Positions 1 through 64,000 of a stretch of 64,000 nt of DNA are shown piece after piece. The position numbers were made by a program, and so were the translations under genes. The notes beneath the pieces are model-generated. The model made no database searches. It was not told where the DNA came from and worked only from the letters and a program-made list of their open reading frames with translations. Source of the DNA: Serpula lacrymans var. lacrymans S7.9 (lineage: Eukaryota; Basidiomycota; Agaricomycetes; Boletales; Serpulaceae); contig NW_006763290.1 of NCBI RefSeq assembly GCF_000218685.1, positions 4,056,908-4,120,907 of the forward strand, given 5' to 3'. Within the stretch, counting starts at the first letter, position 1; the number at the start of each line of letters is the position of its first letter.

Positions 1-1675
1 GCATAATAACACCGCTGGGAGACATATTCACTGCATATATTTCCATCAGCATTTTGAATAGACCGTATTGTCCTATGCCACCCTTGTTCTCCAAAGGGAA
101 ATAGGAGGATATAATGCAGAGGTGAATAAAGGGGTCGCAAATGGCTGATATGCTTGAGACCACCACCATGATCAAATTTCAGCCGCAAAACAATATCACG
201 GTGCTCATCAACATCTTGTTCTCCATCTCCAGGGATAACAGCAGCAACTTCATCTGCAGTAGAAAGATTATAACAATGTTGGTCCAGAGTTTGGTCAAGA
301 GCTATATGGGCTGTTATTTTGGCACGTTCTGCTTCAGGCTTTTCCATGATAATCTGATAAGCTTGCTTGTACAAAGGGATGAATGGATTGAATTGCTTCA
401 GGGTATTCTGGATCTCCAGCATGGTTGCTGGTGTAGTGCCATGCCCCTGGGTATTCTCATTACGTAGAGAAAGAGCAGTCTGTGGGTGGTGAATGTAAAG
501 CTGGCCAAAAGAGGGAGTTTCACCTTCAGGTGGATGGAATGCGCTGATGCTATGATGAAGGCCTCCATGGATACGGAAACTATAAGGTCCTGCAGCACTT
601 GTGACAGCAAGGTCTATATTGACACCCAAAGATGTAAATGCAAAGGCATTGTTGTATGAGCGGACTTTGTCACGGAATTCACGTGCAGTAATGTCAACCC
701 CACGGAACAGATGGCGTAGAGCAGCAGGTGCTTCCTGGAAATGATCCAGCCTAACTTGACCTTGAAGGCAGTATACACCAAATTTTAGATGGATCCTGGA
801 GGAACTTGTGAGTCTCTCGGTATCCCAGTGTAATACTCCACAATTATGGCACTCTACGTCCATGTTGCGTAAAGTATGACGGTATAGAGGCTCTACATAT
901 GGTTGTTGAGCCTCCTGGCATATTACCTATGCTTGGCGGCGGTTGGCAATATTTTGTTCAGTTGCAAGTCATTGAGGCCTTGGCATCCTTGGTGTATTTC
1001 TGGCAGCTACCGGTTCATTTAAGTCCCTGCCTTGGTCTACAGCATCCCTGGCAGCCCTGTGGGCCTGATCTGCTAGCTTGTCTTCCCTCCTTTCAAGCTC
1101 TTCTTGAGCAGCTCTTTGGATTCTAATGAGTTGCTAAGCTTGTAGCTCTTCATAACACAGATCAGCATGCTGAGAATGCTGCTGTACCTGTAGTCTAATT
1201 GCCTCCTGACGTTCAATTTCTCTTTCCTGGTGATCCTCAGCCAACTGCTGTTCCTGCCTTTGGAGCTGTATTGCTTCCTGGTGTTGAATCATTTGATCCT
1301 CAGCCTGCTCCTGCCTTCATAGTCTATTACGCCATTGATTAACCTGTTCTGCATGTCAGTTTTGGAACCCATCTAATAGCCTTTTATTGTAGTCAACACC
1401 ATGGGTAGCAAGCAACTGGTTACCCTGCCGCATTTGAAAAGGGGGCTGCAATTGAGGGTATGCAGGTCCAGCTAATAGCTGGACATGCAATAATCATGCA
1501 CAGGTCCTCCAAAATTTGGACGCGCAATATTGATATTTCTCAAATCTCTACAATCCAAGAGGTGCTCTCGTCGCACACTTGGTGATGTCATCTGTTGATA
1601 ATGTTGTATACAATCTCTATTGCAATGTTCACCACGTTCTTGTTCGGGAGTCTGTGGAATATATCTATAAATCAC
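1..1675 (-). pseudogene. Helitron Rep/helicase protein, N-terminal part (partial, decayed)
   Basis: Read on the minus strand, the region gives a Gln/Glu-rich, probably coiled-coil segment (about 1440-900). It is followed by a Cys-pair motif (NMDVECHNCGVLHW, near 865-830) and then a long open stretch to the window edge containing GVYCLQGQVRLDHFQEAP and YHILLFPFGEQGW. This order is typical of the N-terminal part of fungal Helitron replication proteins; the HUH and Pif1 helicase parts would lie outside the window to the left. The Q-rich part has about five in-frame stops (TGA or TAG), each at a place where CGA or CAG would restore Arg or Gln, consistent with C-to-T decay. An acceptor-like TTTATAG lies just upstream of 1675, so an earlier exon may exist. 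The family call rests on recognition of the motif series, not on a search. Confidence 0.65.
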
Positions 1676-1925
1676 ATCAATATATCAGTTAGTGGTTAAT
1701 GACACATTGACAATACTACACATACTGCATATTTGAATTGCTCATATTCATATTTATGTATTTGCTATATGCACTGATTTATTGATAATTTGGGCTTCTG
1801 TAATCAATGTGTCAGTTTTAATTGAATCAACACCATAAACTGTTGTAAACTCACATTATGTAAGCTGTGTTTTTATGTGTGGGGAAGGGTCTTTGATTTT
1901 ATTTTTATACACGCTACAGTGTGGT

Positions 1926-2349
1926 TGTTACAATTGACGTACCAGTACCTACTTACACTTCACCTTTTTCGTACTTTTACTTTTATTTTTCCAAGTCACA
2001 TGACCAGTCATGTGATCTTTTACTTTACTTTACATTTTCGGACTTTTCATAGTCACATGACCAATCATGTGACACATCACCTGACCAAGTGTCTAGACTC
2101 ATCATGTGACCGGTCACATGCTAAACATCGGACTTTAAACTTTATTTACAACTGTACAGTACCTCATGTATTTTAGTATATATACAGGAGCAATACATGG
2201 GGAAAGACTCAGCGAGTCCTCCTGTTGTCTACCAACAACTAACTTGTTGAAACCTAATGGGTAACCACTCCCACCCCTTCCTCTTCTTTTGAGTGTTGTT
2301 TTCATTGTGCTCCAATGCCCCAAGACTGTGTCTTGTTGGTGTTGTCACA
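1926..2349 (-). repeat. Solo LTR, family A (gypsy-like), TSD GTGGT
   Basis: A 424-bp solo LTR in minus orientation. Sense termini are TGTGACA..TGTAACA. It is flanked by GTGGT at 1921-1925 and 2350-2354, a perfect 5-bp target duplication. It shares a tatatata box, a TAAATAAAGTTTAAAG segment and several inverted CACATG/CATGTG pairs with the copies at 4291, 20816 and 42124. Confidence 0.93.
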
Positions 2350-2718
2350 GTGGTCAATAATGGCTGTTAGTTTTTGTAATACAAAATGTGCAAATTCTCG
2401 ACAACAATTTGTTTTGTGTGTAGGGCCAGACCACTTCCCCACATAGTAGGAAAAGAGGTTTGTTTGGTTGAGTTGTGTTGCATTGTGCCGCAAGCGTGAG
2501 TTTTGGTGTCCACCGTGTTTTGTAGTAAAAACAATTAAATGCAAGAATTTTCAACATGGCTACGATTTTCACTACAATTGTTGAATGTTCTTATAAGCGT
2601 GAGAATTCTTCAGTGTGGCTACAATTTTCACTGCGTTCACTACTACTGTACTACTGCTCTGTGCTGCCACAAAAACCACGTGAGCAAAACTAAGCAAAAT
2701 AACCGACGCAATGTGACT
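2350..2718. other. Stretch without recognisable gene
   Basis: No gene is recognised here. Two similar segments of about 40 bp (near 2539-2580 and 2596-2635, both containing a GGCTAC(G/A)ATTTTCACT core) form a degenerate direct repeat. Confidence 0.5.
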
Positions 2719-2993
2719 TGCACGCAGCATTTGGGACCACTGTCCCCTTTGTTATAGATACAAAAAGGTCACATGACCAACATGTCCAGAGGGTGATATC
2801 TATTTGAACCACCTTCCTTTCCCCTCAGCTTGCTATAACACATCTGAGGGTATGTTTCATTTATTTCATGTTATGATATACATATCAATAGTCTTTTTTA
2901 TCTAGTTTTCATATTGTCTAGGTACTCACAAATATTAGCTTGTTATAACACAACTGAATCTGAAATTTTCATATTGTCTAGTTTTCACAGACA
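2719..2993 (+). repeat. Solo LTR, copia-like, TSD TGACT, with leader intron and spliced copy
   Basis: A 275-bp solo LTR, TG..CA, flanked by TGACT at 2714-2718 and 2994-2998. It holds the hairpin CCTCAG..CTGAGG (2823-2849), a 56-nt intron GTATGT..CTAG (2850-2905), tract T1 TTTTCATATTGTCTAG (2906-2921), a spacer starting GTACTC, and a second hairpin core followed directly by an identical T2 (2966-2981). Confidence 0.85.
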
Positions 2994-2998
2994 TGACT

Positions 2999-3957
2999 AC
3001 ATCTAGTATCATTCAATCTTAGGTAGTGTTCTGGATAGTTGAATGAAGAACAAATCAATAGCTAAGGAAATATGTACATGAGAGGTCTCCTATATACACT
3101 ACTGTGAATGTCAGTCAGCCTTGAGGCGCTGACTGATGTTGACGTCATAGTCCAGAGCAGTCAGGTGACTGTAAGGTCACATGATGAGATAAGATTACTA
3201 CTGATAAGGAGAAACTGAAGATAGTGATGATAGTTCTTTTATGATTGTGACATAATATCTTATATTATCTGGGTAAGTTAACAAAAATCTAACATATATC
3301 TCATGATTGTCAGCTCTGGTGAAGTGTGACCAGCTATATCATTTTGTTGATGGGTGGTAGCCCCTCCTAGGGGTAGAGCAACTCAGAAGATCCACCAGCC
3401 TGCTCATTCTGTAAATTTATAGTGAATATGCACCAGTTGGTCAGCTCTAGCATTACATTAATTTATTGTAATTTATGTTAGCTATGTAGTCATGTAACAA
3501 GTCATCAGGCTCCCAGTGCTGATAATTTGCTTGCTTGTCTGATAGATAGTTATCATCACCCCACAGCTTGTTCAACAATGAGACTACATACCTGTAATAA
3601 TTAATATAATAAATTTTCAATAAGTATCAGCTGCAGTATGTGTGGTAGGTTCAGTCCAGAGGGTGATCTACTATAGCATGCAAAATTTTACATGTTGCAG
3701 TACTGTGTAATCTAGATGTATTCATATCATAAATAACTATCAGAATATAGTGTAATACCTTAATTAGTGGGCTTTGACCAATACCACAACACAAATGAAA
3801 TCTGTTTGGATTTTATGCTTGGTTTGAATGATTTTAAGTTCAAGCCATATGTCCGAGTATAAGTATAGTATGCAAGCAATACATGAATTTAGACAATGAT
3901 ATGAATAAGCAGAGGTGCAGTATTACCAAGCCATGTTAGAGTTGACAGGTTGAGATT
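2999..3957. other. Non-coding stretch
   Basis: AT-rich sequence with no open frame or repeat family that I recognise. It separates the LTR cluster from the gag fragment. Confidence 0.5.
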
Positions 3958-5025
3958 ATGGCTGACCTCAGCACCTTTGACGGAGACCAGGCTTACTTTG
4001 CCAAATGGTGGATTAAGCTCCAGATTTGGGTGAAGGCAAATTTCAACGCCTTCAAAAATGATTTTGAGCTCTCAACTGCTATACTGTTGAGACTCAAGGG
4101 ACCTGTGGCGGGTAGATATGCCCAAGTTAAACTTCAGGAGTGTACTCCACAAACTTGTGGCCCTTCTGGGACAAACTCAAGACAGAGGTTGAAAAATATT
4201 TGAAGCCACAAGCTGAGTGTGACTGGGCATGTCAGCAAATCCATACCTTCAAGCAAGGAAACATGAGTTTTATTATGCAGTTCCTGGCCCTGTGACAAAA
4301 CCAACAAAATACAATCTTGGGGCACTGGAACACCACCACAAACAACAACTCAATGGTGAGAATAGGAAGTGTAAAACCTATCAAAGGAGGGAGGTTGTCC
4401 TCACTAATGTTGGTAGACACTAGGAGAGGGCTTGCTGAGTCCTTCCCCATGTATTTCTCAGGTATATATACTACAATCCATGAGGTACTGTACAGTTGAT
4501 AAATAATGTTTAAAGTCTGATGTCCAGCATGTGACCAGTCACATGGTGATTCTAGACACTGGTCAGGTGATGTGTCACATGATTGGTCATGTGACTATGA
4601 AAAGTCCGAGAAGTAAAGTAAAATAAAAGATCACATGATCAGTCGCATGACTTGGAAAATGAAGTGTAAAGTACAGAAAAGTGAAGTGTAAAGTAGGTGC
4701 TGGTATGTCAATTGTAACAGGCCCTCTCAATCCAAGGGGGTCTTGGAAATGAAATGAACGTGCGGTGGAGTTGTTGGAGTATAATGTGGCACCAGCCATT
4801 GCTCAACAGCTTTACCTACAAGGTAGAAGAGAGGACAACCTCAGTGACGCAGCTGAGGCGGTCCGAGATATTGGTAGGGCTCAGGAGCTCTACACTATGC
4901 AATTTGGTGGTGGGTCCACCAGCAAAAACAACTATTCCCAGAGTCTCAAAGTTGTGTATCATAACACTGCCCCCCTTCTAAGGCTCAACCTCTATGCGGG
5001 ACCAAGTACCAGAGGTAGTAGTTAA
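3958..5025 (+). pseudogene. Ty3/gypsy Gag fragment, split by a solo LTR
   Basis: The protein starts MADLSTFDGDQAYFAKWW and continues through a capsid-like region (KGPVAGRYAQVKL) typical of basidiomycete Ty3/gypsy Gag. A one-base frameshift occurs near 4160; the next frame reads KTEVEKYLKPQAECDW and FKQGNMSFIMQFLAL. A solo LTR (4291-4719) then interrupts it, and the reading resumes at about 4725 with ELLEYNVAPAIAQQLYLQG and ELYTMQFGGGSTSK. No zinc knuckle is visible before the frame ends. The neighbouring pol remnant lies on the opposite strand, so this Gag is either from another copy or was inverted relative to it. Confidence 0.85.
4291..4719 (+). repeat. Solo LTR, family A, TSD GGCCC
   Basis: A 429-bp LTR, TGTGACA..TGTAACA, inserted in the gag fragment, with GGCCC at 4286-4290 and 4720-4724. 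It contains inverted repeats such as CATGTGACCAGTCACATG (near 4530) and a TATATATAC box near 4463. Confidence 0.95.
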
Positions 5026-5056
5026 AGTTTTGGGCATAGGTTGAAAAAGGGAATTA

Positions 5057-5275
5057 AAAAGTTTTGAATTCATGTCTCTAAGCTTCCTAGGAGCTGAGGG
5101 ATTCTTAGAATAAAATTTGCCAACAGCATTGCGAGAATTGTCCAGATGGGTTTCTGGTTCCTATGTTCTGTCCTTATCTCCATAGCCTGTCCAGAGGACT
5201 AGGAATCCTAGTTTTCCACTCTTCAAGCGTGTATCCACTACCTGACCGACTTCCAACCCTTTTTAACCTTCCTGG
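5057..5275 (-). pseudogene. Chromodomain at the C-terminus of gypsy Pol
   Basis: The minus strand reads VVDTRLKSGKLGFLVLWTGY followed by GDKDRT, a stop, then EPETHLDNSRNAVGKFY. This matches a chromodomain (V-D-x-R...LVxWxGY...W-EP...L-NA...FY) in which the aromatic-cage Trp codon before EP is replaced by TAG. In chromoviruses this module directs integration to marked chromatin. Confidence 0.82.
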
Positions 5276-5493
5276 GTGACTACAACTGGTCCAGGCCGGT
5301 TTACGCGCTGTCCCGGCAGCTGCCCTTTGTAGGGTTTCACAAGGCTAATTTTGACCATGGGTACTACCCTCATTTGTGTAGGGAGCTCCAGCTCCACAGC
5401 ATTGGGTTTGACTTACTTAATCTGATAAGGCCCAATCCACTTTTTGGTCAGTTTTCTAGACTTCTGGTCTTTTAATTCTAAGTGGTTGGTATC

Positions 5494-6440
5494 TTAACAG
5501 ACCAGGTTGCCAACCTTGTAATGAGGGGCTTTAGAGTGTTTATGCTCTGCCCTGTCCTTCATCTGCTTTCCAGTTTTGATTAGTGCCTTGCATATTTTGT
5601 CTAAAACAGACTTCATGTCTTTGACCAAGTTCCCTGCAGCCTCATTTTTGCTTTTGCCAGGTTTTACACCTATTCTAGGGAGGTATGATCTTGTAATCTT
5701 AAATAGTGCCTTTTCTGTAGCCAACAACTGTTTGATATTGTAAGACAACTGGGCTATCTTTAGCCACTTGGCCCAATTTGTCTGCCAATTGTTAATAAAT
5801 ATCCAGAGATACTGTTTCAACTCCTGGTTGAGTCTCTCTGTTTGTGTATTGGTCTGCGGATGGAATACTGTTGATAACTTAGGTTTGATGCCCAGCATCC
5901 GGCATAGTTTTTTGTAAATTTGCTAGTGAATTGAGGTCCTCTATCGGAGATAACCGTTTCTGGTAACCTGTGGATGGACCATACAAAATCTTTAAATAAG
6001 TCTGCCATACCAGCGGTTATAATTTGATTTGTGGGTATGAACAAGACTTTTTTTGAAACGTGGTCCACAACCACCATTACTGAATCATATCCATTTGACT
6101 TGGGTAGATCTATCGTAAAATCAACCAATATATCCTGCCAGGGACCAGCTGGTATTGGATTTGGCATAAGTTTACTGGCTAGTGGTTGATGAGAATTCTT
6201 TGCCATGGCACAGCAAAAGCAACACTACACATATTCTTGTATGTCTTTAATCATGCCAGGCCACATGTACTTTCTGGAGATCAACTCCATTGTTTGTTGC
6301 CGCCCAGGGTGCCCAGTCACTGGTGTGACATGATGTCCCTTTATCACCTTGATCCTTGTGGACTTGGGCACATAGATCTTGTCTCTGTAATGAGAGAGTC
6401 TGTCTTCCCATAAATAATTTTCATTGCCATCAATGTGCAC
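5494..6440 (-). pseudogene. Gypsy integrase, two frameshifts
   Basis: The zinc-binding part is at 6440-6225 (HHVTPVTGHPGRQQTMELI, then a Cys pair near 6215). The catalytic core follows (VDFTIDLPKSNGYDSVMVVV; ISDRGPQFTSKF), and after a frameshift near 5895 comes STVFHPQTNTQTERLNQEL. The D, D and E residues can all be seen but in different frames. The C-terminal SH3-like linker (KLTKKWIGPYQIK, VVPMVKISLVKPYKGQLPGQ) continues below 5494 with stops. Confidence 0.88.
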
Positions 6441-6521
6441 CTTCTCTTCTAATGAGATGCCTTTCTTGAAGACTTCTAGAAGATTATGATCCTGCCCAAT
6501 TCAAACATTGGAAACCCTGCA

Positions 6522-7832
6522 TTAATCTATCAGGGTGACACCATTGTTGCCATCTTTAATGCCATTAACATTATTCTCTCTTATAGATAAAGCATCTGCT
6601 TTTCCCATACCTGGCTGATGAATTAATTTATAGTTAAATCTAGACAAGTACACTACATAGAGGGCCTGTCTTTCATTCAAGTCCTGGGCCGTCTTAAAAT
6701 ACTGCAGATTCTTATGATCGGTCCAGATTTTGATTTGGTGTCTAGCACCTTCTAAGTAGTGCCACCAGTGCTCTAATGCTTGAATAATGGCCAGCTTTTT
6801 TTTTGTCAAAAATTTGATAGTTGTGCTCTGTAGGCGATAAACTATATGATAAGTAGGCACACGGCCTCCAAAGATCCTCAAGGCATTTGATTGACAGGGC
6901 AGCCCCAGTAGCAAAATCAAAAGAGTCAGTTTCTAGCCAAAACTCTTTGTCTAATTCTGGAAATGCTAGTATGGGCACTGTTGTCAATGCCTGTTTAAGC
7001 TTATCAAAAGCTTGTTGTTCCTTGGCACCGCAATGCAAGACTATGTCTTTTTTATGAGATTGTTCAACAGTCTCGTTATCTTTGCAAAGTTTCTGACAAA
7101 TCTTCGGTAGAAATAGCTTAACTCCTTTAATGCAAGTAGATTCAGGCCAATCTAATATAGCTTGAACTTTCTCAGGATCCATCCTGATTCCATTCTGGCC
7201 AATTATCATACCAAGGAAGTCTACTTCCTTCACTTTAAAATTACATTTTATGGGTTTGACAAATAGGTCCCATTCCTGTAAGTGTCAAAGGACTTCTTGC
7301 AAAATCCTGTCATGCTCAGCCTCATTGTCCAATTTTGTAAATATTTACAAATTGTCAATGTAAATGACAACACAGTTTTTCATATCTGCAAAGATCTCAT
7401 TCATCATGCTCTGGAAGGTCGCCGGTGAATTGGTCAACCCAAAGAACACAACAAGGGATTCAAAGGATCCTTGGTGGCACATAAACACAGCCTTCCAAGC
7501 ATTTTCTTCTTTAATGTGTACATTATTGTACCCCCATCGGAGATCCATCTGTGTTAAGATCTTGGTCCAGCCAATTTATCTACTAACTGACTGATCAAAG
7601 GCAGTGGATATGCATTTTTAACTGTGTACCCATTTAGGTAATAATAGGGCATAATTATACACTTTTTACCATCTTTTTTAGGGATGAAGAACACCGGGGA
7701 AGTCATAGGGCTTTTGGAAGGTCTGATGTAACCCTTCCTAAGGTGTTTGTCTATAAAACTAGAAACCTCATCTCTTTCTGGAGCAGAGAGGGGAATCATA
7801 TGTCCATTTCTAGGCTTAAATATGTCCTTCAA
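6522..7832 (-). pseudogene. Gypsy reverse transcriptase and RNase H, catalytic motif altered
   Basis: RT begins near 7832 (GYIRPSKSPMTSPVFFIPKK, then NAYPLPLISQLVDKLAG) and continues at 7548 (LRWGYNNVHIKEENAWKAVF, FFGLTNSPATFQSMMNEIF). The polymerase motif reads VVIYIDNL, so the YIDD box has become YIDN (GAY to AAT), removing a metal-binding Asp. RNase H follows (FWLETDSFDFATGAALSIK, IKIWTDHKNLQYFKTAQDL). Several frame changes lie between these blocks. Confidence 0.9.
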
Positions 7833-8029
7833 ATCTATAGCACGGTCTCAAGGCTTTGCCTCTGGGAAGCGTTCAGATTTATGTTTAGAAAAAACTTTCC
7901 AGAAGTCATGGTACTCTGGAGGTACCAGCCTCTTAATCTCTTCCTCAGGTTTCACCTCATCATCATCATCGTCAACTTTATCTAGAGATGTGAGTTTGGC
8001 ATAAACATGACCAGTGTTTATCCCTGAGG

Positions 8030-8480
8030 GCAATGTGACAATGTGGCAACCCCTGTCTGCCAGTTGATCTCAGTATTGGGTTTAAATAGCCAGGTCCAGC
8101 CCAATATCAAATTAATCTTCCCTAGTTGGGTAGCCTTGGCGGTGACTCTTTCTCTGTGTCCTTTGTACTTGGCCACAAAAAAACATTTATGGGTAATACA
8201 GTCACCTGCGTTTAGCGAACCATCAACATTATAGATGGGAATAGATACATCAAATTTTACAAGGGGGAGTCCAACCCTCCCCGCTCAGACCTGATCTATG
8301 AAAATACTATTAGCGCCTGAACCAAGCAGTGCACTTGCTGGGTGTACTGTTCCTCAGGCAAGGCCTTCCACACCAACATCTAAACAGATCTCCTTTTGGA
8401 ATAAATATGTGTGCATCAGCACACACCTTGGGATTCCAGTAGAAGGTGGCTCCAAAGAAGAAGAAAAAATATTGACAAAA
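8030..8480 (-). pseudogene. Gypsy aspartic protease, catalytic Asp lost
   Basis: The minus strand reads ALLGSGANSIFIDQV, stop, AGRVGLPLVKFDVSIPIYNV and, downstream, LGKINLILGWTWLFKPN. The position expected to read D-S-G is G-S-G (GGT instead of GAT), so the active-site Asp is missing, and in-frame stops are present. Confidence 0.75.
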
Positions 8481-8504
8481 CATGTTTTTCTACTTTAGGA
8501 TTTT

Positions 8505-8668
8505 CTGCATGAGAGACTTGCATCTAAAAATAAAGGAAAATAGCACAGCGCAAGAAAGTGAGAGTGGATAAAAGGAAAGTAACACATGGCATCAGTGTGT
8601 GAAGACTGAGAAAGAAAGTTAAAGTGGAGAAAAAAAGTTTGCAAGTCCAAAAATTGTGTGTCATAACA
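8505..8668 (+). repeat. 5'-truncated LTR, family B
   Basis: Matches the 3' part of the family-B LTR seen complete at 20345-20755 (GAGAGACTTG, CTAAAAATAA, GTCCAAAAATTGTG.. and a TAACA end). The first 240 bp or so are absent. Confidence 0.8.
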
Positions 8669-8879
8669 ATGTGTATATTTATTGGTGTTTGCAGCGGGAA
8701 AAAGGCTTTGCTGGAAGGTTTGCGCAAGAACAGTGAGGAAAATAGCAAAGTGATAAATGCAATGGGAGTGGATTGGTAAAGGTCAAAGTAGTCAACATTT
8801 TTGGTGTGTTCCCCCATATAGGCGCCTTAGGCAGGTTCACGGCATGCTAAAAGCATGCAGACGCTCATTCATTTAGTCT

Positions 8880-9491
8880 GACCATCCTTCCTACTGACTC
8901 TTGATTTGCCAAGGTGTTATTCCCAATTTGCCCATCTCTCCTTCTGTGGCTATCACAGCCAACACACTGGAATTCTATTGGGTAGCACATCATTGCAACC
9001 CTCATTTTTCAATTCAAGCTTTTGTCAAGACCCTTACAGATCTCCATGGTGTAAGGTTTGTTTATGTTTTATTATCATGTCAGGTACTAATTATGTAGTC
9101 TCCTTACAAACAATAACTGTCTTGCTAATTATCTATCGCCTTTGGCCTTTATCTAGAAATCAAAGCACAGGTCTCCATGCACATTCAGTGTGTCTTACAA
9201 CAAGACACACTTGACTGGCGGCTCAAACATGCCTGCCCAGCATGTATGTATAAACTCCAAAATGAGCCTAACCTCTCTTTCTACACCATGGACAGCAATG
9301 ATTCACTCAAGCAAATTGTCGGACATTCACCTACCAGTAATGAAGACAAAGAAACTCTGAGGCCTTCATCTGAACTCAAGAATCTGCAGGAAATCCATAG
9401 GGATCATTACCTATCTAGGGAATCTGTGAATCAATGGGCCAATGATGTGTTAAGCGACATGATAAGTCAGAGTGATGATGAGGTACATTGA
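8880..9491 (+). pseudogene. KDZ-type transposase fragment
   Basis: Two blocks are recognisable. The first has SPSVAITANTLEFYWVAH and HFSIQAFVKTLTDLHGVRF. After an apparent intron or decayed stretch comes DWRLKHACPACMYKLQNEP and FYTMDSNDSLKQIV. This series (S-V-A-I-T-A-N-T-L-E-F-Y ... A-C-P-A-C-x-Y-K-L ... D-G/S-N-D-S-L-K) matches the N-terminal half of Kyakuja-Dileera-Zisupton transposases common in basidiomycetes. The catalytic region is absent; the reading ends at a stop at 9489-9491. Confidence 0.78.
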
Positions 9492-10563
9492 ATATTATTG
9501 ACCTTGACAAGGTGCTATTTTGGCTCTACTATCATTGGACAGATGTTGCAATCCGGACCCTTTATGCTCTTGGGCCTCTACAGGCTCAATAATTGTTGTA
9601 CAACTACAACCCCCTAAAAGTTTGTCAGAAATAGAATAGAATGTAACAAACCATAAAATTAAAGAATTTTGTGAATATCTTACCTGTAGAAATAAAAACA
9701 GACCTAACACTACGGCCTTGACCTCCAAAAGTGCAATTTGAGGCAAAGAGGGCTAAATTGGGGCAGATTGTGTGCTGAGCAAGTCACAAAAGTTTCTAAA
9801 GAACATCAACAGGTAAACCCCTACAATGACAGGTGCTTACTGAGTTGATCAAAGCCTTGAGGCACCTGCAGATGGAAGAACAAGAAGAAATTGTGACTTC
9901 AAGACCCAAACAGGCAATCACGCATCAGATAATCATTGAAGCCCAGTAGTTCCGCTTCTCGCACCCACACCTGCATCTGAACTTGTCATTTTTTTTGATG
10001 GTTTGGCTGGACATTGCCGACAAGCTCCACTTGCTTCTGTCGAACATGCTGTGTGTGATCAAGCATGATGAATAGTTGCAAGACTGGTCCAAAACCTACC
10101 TTGTCGTTTTGGTTTCGTTCCGCTGCAACATGGTGTCTGATTCACATTTTTATCTCTACACAGGGACCTAGAGAACTCAAAATAGCAACTACTGGTGGTC
10201 TTCCGAAGACTCTAGCTCCACTCACTGGTGGGCAATTTCACTCCTCGCAAAAACGAGTGCAGCACCTGTCCAACAATAGTAGTAAGAAATGAGTCACAGT
10301 TGTGGTAAAGCTTCTAATAAGAGGCGTTACTATGAAGTCACAGGTGGGTGGAACCAGTGGCTGGGATTTTCATCCTCGGTAGGATCAAGTGTGGCTGGGT
10401 GGTACCTGAGCCGAAAATGGCGGTGTAGTTGAAATTAAACCCATAGCTGGCTGGGCACGAGCCTAGACATCCCACACTCATTTCCTTTTCCTGATAGACG
10501 ACCCCTGACAATTTATTCGAAACACTCATTCACATTCTGAATACCTTGCTCTGTCTATTCATC
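9492..10563. other. Mixed intergenic sequence
   Basis: No gene recognised. The last 100 bases or so before 10564 should contain the promoter and 5' leader of the next gene; no clear TATA box is seen. The part from 9740 to 10290 has weak protein-like stretches with many stops, possibly an old repeat. Confidence 0.4.
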
Positions 10564-12067
10564 ATGTCCGAACCCTCTTCATCCTCAAGACCTTCTCTCC
10601 CAACGTCCTCCATAGACTTTGCTTTACCACCGTCTTCAAGCTCATCTACCCCATCTTTGTCCACGGACGATACCCAAACCAGCCCGTTACTACTACGATT
10701 TCGTCGTCCCAGCATAGCAACTTCCAAGTCTGGGTTTTACTCAGAAAAACGTCCTCAAAGCCCTCTGGTTGCCTCATTCACCGCCCCACTCAAGAGACAC
10801 CCGAGTCTCAATGGCGAAGAGTCGGAGAGCGACAAAGAACGGATGTGGATGGACAGTTCGCCTTCCAGCAGCTCAGAGAACCCGACACCGCCATCCGGCT
10901 CTCTCGATGCACATGATGCTGAAAATGAGGCTACCTCTGACGGAAAGGCTCCGTTGAGTCCGTCGACCCCCCCGCGAACGTTTTCTATGCCTAGTAACAC
11001 GGACGTCCTAGATGCTCCATCAAGGTCAACCTCATCGCGTCGCCTCTCCTTTCCCGTGAGCATTCGTCCGAATTTACAATAGAGCTACGATTGTCAATCC
11101 TTTCTCAGCTTAAACCCCCCAGAATACTTAATTTGCTCGCCGAATCTCGCCCAGAAGAGAATGAGGTGCAGTCGGAAGCTGCTTTCCAACGTCTGATATC
11201 CTCTTGTTCCGATCTTCCAACTCAGCCTCGCACACCACGGGCACCCTCTGATCGCGGCAGATACCCTGAAGAAGCTGGGGATGAAGACGCTCAAAGGGAG
11301 GACACCCCTAGCGACGATGAGGATGGGGATGTTGGGGGACTATTCGCATTCGAAGCACAGAGCGAGGCGACCAGTATCTTCAAACCTTGTACACCTGCTC
11401 ATAGCATAAGCGGCGAGGATCTAAATATGTCATTAACTGGCAGCCCAGTTGTTGGAGCTATGGATGTAGATATGGTATGTGATCCAGACGCTGGATTCCA
11501 CTGTGTCACCACTTATCAACACGCATATAGCCTTTACCATCTCCGTCGATGATTTCAACACCAGCATCGATACAATGGCGCTACACCCCTCCCCCTACTA
11601 CCAGTGCTGTTCGCTCTACTAAACGAAAATGTAAGCGTTGGCAGTTTGTTTGTTGGCATGGCTAACGACCTCAGCAGTCGACGATCGCTTTGATCCCTAT
11701 CCCACTGCTTCCCAAACGTCGCGCCGTATCCCCATCTCTCTCATTCCTCCGAGAATCTCATCCATCATTTGTACCTCGCACTCCTAACAACATTTCTCGG
11801 CTCCCAATCCCAATCGCCATCCCCGTTTCAAGCGTCAGCTCAGCCGCATCTTCCCCAACGGTGACTTACTCGTGCCCCGCCATGCCGGGCTCAAGGCCTG
11901 TCAGTCTGGGCACGATGAGTGTGACGTCAAGTCCGATCATGCGACCTACGTTGGGACTAGCTAGCCCTGTGTTGCGCCCGATTCTGAGATCCCGACGTGG
12001 GCTAGACGGGGAAGAAAGGGAGATTGAAGGTGCTGGCGAGGCTGTGAACGGGCTGAGTCTTGGGTAG
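10564..12067 (+). pseudogene. Conserved basidiomycete low-complexity protein, 4 exons, one frameshift
   Basis: A host-type gene of unknown function. Exons read best as 10564-11055, 11109-11474, 11531-11630 and 11678-12067, with introns GTGAGC..CAG, GTATGT..TAG and GTAAGC..CAG (about 47-56 nt). Exon 1 encodes a Ser/Pro-rich start (MSEPSSSSRPSLPTSS). Exon 2 has ILNLLAESRPEENEVQSEA and QRLISSCSDLPTQPRTPRAP, then an acidic stretch and AMDVDM. Exon 3 has WRYTPPPTTSAVRSTKRK. Exon 4 opens FDDRFDPYPTAS and then, one base out of frame, KRRAVSPSLSFLRESHP to EGAGEAVNGLSLG. The extra base lies near 11709-11713 in the CCCAAACG run. The start ATG at 10564 begins the Ser-rich open frame. Either the gene is newly broken or this is an assembly error. 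I recall similar sequences as a conserved Agaricomycete protein but cannot assign a role. Confidence 0.7.
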
Positions 12068-12416
12068 CTTCTGGGATTATGAATTTTCTGGCGATTGCGC
12101 TTGGTGGCACGGCTGATGAGGCTCACTAGTATGAATAGAGATGTGTTAGCTGGCTCGAGGAAAGCATAGCCTTGTTCTGAATTGTGTCTGTTATGCATAA
12201 ATGCATTTCGGTCGGTGGTCTTCCCCGATCCACTGATAAGATAAATGTAAACCACAAAAAGAGCATCATTAATAATTATTCTTCCGGTCATGCGAAGGTA
12301 CATAAGAGCTTGTGCGGTAGCTCGAACTTTTGGTTCAGCTAGCGCCTTCAGTTTGCTTAACGCCCATCCAACTCGGGGCGCACCGATAGAACCAGCCAGC
12401 GCTTCAACTTACTTTG

Positions 12417-12896
12417 CAGGCTCCTCCCCATCCACTGTTTCGAGGTTCAGAATGTATCCTAGAGAATAGAGACAATTGATCATCCTGACATCGCAAGAAA
12501 GCACGTGATGAGAAAATGTTGAAAGTCAGCTGAACTTTGATTCTGAACCTCTCCACACACTACAGGTATGGAGGCATGGAAGCAGGGCGGTTACAGGAGC
12601 CGGTGTTACTAATTCCAGCAATGCTGGTGGCATTGGTTAAATGTGGCTGAGGACTCAAAAAATCAGTCTTTGAAACGGAGCTAAAAAGGAGCCAAGTGGG
12701 CAGCTCCTTTTTGAGGCTAATTTTTTGCCCTCAGCCATGTTCCATCAGTGCTGCTGCCACCATTGCTGGAATTAGTAACACCGGCTCCTGTAACCGCCCT
12801 GCTTCCATGCTTCCATGCCCGTAGTGCACAGCGGCTGGACTTTTGTAAAGCCACAGTGACTAGTGACCCTCGGAACAGTGGATGGGGAGGAGCCTG
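12417..12896. mobile_element. Foldback (long inverted repeat) element, 9-bp TSD CTTACTTTG
   Basis: A 480-bp element starting CAGGCTCCTCCCC and ending GGGGAGGAGCCTG, flanked by CTTACTTTG at 12408-12416 and 12897-12905. The outer arms match over about 30 bp. The inner arms (about 12567-12690 and 12701-12820) pair over most of their length around a loop near 12691-12700 (arm ends CTAAAAAGGAGC / GCTCCTTTTTGAG). A 9-bp duplication and long terminal inverted repeats fit a non-autonomous Mutator-like foldback element; an 8-bp reading would suggest hAT. No coding sequence is present. Confidence 0.85.
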
Positions 12897-12905
12897 CTTA
12901 CTTTG

Positions 12906-13515
12906 CAGCACTGCCATCAACACAGTAATGTTCCCAAATAGGTGATAAAATAGGTACCACACGGATGAGATGAACATCAATAACACTCTCAACCTTGCAG
13001 CTGGCCCTCCTACAGAAGCAGCAAGAAATCACAATCATCAAATGTCATCAAGTTGGGAGTAGCTGCTCTCAACTTCACTAAGCCGCTATATGACAAAGTT
13101 CCTTATCACATTGTGGTAATTACTGGGGAAGCCTGGGTACTCATGATGGAACATCTGTTAGATATTCGGACCCTCAGGCCCAGTGAAAAATGACAAAATT
13201 TTGGTACATAAATCTCCACATTTGTACATAAATAGTACAAATTTACACTTTTTACCACAATTATGCACATTTTTGGAGATTGCCAAGACTGGCATGCTCC
13301 ATCAACACATACCCTCGTCAATCAATGTCTTCCTTGTAATCAAAAGAGATCCTTGTCATATGCGATGTGCAACAGTCGGTGCATTCTGCATTCCAATCAC
13401 AGTACATTTCAGTAAGATATTTGCAATCAAACTTGCTGGTGGACACCTTTCCCTTCAACAGATAAGATAAGATAAAATACTATACTGAGTCTCCATCACA
13501 TTTCTCCAATGGATA
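12906..13515. other. Non-coding stretch
   Basis: No gene or repeat family recognised between the foldback element and copia element 1. There is a local cluster of GTACATAAAT-like repeats at 13203-13240. Confidence 0.4.
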
Positions 13516-13802
13516 TAATAAAACTAAGTGAAACTACAATGGATGTTAGTTTAAGGTGATCTCTAATAAATGTAATGTAACATACCTCAGCCGCTGCCCA
13601 AGAGGCTATAGAAATGCCTGAGGTATTTCTATACTAAACCCCCTACTACTTATAGTCGGAGGTGCTACTTGCTACAGTATAATGACTCCTAGGAGTACAA
13701 TTATGCTCCTAGGAGAACAATGGTTACTCCATGGAGTGGTGGCTATGTTCCATGGAGAACAATGGCTGCTCCGGCAGAGACCAGGTTTATCCGGTTTTGT
13801 CA
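13516..13802 (-). repeat. 3' LTR of copia element 1
   Basis: 287 bp. Contains four short palindromes (CTCCTAGGAG at 13686 and 13706, CTCCATGGAG at 13727, a similar one at 13748), a TATAAGTA box (sense strand), the hairpin CCTCAG..CTGAGG and a GTATGT..TTGTAG intron-like segment. The second hairpin copy found at 50322 is absent. Confidence 0.95.
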
Positions 13803-14674
13803 CTCCCACTCAAGTGCAACCGTAGTCCCATAGCTTTAGAGAATTTCCAGTGTTTTTCATGAGTGAGGGGTTTAGTGAGAATGTCTGCAACCATATCTCC
13901 TGTAGGAACATATCTGATTACTGCCTCTCCCTTTGATACTAAGTTATCTTGGATAAAATGATATTTTCGTTGAATGTGTTTTGTGTGAGCACGGAACTGT
14001 GGATCTCGTGTAAGAATGATAGCTGCTTGATTGTCACAGTGCAATGTTGTAGGTCCATTTTGAGCATGTCCAATTTCTTCAAAAAATGTCCGAAGCCATA
14101 CAAGGTGTTGTCCAGCATTGCTCAATCCAATATACTCTGACTCCGTGGAGGATAAAGCTACCATGCTGTGTCTTTTGCTTGTCCAGGAGATTGCTCCTCG
14201 GATGGTGATAAAGACAAACCCTGATGTTGATCGAGACGTGTCTGGGTCTCCAGACCAATCTGCATCCGAATATCCATGGAAATCCATGTCCATGGAGACA
14301 ACTGTGCCATTATATCGTAGTTCCATGTCCCTGGTTGCTTTCAGATATCGGAGGACACATTTTGCAGCTTCCCAGTGATGGCTCCTTGGAGCTGAGCTAT
14401 GCCTGCTTAGTATTCCAACAATGTAGGCAATGTCTGGGCAGGTTCCGAGCATGGCATACATGAGGGAGCCTACAATTGAGAGGTATGACACTTGACGCCC
14501 TTCAATATGCATCTCGTGTTGCACAATATCTTCCCCTGGAGCATTTGCAAGGAGTTTTGATCCATGGGCCATTGGTGTCCATACTGGTTTGCAGTTCTTC
14601 ATTCTAGTACGCTCCAGGACTGTGTCAATGTATTGGCGTTGCAATAGGGATATTGTCTTGTTTTGAATGATCAC
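13787..14674 (-). pseudogene. Copia RNase H and RT C-terminal part
   Basis: The minus strand reads SYLSIVGSLMYAMLGTCPDI, then the RNase H blocks GYSDADWSGDPDTSRSTSGF, VALSSTESEYIGLSNAGQ, LHCDNQAAIILTRDP and DILTKPLTHEKHWKF. The stop falls inside the LTR start. The frame is open over 295 codons, and RNase H acidic residues D, E and D are present. Confidence 0.92.
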
Positions 14675-15459
14675 ATTGGATTTCTATTCCGAGGATGTAT
14701 TTTGCTTCTCCAAGGTCCCACATTTTGAATATGGATTCGAGTTTGGCTTTTGTGATATCCATGAATTTTTGGGATGAAGCTCCTAGGAGGAGGTCATCTA
14801 CATAGACAACAATAAAGCATATTTGTTTGTTGTCCCGGAATACATAGAGACATGTTTCTGCATTTAGTCTTGTGAAACCAAGCTCCTGGAGCTTGCGATC
14901 AAAAGTTTTGTTCCATGTACAACCAGCTTGTTTTAACCCCTAGATGGATTTCTTCAATCTCCAGCAGTATCCAGGTTGGATAGGAACACCCCCTGGAGGA
15001 AGCATGTACAGTTCTTCTTCAAGTTCTCCATTGAGATAAGCTGTGGATACATCCATTTGATCAAGTTCTAGGTCGTACTTTGCTGCCAGGGCTAGAATAA
15101 TTCGGATTGACTCTAAGTTTGCAACCGGAGCAAAAACCTCCTGGTAATCAATCCCCTCCCTTTGAGTAAAACCTTGTGCAACAATCCGGAGTTTGTATCT
15201 CTCAATGTTTCCGTTTTGATGTGACGGGTTTTACTCCCTTTGGAAGTGGAACAGTGTCATATACTGCATTAGTATTGAGACTTAGGAGTTCCTCCTCCAA
15301 GGCAGACTTCCATAATTCTCCATCCGGACGTGATAAGGCTTCCTTTAGTGTCCTTGGAAGGTCTGTGTTAGATGGACCGGTACTTGCTATTCCAGCAAAG
15401 AATGTCTCCTCTGTATCAGATGTTTCTTCATGAACCTCAGGAGTGTTAGGTTTCTCCAT
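14675..15459 (-). pseudogene. Copia reverse transcriptase, frameshifted
   Basis: The N-terminal RT block reads EALSRPDGELWKSALEEEL and DTVPLPKGVKPVTSKRKH. After a frameshift near 15200 it continues with KLRIVAQGFTQREGIDYQEV, ANLESIRIILALAA, LDQMDVSTAYLNGELEEEL and FIVVYVDDLLLGASS. The YVDD catalytic box is intact. A stop lies near 14941. Confidence 0.88.
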
Positions 15460-15724
15460 GGAGTTGTCATGCTGCTCTTTTTGAGACTGTTCCTCATCTA
15501 GAGTCCTTTGATAATCTCGGTTTTTGTCTGCAGGACGGGTCTGGCGACTGCTTCTGCGTACTCCTAGGACTTCAGCAGCATGACTGCTCTTTTAGGGACT
15601 TGTGCAGGTACTCCAGGGAGTAGCAGCATTTGTGTATTTGTTGCCCCACTCACTCCTGAAGGTGTTGAATCACTCCTTGGAGGTGTTGTATGCCTTCCAG
15701 AAGCTAATCCAATGGACAGGCTGT

Positions 15725-17176
15725 CTAGCTGTATTCGGACCTTTTCCACATCAGCTGGCTGTATGTTGTGGGGCTGAAGTTTTCTTCTCCCAAATGAGTC
15801 CGGAAGAATGTTTGGACATCTTCTTTCCATTGCTTGTATTGTTCCAGTGCTTCACTTTTATGTTTTAGGAAATATATCCATGGAAATTTGGAGAAATCAT
15901 CTACAATGATAATCCAGTACCAAAAGCCCTCCCTGGAAGTTGGTTTGATTGGTCCTTCAACATCTGTGTGCACAATTTGTATGGGGTGCTTGGCTCGGTT
16001 TCCTCCAGTGGACTTGAAAGGTAATTTCTTCATCTTTCCTAAAGCACAAGGTTCACAAAACTCCGGGGTTCCAGTAAGGGTGTCTATATCCTGGAGCTGT
16101 CTTTTTGTAACCATTTGTTGCAAGCGGTCCATTCCAATGTGTCCCATTCTCCTGTGCAATAAATTTACATCTACTGCTGCAAAAGCTGAATCCAGGTTGA
16201 TTTCGGGTTTTGCTTGGATGTGATAAAGTCCTCGCTTGTGTAACGCAGTGAGGATAAGTTCCTCCTTTTTCCGAACTTCACAAGTATTTGACCCTGCTGG
16301 AAAAAGTGTTGATAACCCCGTTTTGGACAATTTGTGGACAGAGATGAGTGCTAACATGAAGTTTGGCACAAGTAAGACATTTGACAGTGCAATATTGTAG
16401 TCCTTATTGCCAACAGTTGCTTGTAGTATTACAGTTCCAATTCCAATGGCATTTACAGAGGATTCATCCCCAAAAATGATCGTCCTCGGAGGATGCAGAA
16501 CATGGTATGTTCCTGGCTCAAACCAGGAGCGGTGAGGGACCATGTGGGATGTTGCTCTGGAGTCAATAATAATTGTTGTTTTGGTCTTATCGGGTTCCGA
16601 CACAAGGTAAGCTTGAATGCGTTTAGCAAGGGGCTTGGAAATATGTACATGATCCAATGCAATATGACTCTGTTCCTCCTCGGAGTCAGATCTGGATGAT
16701 TGCTCCGCTGTATTTTCCTTTCCCTTCTTCCTTTGACTTTTTTCAGCTGACTGAAGTGTTCGACACTCCGAGGTGTTGTGTGATTTGGCTTTGTGGAAGT
16801 TACACCATTTGTCCTCGGATTTGAGTGCTGATTTGGAACCTCCAGGGGCCTTCCCTGACTGTCGTGCAACTTCTGCAGTGATCCGGATCTCAACTGCATC
16901 AAAGGTAAATTTATTTTCTTTAATCGTGTTGATTACTGATGACTGAAATATTTGCCATTCAGGAGTGCATGAGAGAGATTGGAGAAGAGTGAAAGCCATG
17001 AGTTTGTTATCAACTCCTAGTTTCATTCCAGAGAGGTGTGAATCAATTGTCCGGATTTTTGCAATGTGGTCCTGAATAGGTGATGTCCCATCCCAGGACA
17101 ATTTGGTGAGTTGCTGGAATGAATGGAAGGCCAAGGCAATGTTGGACATTTGATGGAGCGAGACAAGTTTATTCAA
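15725..17176 (-). pseudogene. Copia Gag-protease-integrase, integrase core truncated
   Basis: A 483-codon open frame. Gag part NKLVSLHQMSNIALAFHSF; a CCHC-like region CNFHKAKSHNTSEC; protease IIIDSRATSHMVPH (the usual D-S-G reads D-S-R); integrase H-C zinc region LHRRMGHIGMDRL and CEPCALGKMKKLPF; then HTDVEGPIKPTSREGFWYW. After FLKHKSEALEQYKQWKEDVQ the sequence jumps to unrelated residues, and the second Asp and the Glu of the D-D-E core are missing, so an internal deletion joins integrase to the region before RT. Confidence 0.88.
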
Positions 17177-17456
17177 ATAACTCCTTGGAGCTGGTGAGGT
17201 CTCCAGTCCTCATTAGGAGGGCATCAGAGATGTGGTCCTGGATGACTCCATGTGCCTTCTCATCCTTAAGTATCCAGGTGATTTCAGGATCCTCCGAGGA
17301 GGTAGGTTTTCCTGGTGAGGGCTTAAGCTCCTCTCCAGTAACAACCCAGAGAACTTTTTCCTGACGTAGCTTTGAGATGATCCGGAGTTTCCATATCTGA
17401 AAATTGTTGGGTCCAGTGAGAACTGGACATGCGGATGTATCGCGTGCTGTGGTCAT
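17169..17456 (-). pseudogene. Copia Gag N-terminus
   Basis: Starts MTTARDTSACPVLTGPNNFQ and includes IWKLRIISKLRQEKVLW, typical of copia Gag. A frameshift near 17175 separates it from the downstream open frame. The first ATG after the LTR lies in the primer-binding site but opens only an 11-codon frame, so ATG at 17456 is the likely start. Confidence 0.85.
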
Positions 17457-17513
17457 GGTTCCGAGGTTGCCATTTCAAATAAGAATTATTTCCTGCGTAG
17501 CTTTTGCGCACCA

Positions 17514-17525
17514 GGGCTCATAACC
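17514..17525 (-). promoter_or_regulatory. Primer-binding site (half-tRNAi-Met type)
   Basis: GGTTATGAGCCC directly abuts the 5' LTR on the minus strand. Its complement, GGGCTCATAACC, matches a eukaryotic initiator tRNA anticodon stem-loop, with the CAT anticodon in the middle. This is the internal-priming arrangement known for Drosophila copia. Confidence 0.85.
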
Positions 17526-17812
17526 TAATAAAACTAAGTGAAACTACAATAGATGTTAGTTTAAGGTGATCTCTAATAAATGTAATGTAACATACCTCAG
17601 CCGCTGCCCGAGAGACTATAGAAACAACTGAGGTATTTCTATACTAAACCCCCTATTACTTATAGTCGGAGGTGCTAATCGCTACAGTATAATGACTCCT
17701 AGGAGTACAATTGTGCTCCTAGGAGAACAATGGTTACTCCATGGAGTGGTGGCTATGCTCCATGGAGAACAATGGCTGCTTCGGCAGAGACCGGGTTTAT
17801 CCGGTTTTGTCA
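17526..17812 (-). repeat. 5' LTR of copia element 1
   Basis: 287 bp, sense TGACAAAACC..TTTTATTA. It carries the four CTCCNNGGAG-type palindromes, TATAAGTAAT, a hairpin CCTCAG..CTGAG followed by GTATGT, an ACTAAC branch-like site and TTGTAG. It has the single-copy form of the leader module. Confidence 0.95.
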
Positions 17813-20344
17813 TGAGTAACTAAAGAATAGGAATACTGGACTCTGCAATACTAGTCCGAAGTTTTGTAAACAAAGGTAAACAAATCAGCCACAAAGGCGA
17901 AATTATAGAATGCTCAGTGAATACTGAACAATACAGCAAAAAGAATAAAGAAGAAAGTGATTTAGAAAGAAGGGAAAATAGATAGCACAACTAGGTGCAG
18001 AATCACCAAAACTAACAAGCATGTCAGCCAAAATGTCTCAAAGATGTTCCTGATGAGCTTTCTGTGATTTCACAGTGAGCATGATCCCTTCTTCCCAGCC
18101 TGGAAAGCTCAGCAGTATGACCGATTTTCTTAGCCTTTTCTGTGTACCCCCACAAGTTCATTTCAATAAAGGGATCATCAACGCTTTGCATGTGATAGTC
18201 AATCAATTGACTGGAAACAGATACAGATTCATGATCAACCAATACAACAACCTCTTCAGAGGCAAGAGACTCTTCAGGTAAGTTATCATCATCATCCACA
18301 GCATCAATGTTGTGTGCCTGTTCATCAAGTTGTTGTGTTTGTGTTTTTATTTCCAGAGTCGGATCAGAGTGATCAAATTCATAGAAGCGAAGAGTTTTGA
18401 AGGAGTGGCTAGAGTAAAAGTCTCCTCCTTCAAGAATGTAACTGAACACTTGTTAGTGTGATATTTTCTGTTGGGACATGATGATCACATTGACACTTTT
18501 AGTGAACAGACTGTGTTTTTTTTATGTGCAGCCCACTCTATCGACTCCATTATTTTTTTTTTTTCATTTTTTCCATAGCCTACTTCAAAGCATCCATGCC
18601 TACATAAACAGGTAAACTATAATAAACTAAAGCTTTTGCTGACTCTTCAAAACCTATGTATTTGATATCCATATTACATTGCAAGAGAAAGATGATGAGT
18701 TTGTGAAAATTATTGATCCATGGGTGTAGTCTGCGCAGGAGTATGGATTGGGTCTTCACATCTATTTCAGTCAGTGCTTGTGTTCTGCCATATTTTTACT
18801 CTACAGTATTCATCATTATGTGGTTGACCCTTTTTCAGATGTTTCCAGCAAGTTTCAGTGTGGTGGTGCCAATTACATTGAATTGCCAAGTCCGAGATGA
18901 ATGCGCGGAATCCCCCTGAAATGTGTCTTCATCCTTTCCTAAAATTAGAGGGTCGGCTAATTAAGGATCCACTTGACCTTCAGCTAAGAGAGGTCTGTGA
19001 TTGGGCAATGTGCTATCAGAGCTATCGGATGAAGCTGTGCCTGGAAGTTCACATGATATTATGGACTCCATCCAGTTTATTATGGAATCATGGTAAGCCA
19101 TGTCCTCACTCATGAGAATTCAGAGCTTCTGAGGGTTGGGATTTCCTTTCAACCAGATTAACATGTGATAATGCAATGTTCCACGGCCTTGTGCCTCAAC
19201 CATACTGTAATAGGTTTGGATGCCTCCCAATATTCCTACAAGCGGATGATTGATGTCCAAAGGATTTATGGTGATAAACAAAGCAGGAGTGCCAAACTCT
19301 TTGATCAAGGCCCAAATCTTGTTGTATCTGCATAGTTTGTACCCTGTGCTGCCTTTGACGCCTTTTACTAACATTTTCAGTCGGGTCAATAGACGCAACA
19401 CTTTACACTGATAATCCATGTTGGCCTGTGCATGTGGATCCAACTCCCACTTGCAAATCATGTCAGTCAAACCCAGAGCACATTCCAGAATGTCTTTTGC
19501 AACTTGATCTTGTTGATGTGCAGAAACTCAGAATCTTGCTTGAGCACTAACCTCCCTTTTTTGCATGATATTCCAGCATATGAATACAAAGTTTGGATCA
19601 CTTTCAAATGGTGGATCATCTTGCAGTAATAGATTACACAATTGACGATCAAAAAATATATGTTGAGTAGGTGTTTGATTGGTTTTGTGGAACAACATGA
19701 TTCCCCATAGATCAAGATGCAGGAAGAGGTAGCTCATCAAAGCAGGATCACGATCGTCCAAAGGTGTGTTGCACTACGCATCTGCACAAATCATTTTCCA
19801 TCCAAGCAGTGGGCCAATGCAGTGGCTTTCATTACACAATAAGACTCCGGAGAGTGATCTCCAGCAGTGTAACCAACAGCCTCCATCAGAAAGTCAGCAT
19901 CAGGCTCTCACTCTCCCAGATTATCCGCTTGATAAGTGTAGTCTGCACAAGCACTGTTACTTGCACAAGCTTTCTCCTTCAGCAAAAAATTCAATTCAAC
20001 AGCATGTGGCAAGTCTCTGGCCTGTTCACCTTCATAAAAGTCCTCCAGGTTCTTGAAATTGAAGGATACTCCTGATGCACGATACCAAGGGTTGTTGTTG
20101 ACAAGGAAAGTAATTAACACCTTGACAACATTCCTGCTCACCAATACAGGTAACAATGCACCTATATTCTTTCTCATCACAGGTGTATCACTACCCATGA
20201 ACAATGCACATACCGCCTCCGCAATCTTAGTGCAGTTTGGAGGAAGCATGTCCCACAATTCCACAGAATCTTGGGGAATAATGGCTAACTTACTTTTCAC
20301 AAATTTTGGTGCACTCTCACTGGTACGTTTGTTCATGATGTAGC

Positions 20345-20755
20345 TGTGACAACCAAGAGTTAGTTACTCTGGCACACAACTCAGACAAGCAAAAGAGTAA
20401 TGAAAGGGAGTGGTTACCCCTTAAGATAGGACCAAGTTAGTTGTGGGTAAACAATAGGAGGACTCGCTAAGGAGTCTCCTGGATCTATTGAGGTTTATAT
20501 ACTACTACAGTGTTTGTTTGTACATATGTACAGTTGATGGAGGCAGTGGCTGCTGATGTCATGGGGCATAGCCCGTGTGACCAGCTCCACTACGTGAGAG
20601 ACTTGTAGCTAAAAATAAGGAAAAGGCAGCGCAGCACGAGAAGGTGGAGTTTGAACAAAGATGGAAAGTGCCGCATGGAACAGTGTGTGAAAACTACAAA
20701 AGAAAGTTGAAGAGGAGAATGAAATTTAAAGGTCCAAAAATTGTGTATTGTAACA
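20345..20755 (+). repeat. Solo LTR, family B, TSD GTAGC
   Basis: 411 bp, TGTGACAACC..TGTAACA, with GTAGC at 20340-20344 and 20756-20760. The same family is inverted at 51692-52105 and truncated at 8505-8668. Confidence 0.95.
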
Positions 20756-20815
20756 GTAGCTAACTTTAGTAGCTCATGCTCAACTTATCATCATTTTGTC
20801 CATTGAGCTTGAGAC

Positions 20816-21203
20816 TGTGACAACAACAACAATACACAGGTTTGGGGCACTGGAGCACAACAACAGACAAGCAGAAGAGTAATGAGAGGGAGCGGTTACC
20901 CTTAAGATGCAACCGAGTTAGTCGTTGGTAGACAACAGGAGGACTCGCTGAGTCCTTCCCCATGTATTGCTCCTGTATATATACTAAAATACATGAGGTA
21001 CTGTACGGTTGTAAATAAAGTTTAAAGTTCGATGTTTAGCATGTGACCAATCACATGGTGAGCCTAGACACTGGTCAGGTGATGTGTCACATGATTGGTC
21101 ATGTGACTATGAAAAATCCGAAAATGTAAAGTAATGTAAATTGTCACATGACTGGTCATGTGACTTGGAAAAAGTAAAAGTAAAAGTACAAAAAGTGGAG
21201 TGA
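20816..21203 (+). repeat. LTR, family A, 3'-truncated
   Basis: Begins TGTGACAACAAC and follows family A through the CACATG inverted repeats, but similarity stops near AAAAAGTGGAG. The last 30-35 bp and the second target duplication are missing. The part near 20880 resembles family B (AGAGTAATGAGAGGGAG), suggesting a mosaic. Confidence 0.85.
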
Positions 21204-21925
21204 CCATGATACTGAAAGCTTGCACGTGCATCCAAAGGCTGTTTCCCATGACAAACAAAAGAAGAATAACAAAATGTACACATGTAGATGTCATCCAAAG
21301 CCCAGGGGGATTCCATTCCCTTTGAATACAATATCGCACCTCAATACAGACCTATGTGGTAATCATCTGGTAAAGTGTGTGGCGGAAGGAATCTATTGTT
21401 GAGTAGCACCAGGTCAAAGTCTGTAGGATAGACTTTTTCCAGTTCTTTTTTTAGGCTTATTATGTGCACAGACAGCACATGGACAACATTTTTCAATAGC
21501 AGCCATCTTACTTTGCCATTCCTGAATAATAGCCAGCTTTGCACTGGCACTGGCAACATATGGAAAGTGCTGAGACAAATGCAAGTTCTGTGCTCTACAA
21601 CATCAACTGCAGAGTACATCTCTATCCTGGCGAACTTGAGTTTGCTGTCTGACTTGTCTCTCACCCTGTCAAACAGCTTCCTTCATTGAGCGATCACAAT
21701 AACACTTGCAGAAAAGTATGATTGACTTTTGACAACAGCTGTCAATGCAGACATGCTTTGTCACATCCTGTCTGACTTTGTCCTTAATAGGTCTGCAAGA
21801 AACTGGGATAGCATGCAAATGAGCAATGCTACACAAGTTATTTAATGTGAGATGAGGGAAATCTGATATTACTCTCTGAACTGATGGAAACTGTGCTACA
21901 AGGAATGGACCTCTCAGCCATAACT

Positions 21926-24797
21926 TGGCATATGATATGGCATTACCATTGTACATTGATTCATAGTCAAATGACATACAAAAGTGACATGCTGTGACAC
22001 AGTCAGGCAACCCCTTAACAATGGTGCAATTTACAAGCTAGCACTCACTCTCCTTTGTCCAACCCCAGTACATATCAATGTGATTCAACTCACAGTGATA
22101 TTTAGGCAGAAAATAGCACCTATGGCCAGCATCCTTAATAAGCACCTGGAGCAGTGGCCTTTCACTCATAAAATCTTTCTGTAGCGAGAGGACTTTTTGC
22201 ATGCAACACCACCTGGATGCCCCTACTTGGATGCCATCACACTATCTAACATCCAGCTTTTCATCTGCCCCTTCTGCAGCAGCGGCTTCCCTCTCCCTCA
22301 TCATTTTTTCTTGAGCCTCTCGAGACATTTTGCAGATTGGACATTCACCAACAACTCAGCCATTATTGTGACTCCTTATTGTTTCAACAAGGCCTTGCTC
22401 TTCCAGGACTGGCAACATCCCTTTTGCTTGGCCACAGAATTCAAAGTCAGGGTGGTTGGATAGGAGGTCATGTGGAAACACCATGTCCTGGGACTTGCTG
22501 TGCAATGACACATTGAGGTTGTTGTCTGTTATGTAAGTTGATTTCATTTTCCTCTGCTTTCCCCCAGGTTTAATGTTCATCTCTTTTGCATTTAGAGCAT
22601 CCTTTGCAAATGCCACCATGTGCTAACAAATGATCAAACACAAACTCACCGACAGCATTTGATTATATTCTCTCAAATATTGGGATTATCTGTTGGACCT
22701 GGTACTCACTAAGCAATATTTTCTTATCCACAGAATCTCTACATGACCTGAGTTATTAATCGCTCTGTATTCCACCATCCCTCATGATTCTCCCCAGGAA
22801 AAATTATTTCTCTTGCATTTGTATCTTTCAGTTTATCTGTGCTTGGTAACTGACCATTCTCTTTTAGCTATTCATCAGTCAATGCTAGTTAACCTGTATG
22901 TTTGACAATGAAATCCAATACATGAATTGCACGGCCTTGTCCTTTTTCCATAGTGGCATCTTCCCCTCTGTGGTCCATACACAACACCGCAACTCATTTG
23001 CTCGGAAGATAGACTCATCATGCATAACCACCATATGCAGCTTCTCTCCAGGTTGCAGTTCTGGTTCAATGGGCTGCAATATTTTATCATCATAGGTATA
23101 TCATAGCCTGGCATCATCATTAGTTTACTGAAAACATCATTATTAACCAGCTTACCTCTCATTCTTTGATATCTCATCTAGGAACTTGGTGCGGTACTCG
23201 ATAACATCTTTTTTCTCATGGCCATCAAAATACAGGCCTTTCTTTGCCTCTTTTAACTCATATACTAGCTTAAATAGCCAGCGGCGGGCTGTTGCCTCCG
23301 AGACTTTGCTCTGCTTTGATTTGAGTACAAGTCCTGGGATTATTTTCTCATTGGTTCGTTTTGTCAGCAGTGACAGTGTTATCTAAACAGCCAGGTACCA
23401 GATAAGTTGTCAGTGAGTTGTCGCTCTAACCTTCATGAATACACACTGACCTCTCCATTAGCAAAAATCATTAGGTACCGGCATATTGCACAAACAACAT
23501 GCTCATCGTTGAGCAGGGATATGTGCCCTTGGTGTCTACCTGTCTTCACACTGCTGGCAATGTCCAAAACCACTCAACATAGGTATACATTTGTCGGATC
23601 TTTCAAGAAAAATATGGACCCTTCCGTATTGAAGTAGCAACAGACAGACTGGCCTTCGTCTTTGGTGATTTGATTCTAGGAACCATTTTATACTTCTCCC
23701 ACAGGTTGACATATTGTTTCAGCGCATGCAAGTTTACTAACTGCGAATGTGCCCGATACTTCTTTGCATTGTTTATCAACCTCTTTATTGTTGCTTTCAC
23801 TGTTTCTTGCCCAGGCCCTTTTTTATCTGTCCTTAGGTTCAAGAACACTGCTGCAAGTTCCTCATCTCCATTACTCAGCACTCTTTCTTCTCCCAACATC
23901 TCTGCTGGTGACTTGGTGTCTCCTTCCTCAATCTCTTCCCAGGTTTTATCATCAATGCTTGTCACCTCTCCCCAGGTTCCCATCTCAATACTCATCTCCT
24001 CTTCATCAAGTCCTTCGCCGATTCTTTCAACCCCTTCTTCCAATCTCAGTCCCTCTCTTTTGAAACTACTGCTTCTGTCATCAACGACAGACCGAGGCCG
24101 CTTGTCAAAGAATACAGTGATCTTTTGACAGCCTTTGGAGGCTTCTTGTAAAGCCTTCGAAGTGTCATACTTAGACACTGGCCCTACCTACCCCTGTGTA
24201 GGTGGGCATACAATTTTTGGGCCCCCCTGATGGTTTCGTACCATTATTTCCTTCTATACTTGTTACTTCATCGAGGCAATGTTTCTTTATGGGTAAGGCT
24301 TGTATCTGTTGTTGGCATATTATATACATTACAATAGATTCTTCATTCTTGCAGTCACTTTCATTCAACTATTCCGACATTCTGATAGATTACATAAGTT
24401 TCCTAATTAGGATACAGAAAAGCGCACTCATCCTACCTTAGACACCTCAGTCATTTACCAGAAAGACTGAGGTACAGTAAACACTATTATTGCAGTTAAA
24501 ACTCATACTTACACATTCCTTTAGAGTCTTTTACTTTACAGGTACATTTGATTAATATATCAGTCATTTACCAGAAAGACTGAGAGTCTTTTACTTTACA
24601 GTTCTAGTCATCACATCATCTGTGTCATCTCCATCACTTGGCTCATATTCAAATTCTGCATCTCTAGGTGTGTTGGTTATGTGTCCGGTAAGCTGGGTAA
24701 AGCCCTTTTGATTGGCTGTTCTCTGCTTCTTCACTAACAGTTGTGTTTTTCTTGGTGGAGGCATTCTGACGTGATGTTTTACAGCGGATTCAAGCAC
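21926..24797 (-). pseudogene. DDE transposase remnant (fungal DDE-superfamily endonuclease)
   Basis: The N-terminus is at 24797-24600 (MPPPRKTQLLVKKQ). It is interrupted by an LTR-like insert and continues at about 24160 (KYDTSKALQEASKGCQKI). A long N-terminal helical part has IKRLINNAKKYRAHSQLVNL. The DDE core reads MVVMHDESIFRANELRC (first D), VFDHLLAHGG (second D) and YHCELNHIDMYWGWTKE (third acidic position), with MNIKPGGKQRKM and AKGMLPVLEEQGL between. This order fits a widespread fungal DDE transposase family related to IS630/Tc1-type enzymes. Multiple stops and frameshifts make it inactive. Confidence 0.82.
24169..24606 (+). repeat. LTR-like insertion with leader intron and spliced copy (boundaries tentative)
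   Basis: Contains hairpin H1 CCTCAG..CTGAG (24445-24471), intron GTACAG..TTTAG (24472-24524, 53 nt), T1 AGTCTTTTACTTTACAG (24525-24541), a spacer starting GTACATTTG, H2 (24560-24584) and T2 identical to T1 (24585-24601). GTCAT occurs at 24164-24168 and 24607-24611 and could be the target duplication, but the ends implied (AC..TA) are not canonical. Confidence 0.6.
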
Positions 24798-25142
24798 TTT
24801 GGATCAGCAACCCAAAATCTGAACAATTACGTAATATAGACATTTTCTGATTTTTCGTATGAATGAGTAATTTAGCTACATTTCCTATCAAAATTTTAAA
24901 ATCAGCCTGAAATAAGGCCTGGTTGACCCTGGGCAGAATGCACTATAGCATCCAGCTGTATGGTGATGTTTGCCAACTGCCACCACGCAAAAGCAGAGTT
25001 CACCCAGGCCTATTTTTCGTGATAACATGAACACTCTTCCCTTCTGCCTACTCATTTGACGCCTTGGGTGCTAACTCATTCCGTAGGTCTAACGTTCTGA
25101 AATTAGGTGTAAGGATTTCATCCCAATACCACTATTTGTCGC
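24798..25142. other. Intergenic sequence upstream of BET1
   Basis: No gene. A small inverted repeat with GGCCTGG / CCAGGCC cores (24909-24929 with 25000-25020) may be a MITE remnant. The promoter of BET1 should lie in the right part; no clear motif is seen. Confidence 0.4.
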
Positions 25143-25713
25143 ATGTCTCAACGGTCAGTCTTCAGTACTTAAAGTTATCTTGCTTCTGTTCACCAACAAA
25201 TTCAGTGTCTCTAATGTTCTCCGTGATCGCTCATCCATTTTGGGCCTGAACTCGTCGTCGGGGCTCAGCAATTCACTTCCACTTGACCACAGCATCCTAC
25301 CGCAGCCCAATCGCTTCTTCGACGACCTCGAAGGTCAAAATGACACGCACATGGACACTCTACATGTCAAATTGAGACAGCTGAAGGATGTGAGTGTGTA
25401 TAGTTCCCCTACAAACGAAATCTGGACAAACATATTTAGCTTACCGTTGGCATCCGGAATGAGGTACGCTCTTCCACGGCGCAATTCGGACAGATGGTAC
25501 AATAGTCTTGTTTAATCTTTCATGAGATTTGAGTACTTATTTTTTTGAAATTTGAAGAACGATGCCTTCTCGGAAACATCAGGAATTTTAGCTGGTTCTT
25601 TCCGACGAATGAACAACATGAGTCAACGGCAGGGTTGTCATTGGGTGGGGTACATTATATTCATGACGATTGTTTTCTGGTTCTTTGTTCTCGTGTGGTG
25701 GTTGCGCTCATAG
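25143..25713 (+). CDS. BET1: BET1-like SNARE (ER-Golgi vesicle transport)
   Basis: A small tail-anchored Qc-SNARE, known in the family for ER-to-Golgi vesicle fusion. Exons read as 25143-25153, 25206-25389, 25440-25496 and 25558-25713, with introns of about 50-61 nt (first donor GTCAGT, unusual; then GTGAGT and GTACAA). The protein starts MSQRVSNVLRDRSS. The SNARE helix runs from FFDDLEGQNDTHMDTLHVKL through TVGIRNEVRSSTAQFGQM to NDAFSETSGILAGSFRRMNN. It ends in a single membrane anchor (GYIIFMTIVFWFFVLVWWLR) just before the stop. Length (about 135 residues) fits the family. All four exons keep frame, so the gene looks intact. Sft1 is the nearest alternative name. Confidence 0.88.
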
Positions 25714-26056
25714 CACTCAGAGTCTTTTTTTCATCTTCTCATTTGGCAGCGCACTTGCAGTACTGTTTCCTGGCATTGTGGTGGTGTTCTTAGGTTAGCA
25801 TAGGGCAGTCAGGTCCTTATATATGTTGCTATAATCGTGTTTTACATTCCTTGCACAACGCTGTATCCTTGCAGCTCACTCACAGCCCATTTCACTCGTG
25901 GCAAAATATAGACCGCTTAGGTACATTATATTCGAATTGTTTTGTATTTTTACAACTCCGATTGACGTTCCCCGGACGTCGGTCACGGACCTGCTTGATT
26001 TGAGTGGAAGGAGCGGAGGGGCAAATAGGGCCAAATCTGGCGCCACTACAAGTTGT
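25714..26056. other. Intergenic sequence left of the hAT insertion
   Basis: Probable 3' region of BET1. An open minus-strand frame (25876-26115) has no recognisable motif and crosses the hAT end, so I do not call it a gene. Confidence 0.4.
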
Positions 26057-26673
26057 GCCAGTCGCAGTGTTGGATGAGCCGTGCCTTCAAGAACAGTGCC
26101 TATCAGAGTGCCCAAGGTGCCTCCGTGGCACTCTGGGGCACTGGATCACGTGTATGGTACTTGAGACGGCACTATGTCTGAGTAATCGCATATGTGTAAG
26201 GTGCTCATGCAGCCTGATTGGAGATCAATGAGATTGTCATCAACATGTTCACCATTGCTGTGACTTAACTGCATGGCTTTCATACCGCAAAAAGCTTGCA
26301 TTGTGTTTGCTGCCCCTTCTCCTCATGCATTCTTTGTATATAATCTCAAGTCTGACAGAAGAGCTGGCACAAACTTACTTCCTTTTGGATTTTCACCACT
26401 TGGTTTACCTAGCCTCGCAGTCCATCATCAGTCCAAAAAATGGGTTGAGAACGAGATTGGTGGAGAATTGATAACTTTACAGATCATCCCAAGTACAAAG
26501 ATAAGGATCCGACATCATTTGCAAGCAAGGATGGCAAGCATGCAAAAGTTGCATGTAACATGTGCTGGCCCGTAATAGTGGACAAGCATAAGATACAAGA
26601 CATAGAAGATGTCACACAAAACAAGAGAGTGACAGCACGTACTCAGGAAATGATTGAAAGTGACAGTAAGTAG

Positions 26674-26878
26674 TATCACAACACAATGGGATCCACACCC
26701 GTGTACAGTGATTCTGGACCTTCTGGGCCTTCTGGGCATGCAACCAATCAGTATGCTTTCCAAGTACGCCTTGGTAGCTTAGTTGGTAAAGCACCAGACC
26801 ATGAAAGCTGGAGTCCCAGGTTCAAGCCCTGGCCAATGCATGTTTTCTCATACTATAAACAAATGTCATAATTTGTCA
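26674..26878 (+). mobile_element. 205-bp repeat carrying a tRNA-like sequence, TSD AGTAG
   Basis: Runs from TATCACAACAC to AATTTGTCA and is flanked by AGTAG at 26669-26673 and 26879-26883. A second, inverted copy lies at 58315-58510. On the minus strand the element reads TG..TA, like a small solo LTR. It differs from the other copy mainly by a tandem 9-bp CCTTCTGGG. It interrupts the BED finger of the hAT gene. Confidence 0.88.
26768..26839 (+). other. tRNA-like sequence with A and B boxes inside the repeat
   Basis: 72 nt that fold as a tRNA. Acceptor GCCTTGG/CCAATGC (one mismatch), D arm GCTT..AAGC, T arm CCAGG-TTCAAGC-CCTGG perfect. The A box TAGCTTAGTTGG and B box GGTTCAAGCCC are canonical for Pol III. 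The anticodon arm is imperfect (CCAG/CTGG around an 8-9 nt loop without a normal U33), so it is probably not a working decoder. Confidence 0.8.
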
Positions 26879-29650
26879 AGTAGGACTATTTGCGCTATAG
26901 CATGAGACTAATATGACTACACTAGTGTGGGCTGACCACTCCGAGAACAAACCCTGGCTTCCATCTCGCATAGACACAGTTCTGCAACATCTAGTTCTTC
27001 ATTGTCCAAACCAGCCACAATTTGTCCGCCAGCGTGCCAGACATGAATGTGAGAACCGTGGTTATTCTGTAGCAGCATCACCATCTTTGAAATGAACCCG
27101 CAGCAATTATGAGCAAGCTGGTCCCTCATCATTGTCACCTCTTCCAAACCTGCTACTTTCGAGATCACACTTCAGCTCTGAATCACCTTTTCAGACCCCA
27201 AGTACATCTCTGAGTACATTAGCTTCCCCATATCTGCCAGATCTTAATCAGACTCATGCCACAATTCCATCAAAATGCAGGCGCAAAAGCTTCTCGCATC
27301 AACCATCACAAACATTGCAATGGAGTATCAAGATGCAGCAAGAGTTTGGACGATGCCTTGCCCACCTCACAGCTTCAGCTGGTCTACCATTCCAATGGGT
27401 TGAAAAGCCTAAATGGATTCAGCTCTGCCAAAGGTTCCTTCCAAATGCCCAGCCTATCAGCCGCAAAGTCCTGTCTAATCGACTTATTCCCGCAGAGGCT
27501 AAACACTATCGTGAAATGGCAAAAAGAAGCCTTAGCGGACAGCTTGTGACAGGACAGTGCAATGGATGGACCGGTGTCAACTCACACCACATAATTGTGT
27601 TTATGGTCACATCAGCATCTTGTGAGGTAAGCCACCTTTATGATTTTTTATAACTGTATGACCTATTTCAAGTTGTAGGTTCATACTGTGAAGGTTTATG
27701 ATATGTCCTCTGAACGAAAAACTGCCAACAACCTATATACACTCATCAAGAAAACACAGGAGATACTCGAAGTTAGCTGGCATGTGATCCTCATTGCATT
27801 TACTTCTGACACTTCTGGGGAGTCTCACAAGGCAAGAAAAATCCTTTGTCAAGATAGGCCTGAAATCATAGTCCTAGATTGCTACGCATACCAAATTAAC
27901 CTCATTGTAGGGGAGTATTTTGCTTGCAAGGAGGCACAGTTTGTATCTGGATTTTTCAACAAAGGCTATTGACCTTATTACATGGATACGGAGCAAAACA
28001 TTCCTTACTGCTCTCATTCGCTCTACCTCAAAAATACTCACTGGCTCTGCAAAATCTGTTATCCGCCCTGTGATTACACGATGGACAGCACACTATCTTG
28101 CATTTCAGCGTCTACTTGAACTACAACTTACTTTGCAACAAATTGTGGCTGTGGATGCCCAAAAAATACCTGCTGAATGGCTGGTCAGAACTGGAGACCA
28201 ACAGGCTTTAGAGAAGGCTGACAGAATGGTAGAGACTATTAATAATGTGTTGTTGTGGCACACCATAGTGCGGTATGACTTTCTTCTGGTCTGAGATTTT
28301 TCTCACACTTAGGCTTCCATAGGATTGAAAAACACCTTGAACCACTTGCACTTGCAGCAGATATCACTCAGGCAACATATTGTCGACTTGACCAAGTCCT
28401 GATTACCTTTGGAATATTATTTTCCAAATTTTCATCTATTTTGAACACTCCCAACGGCCCAACTGATGTCCCACTCATGCAAGCAACACTGAAAAGCATT
28501 GAGAAACACTGGGAGAAATCAGACCAAGACATATTCATTGCTGCAGTAATACTTAATCCTCTCTACAAGGCATCTCCATTCAGCTCCAGTGTCAAGTTCA
28601 TGACAGCAGCAGGAGTCTGGGAGCTCTGTAGTCGGCTGTGGATGCGCTTTTACAAAGAAGAGGCCCCGATTCAGCTCTACCGTGAGCTTGTGAGTTATCT
28701 CAGTAACCAAGACCAGTATGGAAAGCTTCCAGATCACATTCGGCGTGAAACTGCATTAGCAGCTAGCGAAGTAAGTAAATTTACTTGTTGTAATATAATT
28801 TTGTACTCAATTACCCTTTGACAGAACAAGTCTGTCAACCCAATGAGCATCTACATTGCAATGACCAACCTAGTCAACCCACTCCCAACACCTCTTGAAC
28901 GTCTTGCAAGACATCTACTCACTGTCTCAGCCAACTCAGCCTCTTGCGAGAGACTTTTCAGTGCCTTTGGGCTTATCCTCACCCGGCTTTGCTCTCAAAT
29001 GAGCATCAAATCAATGACTGATCTTGCTAAGCTCCGACTTCACCTATGTGATGAACATGTCCGCTTGGGGATACTCAAACAAAAGCTGCGCAAATGGACG
29101 ACATAATCATAGGCTTGCGTGGCTGTCTGGATGCAGATGAAGACCCAGAGGTTGTGACATTCGGACAAATACATGTATCAATCTCTCAGCTATTCAACTT
29201 TGAGGATACAGCTTGGATATAGGTAGAGGAGAGTTTTTGCTACGAGGTTTAAATGAGGAACTCGAGCTATATGATCTGGTTAGTCTGGATGCTCCTGGTG
29301 AGTTAGACGAGTCTTTGGACATGGACACTTTCAAGGAGTCTGTGCTGACTTCGGCACCATGATTTTTGGGATATAACTTATATATTTCATGTAATATAGA
29401 TTCACACTGTCTGTCTAAATATGCCCTCTTTGCTCTTTCAAAACCCTTGCCTCTGAATGCTCATTATTTTGAGCTGCAACTGTTGACACTGCTGCTCAAA
29501 TGTCCTGCAGGGTGAGACCCGGAGTTGCTCGGGATCTTTCGGTGCCATAGGCACCTTGGGCCTTGTCATCATTGTCTGGGGGTGCCCATGTGCCGAAGGC
29601 ACTATAGTGCCAACGGCGGTACCCAAGGCCCTTCCACTACTGGCCAGTCG

Positions 29651-30062
29651 GCCATGTGTGTTATGCTCAACTCAAGTTTCGGTAAATTTTCGGATAATTA
29701 TACAATCAGATTATATAATCACTAAGGATGTAGCATATACACATCTGTCGACTGGTAAAACTTCGAACTGGACTTGTTCTAGCACTGCATGGAACCAGTG
29801 ATTTTGCTGATGTGACCATTACTGATTCATCTGTTGAACGATCCATCTCAGAGAAACCGTATCATGACTTTGCGGAATGAAATATTATGCTCAGTCCCCA
29901 GAAATATCCCGGAAGACTAAGCGAACAGGAGAAGAGATAGTACATAAATCTATGAATGTGATACGGGATGCCCAGTACGTTAATTGTATCATATAAGAAC
30001 AGGAAACAAAAACAACAGTGGCCTACACATCGTGGTTAGGCTGCTCACGTTCATTTGCCTGA
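29651..30062. other. Intergenic sequence
   Basis: No gene recognised between the hAT element and the 3' end of the RING-finger gene. Confidence 0.4.
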
Positions 30063-31818
30063 CTACTCGTGCCAGCCTCCGGGGAAAAAAGGCGGACTTC
30101 GTGATGTTGGCCCACTGGATCGCCGATTTGACCTCGAGTTCCGGTCAACCCGAGAAGGCGAACTACCACCTCCACCAAATACTGTGTTGGATAGATCACT
30201 ACCTATGCTCCCCTCTCGACGGGATCCGGATGACCGTGACCTCGATGGATTGTTTGATGGAGGGCTTTGAGGGCGATTATTGGAACTTCCGCCAGATGCT
30301 GGTCCTGGGCTAGCAGCTGACCCATGATACTGAGGCTGTGCTATCAACGCATATCTGTAAACACAGATGTAGAGATATATGACTGAATATTTGTCCCTCA
30401 CGACAATAAATGATTAAAATTATCTCACCGGCATACTGGACAGGTCCCACTTGATTTAAGCCACGGTAAAATACAGCCTTGATGAAAAGGATGTTTACAA
30501 GGAAGAGAGACGACCACTTGATCGTCTGGGTCTTCTGTCTCTAGTTTAAAGGTCTCCTTGCATACAGCACAATCCTTTTCTAGGAGGGGTGCTAATGCAT
30601 TGAATAAAATAAGCCTCAGAAAATACGAATTTAAACATGTGCATGACGCACACTTATCTTCCAGCAGCTCTTTGGGGAGCTTCTCAATGATTTCATCTGT
30701 TGCCGGCACTGGCCTTCCCGAGTTTGAATTTTCCATAAGCTGCGATATGATGTGGTCCAATGCTGGGATTAGACATATTTAAATAAAATTTTACAGGTAG
30801 GGCGATGTCAATATTTACCTTCTTGGTTGAAGACATAGTCTCCCCAACGTCCACCGCCATCGCCTCCTTCGGTAGAACCGAGGTTGAACAATTCGCCGAA
30901 AGGATCAGGCCCCCGCATGCTAGGACCATGACCCAACATTGCCATAAGGTATTGAGCCATCAATGGCCCCGTGATATCACTGCCGTTATGGGGTTGTCCA
31001 AGATCATCCCTGGGACGAAGAAACCTACTTAACAGTGTAAGATCACCATGGACTATCACATATGACAACGCACTCCGACATTGGTAGCACGTTATGGTTA
31101 ACTTGCTCTGATGGACGACCAAGAGTGTTGGGTCCACCTAAAATGAAGGCGCGTTGGCCCGCACTAGGTCCCCCATTCAATTCGAACCGGAAGCCACCGC
31201 GCGCCTGAATATCGATGAAGTAGTAGACGTGTAAGGCGATAGGAGCACGCGGCACAAGCTACTCACTGGGGCCCCTCCAGAACTACGGGAAGCGGCAGAA
31301 GATCGCTGCGCGGATGATGAACCACGTCCTGCCGGGCCCTGCCGAATGCCCAGAAAACCGTGCAAGCCATCTAGCACCAGTGAACGGTATGATCACACAA
31401 AAACGCAACGAGTAGACGCACGTAAGAAATTATCCATGCCAGAGGGATATTCGTCTTCATAGGCTCTGTGTACGGGGCGTTGAAACTGACGCGGATCATC
31501 GTTTGGATCTTCCATCTATGGATGATAATTGCGAAAAAGCTAGTATTAATGAAGGCATTTGCAGACGGGATGCGATAAGGACGAAACCTTCTCCACAAAA
31601 GAGCCCTGACAGTTTGCACAGATGGGGTCTGGCATCTATGTAATGAAGGTGGGATGAGAACATGATGCGGAGAAGACTAAGTACGAGGACGAGCGGACCA
31701 TGAGTGGAGTCATTTCAGTGTGGCACTGCGGATAATGAAAGATCAGGTGAAATACAAGATATGAGCAAAGGCAGGGACAGACTTCATGGCAAAACCAAAG
31801 GGGATCCCTCGATGACAT
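30063..31818 (-). CDS. RING-H2 E3 ubiquitin ligase, RNF126/RNF115-like
   Basis: Read on the minus strand from ATG at 31818 (MSSRDPLWFCHE) through several short introns of about 50-75 nt. The N-terminal zinc ribbon is assembled from three exons: WFCHE, CHTEMTPLM and MPDPICANCQGSFVEK. A linker follows with DPNDDPRQFQ, GGFRFELNGGP and LGGPNTLGRPSEQ. The middle part has DITGPLMAQYLMAMLGHGP and GRWGDYVFNQE, then HIISQLMENSNSGRPVPATD. The RING-H2 reads LEKDCAVCKETF, VSLPCKHPFHQGCILPW and SSGTCPVCR, with all eight Zn ligands. A Ser/Pro/Arg-rich tail ends FFPGGWHE. The arrangement matches animal RNF126/115 and fungal homologues that ubiquitinate cytosolic clients. It is divergent from the Ulp1 gene with a short shared upstream region. 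Confidence 0.9.
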
Positions 31819-31933
31819 TAATATTGTCGATGTGGAGCAAAGGAAAGAGAGCAAGAACTAGTTATGGTCACCAGGAAAGAACTGTGCTCCATTTGAGTGG
31901 CCGTGGGAGTTGAACATTGAACGTTGACCGTTT
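31819..31933. promoter_or_regulatory. Divergent promoter region between RING ligase and Ulp1 genes
   Basis: Only about 115 bp separate the two inferred start codons (slightly more if Ulp1 starts later). No TATA box is evident. A bidirectional promoter linking a ubiquitin ligase and a SUMO protease is inferred from position only. Confidence 0.45.
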
Positions 31934-33930
31934 ATGGTGAATGCACTGTGGCTGGATAGTCTACACACTTTAAGACAAACGATGTGCATGCGCAAAAGAC
32001 AGGCGATGGACACACTCTCTGGTTGCAGGTCAGTGAAGCAGCCTCGCCTGACTTACTTTACAGTCGCAGACACCAGCCTTATAGGCAACCACACCATTCC
32101 TCCTTCAGATACACACAGTAGCACATCCTCGGATGATACATCGTCAGTCTGCCTTCGTCCTTGGTCTGTCCACAATGCTTCGCTGTCACACCCCTTCTGT
32201 CGTCATTCCAATTTCCTCACTAAACACTACCCCCTCCACTCGCCTCTCCCTCCTCGCACTATTTCATCTCGCTCTTTCGCTGCACATGCTATATCACTTC
32301 CCTCGACAACCACTATGTCGTCACTCCCCTCTCCACCCTCGCAACGCAACCAGCTGTCGTATTATGATATGAAATTCCTGAAGTGTCGGATGCACATCTT
32401 CGACAAACAGGTAAATTCTTTCCGTTTCTCGTCCCAGATCTTCTCTGATTTATTTTCGCCTGAGAGCACAAAGCTGAAGTACAAGAAAAAAGGTTGTTGG
32501 ATCGAAAAGACATGGAGGAGAAAATATATCTTTGTGGGCGCGACGCGGGTATGCTCTTTGATCTCTATTTCCTATCATCATTTACGAACTCTCTCAGGAT
32601 ATTCTGGCGACAAGCATACCTTCCTAGGTGCATCTTTGCACTAACTGTTTTCTACTAACGTCTGATGCCCAAAATCTACAGAACTATTATATTATAGAGC
32701 CCACATCGCCGATCCAAACGAACGAGATCCGAGCAAACCCTTTTCTGAGGGAGGTTTTGATTTAATTGCTCAGTACATCCACGCTAAAAACTCCTCTTAG
32801 GAAGAGAAAGTTACACACTTACAACGTGCAATTGTGAAAGCGGCGGAATCACTAAATGGGTTAGTCGCACTACTTATTTCTACTTCCAGAATTTTGCCAT
32901 TTTCAGTAGGCCAAAGCCAGCGCCGCTCTTTATCCCTTCATATGACCAGCGTCGTCTTTTCGCCAGAGAAAAGGATGAAGAAATAGCAAAGCAGTTACCG
33001 CCCAAGCGAGCACCTCTGCCAGCTGCATTGCCGCCTCCCGACGACGCTGAAGTGGACGCACTCCTTGCGAAAAAGGGCGTTATATCCAAAATTTTTAGAG
33101 AACAGGTCATTGATAAGGATTTGTGCCGCTTGCAGCCCGGTCAATGGCTAAATGATGAGATTATCAATTTCTATGGCCAGATGGTTATGGCACGCTCTGA
33201 AGGTATCAAAGTAAATTCCACCACAGCACTAGTGCAGCGGCATGAGAGGAAACCTCCCAAATCGCAGGCGTTAGATGTGCATTATTTCAGTACATTTTTC
33301 TGGACCAAGCTAAAAGGGGAAGGATACGAACGCGCAAGATTAGCAAAATGGACGAAAAAGGTCGGCTACTTTAGAGATCTCACTCAGGCGTCAGCGATTA
33401 CAACTTGCTTCTCTTTTCATTCAGTTCGACCTTTTTGCTAAGGACATTGTTCTTATTCCCATTAACCATAACAACTCCCATTGGACGTGTGCTGCTATCA
33501 ACTTCCGACGAAAACGCATAGAAGCATATGACAGTATGAATCTTCATCCGGGGCATGTCTTCAAGGTATGTGGTAAAGGGCTGGTATCACTCTTAGGTTT
33601 ATCCTTCGTGTCTAAACAGATTCTGCGTCACTATCTTGATTTGGAACATCGGAGCAAGAAGAAGAAACCATTTGACTTCGGTGGTTGGGAAGACTACAGC
33701 TCGGGGGTAAAATCAATCCATATATTTGAAATTGGCTATACCCTGACACATCCTTTTGCAGGATACCCCACAGCAGGAAAATGGGTCTGACTGTGGCGTC
33801 TTCACCTGCCAGTTTCTGGCTTCCCTTGCTCGTGGTGAGGAATCGTTCAGGTTTACACAACAAGACATGTTATATCTTCGGAGACGCATGATCTGGGAGA
33901 TCGGACACGCAGAGCTCCGTGAAGATGTAT
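31934..33930 (+). CDS. ULP1: Ulp1-like SUMO (sentrin) protease
   Basis: A cysteine protease of family C48, which in fungi matures SUMO and removes it from targets, often at nuclear pores. The N-terminal part (KQPRLTYFTVADTSL) is low-complexity and its start is uncertain; ATG 31934 is the longest choice, ATG near 31981 is possible. Several introns follow. The catalytic part begins near 33028: FREQVIDKDLCRLQPGQWLN, DEIINFYGQMVMAR, LDVHYFSTFFWTKL. After an intron it has VLIPINHNNSHWTCAAI (catalytic His) and RRKRIEAYDSMNLHP (catalytic Asp). After two more introns it has DTPQQENGSDCGVFTCQFLA (oxyanion Gln and catalytic Cys). The stop is at about 33928. All catalytic residues are present, so the gene is probably functional. 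Confidence 0.88.
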
Positions 33931-34090
33931 AAGCTGTTGCGTATTTATAACCATTTATAACCCTAGGTGCTCGTACTTCACTCACAGCAGCATGATTTAT
34001 CTGCCTTGAAATATTTACATTAAACTAGAGTACGTCGAGTTTCCTCTTAAGAATCCAGAGTGGATTTGTTTGCAGTGCCGGTTAAGTAAC

Positions 34091-34756
34091 ATTATAGCAT
34101 GTCTACAACAGGAGTGATCCAAGGAGTTTTACAGAGAGACGAACCTAGTCACAAAACAGCCCGGGAGTCGCTTATACGCAATGCACAAAGGATATGTACT
34201 GTTCTACACAAGCAGTCAGTCGCTCACCAGTCAGTATTTTCATGGGCATTTGGCTTGTTAGTGGGGTATTGTGCATGAAGGTTGAAGAACTGAGCCAAGA
34301 GCAACACGGCCTTCACTTCAAGGCAAACACTGCGACCACAGAACAGCTAGAAGATACTTTCTTGTCGGTATTAGGAACAAAAATGAAAGATATAGCATCG
34401 CACCTTTGGATTGTCGTACAAAGGCTTCTCAAAAGTCCCAATGATCGGCGCGTGAAACTGAGACAAAACAATGATGACATGCTGGCAGGCTTTGCACCAC
34501 TGGTGGAGAATGACCTTGGCGAACTGGGTGGTACCGAGGAGCTTGCAAGAGACAGCGAGCATGATGAAGAGAGCCCTATGAAAAAAAGCCAGAAGCGAGC
34601 AGGGGCAAGAAATGCTGCGCTGCTGATGATTGTGAGTGAATTGTCACTAGGCTGTTGACAACTAGTAACCATAGCTAGAAAACGGTCATTTGCATTAGTA
34701 TCTTCCTTCAAAGCTCGAACGAAAGATGTAATTACCTTCAAGCAATACTAGGAATA
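34091..34756 (+). pseudogene. DUF6589-domain protein, 5' part (split by copia element 2)
   Basis: Reads SVAHQSVFSWAFGLLVGYCA near the start, with a stop soon after, then EDTFLSVLGTKMKDIASHLW, RRVKLRQNNDDMLAGF, a charged segment and KRAGARNAALLMI, then a probable intron (GTGAGT..CTAG) and CNYLQAILGIF. The protein is cut at the ATTTT target site by copia element 2 and resumes at 39848. Proteins of this type are common and multicopy in mushroom genomes; the function is unknown. Confidence 0.75.
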
Positions 34757-34760
34757 TTTT

Positions 34761-35100
34761 TGTTAGAAAATGCGAGTCGACAAAGACAAGCGCCGTACGA
34801 AGGGAAAGTATGGTGCAGGACACCATACTAGGAAAGTGTAGTGGTAGGATGGCCCGTGTGTTTTGATGGGGCAATTTACCCCCTTAGTTATACTTCCGTT
34901 CGAGTTTAAAAACCTTCATAGCAACGATCGCCCACCTCAGAGCTTCGCCCACAAAGTCTGAGGTGAGGATCTTATACCTTCCTTGTTTTTGTGATATACT
35001 TACTCTGTACCTAGCATTTGGTTTATATTAGGTACGCAAATACATTCTTAGAGCTTCGCCCACGAAGTCTGAGCATTTGGTTTATATTAGATCTCTTTGA
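34761..35100 (+). repeat. 5' LTR of copia element 2, with leader intron and spliced copy
   Basis: 340 bp, TGTTAGAAAATG..CTCTTTGA. H1 CCTCAG..GTCTGAG (34935-34962), intron GTGAGG..CCTAG (34963-35014, 52 nt), T1 CATTTGGTTTATATTAG (35015-35031), a spacer starting GTACGC, H2 (35049-35073) and T2 identical to T1 (35074-35090). TTTAAAAA about 30 bp before CCTCAG may be the TATA box. Confidence 0.95.
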
Positions 35101-35112
35101 GGTTATGAGCCC
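35101..35112 (+). promoter_or_regulatory. Primer-binding site overlapping the Gag start codon
   Basis: GGTTATGAGCCC abuts the 5' LTR and is complementary to the anticodon stem-loop of initiator tRNA-Met. The ATG in it (35105-35107) is the first codon of the Gag-Pol frame (MSPASETTYPEKD), so primer anticodon and start codon coincide. Confidence 0.85.
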
Positions 35113-38100
35113 TGCGAGTGAGACAACGTACCCTGAAAAAGACACCCTTGGGGTGCCAAAGCTCGAGCCGGATGGCTCGAACTGGTCGATGTACAAAACT
35201 CGCCTCGAATGGGCCCTTGCTGACCGAGACTGCGTCGAGCACCTCCATGGCACAGCAAAAAGGCCGATACCACTATCCCAGACCACTAGCCAGACTGCTA
35301 GCCAGGCCACAGCGACGACATCTCCTCCTGCAACAGTCAGCAAGGCTGATCAAGAAGCACTTGATGCCTGGGTAAAAAAGGAGTACCGCGCGCGAAATAT
35401 ATTAGGTCGCACCATACCTGATTCGACGCTGCGAAGGATCCTAAACAAGCCCACCGTCGCCGACATGTGGGTCATGATCTGTCAAGAAAACGAGAACAAA
35501 ACGGAGCTAGTTCAGTCCGAGCTAAGAGAAAGGTTGTCGAACCTACGCTGCACCGAGAAAGGAGACTTGCGCGCACATTTGGACAAGATTCGCGCGCTAT
35601 GGGAACAGCTCAGCGCAGCAGGAGTCCAACTAGCAGACAAAGAACTCACCTCCAGCATCATCATGTCTTTGCCGCACTCATACGCCACCTACCTATCGCA
35701 CCTGTCAGCGTCTGCCCATATGTCAAAGCAGACCTTGGACCCAGAGACACTGATCTCGTACCTTCTCCAAGAATACGACCGACAGACCATATTCAGAAAA
35801 CGCCCGACAGCGAAATCAGAGGACATTGCTATGTCAGCCACCGGAGGACAAGGATCGTCCAAACGTGGAAGTCGAGGCGGAAGAGGTCGCTGCAAGAAAG
35901 GAAAATCATCTGGCGGCAGAGACAACAAGGATACCAGCGAGCTTGAATGCTGGAACTGCGGTGGAAAGGGACACAGGTCACACCAGTGCCCAAGTGAGAA
36001 GCGTGAGCGCTCCACAAAGAATGAGTCAAAAGGGGACTCACCAGGAGACAAGAAAGAAGAGGGGCAAACGGGCGATGCAAAGGGAAAGAAGCCTGAAAAG
36101 GCGAACCTTGCTGTCCATGTCCAATGCGACGGCGCGAGCCTATCAGATTTTGAAGAAGGCGCGTGGAGCGCCCTCACTCACCAACTCGCCATGAACGCGA
36201 GGCCCAAGAGTCCCATTGAAATCTATGACTCTGGCGCTACGAGCCACTTCACCCCCCATCAACACCTCCTACTCAATTACCGCACAATTGCACCTTACCC
36301 TATAAGCGTGGCAAACCAAGACTCCTTCTCTGCTGTAGGAACAGGGGATATGATGATTAGTGTCCCCAATGGCGCCCATAAAGACACGCAAGTGCGCCTG
36401 AGAGACGTGTTATACGCACCAAATTTGGCCTACACCCTAGTTTCCATAGGCTGTATGGATAAGGCAGGCTACAAGGCCGTCTTTGCGAAAATCGAATGCG
36501 TTATCTATGACCCGAGAGGAAAAATAAGAGGACACATACCTAAAGTAGGTGGTGTGTACCAGTCGCGAGGCACAAATCTTCGCCACGAAAGCGCCAATGC
36601 AGCTGTTGAGCGCATATCTGCCACTGAACTCCACAAGCGCCTTGGCCATATAGCCATTGATGCAGCAAAGCGCATGGTGTCGAAGGGCTTGATCCATGGG
36701 GTAGAACTCCTGGAGGATAGGGTAACAGACACTTTCTGTGAAACTTGTGTCCGCGCCAAGGGCAAGCGCGAGGCAATCCCTAAAGTGAAACTGGGTGAGC
36801 ATGCACAGGAATATGGCCAGGAGATCCACACCGACCTATGGGGACCTGCACCAGTCGAAACACTGGGTGGAAAACGGTACTATGTTGCCTTTACGGACGA
36901 TAAAACACGCGAAACACATGTTTATCTACTGCGCGATAAATCTGACACTTTCTGTCAATTCCAAATGTATGAGGCCTGGGTCCGCAACCACATGAATGCA
37001 GCAATCAAAGTCTTACATAGCGACAGGGGTGGCGAATATGTGAGCAATGCGTTTAGTGACTATCTGAGAGATAGAGGAATTATGAGGAAACTCACAGTGC
37101 ACAACACCCCCAAACAGAACGGTGTCGCGGAGCGCGTGAACCATACCCTACTTGAGAAAGTACGCGCCCTCTTACTTAGCAGTGGCCTGCCGAAATTCCT
37201 GTGGGGGGAAGCCATCAAACATGCATGTTGCTTGAAGAACCGCACCTCCATCAAGGCACTAGACAACATGACGCCGTTTGAAGCGGTACATGGTGTCAAG
37301 CCGGATCTTGCTGGCCTACACGATTGGGGCTGCAACGTACTCATGCACAACGCAACTGGCTCAAAGCTTGAGAGCCGAGCTAGGAGGGGTCACTGGGTTG
37401 GTTTTGATACCAAAAGTCTCGGACACCGCATCTATTGGCCAGAGAATCATTCAGTCACTGTTGAGCGCTCAGTGCATTTCAACGTCGGGAATGTACCTGT
37501 AGATGCTGACAACGAACCTCCCTTTGGGCTTGAGGGGGAGTATGATGTCCTGGACCAAGCGCCAAAGGAGAGTGACATTGTAGAAATTAGTGATCACATA
37601 CCTCATCCCGATTCACCCAATCCCCAAGCAATCCCTGACCCACTCTACCCTCAGGATCAAGATCAAGCTGATCCTGATCCCATCCTACCAGCTCCAGTTC
37701 TTCCACCTCCACCTATAGTTGCTCCGCGTTGAAGTACCCGCATTTGCCAGCCAACCCAATATGTTCGCAACCTCCTACAAGGAAAAGGATCAGTATCTGG
37801 AAATAACGGACCCACCCTCCCCAAAGGCATCCAACTGAATGTCGACGATCCGTATGGGAGAGATGAGGAAGAGAGAGATAATGAAGCACTAAGGGATCTC
37901 GCCCAAAATGTAGCCATGGTGGCACGCATGGCAGATCTTGAAGGCGTCGAACCCAGAACTATTGAAGAAGCCCGAAAGCGCCCAGACTGACCAAAATGGG
38001 AAGAAGCGATTAATGAGGAATTGAACAGGCTTTGAGTAGCAGGAACATGGACTTACATTGAGAGACCCAAAGATGCAAACATCGTAGGGAGTAAATGGGT

Positions 38101-39511
38101 GTTCAAGCTAAAGAAAACAGCATCAGGATCTATTGATAAGTACAAGGCAAGGCTTGTAGCACAAGGCTACAGTCAAGTGGAAGGAATAGACTATTTTGAC
38201 ACATTTGCCCCCGTTGCAAAGATGGCATCACTACGAATCATCTTAGCGATGGCTGCTCGAAATGATTGGGAAACTCACCAGATGGATGTAAAAAGTGCAT
38301 ACCTAAACGGCGAACTAGAAGAAAACGAGGTCATCTACATGCGACAACCGCCTGGTTACAACGCACCTGGAAAAGAGACCCAAGTCCTACGCCTAAACAA
38401 GACACTCTATTGCCTGAAGCAGGCCAGCCGCAGGTGGTATCAGACCCTATGCGATGGACTCCAGAAAATCGGTTTAATTTGCTGTGAAACAGACCATGCA
38501 GTTTTTCATAGGCGCAACGAAGGAGAGCTCACCATTATTGCAGTTCATGTAGACGACATGACTCTCGTCACACCGTCAATGACTGAGATAAACCGTTTGA
38601 AATTTGACCTAGGAAAACTCTTCGAAGTTAGTGACCTGGGGGAGCTACATTGGATGTTAGGAATAGAAGTGAAAAGAGACAGAAGCACACGCACCTTATA
38701 CATGTCACAATGCAGCTACCTCGACACTATTGTCAAATGCTTCAACCTAGAAGATGCAAAAATGTTAGCGATCCCAATTGTTGCTAGCACGTACCTGAGT
38801 AAAGATCAGAGCCCCAAGACGCCTGAAGACTACGCAGAAATGCGAAACGTCCCATATCGAGAGGCTGTGGGATCACTGATGTATGCGGTGATTGGCACAC
38901 ACCCCAATATCGCGCATGTTGTTGCAATTCTTTCTCGTTTTGTCGAGAACCCAGGTCCGGCCCATTGGGAGGCAGCAAAAAGGGTGATCCAGTACCTAAA
39001 AGGGAGCAGAGAGCTATGGTTAGCATACGGTCCGGAAGAACAGCCACTTACAGGATACACCGACACAGATGGGAGTATGAACGAGAACAGGCGAGCCATA
39101 TCAGGCTATGCCATGATGCTTGATGGTGGCGCCGTCTCGTGGTACTTGAAGCAACAAGAAATTGTCGCGTTATCAACGACAGAGGCCGAGTATGTGGCTG
39201 CAACACATGCCACCAAGGAACTACTGTGGGCGAGGATGTTCATCAGCAAACTCTTCAATCAAGCCTTACCACCAACCATCCTCCTGTGTGATAATCAATC
39301 AGCCATAGCACTTTCAAAGGACGGTCAATACCACGCGCGAACCAAACATATTGATGTTTGGTACCATTTCATTCGGCATACCATCGAAGAAGGGAAGATC
39401 GAGATTACTTATTGCCCAACTGAAGAGATGGCAGCCGACGTGCTCACCAAGTCCTTGCCCTCTGCAAAGGTGAAACATTTTGCGGCTGCATTAGGCCTAC
39501 GTACCGCTTGA
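35105..39511 (+). pseudogene. Copia Gag-Pol polyprotein with three TGA codons
   Basis: Gag starts MSPASETTYPEKD at the primer-site ATG. The zinc knuckle is CWNCGGKGHRSHQC. Protease IYDSGATSHFTPH is intact. Integrase has LHKRLGHIAIDAA, a CxxC pair (CETCVRAKG), HTDLWGPAPVE, VLHSDRGGEYVSNAF and HNTPKQNGVAERVNHTL, with D, D and E all present. RT has GSKWVFKLKK, QMDVKSAYLNGELEENEV and AVHVDDMTLVTPS. RNase H has YTDTDGSMNENRRAISGY, LSTTEAEYVAATHA and LLCDNQSAIALS. TGA codons at 37730, 37988 and 38033 break the frame before RT; the first fits CGA-to-TGA (Arg) and the second fits TGG-to-TGA (Trp). Otherwise this is a nearly intact copy. Confidence 0.93.
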
Positions 39512-39518
39512 GGGGGAG

Positions 39519-39842
39519 TGTTAGAAAATGCGAGCCATACGAAGGGAAAGTATGGTGCAGGACACCATACTAGGAAAGTGTAGTGGTAGGATGGCCCATG
39601 CGTTTTGATGGGGCAATTTACCCCCTTAGTTATACTTCTGTTCGAGTTTAAAAACCTTCGTAGCAACGATCGCCCACCTCAGAGCTTCGCCCACAAAGTC
39701 TGAGGTGAGGATCTTATACCTTCCTTGTTTTTGTGATATACTTACTCTGTACCTACAATTTGGTTTATATTAGGTACGCAAATACATTCTTAGAGCTTCA
39801 CCCACAAAGTCTGAGCATTTGGTTTATATTAGATCTCTTTGA
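39519..39842 (+). repeat. 3' LTR of copia element 2
   Basis: 324 bp, with the same hairpin-intron-tract module as the 5' LTR. Here the intron acceptor CCTAG-C reads CCTAC-A, so the 3' splice site is lost in this copy. Confidence 0.95.
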
Positions 39843-39847
39843 ATTTT

Positions 39848-40509
39848 ATCACTCAACATCTGTTCCTCAGTCATTGAAACCCTCTCTCACGCTGGCCTGT
39901 CCGTCAGCCTATCATCCATCTACCAAGCCATAGCATCCCTCTCAAAGGACACCTCTTCACGAATGAAAAAGGCCCTTTGTTCACTGTGCACTGCGATTGT
40001 GTACGACAATTTTGACATCGACTTCAAAACAGCCCAACCAACTGTTGAGAAAAGTGGAAGCTTTGTTAGTGCAACCTCTGCGACAGCCATTCCCCTTTTT
40101 GGCGTGCAGGATCCTGTGCCTCTGCGTTGTTCAGCTCAACTCTGGCAGCGTAATCCCAGAAATCTGTCACCTTCATCTTTCCCACTGATGAATGACAACA
40201 GACTTATGCTTGCATTCCACAAAGAGGACACTTACAGCCGCAAAACTCATCCTGAAAGACTTAGTCCTCGCTATGAAGCTTTTGCATGGCATGTTTGAGA
40301 TATTCTTGTACATCATAGCAGCTTTTTCAAGCACTTCAAGGACGTTCTTGGCAAACCAGAAGCAGTTGAAAAAATACCTGTACACAAAACGGATCAGATC
40401 CCGTTTCGAGCAATGAATATAAAGCAGTCAACAGTGGATGGGAATGTAGAAGTCCTAGAGAGCTTACTTAGGCAGGGAGGCATTGGTGACAAAAATGACA
40501 AAGATTTTG
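39848..40509 (+). pseudogene. DUF6589-domain protein, 3' part
   Basis: Continues the split protein: HAGLSVSLSSIYQAIASLSK, then IVYDNFDIDFKTAQPTVEKS and GSFVSATSATAIPLFGVQDP. Further on are RYEAFAWHVREILVHHSSF and PVHKTDQIPFRAMNIKQSTV. The YDNFDIDFKT motif is characteristic of this family. The reading stops at the solo LTR at 40510 (GIGDKNDKDFVI); no clear continuation is recognised beyond it. Confidence 0.8.
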
Positions 40510-40776
40510 TAATAAACCTATGTGAAACTACAATGGATGTTAGTTTAAGGTGATCTCTAATAAATGTAATGTAACATACCTCAGCCGTTGCCCAAGAGGC
40601 TATAGAAATGACTGAGGTATTCCTATACTAAACCCCCTACTACTTATAGTCGGAGGTGCTACTCGCTACAGTATAATGACTCCTAGGAGAACAATGGTTA
40701 CTCCATGGAGTGGTGGCTATGCTCCATGGAGAACAATGGCTGCTTTGGCAGAGACCGGGTTTATCCGGTTTTGTCA
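40510..40776 (-). repeat. Solo LTR of the copia element 1 family
   Basis: 267 bp, same family as 13516-13802, lacking one of the CTCCTAGGAG palindromes. It has the single-copy leader module. No 5-bp duplication is seen (flanks TTTTG and GGGAT). Confidence 0.88.
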
Positions 40777-42123
40777 GGGATAAACCAGAGAAAATCCACC
40801 TCTTAGGAACTCCCATATCAAGCATTGGAGCACATAACAGCATTACTCTGCCATGGGCAGCCACTAGCTATTTGTTATGCAGATTTCTCTGTGTTTGCAA
40901 AATCCTGGTGCTTTCCATCTTCCCTCTTGTCACACTCTTTTTTTCATTTTTCATTCTTTCTAATTAAACTGCTGGCTATTCAGTCTAACAACTTTTCTAC
41001 ACAGCTGGCTGTTACAATCTGCAGTGTTTCTACACTGTGAATTATTCTTATTATGTGTTCCGCCCCACATAGAGTTGTTCTTTCACTGCTTAGCAGGTCT
41101 TCCCCTGGTGCTATTAATCTGTTGCAACCTTTGTGTGTGCTTCAAAATCCAGGCTGCAGGCTTGTGTTTGTCAACTTTGACGAGTTTACTGCCAACAGTA
41201 CACTCATCGCTCTTGAAGACCAAGGTATCAATCATGGAAGAATTGTGATTGAAGTGTTCCCCTCTGGAAACTTGTCCAGGAGATATGTTCCAAAGGCTGT
41301 ATTGGAGCCTACAGTGGAAGGCGAAGAATCTTGGCCTCCAGTAGTTAACCTAGATGGGTAGGTTCTTTCTCATGTGTTCTCATTTGATTCTTAAAATCTA
41401 CAGTGAACTTGTCTATTGTACGATAGACCAATAGGACCTATACAAGTTAGATCCCACCTACAAATGTCACGTATATCCAGTGCCCCAAATCTTCATGATC
41501 ACCCCATCATCATACCTACATGAGAACCCCACACTAGTGACAGCAAGTAGTACAATGTCTGTCAACAATGATAATGCTGCAGAGCCTGGAAGCAATACTA
41601 GTAAGCTCCCCGGTACACCACATGGACCTGGAAAACAAAAATGTAAGTCTTCTAACATGGCTTCCTCATATATGAGATTTAATAAACCTTCTTGTTAGCA
41701 CTGGAGACAGAAGAGTATGGGACTTACATGGATGAATTTGAAGTTTCAAGTACAGCATTTCCTCCTCAACAAGGTCATAAACGAGCCCACAATCTTGCCC
41801 CAAGTGACATAGCCTGGTGATTGACCCGCAGTACCTTCAAGCAACAACAGAACTTGAACATGGCTTGAGATACACAATGGAAAAATATGGAGGTAAAATG
41901 TTCGAGGTTTAATGACAAGAAAGTGTTAGCAGAAGCAGAAGCACTTACCGCCATGCAAGCGGAGCTACAGAGGAATAATAGGGAATAGGAGAGGCTGAGG
42001 AGGGAAAAACAACAGCATCACTCGAAGAAGAGGCAGATCCTAGTGGATGGTCTGGACGGCCAGTGGACCAATTTGTGCGCTATCCTCTGGTTCATCAAAG
42101 TTTGGAAGTTCTTCAATACATAC
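40777..42123 (+). other. Unidentified coding-like fragment
   Basis: Frames such as ALEDQGINHGRIVIEVFPSG (41200-41360) and VYPVPQIFMITPSSYLHENP (41465-41640), the latter ending in TPHGPGKQK next to a GTAAGT donor, look like exons of one plus-strand gene, with further pieces to about 42120. I do not recognise the family. Stops in the later part suggest decay, and a solo LTR follows. Confidence 0.35.
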
Positions 42124-42545
42124 TGTGACAACACCAAAAAGATACAATCTTGGGGCACTGGAGCACAACCTCAAAGGCTACAACTCAAGGAATAATGGTA
42201 CAACCTATCAAAGGAGGGAGGCTGTCTTCACCAATGTTGGTATACACTAGGAGAGGACTTGCTGAGTCCTTCCCCATGTATTGCTCAGGTATATATACTA
42301 CAATACATGAGGTACTGTATAGTTGTAAATAAAGTTTAAAGTCTGATATCTAGCATGTGACCAGTCACATGTTGAGTCTAGACACTGGTCAGGTGATGTG
42401 TCACATGATCGGTCATGTGACTATAAAAAGTCCGAAACATAAAGTAAAGTAAATGGTCACGTGATCAGTCACGTGACTTGCAAAATGAAGAGTAAAAGTA
42501 CAAAAAAGTAAAGCATAAATAGGTGCTGGTACGTTAATAGTAACA
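42124..42545 (+). repeat. Solo LTR, family A, TSD CATAC
   Basis: 422 bp, TGTGACA..AGTAACA, with CATAC at 42119-42123 and 42546-42550. TATATATAC and CACATG/CACGTG inverted repeats are present as in the other family-A copies. Confidence 0.95.
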
Positions 42546-42550
42546 CATAC

Positions 42551-43240
42551 AATATCTTGCCCTCAACTAAAGAAGTCCCTAGGTCTATTCTTGCACACCC
42601 TAGCACTGTGACACTGCAAGATACTGGGACAGCGTAGATGCATTCTTTGTCAAAGCAAGATCTTTTTCTGAGTTCCACAATGTCATCAAAATTGCAAAAC
42701 AGAAGTATCACCTGGATAAGTGGGCAGGATGAGTGTTGGATATCTCAAATGACGCACTCAGATTAAGAATTTTGAATGTAATTACTATAATTTCACAGGT
42801 AGCAAATAGTATTGAGTGTGAATAGACTACTGCAAAATATACTGTATGCACTGACGTTGTACACTGCATGTGTGATTACCAGGTGATCAGCAGGCAACAA
42901 GTGGGTGACACATTTCATTGGCCTTGAAATGACTTATTTCATTCGCTACCAGAATGAGAATGAATTTTTTTATCTTGATATGACTGAACACATGAACCAA
43001 AAAGTACATATTTGCACTGTCATTTGAGGTGTTTTACATGGCAGATTTCGCAAAATAATAGATATCCAAGTCAATTTTGAACGTTATAAACACATTTCAC
43101 CAAGGCAACATTTCTGCTTGTGTAGAGGATTAAATATTTGCTAGAATACTATATCTTGAATGGATTTTTCTATTGATGGCAAATATGAACTTTTTGGTAG
43201 GTAAATTGGTGATATAAATATTATATTTAGGTTACAATTT
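42551..43240. other. Intergenic sequence
   Basis: 42551-42730 may continue the fragment left of the solo LTR (PRSILAHPSTVTLQDTG). The rest is AT-rich without a recognisable gene. Confidence 0.35.
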
Positions 43241-44791
43241 TCAATCATATTTCGCAGGGTGAAAATTCTCCTCAATCTCAAGTGTGGGAGGACCAGGTGC
43301 ACTTCCGAGGTTCTCTGATGTACAGTGCGAAAGGTGACATAGGATGGGGTGACCATTGCACACATCTTGCGCAGAGACGACTATAATTATTGGCTGTGTA
43401 CTAACTGTAGTCATAAACAAATTATACCTAGCCGTTTTGACCGTCGTGATAAATGAGAGCAGGCAATAGATGAGATGGGTATAGCGAACGTTTATGAGAT
43501 AAGGGCAACCCATGGTTATGTTAATCCAGTTTGTGTCTGCTGGCGACCTTGTAAGTGGTGGGCAAATATTACTGGAGTGAAGACGCACGCACCCATTGCC
43601 ATTCATAATATCGCGGCTGACAGTTCCGTTCCCGCGCGAGCTTGATTGTATTGCTGGTCTCTTATACGTTTGAATGTAGAAGTTGATGAAGAGGATCAGA
43701 TAACTAGATAGAAGACCACAGCCGAATAATGCAGCACTCTCAGTGCCAGCACAATTTCCGATGTGAGGCATGTGAGGAGCGTGAGTGAAGGCATAGTGCT
43801 GATAGGCTAGCGGGGGATATTTGATTAGCACTTGAAGTCATTTGCGACATGAATAGGATAACTCACTTCCGAAGTAAACTACAAATAAATCGATCACAAA
43901 TTGGACGATTTGAATTGTCGTGAGATATTTCTTCCACTGAGCAGCAAAGATGAGAAGCGACGCGCAAGAAGTTTAAATCCATGTACAAACCCAAATTTTG
44001 GCTCCACCTGCAGTAGCATAGTAGTAATAGTCTGCGTTGATTCAGCACGTGGAAAAGAAATTATCATCAAAAAATTGAAACAAACACATGACAACATGCA
44101 CGCCCAAGTTCAGCGTGATGACGACCCACGACTAAAAACGACACTTGTCAACATCCTTTTTTTGGCTTAATGCAGGGGAACTCACAATACTAGTTTTGCC
44201 GTTTAGTTGTGTAAAGCAGAGAAGAGCTGTAGCAGAATGATGAAATACATGCAAAAATGCTAGCGAAGGAAGAAATATCAGTCAATTGTGACAGGAAATA
44301 ACGGAAAACACACATACCTAGAGGCTTCTTCTTGAATGCCAAAAAAATGGTATCCAAAAGTTCTATATATTTGAAATAATAATTGATCATATAGTAAAAT
44401 TCCAGCCTCTTAAATAGTATTCAACACGGGAAAATTGAGTGAGGAAACCATAACGGCTTACATCGGTCCATGAACTATCAGCGCACATCACACTGTATGT
44501 GTCACTTTGCCACCATACCAAACCGACCTCCTCGAGCATCAAAACCAATAACACAAGGCTTCCTGCGCTGAGGAATAGATTGTGAATGCGGAACAAGGCG
44601 TTGAGCTTTAAAGGAGACCGGTCCTTCATCAGCACACGTATACCGAAGACAACAGTAAGGTATGAAACGAGAGTCGTGAAAACTACAGGCCAAGTTGAAA
44701 GCGGTGTCTTCCCTGGGACATACGATGTCAAGTGACTTGGAAGATAAGATGGGGTAATGGAAGTAAAAAGCAAGTTGGCGAGGCGAGGCAT
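43241..44791 (-). CDS. Fatty-acid elongase (ELO / GNS1-SUR4 family)
   Basis: An ER membrane condensing enzyme that adds two carbons from malonyl-CoA to long-chain acyl-CoA. The start is ATG 44791 (MPRLANLLFTSITPSYLPSH). Exons join through introns with GTAAGC, GTATGT, GTGAGT and similar donors. Read across exons: GIRVLMKDRSPLKLNALFRI, then KYIELLDTIFLAFKKKPL, FLHVFHHSATALLCF (catalytic HxxHH box), NLGVHVVM then YYYYATAGGAKIW, and KKYLTTIQIVQFVIDLFVVY. A final exon has HAPHMPHIGNCAGTESAALF and LILFINFYIQTYKRP. Five to seven membrane helices are expected. All ELO signature boxes are present, so the gene loo​ks intact. The C-terminal end is uncertain because another intron may precede the stop at 43241. 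Confidence 0.9.
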
Positions 44792-46148
44792 AGTAGTGGT
44801 ATCGATTGCAGTATGGCAAACCAGAAAAAAAGCGAAAATTGCTTATATAGGTGTGATGTGATGCATGTGATGCATGATGTGACAGGTGTGACCTCTAGGG
44901 CAAAAGCCGAGCTAGCACAGCCACGCCTGAGGTGTTGATCATCATCAGCAGGCAGGACCGCGCAAGAGACTGTCTGACTCAAGCCTGATCCACCCTCGAA
45001 CATGAAAATTTCAGCCGCAGCGCCGGTTTCACTGAAAAACCGCCCAAGTACAACACACTCAACTGCAAGGTGCTTGGTTGGTATCATCATGAGTTGGTAA
45101 ATGATGAATCATCTGGACTCCTACCAATGTTATTAGATGTGTGTATGTTACAATGTAGTTTCTCTGCTCTCAAACATTTAATTTTGCTCGTGAATTCCTT
45201 TCTGGCGCCAAATCTTAATTTTGGCTTCAGGGCCAATGCCCGACTAGCAGCTACAATAGCCACAGTTCAAAACTTGCCCCACACATTGACGTCCCATTTA
45301 CTACTCAGGATGCTAAACACTGGTGAAGCTTTGGAACAGCTTTGACCTAACATGAGACGAAAACCTTGGTGTAGGTCAGCTTTGGCTACCGCCACAATAG
45401 TTTCTTTTATTTTGTAGGTTTTGCAGCGGCACTACATCATGACAGAAAGAAAAAATCATTGTTCTTCTTTTACAGGTTCAGGATGAAAGATTCCTGTGCT
45501 GAACCAGCCATGGCTGGTTCACAGATTGTACACAAAAAACCTAGCCTGTACCAGCCGCGCTGATGCTCTGTGCTGTCACTTATTTTGTGCATCACTGCCC
45601 CTCACGCTGGTGCGCTTCTGAGTGCTTTTTCAGCTCGGCTCAGCTCTGCATCATGCTGTTTAGAGCTGCTCCCTCTCTTATTTAACTCTGGTAAGTCGCT
45701 GCATTGCACTGTAAATCGAAAACAATATTGATATATTCCAAACACAGAATCCAGAATTACAACCCATTGGTGCCTCTTTCATCCTTGATTAATTCTAAAT
45801 TGTTGATTTATTAGCATTTAGGCTAAGAAGGCTACAAGTCAGAACTTACCTTATCCAACAAAAAAAACTATACAATATTTACCAGAGAGATTATCATTGT
45901 GGTGATTATATTTGCGGCTCGCAAAATGACTGACAATATCACAAGACTTGATAAGAGCTGACTTCGTTGATAGCTCATCGTGATAAAGACAGACATCAAG
46001 TAAAGGATGTCATCTGTAAATGTCAAATTTAACTTTTAGCTCTGTCAAGGGTTGATACATGTTGATGATGAAGTATTCTGAGATTGTGGATTGATTTGGT
46101 CCTGGCCGTGAATGAGTAAAGATATTCCGTATTTTTGCTGCATGCATC
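44792..46148. other. Intergenic sequence right of ELO
   Basis: The ELO promoter is presumably just right of 44791; no clear motif. 45070-45345 has an open frame without recognised motifs. No repeat family identified up to 46148. Confidence 0.4.
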
Positions 46149-48428
46149 TCATGGCCAGAACTGAGTCAACATAGAATCATCGAGTCCCCAAGCAACCTTT
46201 TTCCATTGGTGTACTTTGTGCCTTTGTAGCTGTACCATGAATGTTACAAGCATCTCTTCCTGGTGCAAAGGCACATTTTCTGCACAGTACTTGAAATCTT
46301 GCTGGTCTTGTTGGAGTTGTAATAACAAGTTTTGGTACACATCAGGAGATAGAAGCTCTAGCGTCACATTTTTGTGACTATTGGCTTCTGGCCGTTCGTT
46401 TTCATTCATACTGTGTAGATTGTTTAAGAGTGTGCCATGGAAATCTGAGCCAAATTATGTTTCAAAGGAGATCTTCTGTTGTGACATGATGTCTGGAATT
46501 CCGCTTTGGGAAAGTAATGCCTTTATATGACTTGCCCAACAAAAAGACGAAAAAAAAGTCAGCTCCATTTTGCCTAATAAAATGGTAAATTTGTGAAAGC
46601 GACCCATAACATAGTATGAACACTCACCTAGTTTGTTATTTGTGTGGGTTCTCTGCATCATTCCAATATAATGTTCATATGGAAACAACCACCAGCCATG
46701 TACCGGATTGAATGATTCCATGCACTCGATCAAGTGCAGTGAAAGGTGATGATTCACCACTAGCACCTTTTCAGAGTATAGTGAAACAAGCATAGTGAGA
46801 TAATGGAGGAAAGACTGTTGAATGATTTGTATATGCGTCACAGAAGTAGAGCGCATTGTTGCCCAGTGTACGCCTATAACAAGATCGAGATAATTCTTGA
46901 GCATTTGCCGTTCTAGTTTATCGGGTTAAAGAAGTCCCCACAGCCTGATTAGGGTGATTACAAGATTAACAGTACAAGCTGTACACCACAAATCAGCTTT
47001 GACAAAACCTTGGTTGGTGCTACCAAGATTCCGCAGTGCTCTAGTGAGCCATGATAGAATGACGACAGTCTTCGCCATGTCTTTCCAAACCTCTTGAAGT
47101 ATTAGCTTTGTTCATGATAGCATTTCCTGTGGACATTGATTTAGACAAGTCTACAATAGGCTTGTTGTGTGGAGCAGGTGCTTTTAAGTGACCAGGGTTG
47201 GCTGAATACTTCATGTAGATCACTATTTTAGCTATGGAAGTAACTAATACTGGATTGGTACACACCCAATGTAGAAGAGCATTAGCGCAGTCCATTTTGA
47301 CAGGTTTGATGATTACCTGATCCACAGTTATTCCATTCGTTTGAGCTAGCACAACCAGATAGCCTAAACAAAAATCCTAGAGGTGGGAAGCTGACTGCTC
47401 CTGTAGTGCTCTTATCATGCCCTCAATTTTTTTGGCTTGTTCTGCTGGAGTGTGGGGCATGCATTTTGAAGAGTCTTCAGGGTTTCCGCCAACTGCTGAC
47501 ATCCCCCAAATCATAGTCAGATGTTGTTTCAATTCTCCAAGAAAGAGGTTGTGCATGGCGTTTAATACTGCAAATATCATCGTATTCCAATACGGTAGAC
47601 ATAGTAATTCAGTCCATCAAATAGAGTGTGATTTCCATGTATTATATCACTCATCCTCACTAGTTGCACCTCTCTATTGCTTTGCCCTCTTCAGATGTTC
47701 CTCCCAAGTCCTGCGAGGCCAGTTAAGGTAGTCAAAGTTTGCAATATCATCCTTTGCAAGTAAGCAAAAAGAACAAAAAACATCTTTACCGCTATGTCCC
47801 ATAAATCCACCCACTTTACAAAGGGCAGAGGGATATCACAAACCAGAGATATGATAGCACACCTGACAAGTTGCCTAATGATGTATGCTGCTGTTTGAGA
47901 CAAATATACACCCTACACCCAATGTCCAAAACCGTAACATATTGTTGATTAGAGGGCACAGTAGATGATTGAGCTGATGGACAGATGGTTTGGATGGTCC
48001 AGGAATGATGACCACAAGATAGACATTTTTTACACGATAATGTAGATGTACAGGAAGGTTCATACACACCATATAGATAACACCAATGGATTGATCTTCC
48101 TTGGGTGCTTCAAAAAATCATTTCCCATCAGGCCCTTGAAATGTTGGGCATACATTTCCATGCCAGACGTCCGTCATACATTGGATAAATCCATGCCTAG
48201 GTAATTGAGTAAGTTTGCCCTTGTCAGAACCATGGCCTCTTTGGAGTAACAGAGTATGGAGGACGAGATGGGGAATTGACTTAGCTTGTGCGCTAGACCC
48301 TTCCACGGACCTGGGTCCCTAGCTTGTTGGAAGTGGATGGAGGAGAAGTAGAGGATGAAAAGGAGCAGAGTAAAGATCTTTTGGAGAAGGATCAGAAAGG
48401 ACTTAGAAAAGGACTGGTAAGAAAGCAA
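46149..48428 (-). pseudogene. Tnp2-like (Transposase_21, EnSpm/CACTA-type) transposase
   Basis: Minus-strand blocks in order: WHGNVCPTFQGPDGK near 48150, then NLPVHLHYRVKNVYLVVII followed by PGPSKPSVHQLNHLL (the Transposase_21 core). Next come RLVRCAIISLVCDIPL and FCSFCHL-type remnants, then NAMHNLFLGELKQHLTMIW, where family members have D-x-M-H. The last blocks are NYLDLVIGVHWATMRSTSV, NHHLSLHLIECMESFNPVHG and WWLFPYEHYIGMMQRTHTNN. The order and motifs fit basidiomycete Tnp2 transposases. Frameshifts and stops between blocks show that it is inactive. Element ends were not found. Confidence 0.82.
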
Positions 48429-48616
48429 GGGAATTTAATTGATATTTGAACTGCAGGAACAGAGTACAGGAGTTACAGCTTATATACTGTCGGGGGAGCA
48501 GGAGCTTGTAAGGAGTAACTTGTAATGTAGGTATGGAGTTTCATGCAGACAATTATCTAGCGAGAGGAGAATGTATGTGCAAGGAGTGTATCATAAGGTT
48601 TAACTACAGAGTCCAC

Positions 48617-49305
48617 GAGGAATACTACATCAGGAAAATATGACTTAAAGATAAATGCAATAAAATGCAAAATATATGCTATCATAGCAAAAATATCTGT
48701 TATATCTATAAGTGCAACTCTTGCACAGTCCCCTACTTGGATAAATATCAATAAATATCAGTTTAGAGTATTGCTATATCATCAAAAGTGGTTTATAGCA
48801 CAGTTGTGAAAACAAAAATAACCTTGCACTTTTTCACTATAATTCACTATAATTCACTCTAGATGCAATAATATTGATCTATACTCATCCAAGTACTAAA
48901 AATGCTGCAGTACTATTGTAATATCTATAAAGATAATTTTGATGCTTTTGCTGCTTCCTCTGAGCATCAAAATCAAACATAAAATCAAATATAACCTCAA
49001 AAACATCAGATTTCAACTGTTCCTACAAAAATATGTGGGGTTAAGAAAAAGTTTCAATGTAAATTTGTAGTGAGTCCTTACCAAATGCATTCATTGATCT
49101 CATTAATGGGGCTGCCAAGTATGGAGAAGAAAGTTTTAATGTGGTAAACAGTTTTGATTGTTAGTTTCATGAAGAAGGAAACGATGCTGGGGCTACATGA
49201 TATAGAAGTAAACATAGTAGACGTAGAAACAGTTGGACAACCTTTTCCTCTTACAACCTGTGGGCTGGTAAATAAATGTTCTTGAGAAAACAATATTCTT
49301 ACCTT
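48617..49305 (-). repeat. Internally deleted tandem copy of the DUF6532-like gene end
   Basis: 48617-49125 repeats 49308-49875 in the same orientation with moderate divergence (shared CATCATCAAAAGTGGTTTAT, CCTTGCACTTTTTCACTATA, GATGCTTTTGCTGCTTCCTC). 49160-49305 repeats 51120-51275 (VVRG.. CPTVSTS.. SPSIIS). The copy therefore joins the two ends of the gene and lacks its middle. Confidence 0.8.
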
Positions 49306-50321
49306 ATTACATCAGGAAAACATGATTTAGATATAAATGCATATTGCATTTATACGCTATAATAGCAAAAATATCTCTTATATCCGTAAGTGTGATTCTT
49401 GCACAGTCCCTTACTCTAAACTGCATAAATACCAATAAATATCATTTTTATTAATATTTACGCAGTTTAGAGTATTGCCATATCATCAAAAGTGGTTTAT
49501 AGCACAGTCATTAAAACAAAAATGACCTTGCACTTTTTCACTATAGTTTACTATAATTTACTCTAAATGCAATTATATCAATCCATTCTCAATTATATCC
49601 AAGAAAAAGCACTAATAAAGCAAATTATATTGATTCTAAATATTTAAAATGCTGCAGCACTATTGTAGTATCTGTAATTATGATTTGGATGCTTTTGCTG
49701 CTTCCTCTAGGGCATCAAAATAAAACATAGGCTCGGATGCATCAGATTGCCCCACTGTTATACAATCATTCCTACAAAAATAAATGAGGTTAAAAAAAAG
49801 GTTTGAATGATAATGAATTTGTAGTAAGCTCTTACCAAACATATTCATCAACCTTATCAAATACAGCTGCCAAGTATATAGGATAACATTTCTGAAATAT
49901 TTCCAACAACCTCATATGATGATTCCACCTTGTAAAAGTATAATTAGTACAGATTTATGGTGATTAAGGTGACATATCTAGCAGAAAATGCTGTCTCTGA
50001 GAATTCTATTGTAGTGTTGTTAATAGCACCTAGTAGAGCACATTCAATCTGGTAAATAAATTTGATGGTCAGTTTTACTTAAAGAAAGATGTGAACACTT
50101 ACAGAGCATGCTACTAGAGCCAAAATAGGGAGATTGCGTAGATATGGGTTATTTTTCTACCATAATTTCTACTTTCACCTTTGGGACCCCAACATGGTGC
50201 TTGAAACAGAATTCTGATGATATCTTTCTTCTAAGGTTGGTTTGTGTCAGACACCTTCTCCTGTATATTTGCAGTTAGTATAAGTATAACAATAAAGCTT
50301 TAAAATAACTCACCTTTAAAT

Positions 50322-50663
50322 TAATAAAACTAAGTGAAACTCAGCCGCTGCCCGAGAGGCTATAAAAACGACTTTATTATTTACCTAAGTGAAACTACAA
50401 TAGATGTTAGTTTAAGGTGATCTCTAATAAATGTAATGTAACATACCTCAGCCGCTGCCCGAGAGGCTATAGAAACAACTGAGGTATTCCTATACTAAAC
50501 CCCCTACTACTTATAGTCGGAGGTGCTACTCGCTACAGTATAATGACTCCTAGGAGTACAATTGTGCTCCTAGGAGAACAATGGTTACTCCATGGAGTGG
50601 TGGCTATGCTCCATGGAGAACAATGGCTGCTTTGGCAGAGACCGGGTTTATCCGGTTTTGTCA
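50322..50663 (-). repeat. Solo LTR, copia element 1 family, with added spliced leader copy, TSD TAAAT
   Basis: 342 bp, sense TGACAAAACC..TTTTATTA, flanked by TAAAT at 50317-50321 and 50664-50668. Relative to the 287-bp LTRs of element 1 it has 55 extra bases near the sense 3' end. Sense order: H1 ..GGCTGAG, intron GTATGT..TTGTAG (50446-50395, 52 nt), T1 TTTCACTTAG (50394-50385), GTAAATAATAAAG spacer, H2 ..GGCTGAG (to 50340), T2 TTTCACTTAG (50339-50330), TTTTATTA. Confidence 0.95.
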
Positions 50664-51296
50664 TAAATCTATGCTGTTATTGATAAACGCTCCTAAGTTT
50701 ATGATCCAATAGATTGTATCACTTAGTTTGTCCCTGTGGATGTTTTTGATGCTATACGTAGGTGGTACACTGATTCTAGCTTTGGAAATATGTTCCCCTC
50801 TGACCTGTGTAGAACCTTTCCACATCTGTATTTATGGTGATAATAAGTATGGATATATATGAAGAAATTTTAACTCACGTATTGTAGTAGTTGAAACTTG
50901 AGGACCTGGTCTTCTTGTATCTCCTTCATTTTGTCCACTAGGCCACTATCATTTTCTGCTGCTGTGGCTTTGACCAACAAATCCCAGCATATTGATTAAT
51001 GACTGAGGGGGTTTGGAAATCCTTTTTCTGTAACTGTAAAAAGTCTCATAGCTTTGTGAGCCAGGCTTGCAATATGTTTGATGATAGGGCAGGCCATAGA
51101 ATGAAGCTTTGGTTTCACAGTGGAAGATTTTGGAAGAGAAATGATGCTGGGGCTACGTGACATAGTAGACATAGATGTAGAAACAGTAGGACAATCTGTT
51201 CCTCTTACAACCTGTAGGCAAGTAAATAAATGCTCTCAAGGCAACAATATCCTTACCTCATTATCATCCACAACTCTTTTTGGGGAACTTTTGTTG

Positions 51297-51350
51297 TTGT
51301 TGTCCTCCTCCTCCTCCTCCTGATCATCATCATCATCATAATCTAATAGA
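51297..51350. repeat. Trinucleotide repeat tract (CTC)n (CAT)n
   Basis: A short simple-sequence run (CCTCCTCCTCCTCCTCC followed by ATCATCATCATCATCA). Further CAT/ATC runs follow at 51430-51510, where they encode the Asp/Asn-rich region on the minus strand. Confidence 0.8.
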
Positions 51351-51691
51351 GGCTATAAAGGAGGTACTACAGAATTATCTAGATCATCACTAGATATTTC
51401 TGCAGGACACAGAATATGATCTATCATATTCTTGCCATCATCAGCATTGTCATCATCATCAGCAACATCCTCATTATCATTGTTGTCATTATCATCACCA
51501 TTCAGACATATTTTCTTGCCATGTAGGTTGTCTCCTTCAGAATCTTCTTCATCAGCCAACATTTTTGCTACTCTCTTACACGTAGCTGCAAATAGGTATT
51601 CAGTTTTTGTGCCCTTAAGAGTAAGATCACATACCAGATTTCTCTGCCTCAGCTTCTGAGGCTAATGCAGCTTTTTTTCTTGCTAGAAGAG

Positions 51692-52105
51692 TTTTACGAT
51701 AACACATTTTCGGACCTTCAATTTTCATTCTCATCTTTAACCCTTTTCTGTAGTTTTCACTCATTGTGCCATGTGGCACTTTCCCTTTTGTTCAAACTCC
51801 TCTTTCTCGTGCTGCACTGCCTTTTTTTCTATTTTAGCTACAAGTATCTCACACAGTGGAGCTGGTCACATGGGCTGTGCCCTTGACATCATCAGCCACT
51901 GCCTTCATCAACTGTATAGTACATATGTACAAACAAACCTGTAGTAGTATATATACCCCAATAGATCAAGGAGAGTCCTCAGCGAGTCCTCCTGTTGTAT
52001 CCTCACAACTAACTTGTTGAATCCTAAAGGATAACCACTCCCTCATCATTATCTCTATAGCTTGTCTGAGTTGTGCGCTGGAGTAACAAACTCTTGGTTG
52101 TTACA
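51692..52105 (-). repeat. Solo LTR, family B, TSD AAGAG
   Basis: 414 bp, inverted relative to 20345-20755, with AAGAG at 51687-51691 and 52106-52110. It is inserted in the DUF6532-like gene. Confidence 0.93.
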
Positions 52106-52604
52106 AAGAGCCCCAAGCAAATGTTCATCTTCTTTGCTGAGTGCTGTGGCAGCTGTGGCATTAGGTCTTGCAGAAATAGCCTGAAAATTGTAAACAGTAA
52201 GGTATTGGTGTAGAATAAATAAGAAAGACCTTTTTATTTTGACGTGGCTGGGGCTGTCTAGGCTGAGTTGAAGGAGGTGGTGATGGAGAAGATGCTGTCA
52301 CTAGATTATTTGCTACACCTCTGCCCCTAGTTCTGAGAGCGATAGATTATTTGGACCGTGTAACTCTAGGCATTGAAATCCTCAAAAAAAAACAAGCAAA
52401 AATGGCAAAACCTGAATGCGTCTTCAGCAAAATGGTAATTCATAATAAATAAGCAAAAACAAACCATACTGGGACCCAAAAAATGACACATTACCTGCAT
52501 CCCCTCCCCTCTATCCCTTCCAAAACCTATTAGTCAAAACAAGCAACCCAAATAAACTGATATTAAGTTTTAAGCTACATATACTTAAAGCATGCATTCC
52601 CCTC

Positions 52605-55051
52605 CTAACTATTCCTATTTTCTACCCAATTCTTAAACTGACCATCTGTGTGTAAGACAAATAAGGCTCTCTCACCCTGATCATCTAAATTAAAGTGCGT
52701 TGACTCCTTGGATCTAAAAATGGCAAAGTCCCCACTGTTCAGTTCAAAAACAAGTCTCTGCTTGTGTAACACAAGAGCACCCTCTGTAAAATCTCCCAGT
52801 GGAAGAACAGGACAAAGGATGTGATCCTTACCATCCCTATGAGCGGTGGTGCTCACATTAATATTAACAACAAGAGATAAAAAAGGAGTGACTGGAAATC
52901 CTGGTTTTCCAGGGAGCATATTAACTATCTTGGCTAGCATAGAGTATTCTTCTGGTAGGCAGAATTCCATCTAGGAAACACATATATCAGAGAAATTTAG
53001 GCATGAAAAAAATAGCAGAAATCTTACAATGTCAGAAATCCATTGGAAAACATCTGCAAAAGCATCCTGCAAGTTCAAATCAAGCTGCTCATTGTCTGAG
53101 CCCTCCTTTGACAAATAAGGGATCATCTGGGTTTTGTTAGTGATGTCTAATTCATGTGGGTGCACATCAATAGGTGCCCCATAACCCTTGATCAATGTCC
53201 TTATGTGAGTGATATGTATATATAGAGAGAGGGGAAACATACCTAAGTCCGATATCTGTTCCACCAGGAGAAGTGGAGACATTTGAAACATTCAACATTA
53301 CCAAGAATGCTGGAGAATACTGGCAACCCATCAAAGCTAGCTTTGAGGTGGGCCACTAGAGTTGTCTTCATATGCCTAGGCATTGAATGGCATATGAACA
53401 CCATCAATGTGTTGTTGTCATTTTGTATATCAATTGTTGGAGGAATAGATGACATGGGAATGCATATAAACTCTATCCCTTTTGCATCCATTAGGATAAA
53501 ATGTAGATAGCTGTATAGCAAGTGTCACATAAGAAAGGAGCATAGGAAAGTGACTGGAACTTACCTTGGCAGACAAATCTTGCATATCTGTGATGGCAGG
53601 AGCATTGCATGGTAAGACACGCTCAGATATTGTCCACCAATAGTTTTCTGAGCGGTCATGGCTGGCTGGAAATGCAATGTTACGTTCTGCAAGGTGCTGA
53701 AACTTTGTCTTGATCCTGCAAGGGGTTGGGATTGTGTCCATTGCGTCATCCATTGCATCGTCCATCATAAAAGGCGTCTGGGTGGGTTTTGATGGCATCT
53801 GGGTGGCCCAAAGAGAAAGTGGTTCTTCCATGCATGACGTGAGTATTTGGGTAAGCAAAACATACTACAACATAGATAGATATTAGCAGGAATATACTGT
53901 AAGTGAAATTGAAGACTTACTTTAGTTTAACAGAATTGAACAGCCTGTCCGCATCTTTGAGAGATGTACAATCAAAGATTTTCTTGAGGAAAAGGCCCAG
54001 GAAGCTAAGTGGGAGGGACTGGTGTAGGTGCACAATGGTGGGGATAATTTGGGCATGTACAAGAGCATAAACACCTTATAAAAAGTGAGTAGCTGCTTGT
54101 TGGGGATGGGAGAGGGGTGAGGAGGAGGACAAAGCGACTTACCATCTGTTCCAGGGTCCCTCAGCACCTTTTCAACCTCCCACAGCACCATAAAGCCCAC
54201 CCTACTCAATGTCCAATGCATGTTGAGGCCAGCGATGAGGACAAGAGAGTAGATTATCCCACCGGCAGCAATTTACATGTACTTCCAGCCAGTTGAGACC
54301 CACTGGTAGAATGCACGCTCAGTGGGACATCCAGCAAGGCCCTTGAGGTTTTGGTAAGGACCTGCAGCACTTAGCAGGCTCAAGTTCATGTAAGCGTGTA
54401 CATTCAAAATGTAATTATAACATTGCACTTACCTGTGAGTCTTCACAGCAAGATTAATCTTGCTCACCATCATCATGAAAGACACATTTACCTCATGGCT
54501 AATCAAACAAGAGCAGAGCAAAACAGCGTCCTCCAAACAATTGAGCCCAGATCCCTGCCAAGTCCCACAGGAAATAAAGGTCTTGATATTATTGATCCAT
54601 CGAGCAGGACTGAGGGAAATTGGGTCAAAATGAGCTGTGGCCATGGTGGAAATGATGGCATCCAAAGATGCAGTTGAGGTGCGTGCAACATTCCTGCTAA
54701 TTTTCCATCTGCTACCGGCTACTAAAGCCACATCATTTTTAGGGCATCTGTGCTGAGGGGTGGCCTATCTCCATCCGGTCCTTGCAATTGAATAGGAGGT
54801 CCGGCATCCTGTGAGAGAAGATCTTGGAGTCTTTTTTTTAGTTGCATGTTTTGATCCTGGCTACTCTCTGAACAGGTTAGGATAATCTTAACATCTTGGT
54901 AGGATAGCAAAACTTCGAAGATTTTGTGTGAGTCTTGTATTTTGAGACTTTTTGCTGAGAGGTTCTCTGGTGCTATGTGACACAATGTGATGCTAGGGCG
55001 GGAGGTGTGACTGCGCTGCAGTGCAGTTGCACCTCCCACCCTACCCGCCAC
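52605..55051 (-). pseudogene. TET/JBP-type 2-oxoglutarate/Fe(II) dioxygenase, catalytic core intact
   Basis: A nucleic-acid-modifying dioxygenase of the TET/JBP group, which oxidises methylpyrimidines in DNA. From the N-terminus: QLKKRLQDLLSQDAGPP; after a one-base slip in an A-run near 54735, SRWKISRNVARTSTASLDAI and DAVLLCSCLISHEVNVSFMM; then KTKFQHLAERNIAFPASHDR and SENYWWTISERVLPCNAPAI. The core (52970-52605) reads NINVSTTAHRDGKDHILCPV with the HxD iron ligands, FTEGALVLHKQRLVFELNSG, DFAIFRSKESTHFNLDDQGE with the distal His, and ERALFVLHTDGQF with the Arg that would bind 2-oxoglutarate. Introns separate the blocks. The core is open and catalytically complete, whereas the N-terminal part has at least one frameshift. 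TET/JBP genes are known to be amplified and linked to transposons in mushrooms. Confidence 0.8.
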
Positions 55052-55750
55052 ATGTTGTGGACAACATTCTCACGCCCATTTTACAACCTTGCTGCAGTCA
55101 AATCACGCTATTTGTACAAAGTTTGAGTGTAGTTCTGGAGCTCTGGTCCTGGTCTATGCAATGGTCAGCTATTCCTGATGGTATTATGAAAGGAATGGGA
55201 CCAGAAATACGAACCTATTAATGGTTATCAGAGATAGAAGTGACTGATATATCTTACTCACTCAGAGAACTGCAGACACCCCTCAATCCCTTCACGCTGA
55301 TTTGCACACATTACTAACATTCTACTTGACAGATTTCTCTCTGTTTTCTAATGCAATTACTTGATAAATTCAGACACGTGCATGACACCCTATTCTGCAT
55401 GTGGGAAAAATTTTACTTACCCAATTTGTAGTTGGGACATGGCCATCGTAACACTGGACTTCCAGCCAATTCCCAAGCTTCACAAATAAATCTGAGCTAC
55501 AGATACAGGGTAAGCCTCTCATTTTTCACTGAAAGGTTACTAGTTGATTGAAGGAGAAATAGTTGTCATCTTTTGTATGGCCACATAATCTGAATAAAAT
55601 TGCAACTCACAAGGTGATGGATATTAAAATACACAAAGAGTAAAGTGTGCATAGCTATTCCAACTTACAAGCCATGGATTTTGATCATATATTCAAGTCA
55701 CCACCTATGCCACTCTGGGCCAATTCAAATGTGATCTATAATTTCATTGA
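55052..55750. other. Sequence between TET/JBP unit and FunK1 remnant
   Basis: No gene recognised. The right limit of the TET/JBP unit is judged to be near 55040, where similarity to the 63-kb derivative ends. Confidence 0.4.
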
Positions 55751-58314
55751 TTGTCACAAAAAAAAGGTCAATATTACAACTTAAAGGATTACCTTTATGT
55801 GTTCCTTTCTGAGCAGCTCCAGAAACCCCACGAGATCCCAGATGTATCCTACCTTTTGAAACAATGGATAAAAGATGGCCAATTTCTTGAGGCATTTTCC
55901 AGCGAGCTAGATTCTCATGCTATTGATGCTCATGCTCACCCTCAGTCATCCCTGACCATGCAAAAATGGATCCTTGCCCAAGATACCAGGCTTTCTGACA
56001 GCCTGTTGAAGGAGACTGTGGCATCCATTGTGGAAGAACTTGTCAATTTTTTGGGTACCAAAGGCCCCGGACCTGGTGGATATATTATGCGTGGTTGGTG
56101 TCAGGAGCATTCCCCATATTTTTACACAGAATACAGGAAAAGGCAGGAGGACAAAATAGCGTCATTCTTTAACAAGGTGAGCAATTTATCTGCAGAGTGA
56201 TTTTTACCTGTTAGCTTAATGTGGGTTAGGTTGTTGATGATGACTTGCAGTCAGTTTTGATAGATTCTTCAATCAGGAATTCACGTTAATGGGTGTCATC
56301 TGCAAAAAGGTTGGTTTGTGATAGATGCAAACCAGACCTAATGCTTATTGATGATGTTGTGGATGGGGGTTATACCTGGCAATACCTATTTTCTACGTGC
56401 AAGGTCAAATACGCAGACTTTCCTCATCTTGTCAACTTTGCCATAAGACAGTTGGCAGGTACAGCATTATTTGTCCTTTGTGAGCAAGTTTCCAGGAGAT
56501 ATTATGTTGGACTATCCCTCTGTGGGCCAATGCTAAGGATATTATTATTCACCAGAGAAGGAAATGCTACCAGTTCACCATTTGGTATCAACAGATACCC
56601 AGAGCTATTCATCAGGACCATGATCTTCCTACATTACTCACAAACTGGATAGCTAGGCTATGACCATGCTATGTATTATGACCATGAGGGTGTGCCAGTG
56701 TTTCATGTTCAGTAAGGTGCAGCCACTCTACTCTGTAAAGTTGTTGCAATCCTCTTCAAGCCAATGGGCTTGTTAGGAAGAGCCATAAGGGTTATGGTGG
56801 CGGAGGTCTCTGGTGATGGGCCTCATGCACTTGAAGATCCTGATTATGTCATCATCAAGGATTGTTGGTTAACCACTGGTACACCTTCCGACAGCAACAT
56901 TCACGACAAGCTAGAAGATCTTGCAAGGGATCCATTCTTGGTAGGCTACAATCTAAGCAACTCCACACCCATCTTTCATTTTCCCGACAATCACACATCT
57001 CAACCTCTTGCATTTTTTGACAACATCATATTAGCTGGACACCCAGACGTGGATGCCTTATATGATAGGGCAAACACTGGTTGGGATGACATACACTCCT
57101 TGTCTGGAATTCTAATATGAGACCATTGTCTTTCACCATCCTCAATCCTTGTGCTATCTATTGCACATCCTGAGACACTTATTCAGGACACAACCAAAGT
57201 CATTATGAGTGCTGCTGGAGTTTCAAAGTTGGCAGAGTTGGCAGCCTTGGAGGACCGTACACATCATCACATGGCCATAAAAACAGTTGGGGGTAGAACT
57301 TGTGTGGTTTTCCTGTGTACGTGAAATGCTGGATGGGATTATTGGTGTTTTACTTGGTAAACCAAGGATTATTTACATTCATCTCATCACTTGCTAATAT
57401 CTGGCTGGCTATGCAGGCCTTCAGAATGGTTACATAAGACGTGGTCTCATTCATTGTGACATTAGCGATGACAATTCATGGCTTTGAGCCAAGGCTGCTT
57501 TGCCCCATTTTGCTGTCCCAGATTGGCCCATCAACAGCAGTAATGACTGGTATTCAATGTTCTGGTGTCTTAGGAGATTGGGCAATGGCTGAAGACGTTC
57601 AAGATAGAAACATGGTTAGGACCACAAAATATCTTATAGTGAGGATTTAAAAACCAATTATATTAGAATCTTTACTGATATGTCCTGAATGTAGGGGACT
57701 TATCCTTACCAAGCTATAGGGAGGATTTTACAGCCTGAAGTACCACACAATTACATCCACAACTTAGAGTCTGTTTTCTGGATGCTATGATTGATCATGA
57801 TTAACTGCAAAGGTCCCTACTGTCAGCAAATTGACTGGGTTGAGAAAGAGAAGAAAACGGCTGCAGCAGAGGTTGACAAAGTACCTGCATCATTAAAGTG
57901 CTCAGCATCTCAGAAGCCTCCAAAGTCATCATCTCATCAGCATCACAGTACCTCTGGTTACCAAGAGGATCTCCCCAGAAACGGTACTAAGGGAGGCATT
58001 CTGAATATCCCATCTTATCAGTTGCAACTTTCTTCTCACAGCAAACAAGACAATATTCCTGTCTGGGTCAAATGGGAGTGCCACACGCTTGACGCCAGCA
58101 CAGTAGCAATGGAAAAAGTTATGCTCTTGCACCTACACTTTATATCATACATCAACCCTTATTTCTGCAGGCATGTTTCTGTCAGGGCAGGGATGGTCAA
58201 GCTTTTCAGTGTCATGTGGAGTGAAACATTTAGTGGTGATGGCAATATGCTTTATAGTCCTTCCCTCAAATATATTTCACACCAGAAGATGGTGGATATT
58301 GTGAAAGATATGAG

Positions 58315-58510
58315 TGACAAATTATGACATTTGTTTATAGTATGAGAAAACATGCATTGGCCAGGGCTTGAACCTGGGACTCCAGCTTTCATGGTCTGGT
58401 GCTTTACCAACTAAGCTACCAAGGCGTACTTGGAAAGCATACTGATTGGTTGCATGCCCAGAAGGTCCAGAATCACTGTACATGGGTGCGGATCCCATTG
58501 TGTTGTGATA
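58315..58510 (-). mobile_element. 196-bp repeat carrying a tRNA-like sequence, TSD ATGAG
   Basis: Inverted copy of the element at 26674-26878, lacking its tandem 9-bp CCTTCTGGG. Plus-strand ends are TGACAAATTATGAC..TTGTGATA, flanked by ATGAG at 58310-58314 and 58511-58515. The tRNA-like part is at 58354-58425 on the minus strand with the same A and B boxes. Confidence 0.9.
58354..58425 (-). other. tRNA-like sequence (second copy)
   Basis: 72 nt, identical by eye to 26768-26839. The arms and imperfect anticodon stem are the same, so the tRNA-like part is the best conserved portion of the repeat. Confidence 0.8.
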
Positions 58511-59041
58511 ATGAGGAACAGTATTGAGCCTGAGTCTGATAGGGGTCTGATAGGGTGGGAGCGTTTGTGGAGGTTATCACTGCTAGAAGAGAGAGGTACC
58601 AGCTGCAGCTCCAAGACGTGAGGAAACCATCTCTCTTGTCTTTGCCTGTCAACTATCACAGTCCCCCAGACCCACCCATATCTGGGCCCAGCAAGCCTTT
58701 AAGTAGAACTAAACACACTTCAGATGGAAATGAAGGGGAGGATCCTGTCAGCAAGCGCCTGAGATCAACACACACCCGTAGCAGGCAAAAAAAGTACCTC
58801 CTTTTACTTTTTTTGCCTTTTATTTTAGGATTATGAACAAATCCTGAACTGTGCCTATATAATGTATTGCTATCAGTCACAGTGTAGTCTGTAGCTTTAC
58901 GTGTAATCTTTAGATTCAATGATATGTATTCAGACTGTTGTATTTTTGCCTCACTGACCTTTGCCGTCATTGTGCTTGTTGCGTAAATGCCCATCCATCT
59001 GATCCAGTAGGTGCCTCCCTCTCTACCTCTAGCATCTCATT

Positions 59042-62000
59042 ATGGTTGGCCTACAATCAGTACTTCAGGCTTTGAACGTTCAAGTTAAGCTCACATCTGC
59101 CCAGTCTGCAGGAGAGGATCCTACAATCTGTCCTGCTTGTCACAAGAAGCTTAAAACTCCCCAGGGTCTGATATGCTATTTGTCATTAGCAAGAAGCTGC
59201 AAATGGTATAACAAAGGGAAGCTACAAAGTTCGATGATTCCAGGAGAACTTGATAGGGGCAATGATTTAGAGATAAGGGAAATACCTGACATGTTACCTA
59301 ATGAGCTTAGACCTATGGATGAAGACCCAGAAGATGTGGTGGATGACTACTATGATCGTCTCTATGATCTTATTCCCACAGAATCTGAGGAGAATATGGC
59401 TGGACCCTCAAAGCTTCCTGATAAAGATGATGAGGAGCGTATTGAGGTACCCCACCCTACTGCAGGCAAGGTGATTAGGATGGATAAAACAGTATATGAA
59501 AGATGGAGGAGAGAATTTGGAGCTGAGGATATGGTAATATGGATATGGATTCAGATACATCAGATGGATCAGGGAACATTTTTGCACCCTTTGCATCAGA
59601 GCTAGACTGGAGAGTTGCTTGCTGGACTGTACAGGATGGAATAGGCTATAAATCATTGGATAGATTAATGGCAATACCAAGGGTACATCACCTCGATCTC
59701 TTTTTCAAGCACATATACTGATTTATCTATTTCAACAAAGGTGGCGGGTAAGTTAGGTCTATCCTACCATAATACATATGGGCTCCATAAGCTGGTCAAT
59801 CGTGTTCCAGAACATGCTACTTGTAAAACTAGAGAATTGTGGTTCAGGAATAGTCCCGAGCATAAGCATATGGTTTATCATCGTGATCCTATTAAAGCTG
59901 TCAAGTCCTTGCTAGGAAATCCAGCTCATGCCAAGGACATTGTCTACAGGCCCAAGTGCATCAAAATCTCACAGGATTTACAATGAGATGTGGACCAGAG
60001 ATTGGTGGAATACAGTACAGGCAGGTGGCATGAATCTAAATGTGTTATTTCAGATATTTGATGATAATATTCCCATCTAGAATCACTTACCTGAAGGTGC
60101 CTATGTAGCCCCTGTTATCATAACCACAGATAAGACACAACTCACCCAGTTCTCTGGCAACAAGTCTGCTTATCCAGTGTATCTAACTCTGGGAAATTTG
60201 CCCAGATCTATGTGCGGTAAACCTTCCAAACACGCCTGTATTCTCATTGCCTATCTCTCTGTCAGCAAAAATGTAGGAGACAATCTATCCAAAAAGCAAA
60301 AGTCAGCATGTAATCAACAACTCTTTCATGACTCAATGTGCATAGTCTTGGAGCCTCTGATAGAGCCTCTGAAGCATGGAATAGAAGTCACAGGGGGAGA
60401 TGGAAGGGTTAGGAGGATCCATCCCATCCTAGCCTGCTACTAGCAGATTATCCAGAATAATGTCTTGTCACCTGTGCAAAATATGGGACCTGTCCTAAAT
60501 GCGATGCCTCTGAAGATATTGTTGGAGAAAGACGTCCAGGGAGATGGAGGACCCAGAAGAAGACTGCTGAGGTTATATCAACAGCCAAAGCTGATGCAAC
60601 CTCCATCAGCAATTTTCAGGAGAGATGCAAAGCTCAAAATGTGTCTGGGGGTGTCTGTCATCCTGTCTGGGAGGGGTTTCCTCATTGCAACGTCCACATG
60701 GCCATAACCCCTGATATAATCCATCAACTCTACCAAGGTGTTGTAAAACATCTGATTCACTGGTGCTCTAGCTTGATGACCAACAAAGAGCTGGATGATC
60801 ACATTTGTAGACTCCCACCTTGCTTTGGTGTACGGCATTTCAAGCATGGTTGGTCACAGCTATCCCAGATATCTGGGATGGAGAGAAAAACATGGCAAGA
60901 ATTTTACTGGGGTGCATTATAGGGAAGGTCCCCTCTCAGGTTGTAACTTGTTATAGGGCACTCCTCAACTTTATCTACATTGCACAATATGCAAGCCATG
61001 ACAATACCACCATTCAATACCTGGAAGATTCCTTGGATCTCTACCATGCCAACATGCACATTCTTGTCCATCTTGGGGTACAAGAATATCTCAACATTCC
61101 CAAGTTGCACTCCATGCTGCACCATGCTGAATGTATTAGAAATTTTGGCACCAACAACAATTACAACGCAGAAATATTTGAAATGTTCCACATAGATTTT
61201 GCCAAGGAATGCTGGAGGGCATCAAATTTCCGTGACAGAGTTCCTCAGATGACTCAGTGGCTTAGTAGGCAGGAGAAAGTAGCTATGTTTGAAAGCTACC
61301 TGAACAACTACAAGAGAGAAGAAGAGAAGCAGGCAGAGCTAGAAGGAGGTATAGAGGCTAGTTCATCGCCTTCATCCAAACCCCTATCTACTTTCCTGGC
61401 TAAACATCCACATTCCCCTGGCCAGACACTGAAAAGTGTTCAAACAAGTCATCAATGTCCATCTTTCTCATGTCACCTACGTACTTTCCTTAACAAATTC
61501 ATGGACAGAGGGAATACAATCCCTAGAAATCAAGTAGCCTTAGCCCAGCTTCCATTTGATCGTCTAAATATTTGGCACTCATTCAAATTTGTGTTGGATA
61601 GTCTGGGTAATGATATAGATAGCATCCAAAATATGGATGGTATAAAGGCCAAGCCTGGAAAAAGAGGAGAGGAGGGCAGATTTGATGCTGTTATTGTAGC
61701 ACATATTGATAAAGCAGAGGCAAGAGGCCTGCAAGGTACATCAAACTGTATTGTCCCTCTACTGCTTTTTTGCTTACTATGTCACTATAGGGATAAAGGT
61801 TGGGAGATTGAGGGTCATATTCTCACTCCAAGATATCCTTTATTCTTACAACATTGCACCTTATTCATGGCCCAAAGGCCTTTTGGTTTACGTGGAGTGG
61901 TACAAAATATCTAGAAATCCTGGGCAATTTCATAACATGTACATTGTTACCAAGCCAGTCCCTCAGGCAAATGGTGTTGCACCTGGTGCTATTGTTTTAC

Positions 62001-62296
62001 TGGGGAACATATGTCAAAGTTGACATCTGGTTCCTCTCACTGGACCTGGAAGTGTTTGGCTGTCTACTTGGAGGACAGATAATGTGCTGGATGTTTGTGG
62101 ATCATTTTTACTTAATAATTGGGCTAATAAATTTGCATATCAAATGTTACGCACAAAGTGCTTAACAAAGTCTGAGGTTTCGTTGAGGTTTCAAAGAGAC
62201 TTATCTGAAGACAAGTTCGAGGACGTAGTTCTGAATAAAGTTCTTCCAACGAGAGTTGGCCTTCTTCTGAGTAAAGGTCTGATCTTAGGAGTCTAG
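59042..62296 (+). pseudogene. Plavaka-type transposase (EnSpm/CACTA-related)
   Basis: Starts near 59042 with a C2H2-like finger (ICPACHKKLKTPQGLICYLS), then an acidic linker (DDYYDRLYDLIPTESEENM). After a frameshift or intron it has GKVIRMDKTVYERW and RVACWTVQDGIGYKSLDRLM, then WFRNSPEHKHMVYHRDPIKA. The core reads HCNVHMAITPDIIHQLYQGV and VKHLIHWCSSLMTN, followed by FGVRHFKHGWSQLSQISGME and RKTWQEFYWGAL. The C-terminal part has IPKLHSMLHHAECIRNFGTN, NNYNAEIFEMFHIDFAKECW and FRDRVPQMTQWLSRQEKVAM. The D-I-I-H-Q-L motif and the IPKLHxxxH box fit Plavaka transposases. Frame breaks near 59570, 59990, 60450 and 60900 show decay; terminal inverted repeats were not found. Confidence 0.85.
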
Positions 62297-62691
62297 CTTT
62301 GTAAGCATAAACTGCGTAGAATTGTATTAGAGAAATACTACTACGGTTACAGAGGTATTTATAGGGAATAGAATTGGTGATAGGAGTTAGGTCCTATCTA
62401 GGGAAGGTCCGTCCATTGAGGACTAAGTACTATACAAGGTAATGTGACTGCGAAGAGAACGGGAAAATATGTGAGGGAAATAAGTCATCGGTCCGATGGT
62501 ATAACTGATGAGTAAAGGAAAATGAGTAGTCCATAAGAGAGGATAGAAATCGTAACACCAAACAATATGGTATTATAGAATTCATCTGTTATAGTATAGT
62601 AACTTGAAGTCCATTATTTTATTATTGACAACTTTGAACTGATCTGATTGGCTTTAATTGCAATAAAAGTACTCTATATGTAACAGTAGTG
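62297..62691. other. Sequence right of the Plavaka gene
   Basis: No gene recognised; possibly the non-coding 3' end of the Plavaka element. Confidence 0.35.
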
Positions 62692-62696
62692 GCATC

Positions 62697-63024
62697 TGTT
62701 GGAGCATTAGACGACACTCATGAAAGTTGAGTCTCCACCTAGAAACACTTACATTACTTACAAAGTTGTAATGGCGGGAAACTCCTTCCTTTTCCATCTT
62801 CAGATATTCCCGCAACATCTATTTTCTCCTTGTTCAAGCACTTGACACCTCAGTCTGTTATTACAGTACTGAGGTGAGACATCACAACAATATGTTTTCA
62901 AGTTAGACATCTATTGACCTTCTACCTTAGTTTTTACTTATTAAACAGGTACTACATTTAATACAGTCTGTTATTACAGTACTGAGTGTTTACTTATTAA
63001 ACAGGTTTATACATAACCACTTCA
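62697..63024 (+). repeat. Solo LTR, copia-like, TSD GCATC, with leader intron and spliced copy
   Basis: 328 bp, TGTTGGAGCATTAGACG..CCACTTCA, flanked by GCATC at 62692-62696 and 63025-63029. H1 CCTCAG..CTGAG (62848-62873), intron GTGAGA..CTTAG (62874-62930, 57 nt), T1 TTTTTACTTATTAAACAG (62931-62948), a spacer starting GTACTACATTTAATA, H2 (62964-62986) and T2 TGTTTACTTATTAAACAG (62987-63004). Confidence 0.93.
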
Positions 63025-63094
63025 GCATCTATATCAATCTATAGCACACTATTTGCCACAAATGCTATATTTGGTCTATTACCCAATCATACCA

Positions 63095-63705
63095 CACTAT
63101 ATCCTATCATAGTAAAATCATGTTTTCCTGATGTATTATCCCAAACTCATCATTGTTGTTATCGCCATTCATATGTAATCTCTTGCCAGAAGAGCCCTGA
63201 GTAATTTTTCATCTTTTCTGCTGAGTGCTGTCATATTAGGTCATCAAAAAGTCGCCTATTAGTTTAGAATAAATAAAAAAGACCTTTTTATTTTGACGTT
63301 AACATTGCTGGGGCTGTCTAGGTTAAAGGAGGTGGTGATGGAGAAGTTGTCATTAGTAAAAAATGGCCTTCAGCAGAATAGTAATTCAGAATAAACAAAC
63401 AATAACACACCATACTGGGGCTTACAAACTGTTTCTAGGGCATCAGTGTTGGGGTGGCAGCCATCTCCATCTGGTACTTGCAATTAAATCCGGTGTGAGA
63501 AAAACTTTGCAGTCTGACTACTCTCTACTAGTAGCCAGGCTAGAATGATACCTTTGTAGAATAGTGAGACTTTAAAAAATTTGTGCAACATTGTCAGCAC
63601 TGTGTGAGACAGTGATGAGGTGTTGCCACCACTGTGTCACACAATGTGGTGACAGGGAGGGAGGTGCAACTGCGCTGCAGCGCAGTAGCACTTTCCCACA
63701 GTTGA
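63095..63705 (-). mobile_element. Deletion derivative of the TET/JBP-DUF6532-like unit
   Basis: Matches, in order, parts of 48617-55040: CATCAGGAAAACATGATT (as 49308), the acidic-region codons, the SKEDEHLL..LLAR segment without the LTR (63180-63220, as 52107-52140), the Pro-rich segment (63290-63350, as 52240-52300), 63364-63420 (as 52415-52475), and 63430-63700 (as 54720-55040, the N-terminal end of the TET/JBP gene). The whole dioxygenase core and most of the other gene are missing. Confidence 0.8.
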
Positions 63706-64000
63706 CAAAACACTATAGAGAGGTTTGACCGCTTTTTGGGATATTTAAGCTCCGATTGAACACTTTCCCACACATTGAGCTAGCCACTTTGCTCACTTAT
63801 GTCTCAAAAAGCACTTTAAATTTTGGCTTCAAGGATAGATTCACGCTGGCTAACTTAGCATGTACATACAAGATAGCCAGCAAAATTTTACACTAGATAT
63901 ATTTTGTAGCGTTGATTGATATAACTAACATCCTCATTAATTATGACTCTAGGTGATAAATAATTAAATTTGGTATAGTGTCACTAAATGCTTTAATCCA
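63706..64000. other. Right end of window, no gene recognised
   Basis: AT-rich sequence without an open frame or known repeat. Confidence 0.4.

Follow-up and report, generated by a model that had tools for sequence, protein, structure and literature searches.

Copia-type LTRs of Serpula lacrymans carry the leader start twice, with a putative intron in the first copy

Introduction

Ty1/copia elements prime reverse transcription with a half-tRNA from the anticodon arm of the initiator tRNA. A single round of reverse transcription should remove an intron from the R region of an LTR, since the spliced 5′ end is the template for the new R. In retroviruses R, the suppression of polyadenylation and the effect of U1 and the splice donor have been described, as given in excerpts of PMC12789967. 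In the foamy virus LTR the poly(A) signal lies downstream of the major splice donor; according to the portion of that report used here (Schrom et al. 2013, PMC3694450), the first stem-loop is extended in the 3′ LTR RNA by bases immediately preceding the start, and U1 binding suppresses the 5′ poly(A) site in a way that does not depend on splicing. The plant elements EVADE and Ogre have introns that yield subgenomic RNAs through alternative splicing (PMC12786077), and a lariat model of minus-strand transfer has been put forward for Ty1, with a 2′-5′ bond between the RNA 5′ end and the 3′ R (PMC1266399), both as stated in excerpts of these sources. No description of an LTR layout with a spliced leader was found among the open-licence PMC papers listed by literature searches, and the excerpts of PMC5371799, PMC4256276 (on the bacterial ltrB gene) and PMC5014426 hold nothing on such a layout.

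The LTRs described here show a possible route by which an intron in R could persist. They were analyzed in a window of 64,000 nucleotides of Serpula lacrymans var. lacrymans S7.9 (the whole stretch of DNA under study) and genome-wide, that is, in one 42.6-Mb assembly of 29 contigs.

The copia element at 34761-39842

The element occupies 34761-39842 of the plus strand, between ATTTT target-site duplications at 34756-34760 and 39843-39847. Its 5′ LTR, of 340 nt (34761-35100), reads TGTTAG...CTCTTTGA and forms with the 3′ LTR (39519-39842) a direct repeat of 97% identity across 300 nt. The primer-binding site GGTTATGAGCCC (35101-35112) adjoins the 5′ LTR and matches the anticodon arm of initiator tRNA-Met, which we take to be the primer. 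The primer-site word RGGTTATGARCCC is found at 318 places genome-wide (183 and 135 on the two strands) against 0 and 2 in the control. A gag-integrase ORF (35105-37729, plus strand) has matches to the domains Retrotran_gag_2, rve and zf-CCHC, and is separate from the reverse transcriptase ORF (38036-39508, plus strand; RVT_2, E 4.3e-71). Integrase is thus upstream of reverse transcriptase, rve spanning residues 602-694 of the first ORF and RVT_2 lying in the next. The ATG at 35105 is located inside the primer site and in frame with gag; hence, the putative gag start would pair with the CAU anticodon of the primer tRNA.

By domain order and target-site duplication, this is a Ty1/copia LTR retrotransposon. 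Instead of the single R between U3 and U5 expected of that group, the leader start occurs twice in each LTR; two R per LTR define a variant, and do not by themselves exclude the Ty1/copia lineage. Identity to the protein relatives is 52-63% among the 120 listed of 4826 matches, and the organisms named among those listed are mushrooms, e.g. Galerina, Psilocybe, Gymnopilus and Mycena. A search of viral contigs with the reverse transcriptase found no relative, and in 22 viral stretches containing the primer-site word the 70 bases upstream look unrelated. Elsewhere in the window, a 367-aa ORF (60811-61911) has a DUF6830 match slightly under threshold.

A module with two copies of the leader start

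The whole LTR is ordered U3-H1-intron-T1-spacer-H2-T2-U5, the module from H1 to T2 being located at 34939-35090, with all its features on the plus strand. H1 (34939-34962), the first copy of the leader start, is a hairpin ending in CTGAG, and is followed by a 52-nt GT..AG intron (intron 1, 34963-35014; GTGAGG...CTTAC...CCTAG) whose donor, branch-like motif and acceptor recur across families. T1 (35015-35031) ends in AG and continues with GT into the spacer (35032-35049; GTACGC..AAATACATTCTT), a putative poly(A)-signal region whose end, up to 35049, is the putative strand-transfer junction, hypervariable in the families F2 and Q. H2 (35050-35073), with one mismatch to H1, is joined directly, at the position of the splice junction, to T2 (35074-35090), which is identical to T1. 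Identity of H1 and H2 begins at the AG of CTC/AG, CACCTC standing upstream of H1 and being absent before H2, and the A at 34939 is, from its sequence context, a plausible transcription start site. The 3′ LTR has the same module layout, with H1 from 39681 and CCTAC as acceptor. The first-pass annotation had reported this arrangement, and that H2-T2 equals the spliced form of H1-intron-T1; both can be read directly from the letters, the one mismatch in H2 aside.

That annotation had also named four further LTRs of the window, and these share the layout. From the sequence and the family table, their modules are located at 2827-2981 (plus; family F5, degenerate), 24449-24601 (plus; F3), 50480-50330 (minus; F2, with a 40-nt hairpin) and 62852-63004 (plus; F4), those of F3 and F2 being found also by a split-repeat scan. 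The scan of the window (exact 9-mers, both strands, GT/AG not required) gave four clusters, three of them modules whose gap ends are GT..AG and one a short chance match without GT..AG; the reversed and the complemented window gave two clusters each at the same places mirrored, and so do not constitute an independent control.

A genome-wide search for the hairpin CCTCAG-N10-30-CTGAGGT gives about 670 places, and one for the reversed pattern 6-7. The LTR of the present element (copia-2) gives 45 matches, in which a single LTR is in some cases counted as two pieces. In F2, the commonest family, the layout is present at 258 places and the reversed pattern at 0; family Q is present at 250. Of 93 distinct hairpins in the collected loci, 46 have an H2 downstream above threshold (one orientation), a few possibly by chance, and in 47 it falls below. 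Three forms of LTR can be told apart: L, the layout with both R copies; I, U3-H-T-U5; and S, U3-H-intron-T-U5. They were counted in 96 primer-anchored LTR ends, consisting of stretches upstream of 80 of the 318 primer places, in whose selection the hairpin played no part, and of other collected loci. Seven of the 12 copia-2 ends have two H and the intron, three one H without intron, and two are of other kinds. The 38 F2 ends comprise 10 L, 20 I, 7 S or partial and one with three H; the 18 Q ends, 13 L and 5 S. Among the 28 others, judged by eye, at least 8 have the L form and about half are without such a layout. The layout is established as real and general in this one genome, by 21 representatives of 20 families, with H and T that differ between families and match inside each LTR, as the annotation had held.

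In eight of the 96 primer-anchored loci a predicted tRNA gene lies close to the copia primer site. It is tRNA-Thr (TGT) at 262-336 (plus) in L127, L132, L134 and L137; at 48-122 (minus) it is tRNA-Thr (TGT) in L155 and L176 and tRNA-Ile (TAT) in L130; and in L112 it is tRNA-Thr (TGT) at 226-300 (plus), in orientation opposite to the primer site. The gene of L134 is placed within the apparent LTR (TGTTAGAATATA.. to the primer site); it would be unusual for the LTR of a copia family to contain a tRNA gene.

Two putative introns

In the family table (21 representatives of 20 families, one genome) the donor of intron 1 is GT in 21/21, with an offset of one base in F5, and the acceptor is AG in 17/21 by script and in 20/21 by eye, F5, F9 and F20 having an AG within three bases and F10 having none. 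Coincidence of the H2-T2 junction with the splice junction, which had been a point to be checked, thus extends to a larger set of LTRs. Nineteen family introns measure 50-58 nt, with G at +5 in 17/19 and YAG ends in 19/19. A branch-like motif is found 12-23 nt from the intron 3′ end in 16 of these 19, where 2000 shuffles averaged 4.5 and never exceeded 11; the 13-17 nt bin by itself holds 16. This test was run after a broader one, with motif and positions picked once the introns had been seen; for F5, F9 and F20 it used intron ends placed by eye, and F7b and F10 were left out. The broader branch-motif test gave 12/21 against 51% in shuffles, that is, no enrichment. With its GT..AG ends, branch site and fungal length, intron 1 has the properties of a spliceosomal intron, and its splicing is well supported by sequence. 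The spacers, as first suggested from this one LTR, contain an AATA-type motif (AATA/ATAAA) in 18/21 families' representatives, against a shuffled mean of 5.1 and maximum of 12.

Rich in pyrimidines and with AG as their usual end, the T sequences resemble a 3′ splice site, and after T1 comes GTA. Since T2 ends in AG, this suggests a second GT..AG intron that would begin after T1 and close with T2, made up of spacer, H2 and T2 (putative intron 2, 35032-35090, plus strand). GT directly follows T1 in 20/21 representatives; T2 ends in AG in 18/21, and GT comes next in 1 of those 18. The second donor (GTA..) is weak, without G at +5 in most families. Family Q has the part corresponding to the second intron alone: R1 is followed by GTACTG..AATAAT.. 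and R2 by U5, with no intron within R1. Its S form (5/18) is an exact removal of the segment that follows R1, through R2, although a deletion between the 22-nt repeats of Q would also yield it.

A cycle that would renew the second copy

Next to the observed layout, its recurrence, the concerted sequences and the hypervariable junction, we infer from the sequence a start site, splicing, a poly(A) site and a replication cycle. In the proposed cycle, transcription would start at the A of CTC/AG in R1 (H1-intron-T1). The 5′ leader would lose both intron 1, between H1 and T1, and the spacer with R2, from the GTA after T1 to the AG before U5, and the packaged RNA would begin H-T-U5-PBS. The 3′ end of the RNA would retain U3-H1-intron-T1-spacer, its terminus falling within R2 or close to the spacer that bears AATA. 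Strong-stop cDNA of H-T-U5 would be joined at the spacer/R2 border, and the new LTR would be U3-H1-intron-T1-spacer-H-T-U5, with R2 a fresh spliced copy of R1 in every cycle. The introns would persist because the R1 part is copied from an unspliced 3′ end; a spliced 5′ leader, an unspliced 3′ end and a transfer at the spacer would thus rebuild the whole LTR and keep both copies alike. Renewal of R2 requires that the RNA lose spacer, H2 and T2, and so the second GT..AG intron is needed. The first-pass annotation, from which the second intron was absent, had proposed that cDNA of a spliced leader was joined to the 3′ RNA end in an event that left R twice. The joining itself finds support in the sequence, whereas the past event is better replaced by a join renewed each cycle, given the concerted change in subfamilies and the hypervariable base between spacer and H2.

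Likeness of the two copies and the transfer junction

In 21/21 representatives the best match of R1 is the R2 of the same LTR rather than an R1 or R2 of another family, with a mean of 0.92 against 0.29-0.30, in a comparison the first-pass annotation had called for; the representatives were selected for having an H2, so that the 0.92 is biased upward and describes LTRs that have kept the match. Similarity of H and T between families averages 0.30, with a maximum of 0.74. When three pairs of subfamilies are compared, R2 repeats 8 of the 11 differences seen in R1 (hand count on alignments); the 8 include two transversions each in H and T and a length change of 3 nt. A single ancestral tandem duplication, with insertion of an intron into the first copy and plain divergence thereafter, would account for the similar spacer and layout of all 20 families, but is contradicted by H and T that differ between families and match within the LTR and by the shared substitutions and length change, and has hardly any probability in our judgement.

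At an A/T site of F2, T1 and T2 agree in 90 of 100 listed copies (258 in total), where about 66 would be expected from the table margins if they were independent (Fisher p 7e-11). The 10/100 discordant copies need a transfer between different RNAs. The same 10, together with the discordant LTR pairs discussed below, would fit a scheme with both introns spliced and R2 not renewed each cycle, the LTRs coming usually from unspliced or partly spliced RNA and an occasional capture of a spliced leader keeping the similarity. An unspliced usual template would, however, place the junction before H1, and there the base is nearly fixed (C in 32/33 in F2, T in 18/18 in Q; hence 1/33 and 0/18 variable), which makes this scheme improbable.

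The base before R2, on the contrary, is hypervariable. In F2 it is A in 71, C in 12, T in 9 and G in 1 of 93 standard-length rows (100 listed of 258), 22/93 being other than A; in Q it is T in 28, A in 26 and C in 11 of 65 readable rows (100 listed of 250), 37/65 differing from the commonest base. The search patterns fix flanking bases, so the comparison is limited to free columns: in F2 (columns 17-47) there are 21 transversions at the base before R2 and at most one at any other, and in Q at most 4/65 rows differ by eye at the others, except the neighbouring base (10/65). Untemplated addition at the RNA end occurs in Ty1, and addition of this kind at a capped RNA end before the transfer would yield a hypervariable base.

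A transfer junction at the spacer/H2 border would also be found in an ordinary LTR starting at H2, in which H1-intron-T1 belongs to U3 and is kept like H2-T2 by gene conversion or recombination, splicing being uninvolved. The copies H1/H2 and T1/T2 do seem to recombine, apparently in each LTR separately, F2 having the I form at 151 places and the S form at 55. Such an LTR leaves unexplained why the gap has, in one family after another, the ends and length of an intron and a branch-like motif, and it is the base before H1, rather than that before H2, that is conserved as a start site would be; we consider a start at H2 unlikely, though the least unlikely of the alternatives. Among F2 LTRs, a spliced first R is found at one place (G000:C15:47347-47372) and an unspliced second R at one place (G000:C4:2919685-2919735), against 258 L forms, with patterns that differ somewhat in strictness; the former would arise if the 3′ end were spliced, the latter if the 5′ leader stayed unspliced. 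Concerted change of R1 and R2, the hypervariable base and the near absence of the alternative LTRs together favour renewal of R2 from R1. Renewal from the spliced R1 in each cycle is thus the best single explanation and probably the correct one.

The two LTRs of one element

The intron-less I form and the S form were both considered as proof of splicing and both rejected, since a deletion between H1 and H2 gives the same sequence as the former, and one between T1 and T2 the same as the latter. There is no clear link between the form of one LTR and that of its partner in the same element: the two agree in 14 of 27 pairs, where shuffling gives an expectation of 11.0 (p 0.16). The pairs were drawn from 191 places on C1-C3, the L forms among them coming from 100 listed of 258. 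Both LTRs have the I form in L081, while in L062, with the duplication CTTGG, the 5′ LTR has the L form and the 3′ LTR the S form. An F2 element at 13517-17527 (minus strand) has two S-form LTRs 4.0 kb apart, the commonest distance being 4.8-5.1 kb.

The junction base differs in two of five Q pairs, 5745-5748 bp apart, and in two of six F2 pairs (4/11 in total); the count excludes two further Q combinations, with spacings of 6074 and 6398 bp and differing bases in both, since neither is likely to be a single element. The T1/T2 alleles agree in 6/6 F2 LTR pairs, one of them with a shared mosaic. A single transfer copied into both LTRs would not yield differing junction bases. The differing LTRs of an element can be read in two ways, as separate alteration after a common transfer or as separate transfers for each LTR.

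The start hairpin and comparison with known systems

An AATA-type motif follows the putative donor-like sites (34963 and 35032 in the present LTR) in the spacers of 18 of the 21 representatives. Over 26 representatives, predicted donor pairing is 0.90 in the 5′ RNA, 0.97 in the 3′ RNA and 0.87 with a shuffled U3; the difference of 3′ from 5′ RNA (Wilcoxon p 0.007) has the expected direction and a small effect, and the donor is not predicted open in the 5′ RNA. Next to the invariant ACCTC/GAGGT core, the adjoining positions pair differently from family to family and, by eye, are often mismatched, for which reason no covariation is claimed there; most listed hairpins were found by a pattern demanding this core. 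Structural hiding of the 3′ donor has a precedent in the part of the foamy virus report used here (PMC3694450), and the predicted effect in our fold test is weak.

The layout suggests that RNA splicing is built into the copying of these elements. We would give an even chance to the fuller proposal, in which splicing is obligatory in LTR regeneration, the introns of R survive indefinitely through the unspliced 3′ end, cDNA of the spliced leader is written into the LTR each cycle, and the start hairpin may switch the 5′ donor on and hide the 3′ donor. If true, splicing, choice of poly(A) site and strand transfer would be linked in one 150-nt module in many families of one genome, and the matching R1 and R2 would be a built-in record of the RNA ends behind each copy.

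The arrangement resembles that of foamy virus in that the CACCTC before the start can pair with the donor GAGGTG, and differs by the second copy of R and the intron contained in the LTR, neither of which is mentioned in the part of that report considered (PMC3694450). With EVADE and Ogre it shares introns in an LTR retrotransposon, although theirs, in the excerpt used, are not placed in the LTR (PMC12786077). The Ty1 lariat model, as excerpted, likewise links the branch chemistry of splicing to strand transfer, and is set apart by its 2′-5′ bond (PMC1266399). The element is like Ty1/copia in its gag, its integrase before reverse transcriptase, its 5-bp target duplications and its primer site for the anticodon arm of the initiator tRNA, and unlike it in having two R per LTR, the first with an intron, and a second putative intron across spacer and R2.
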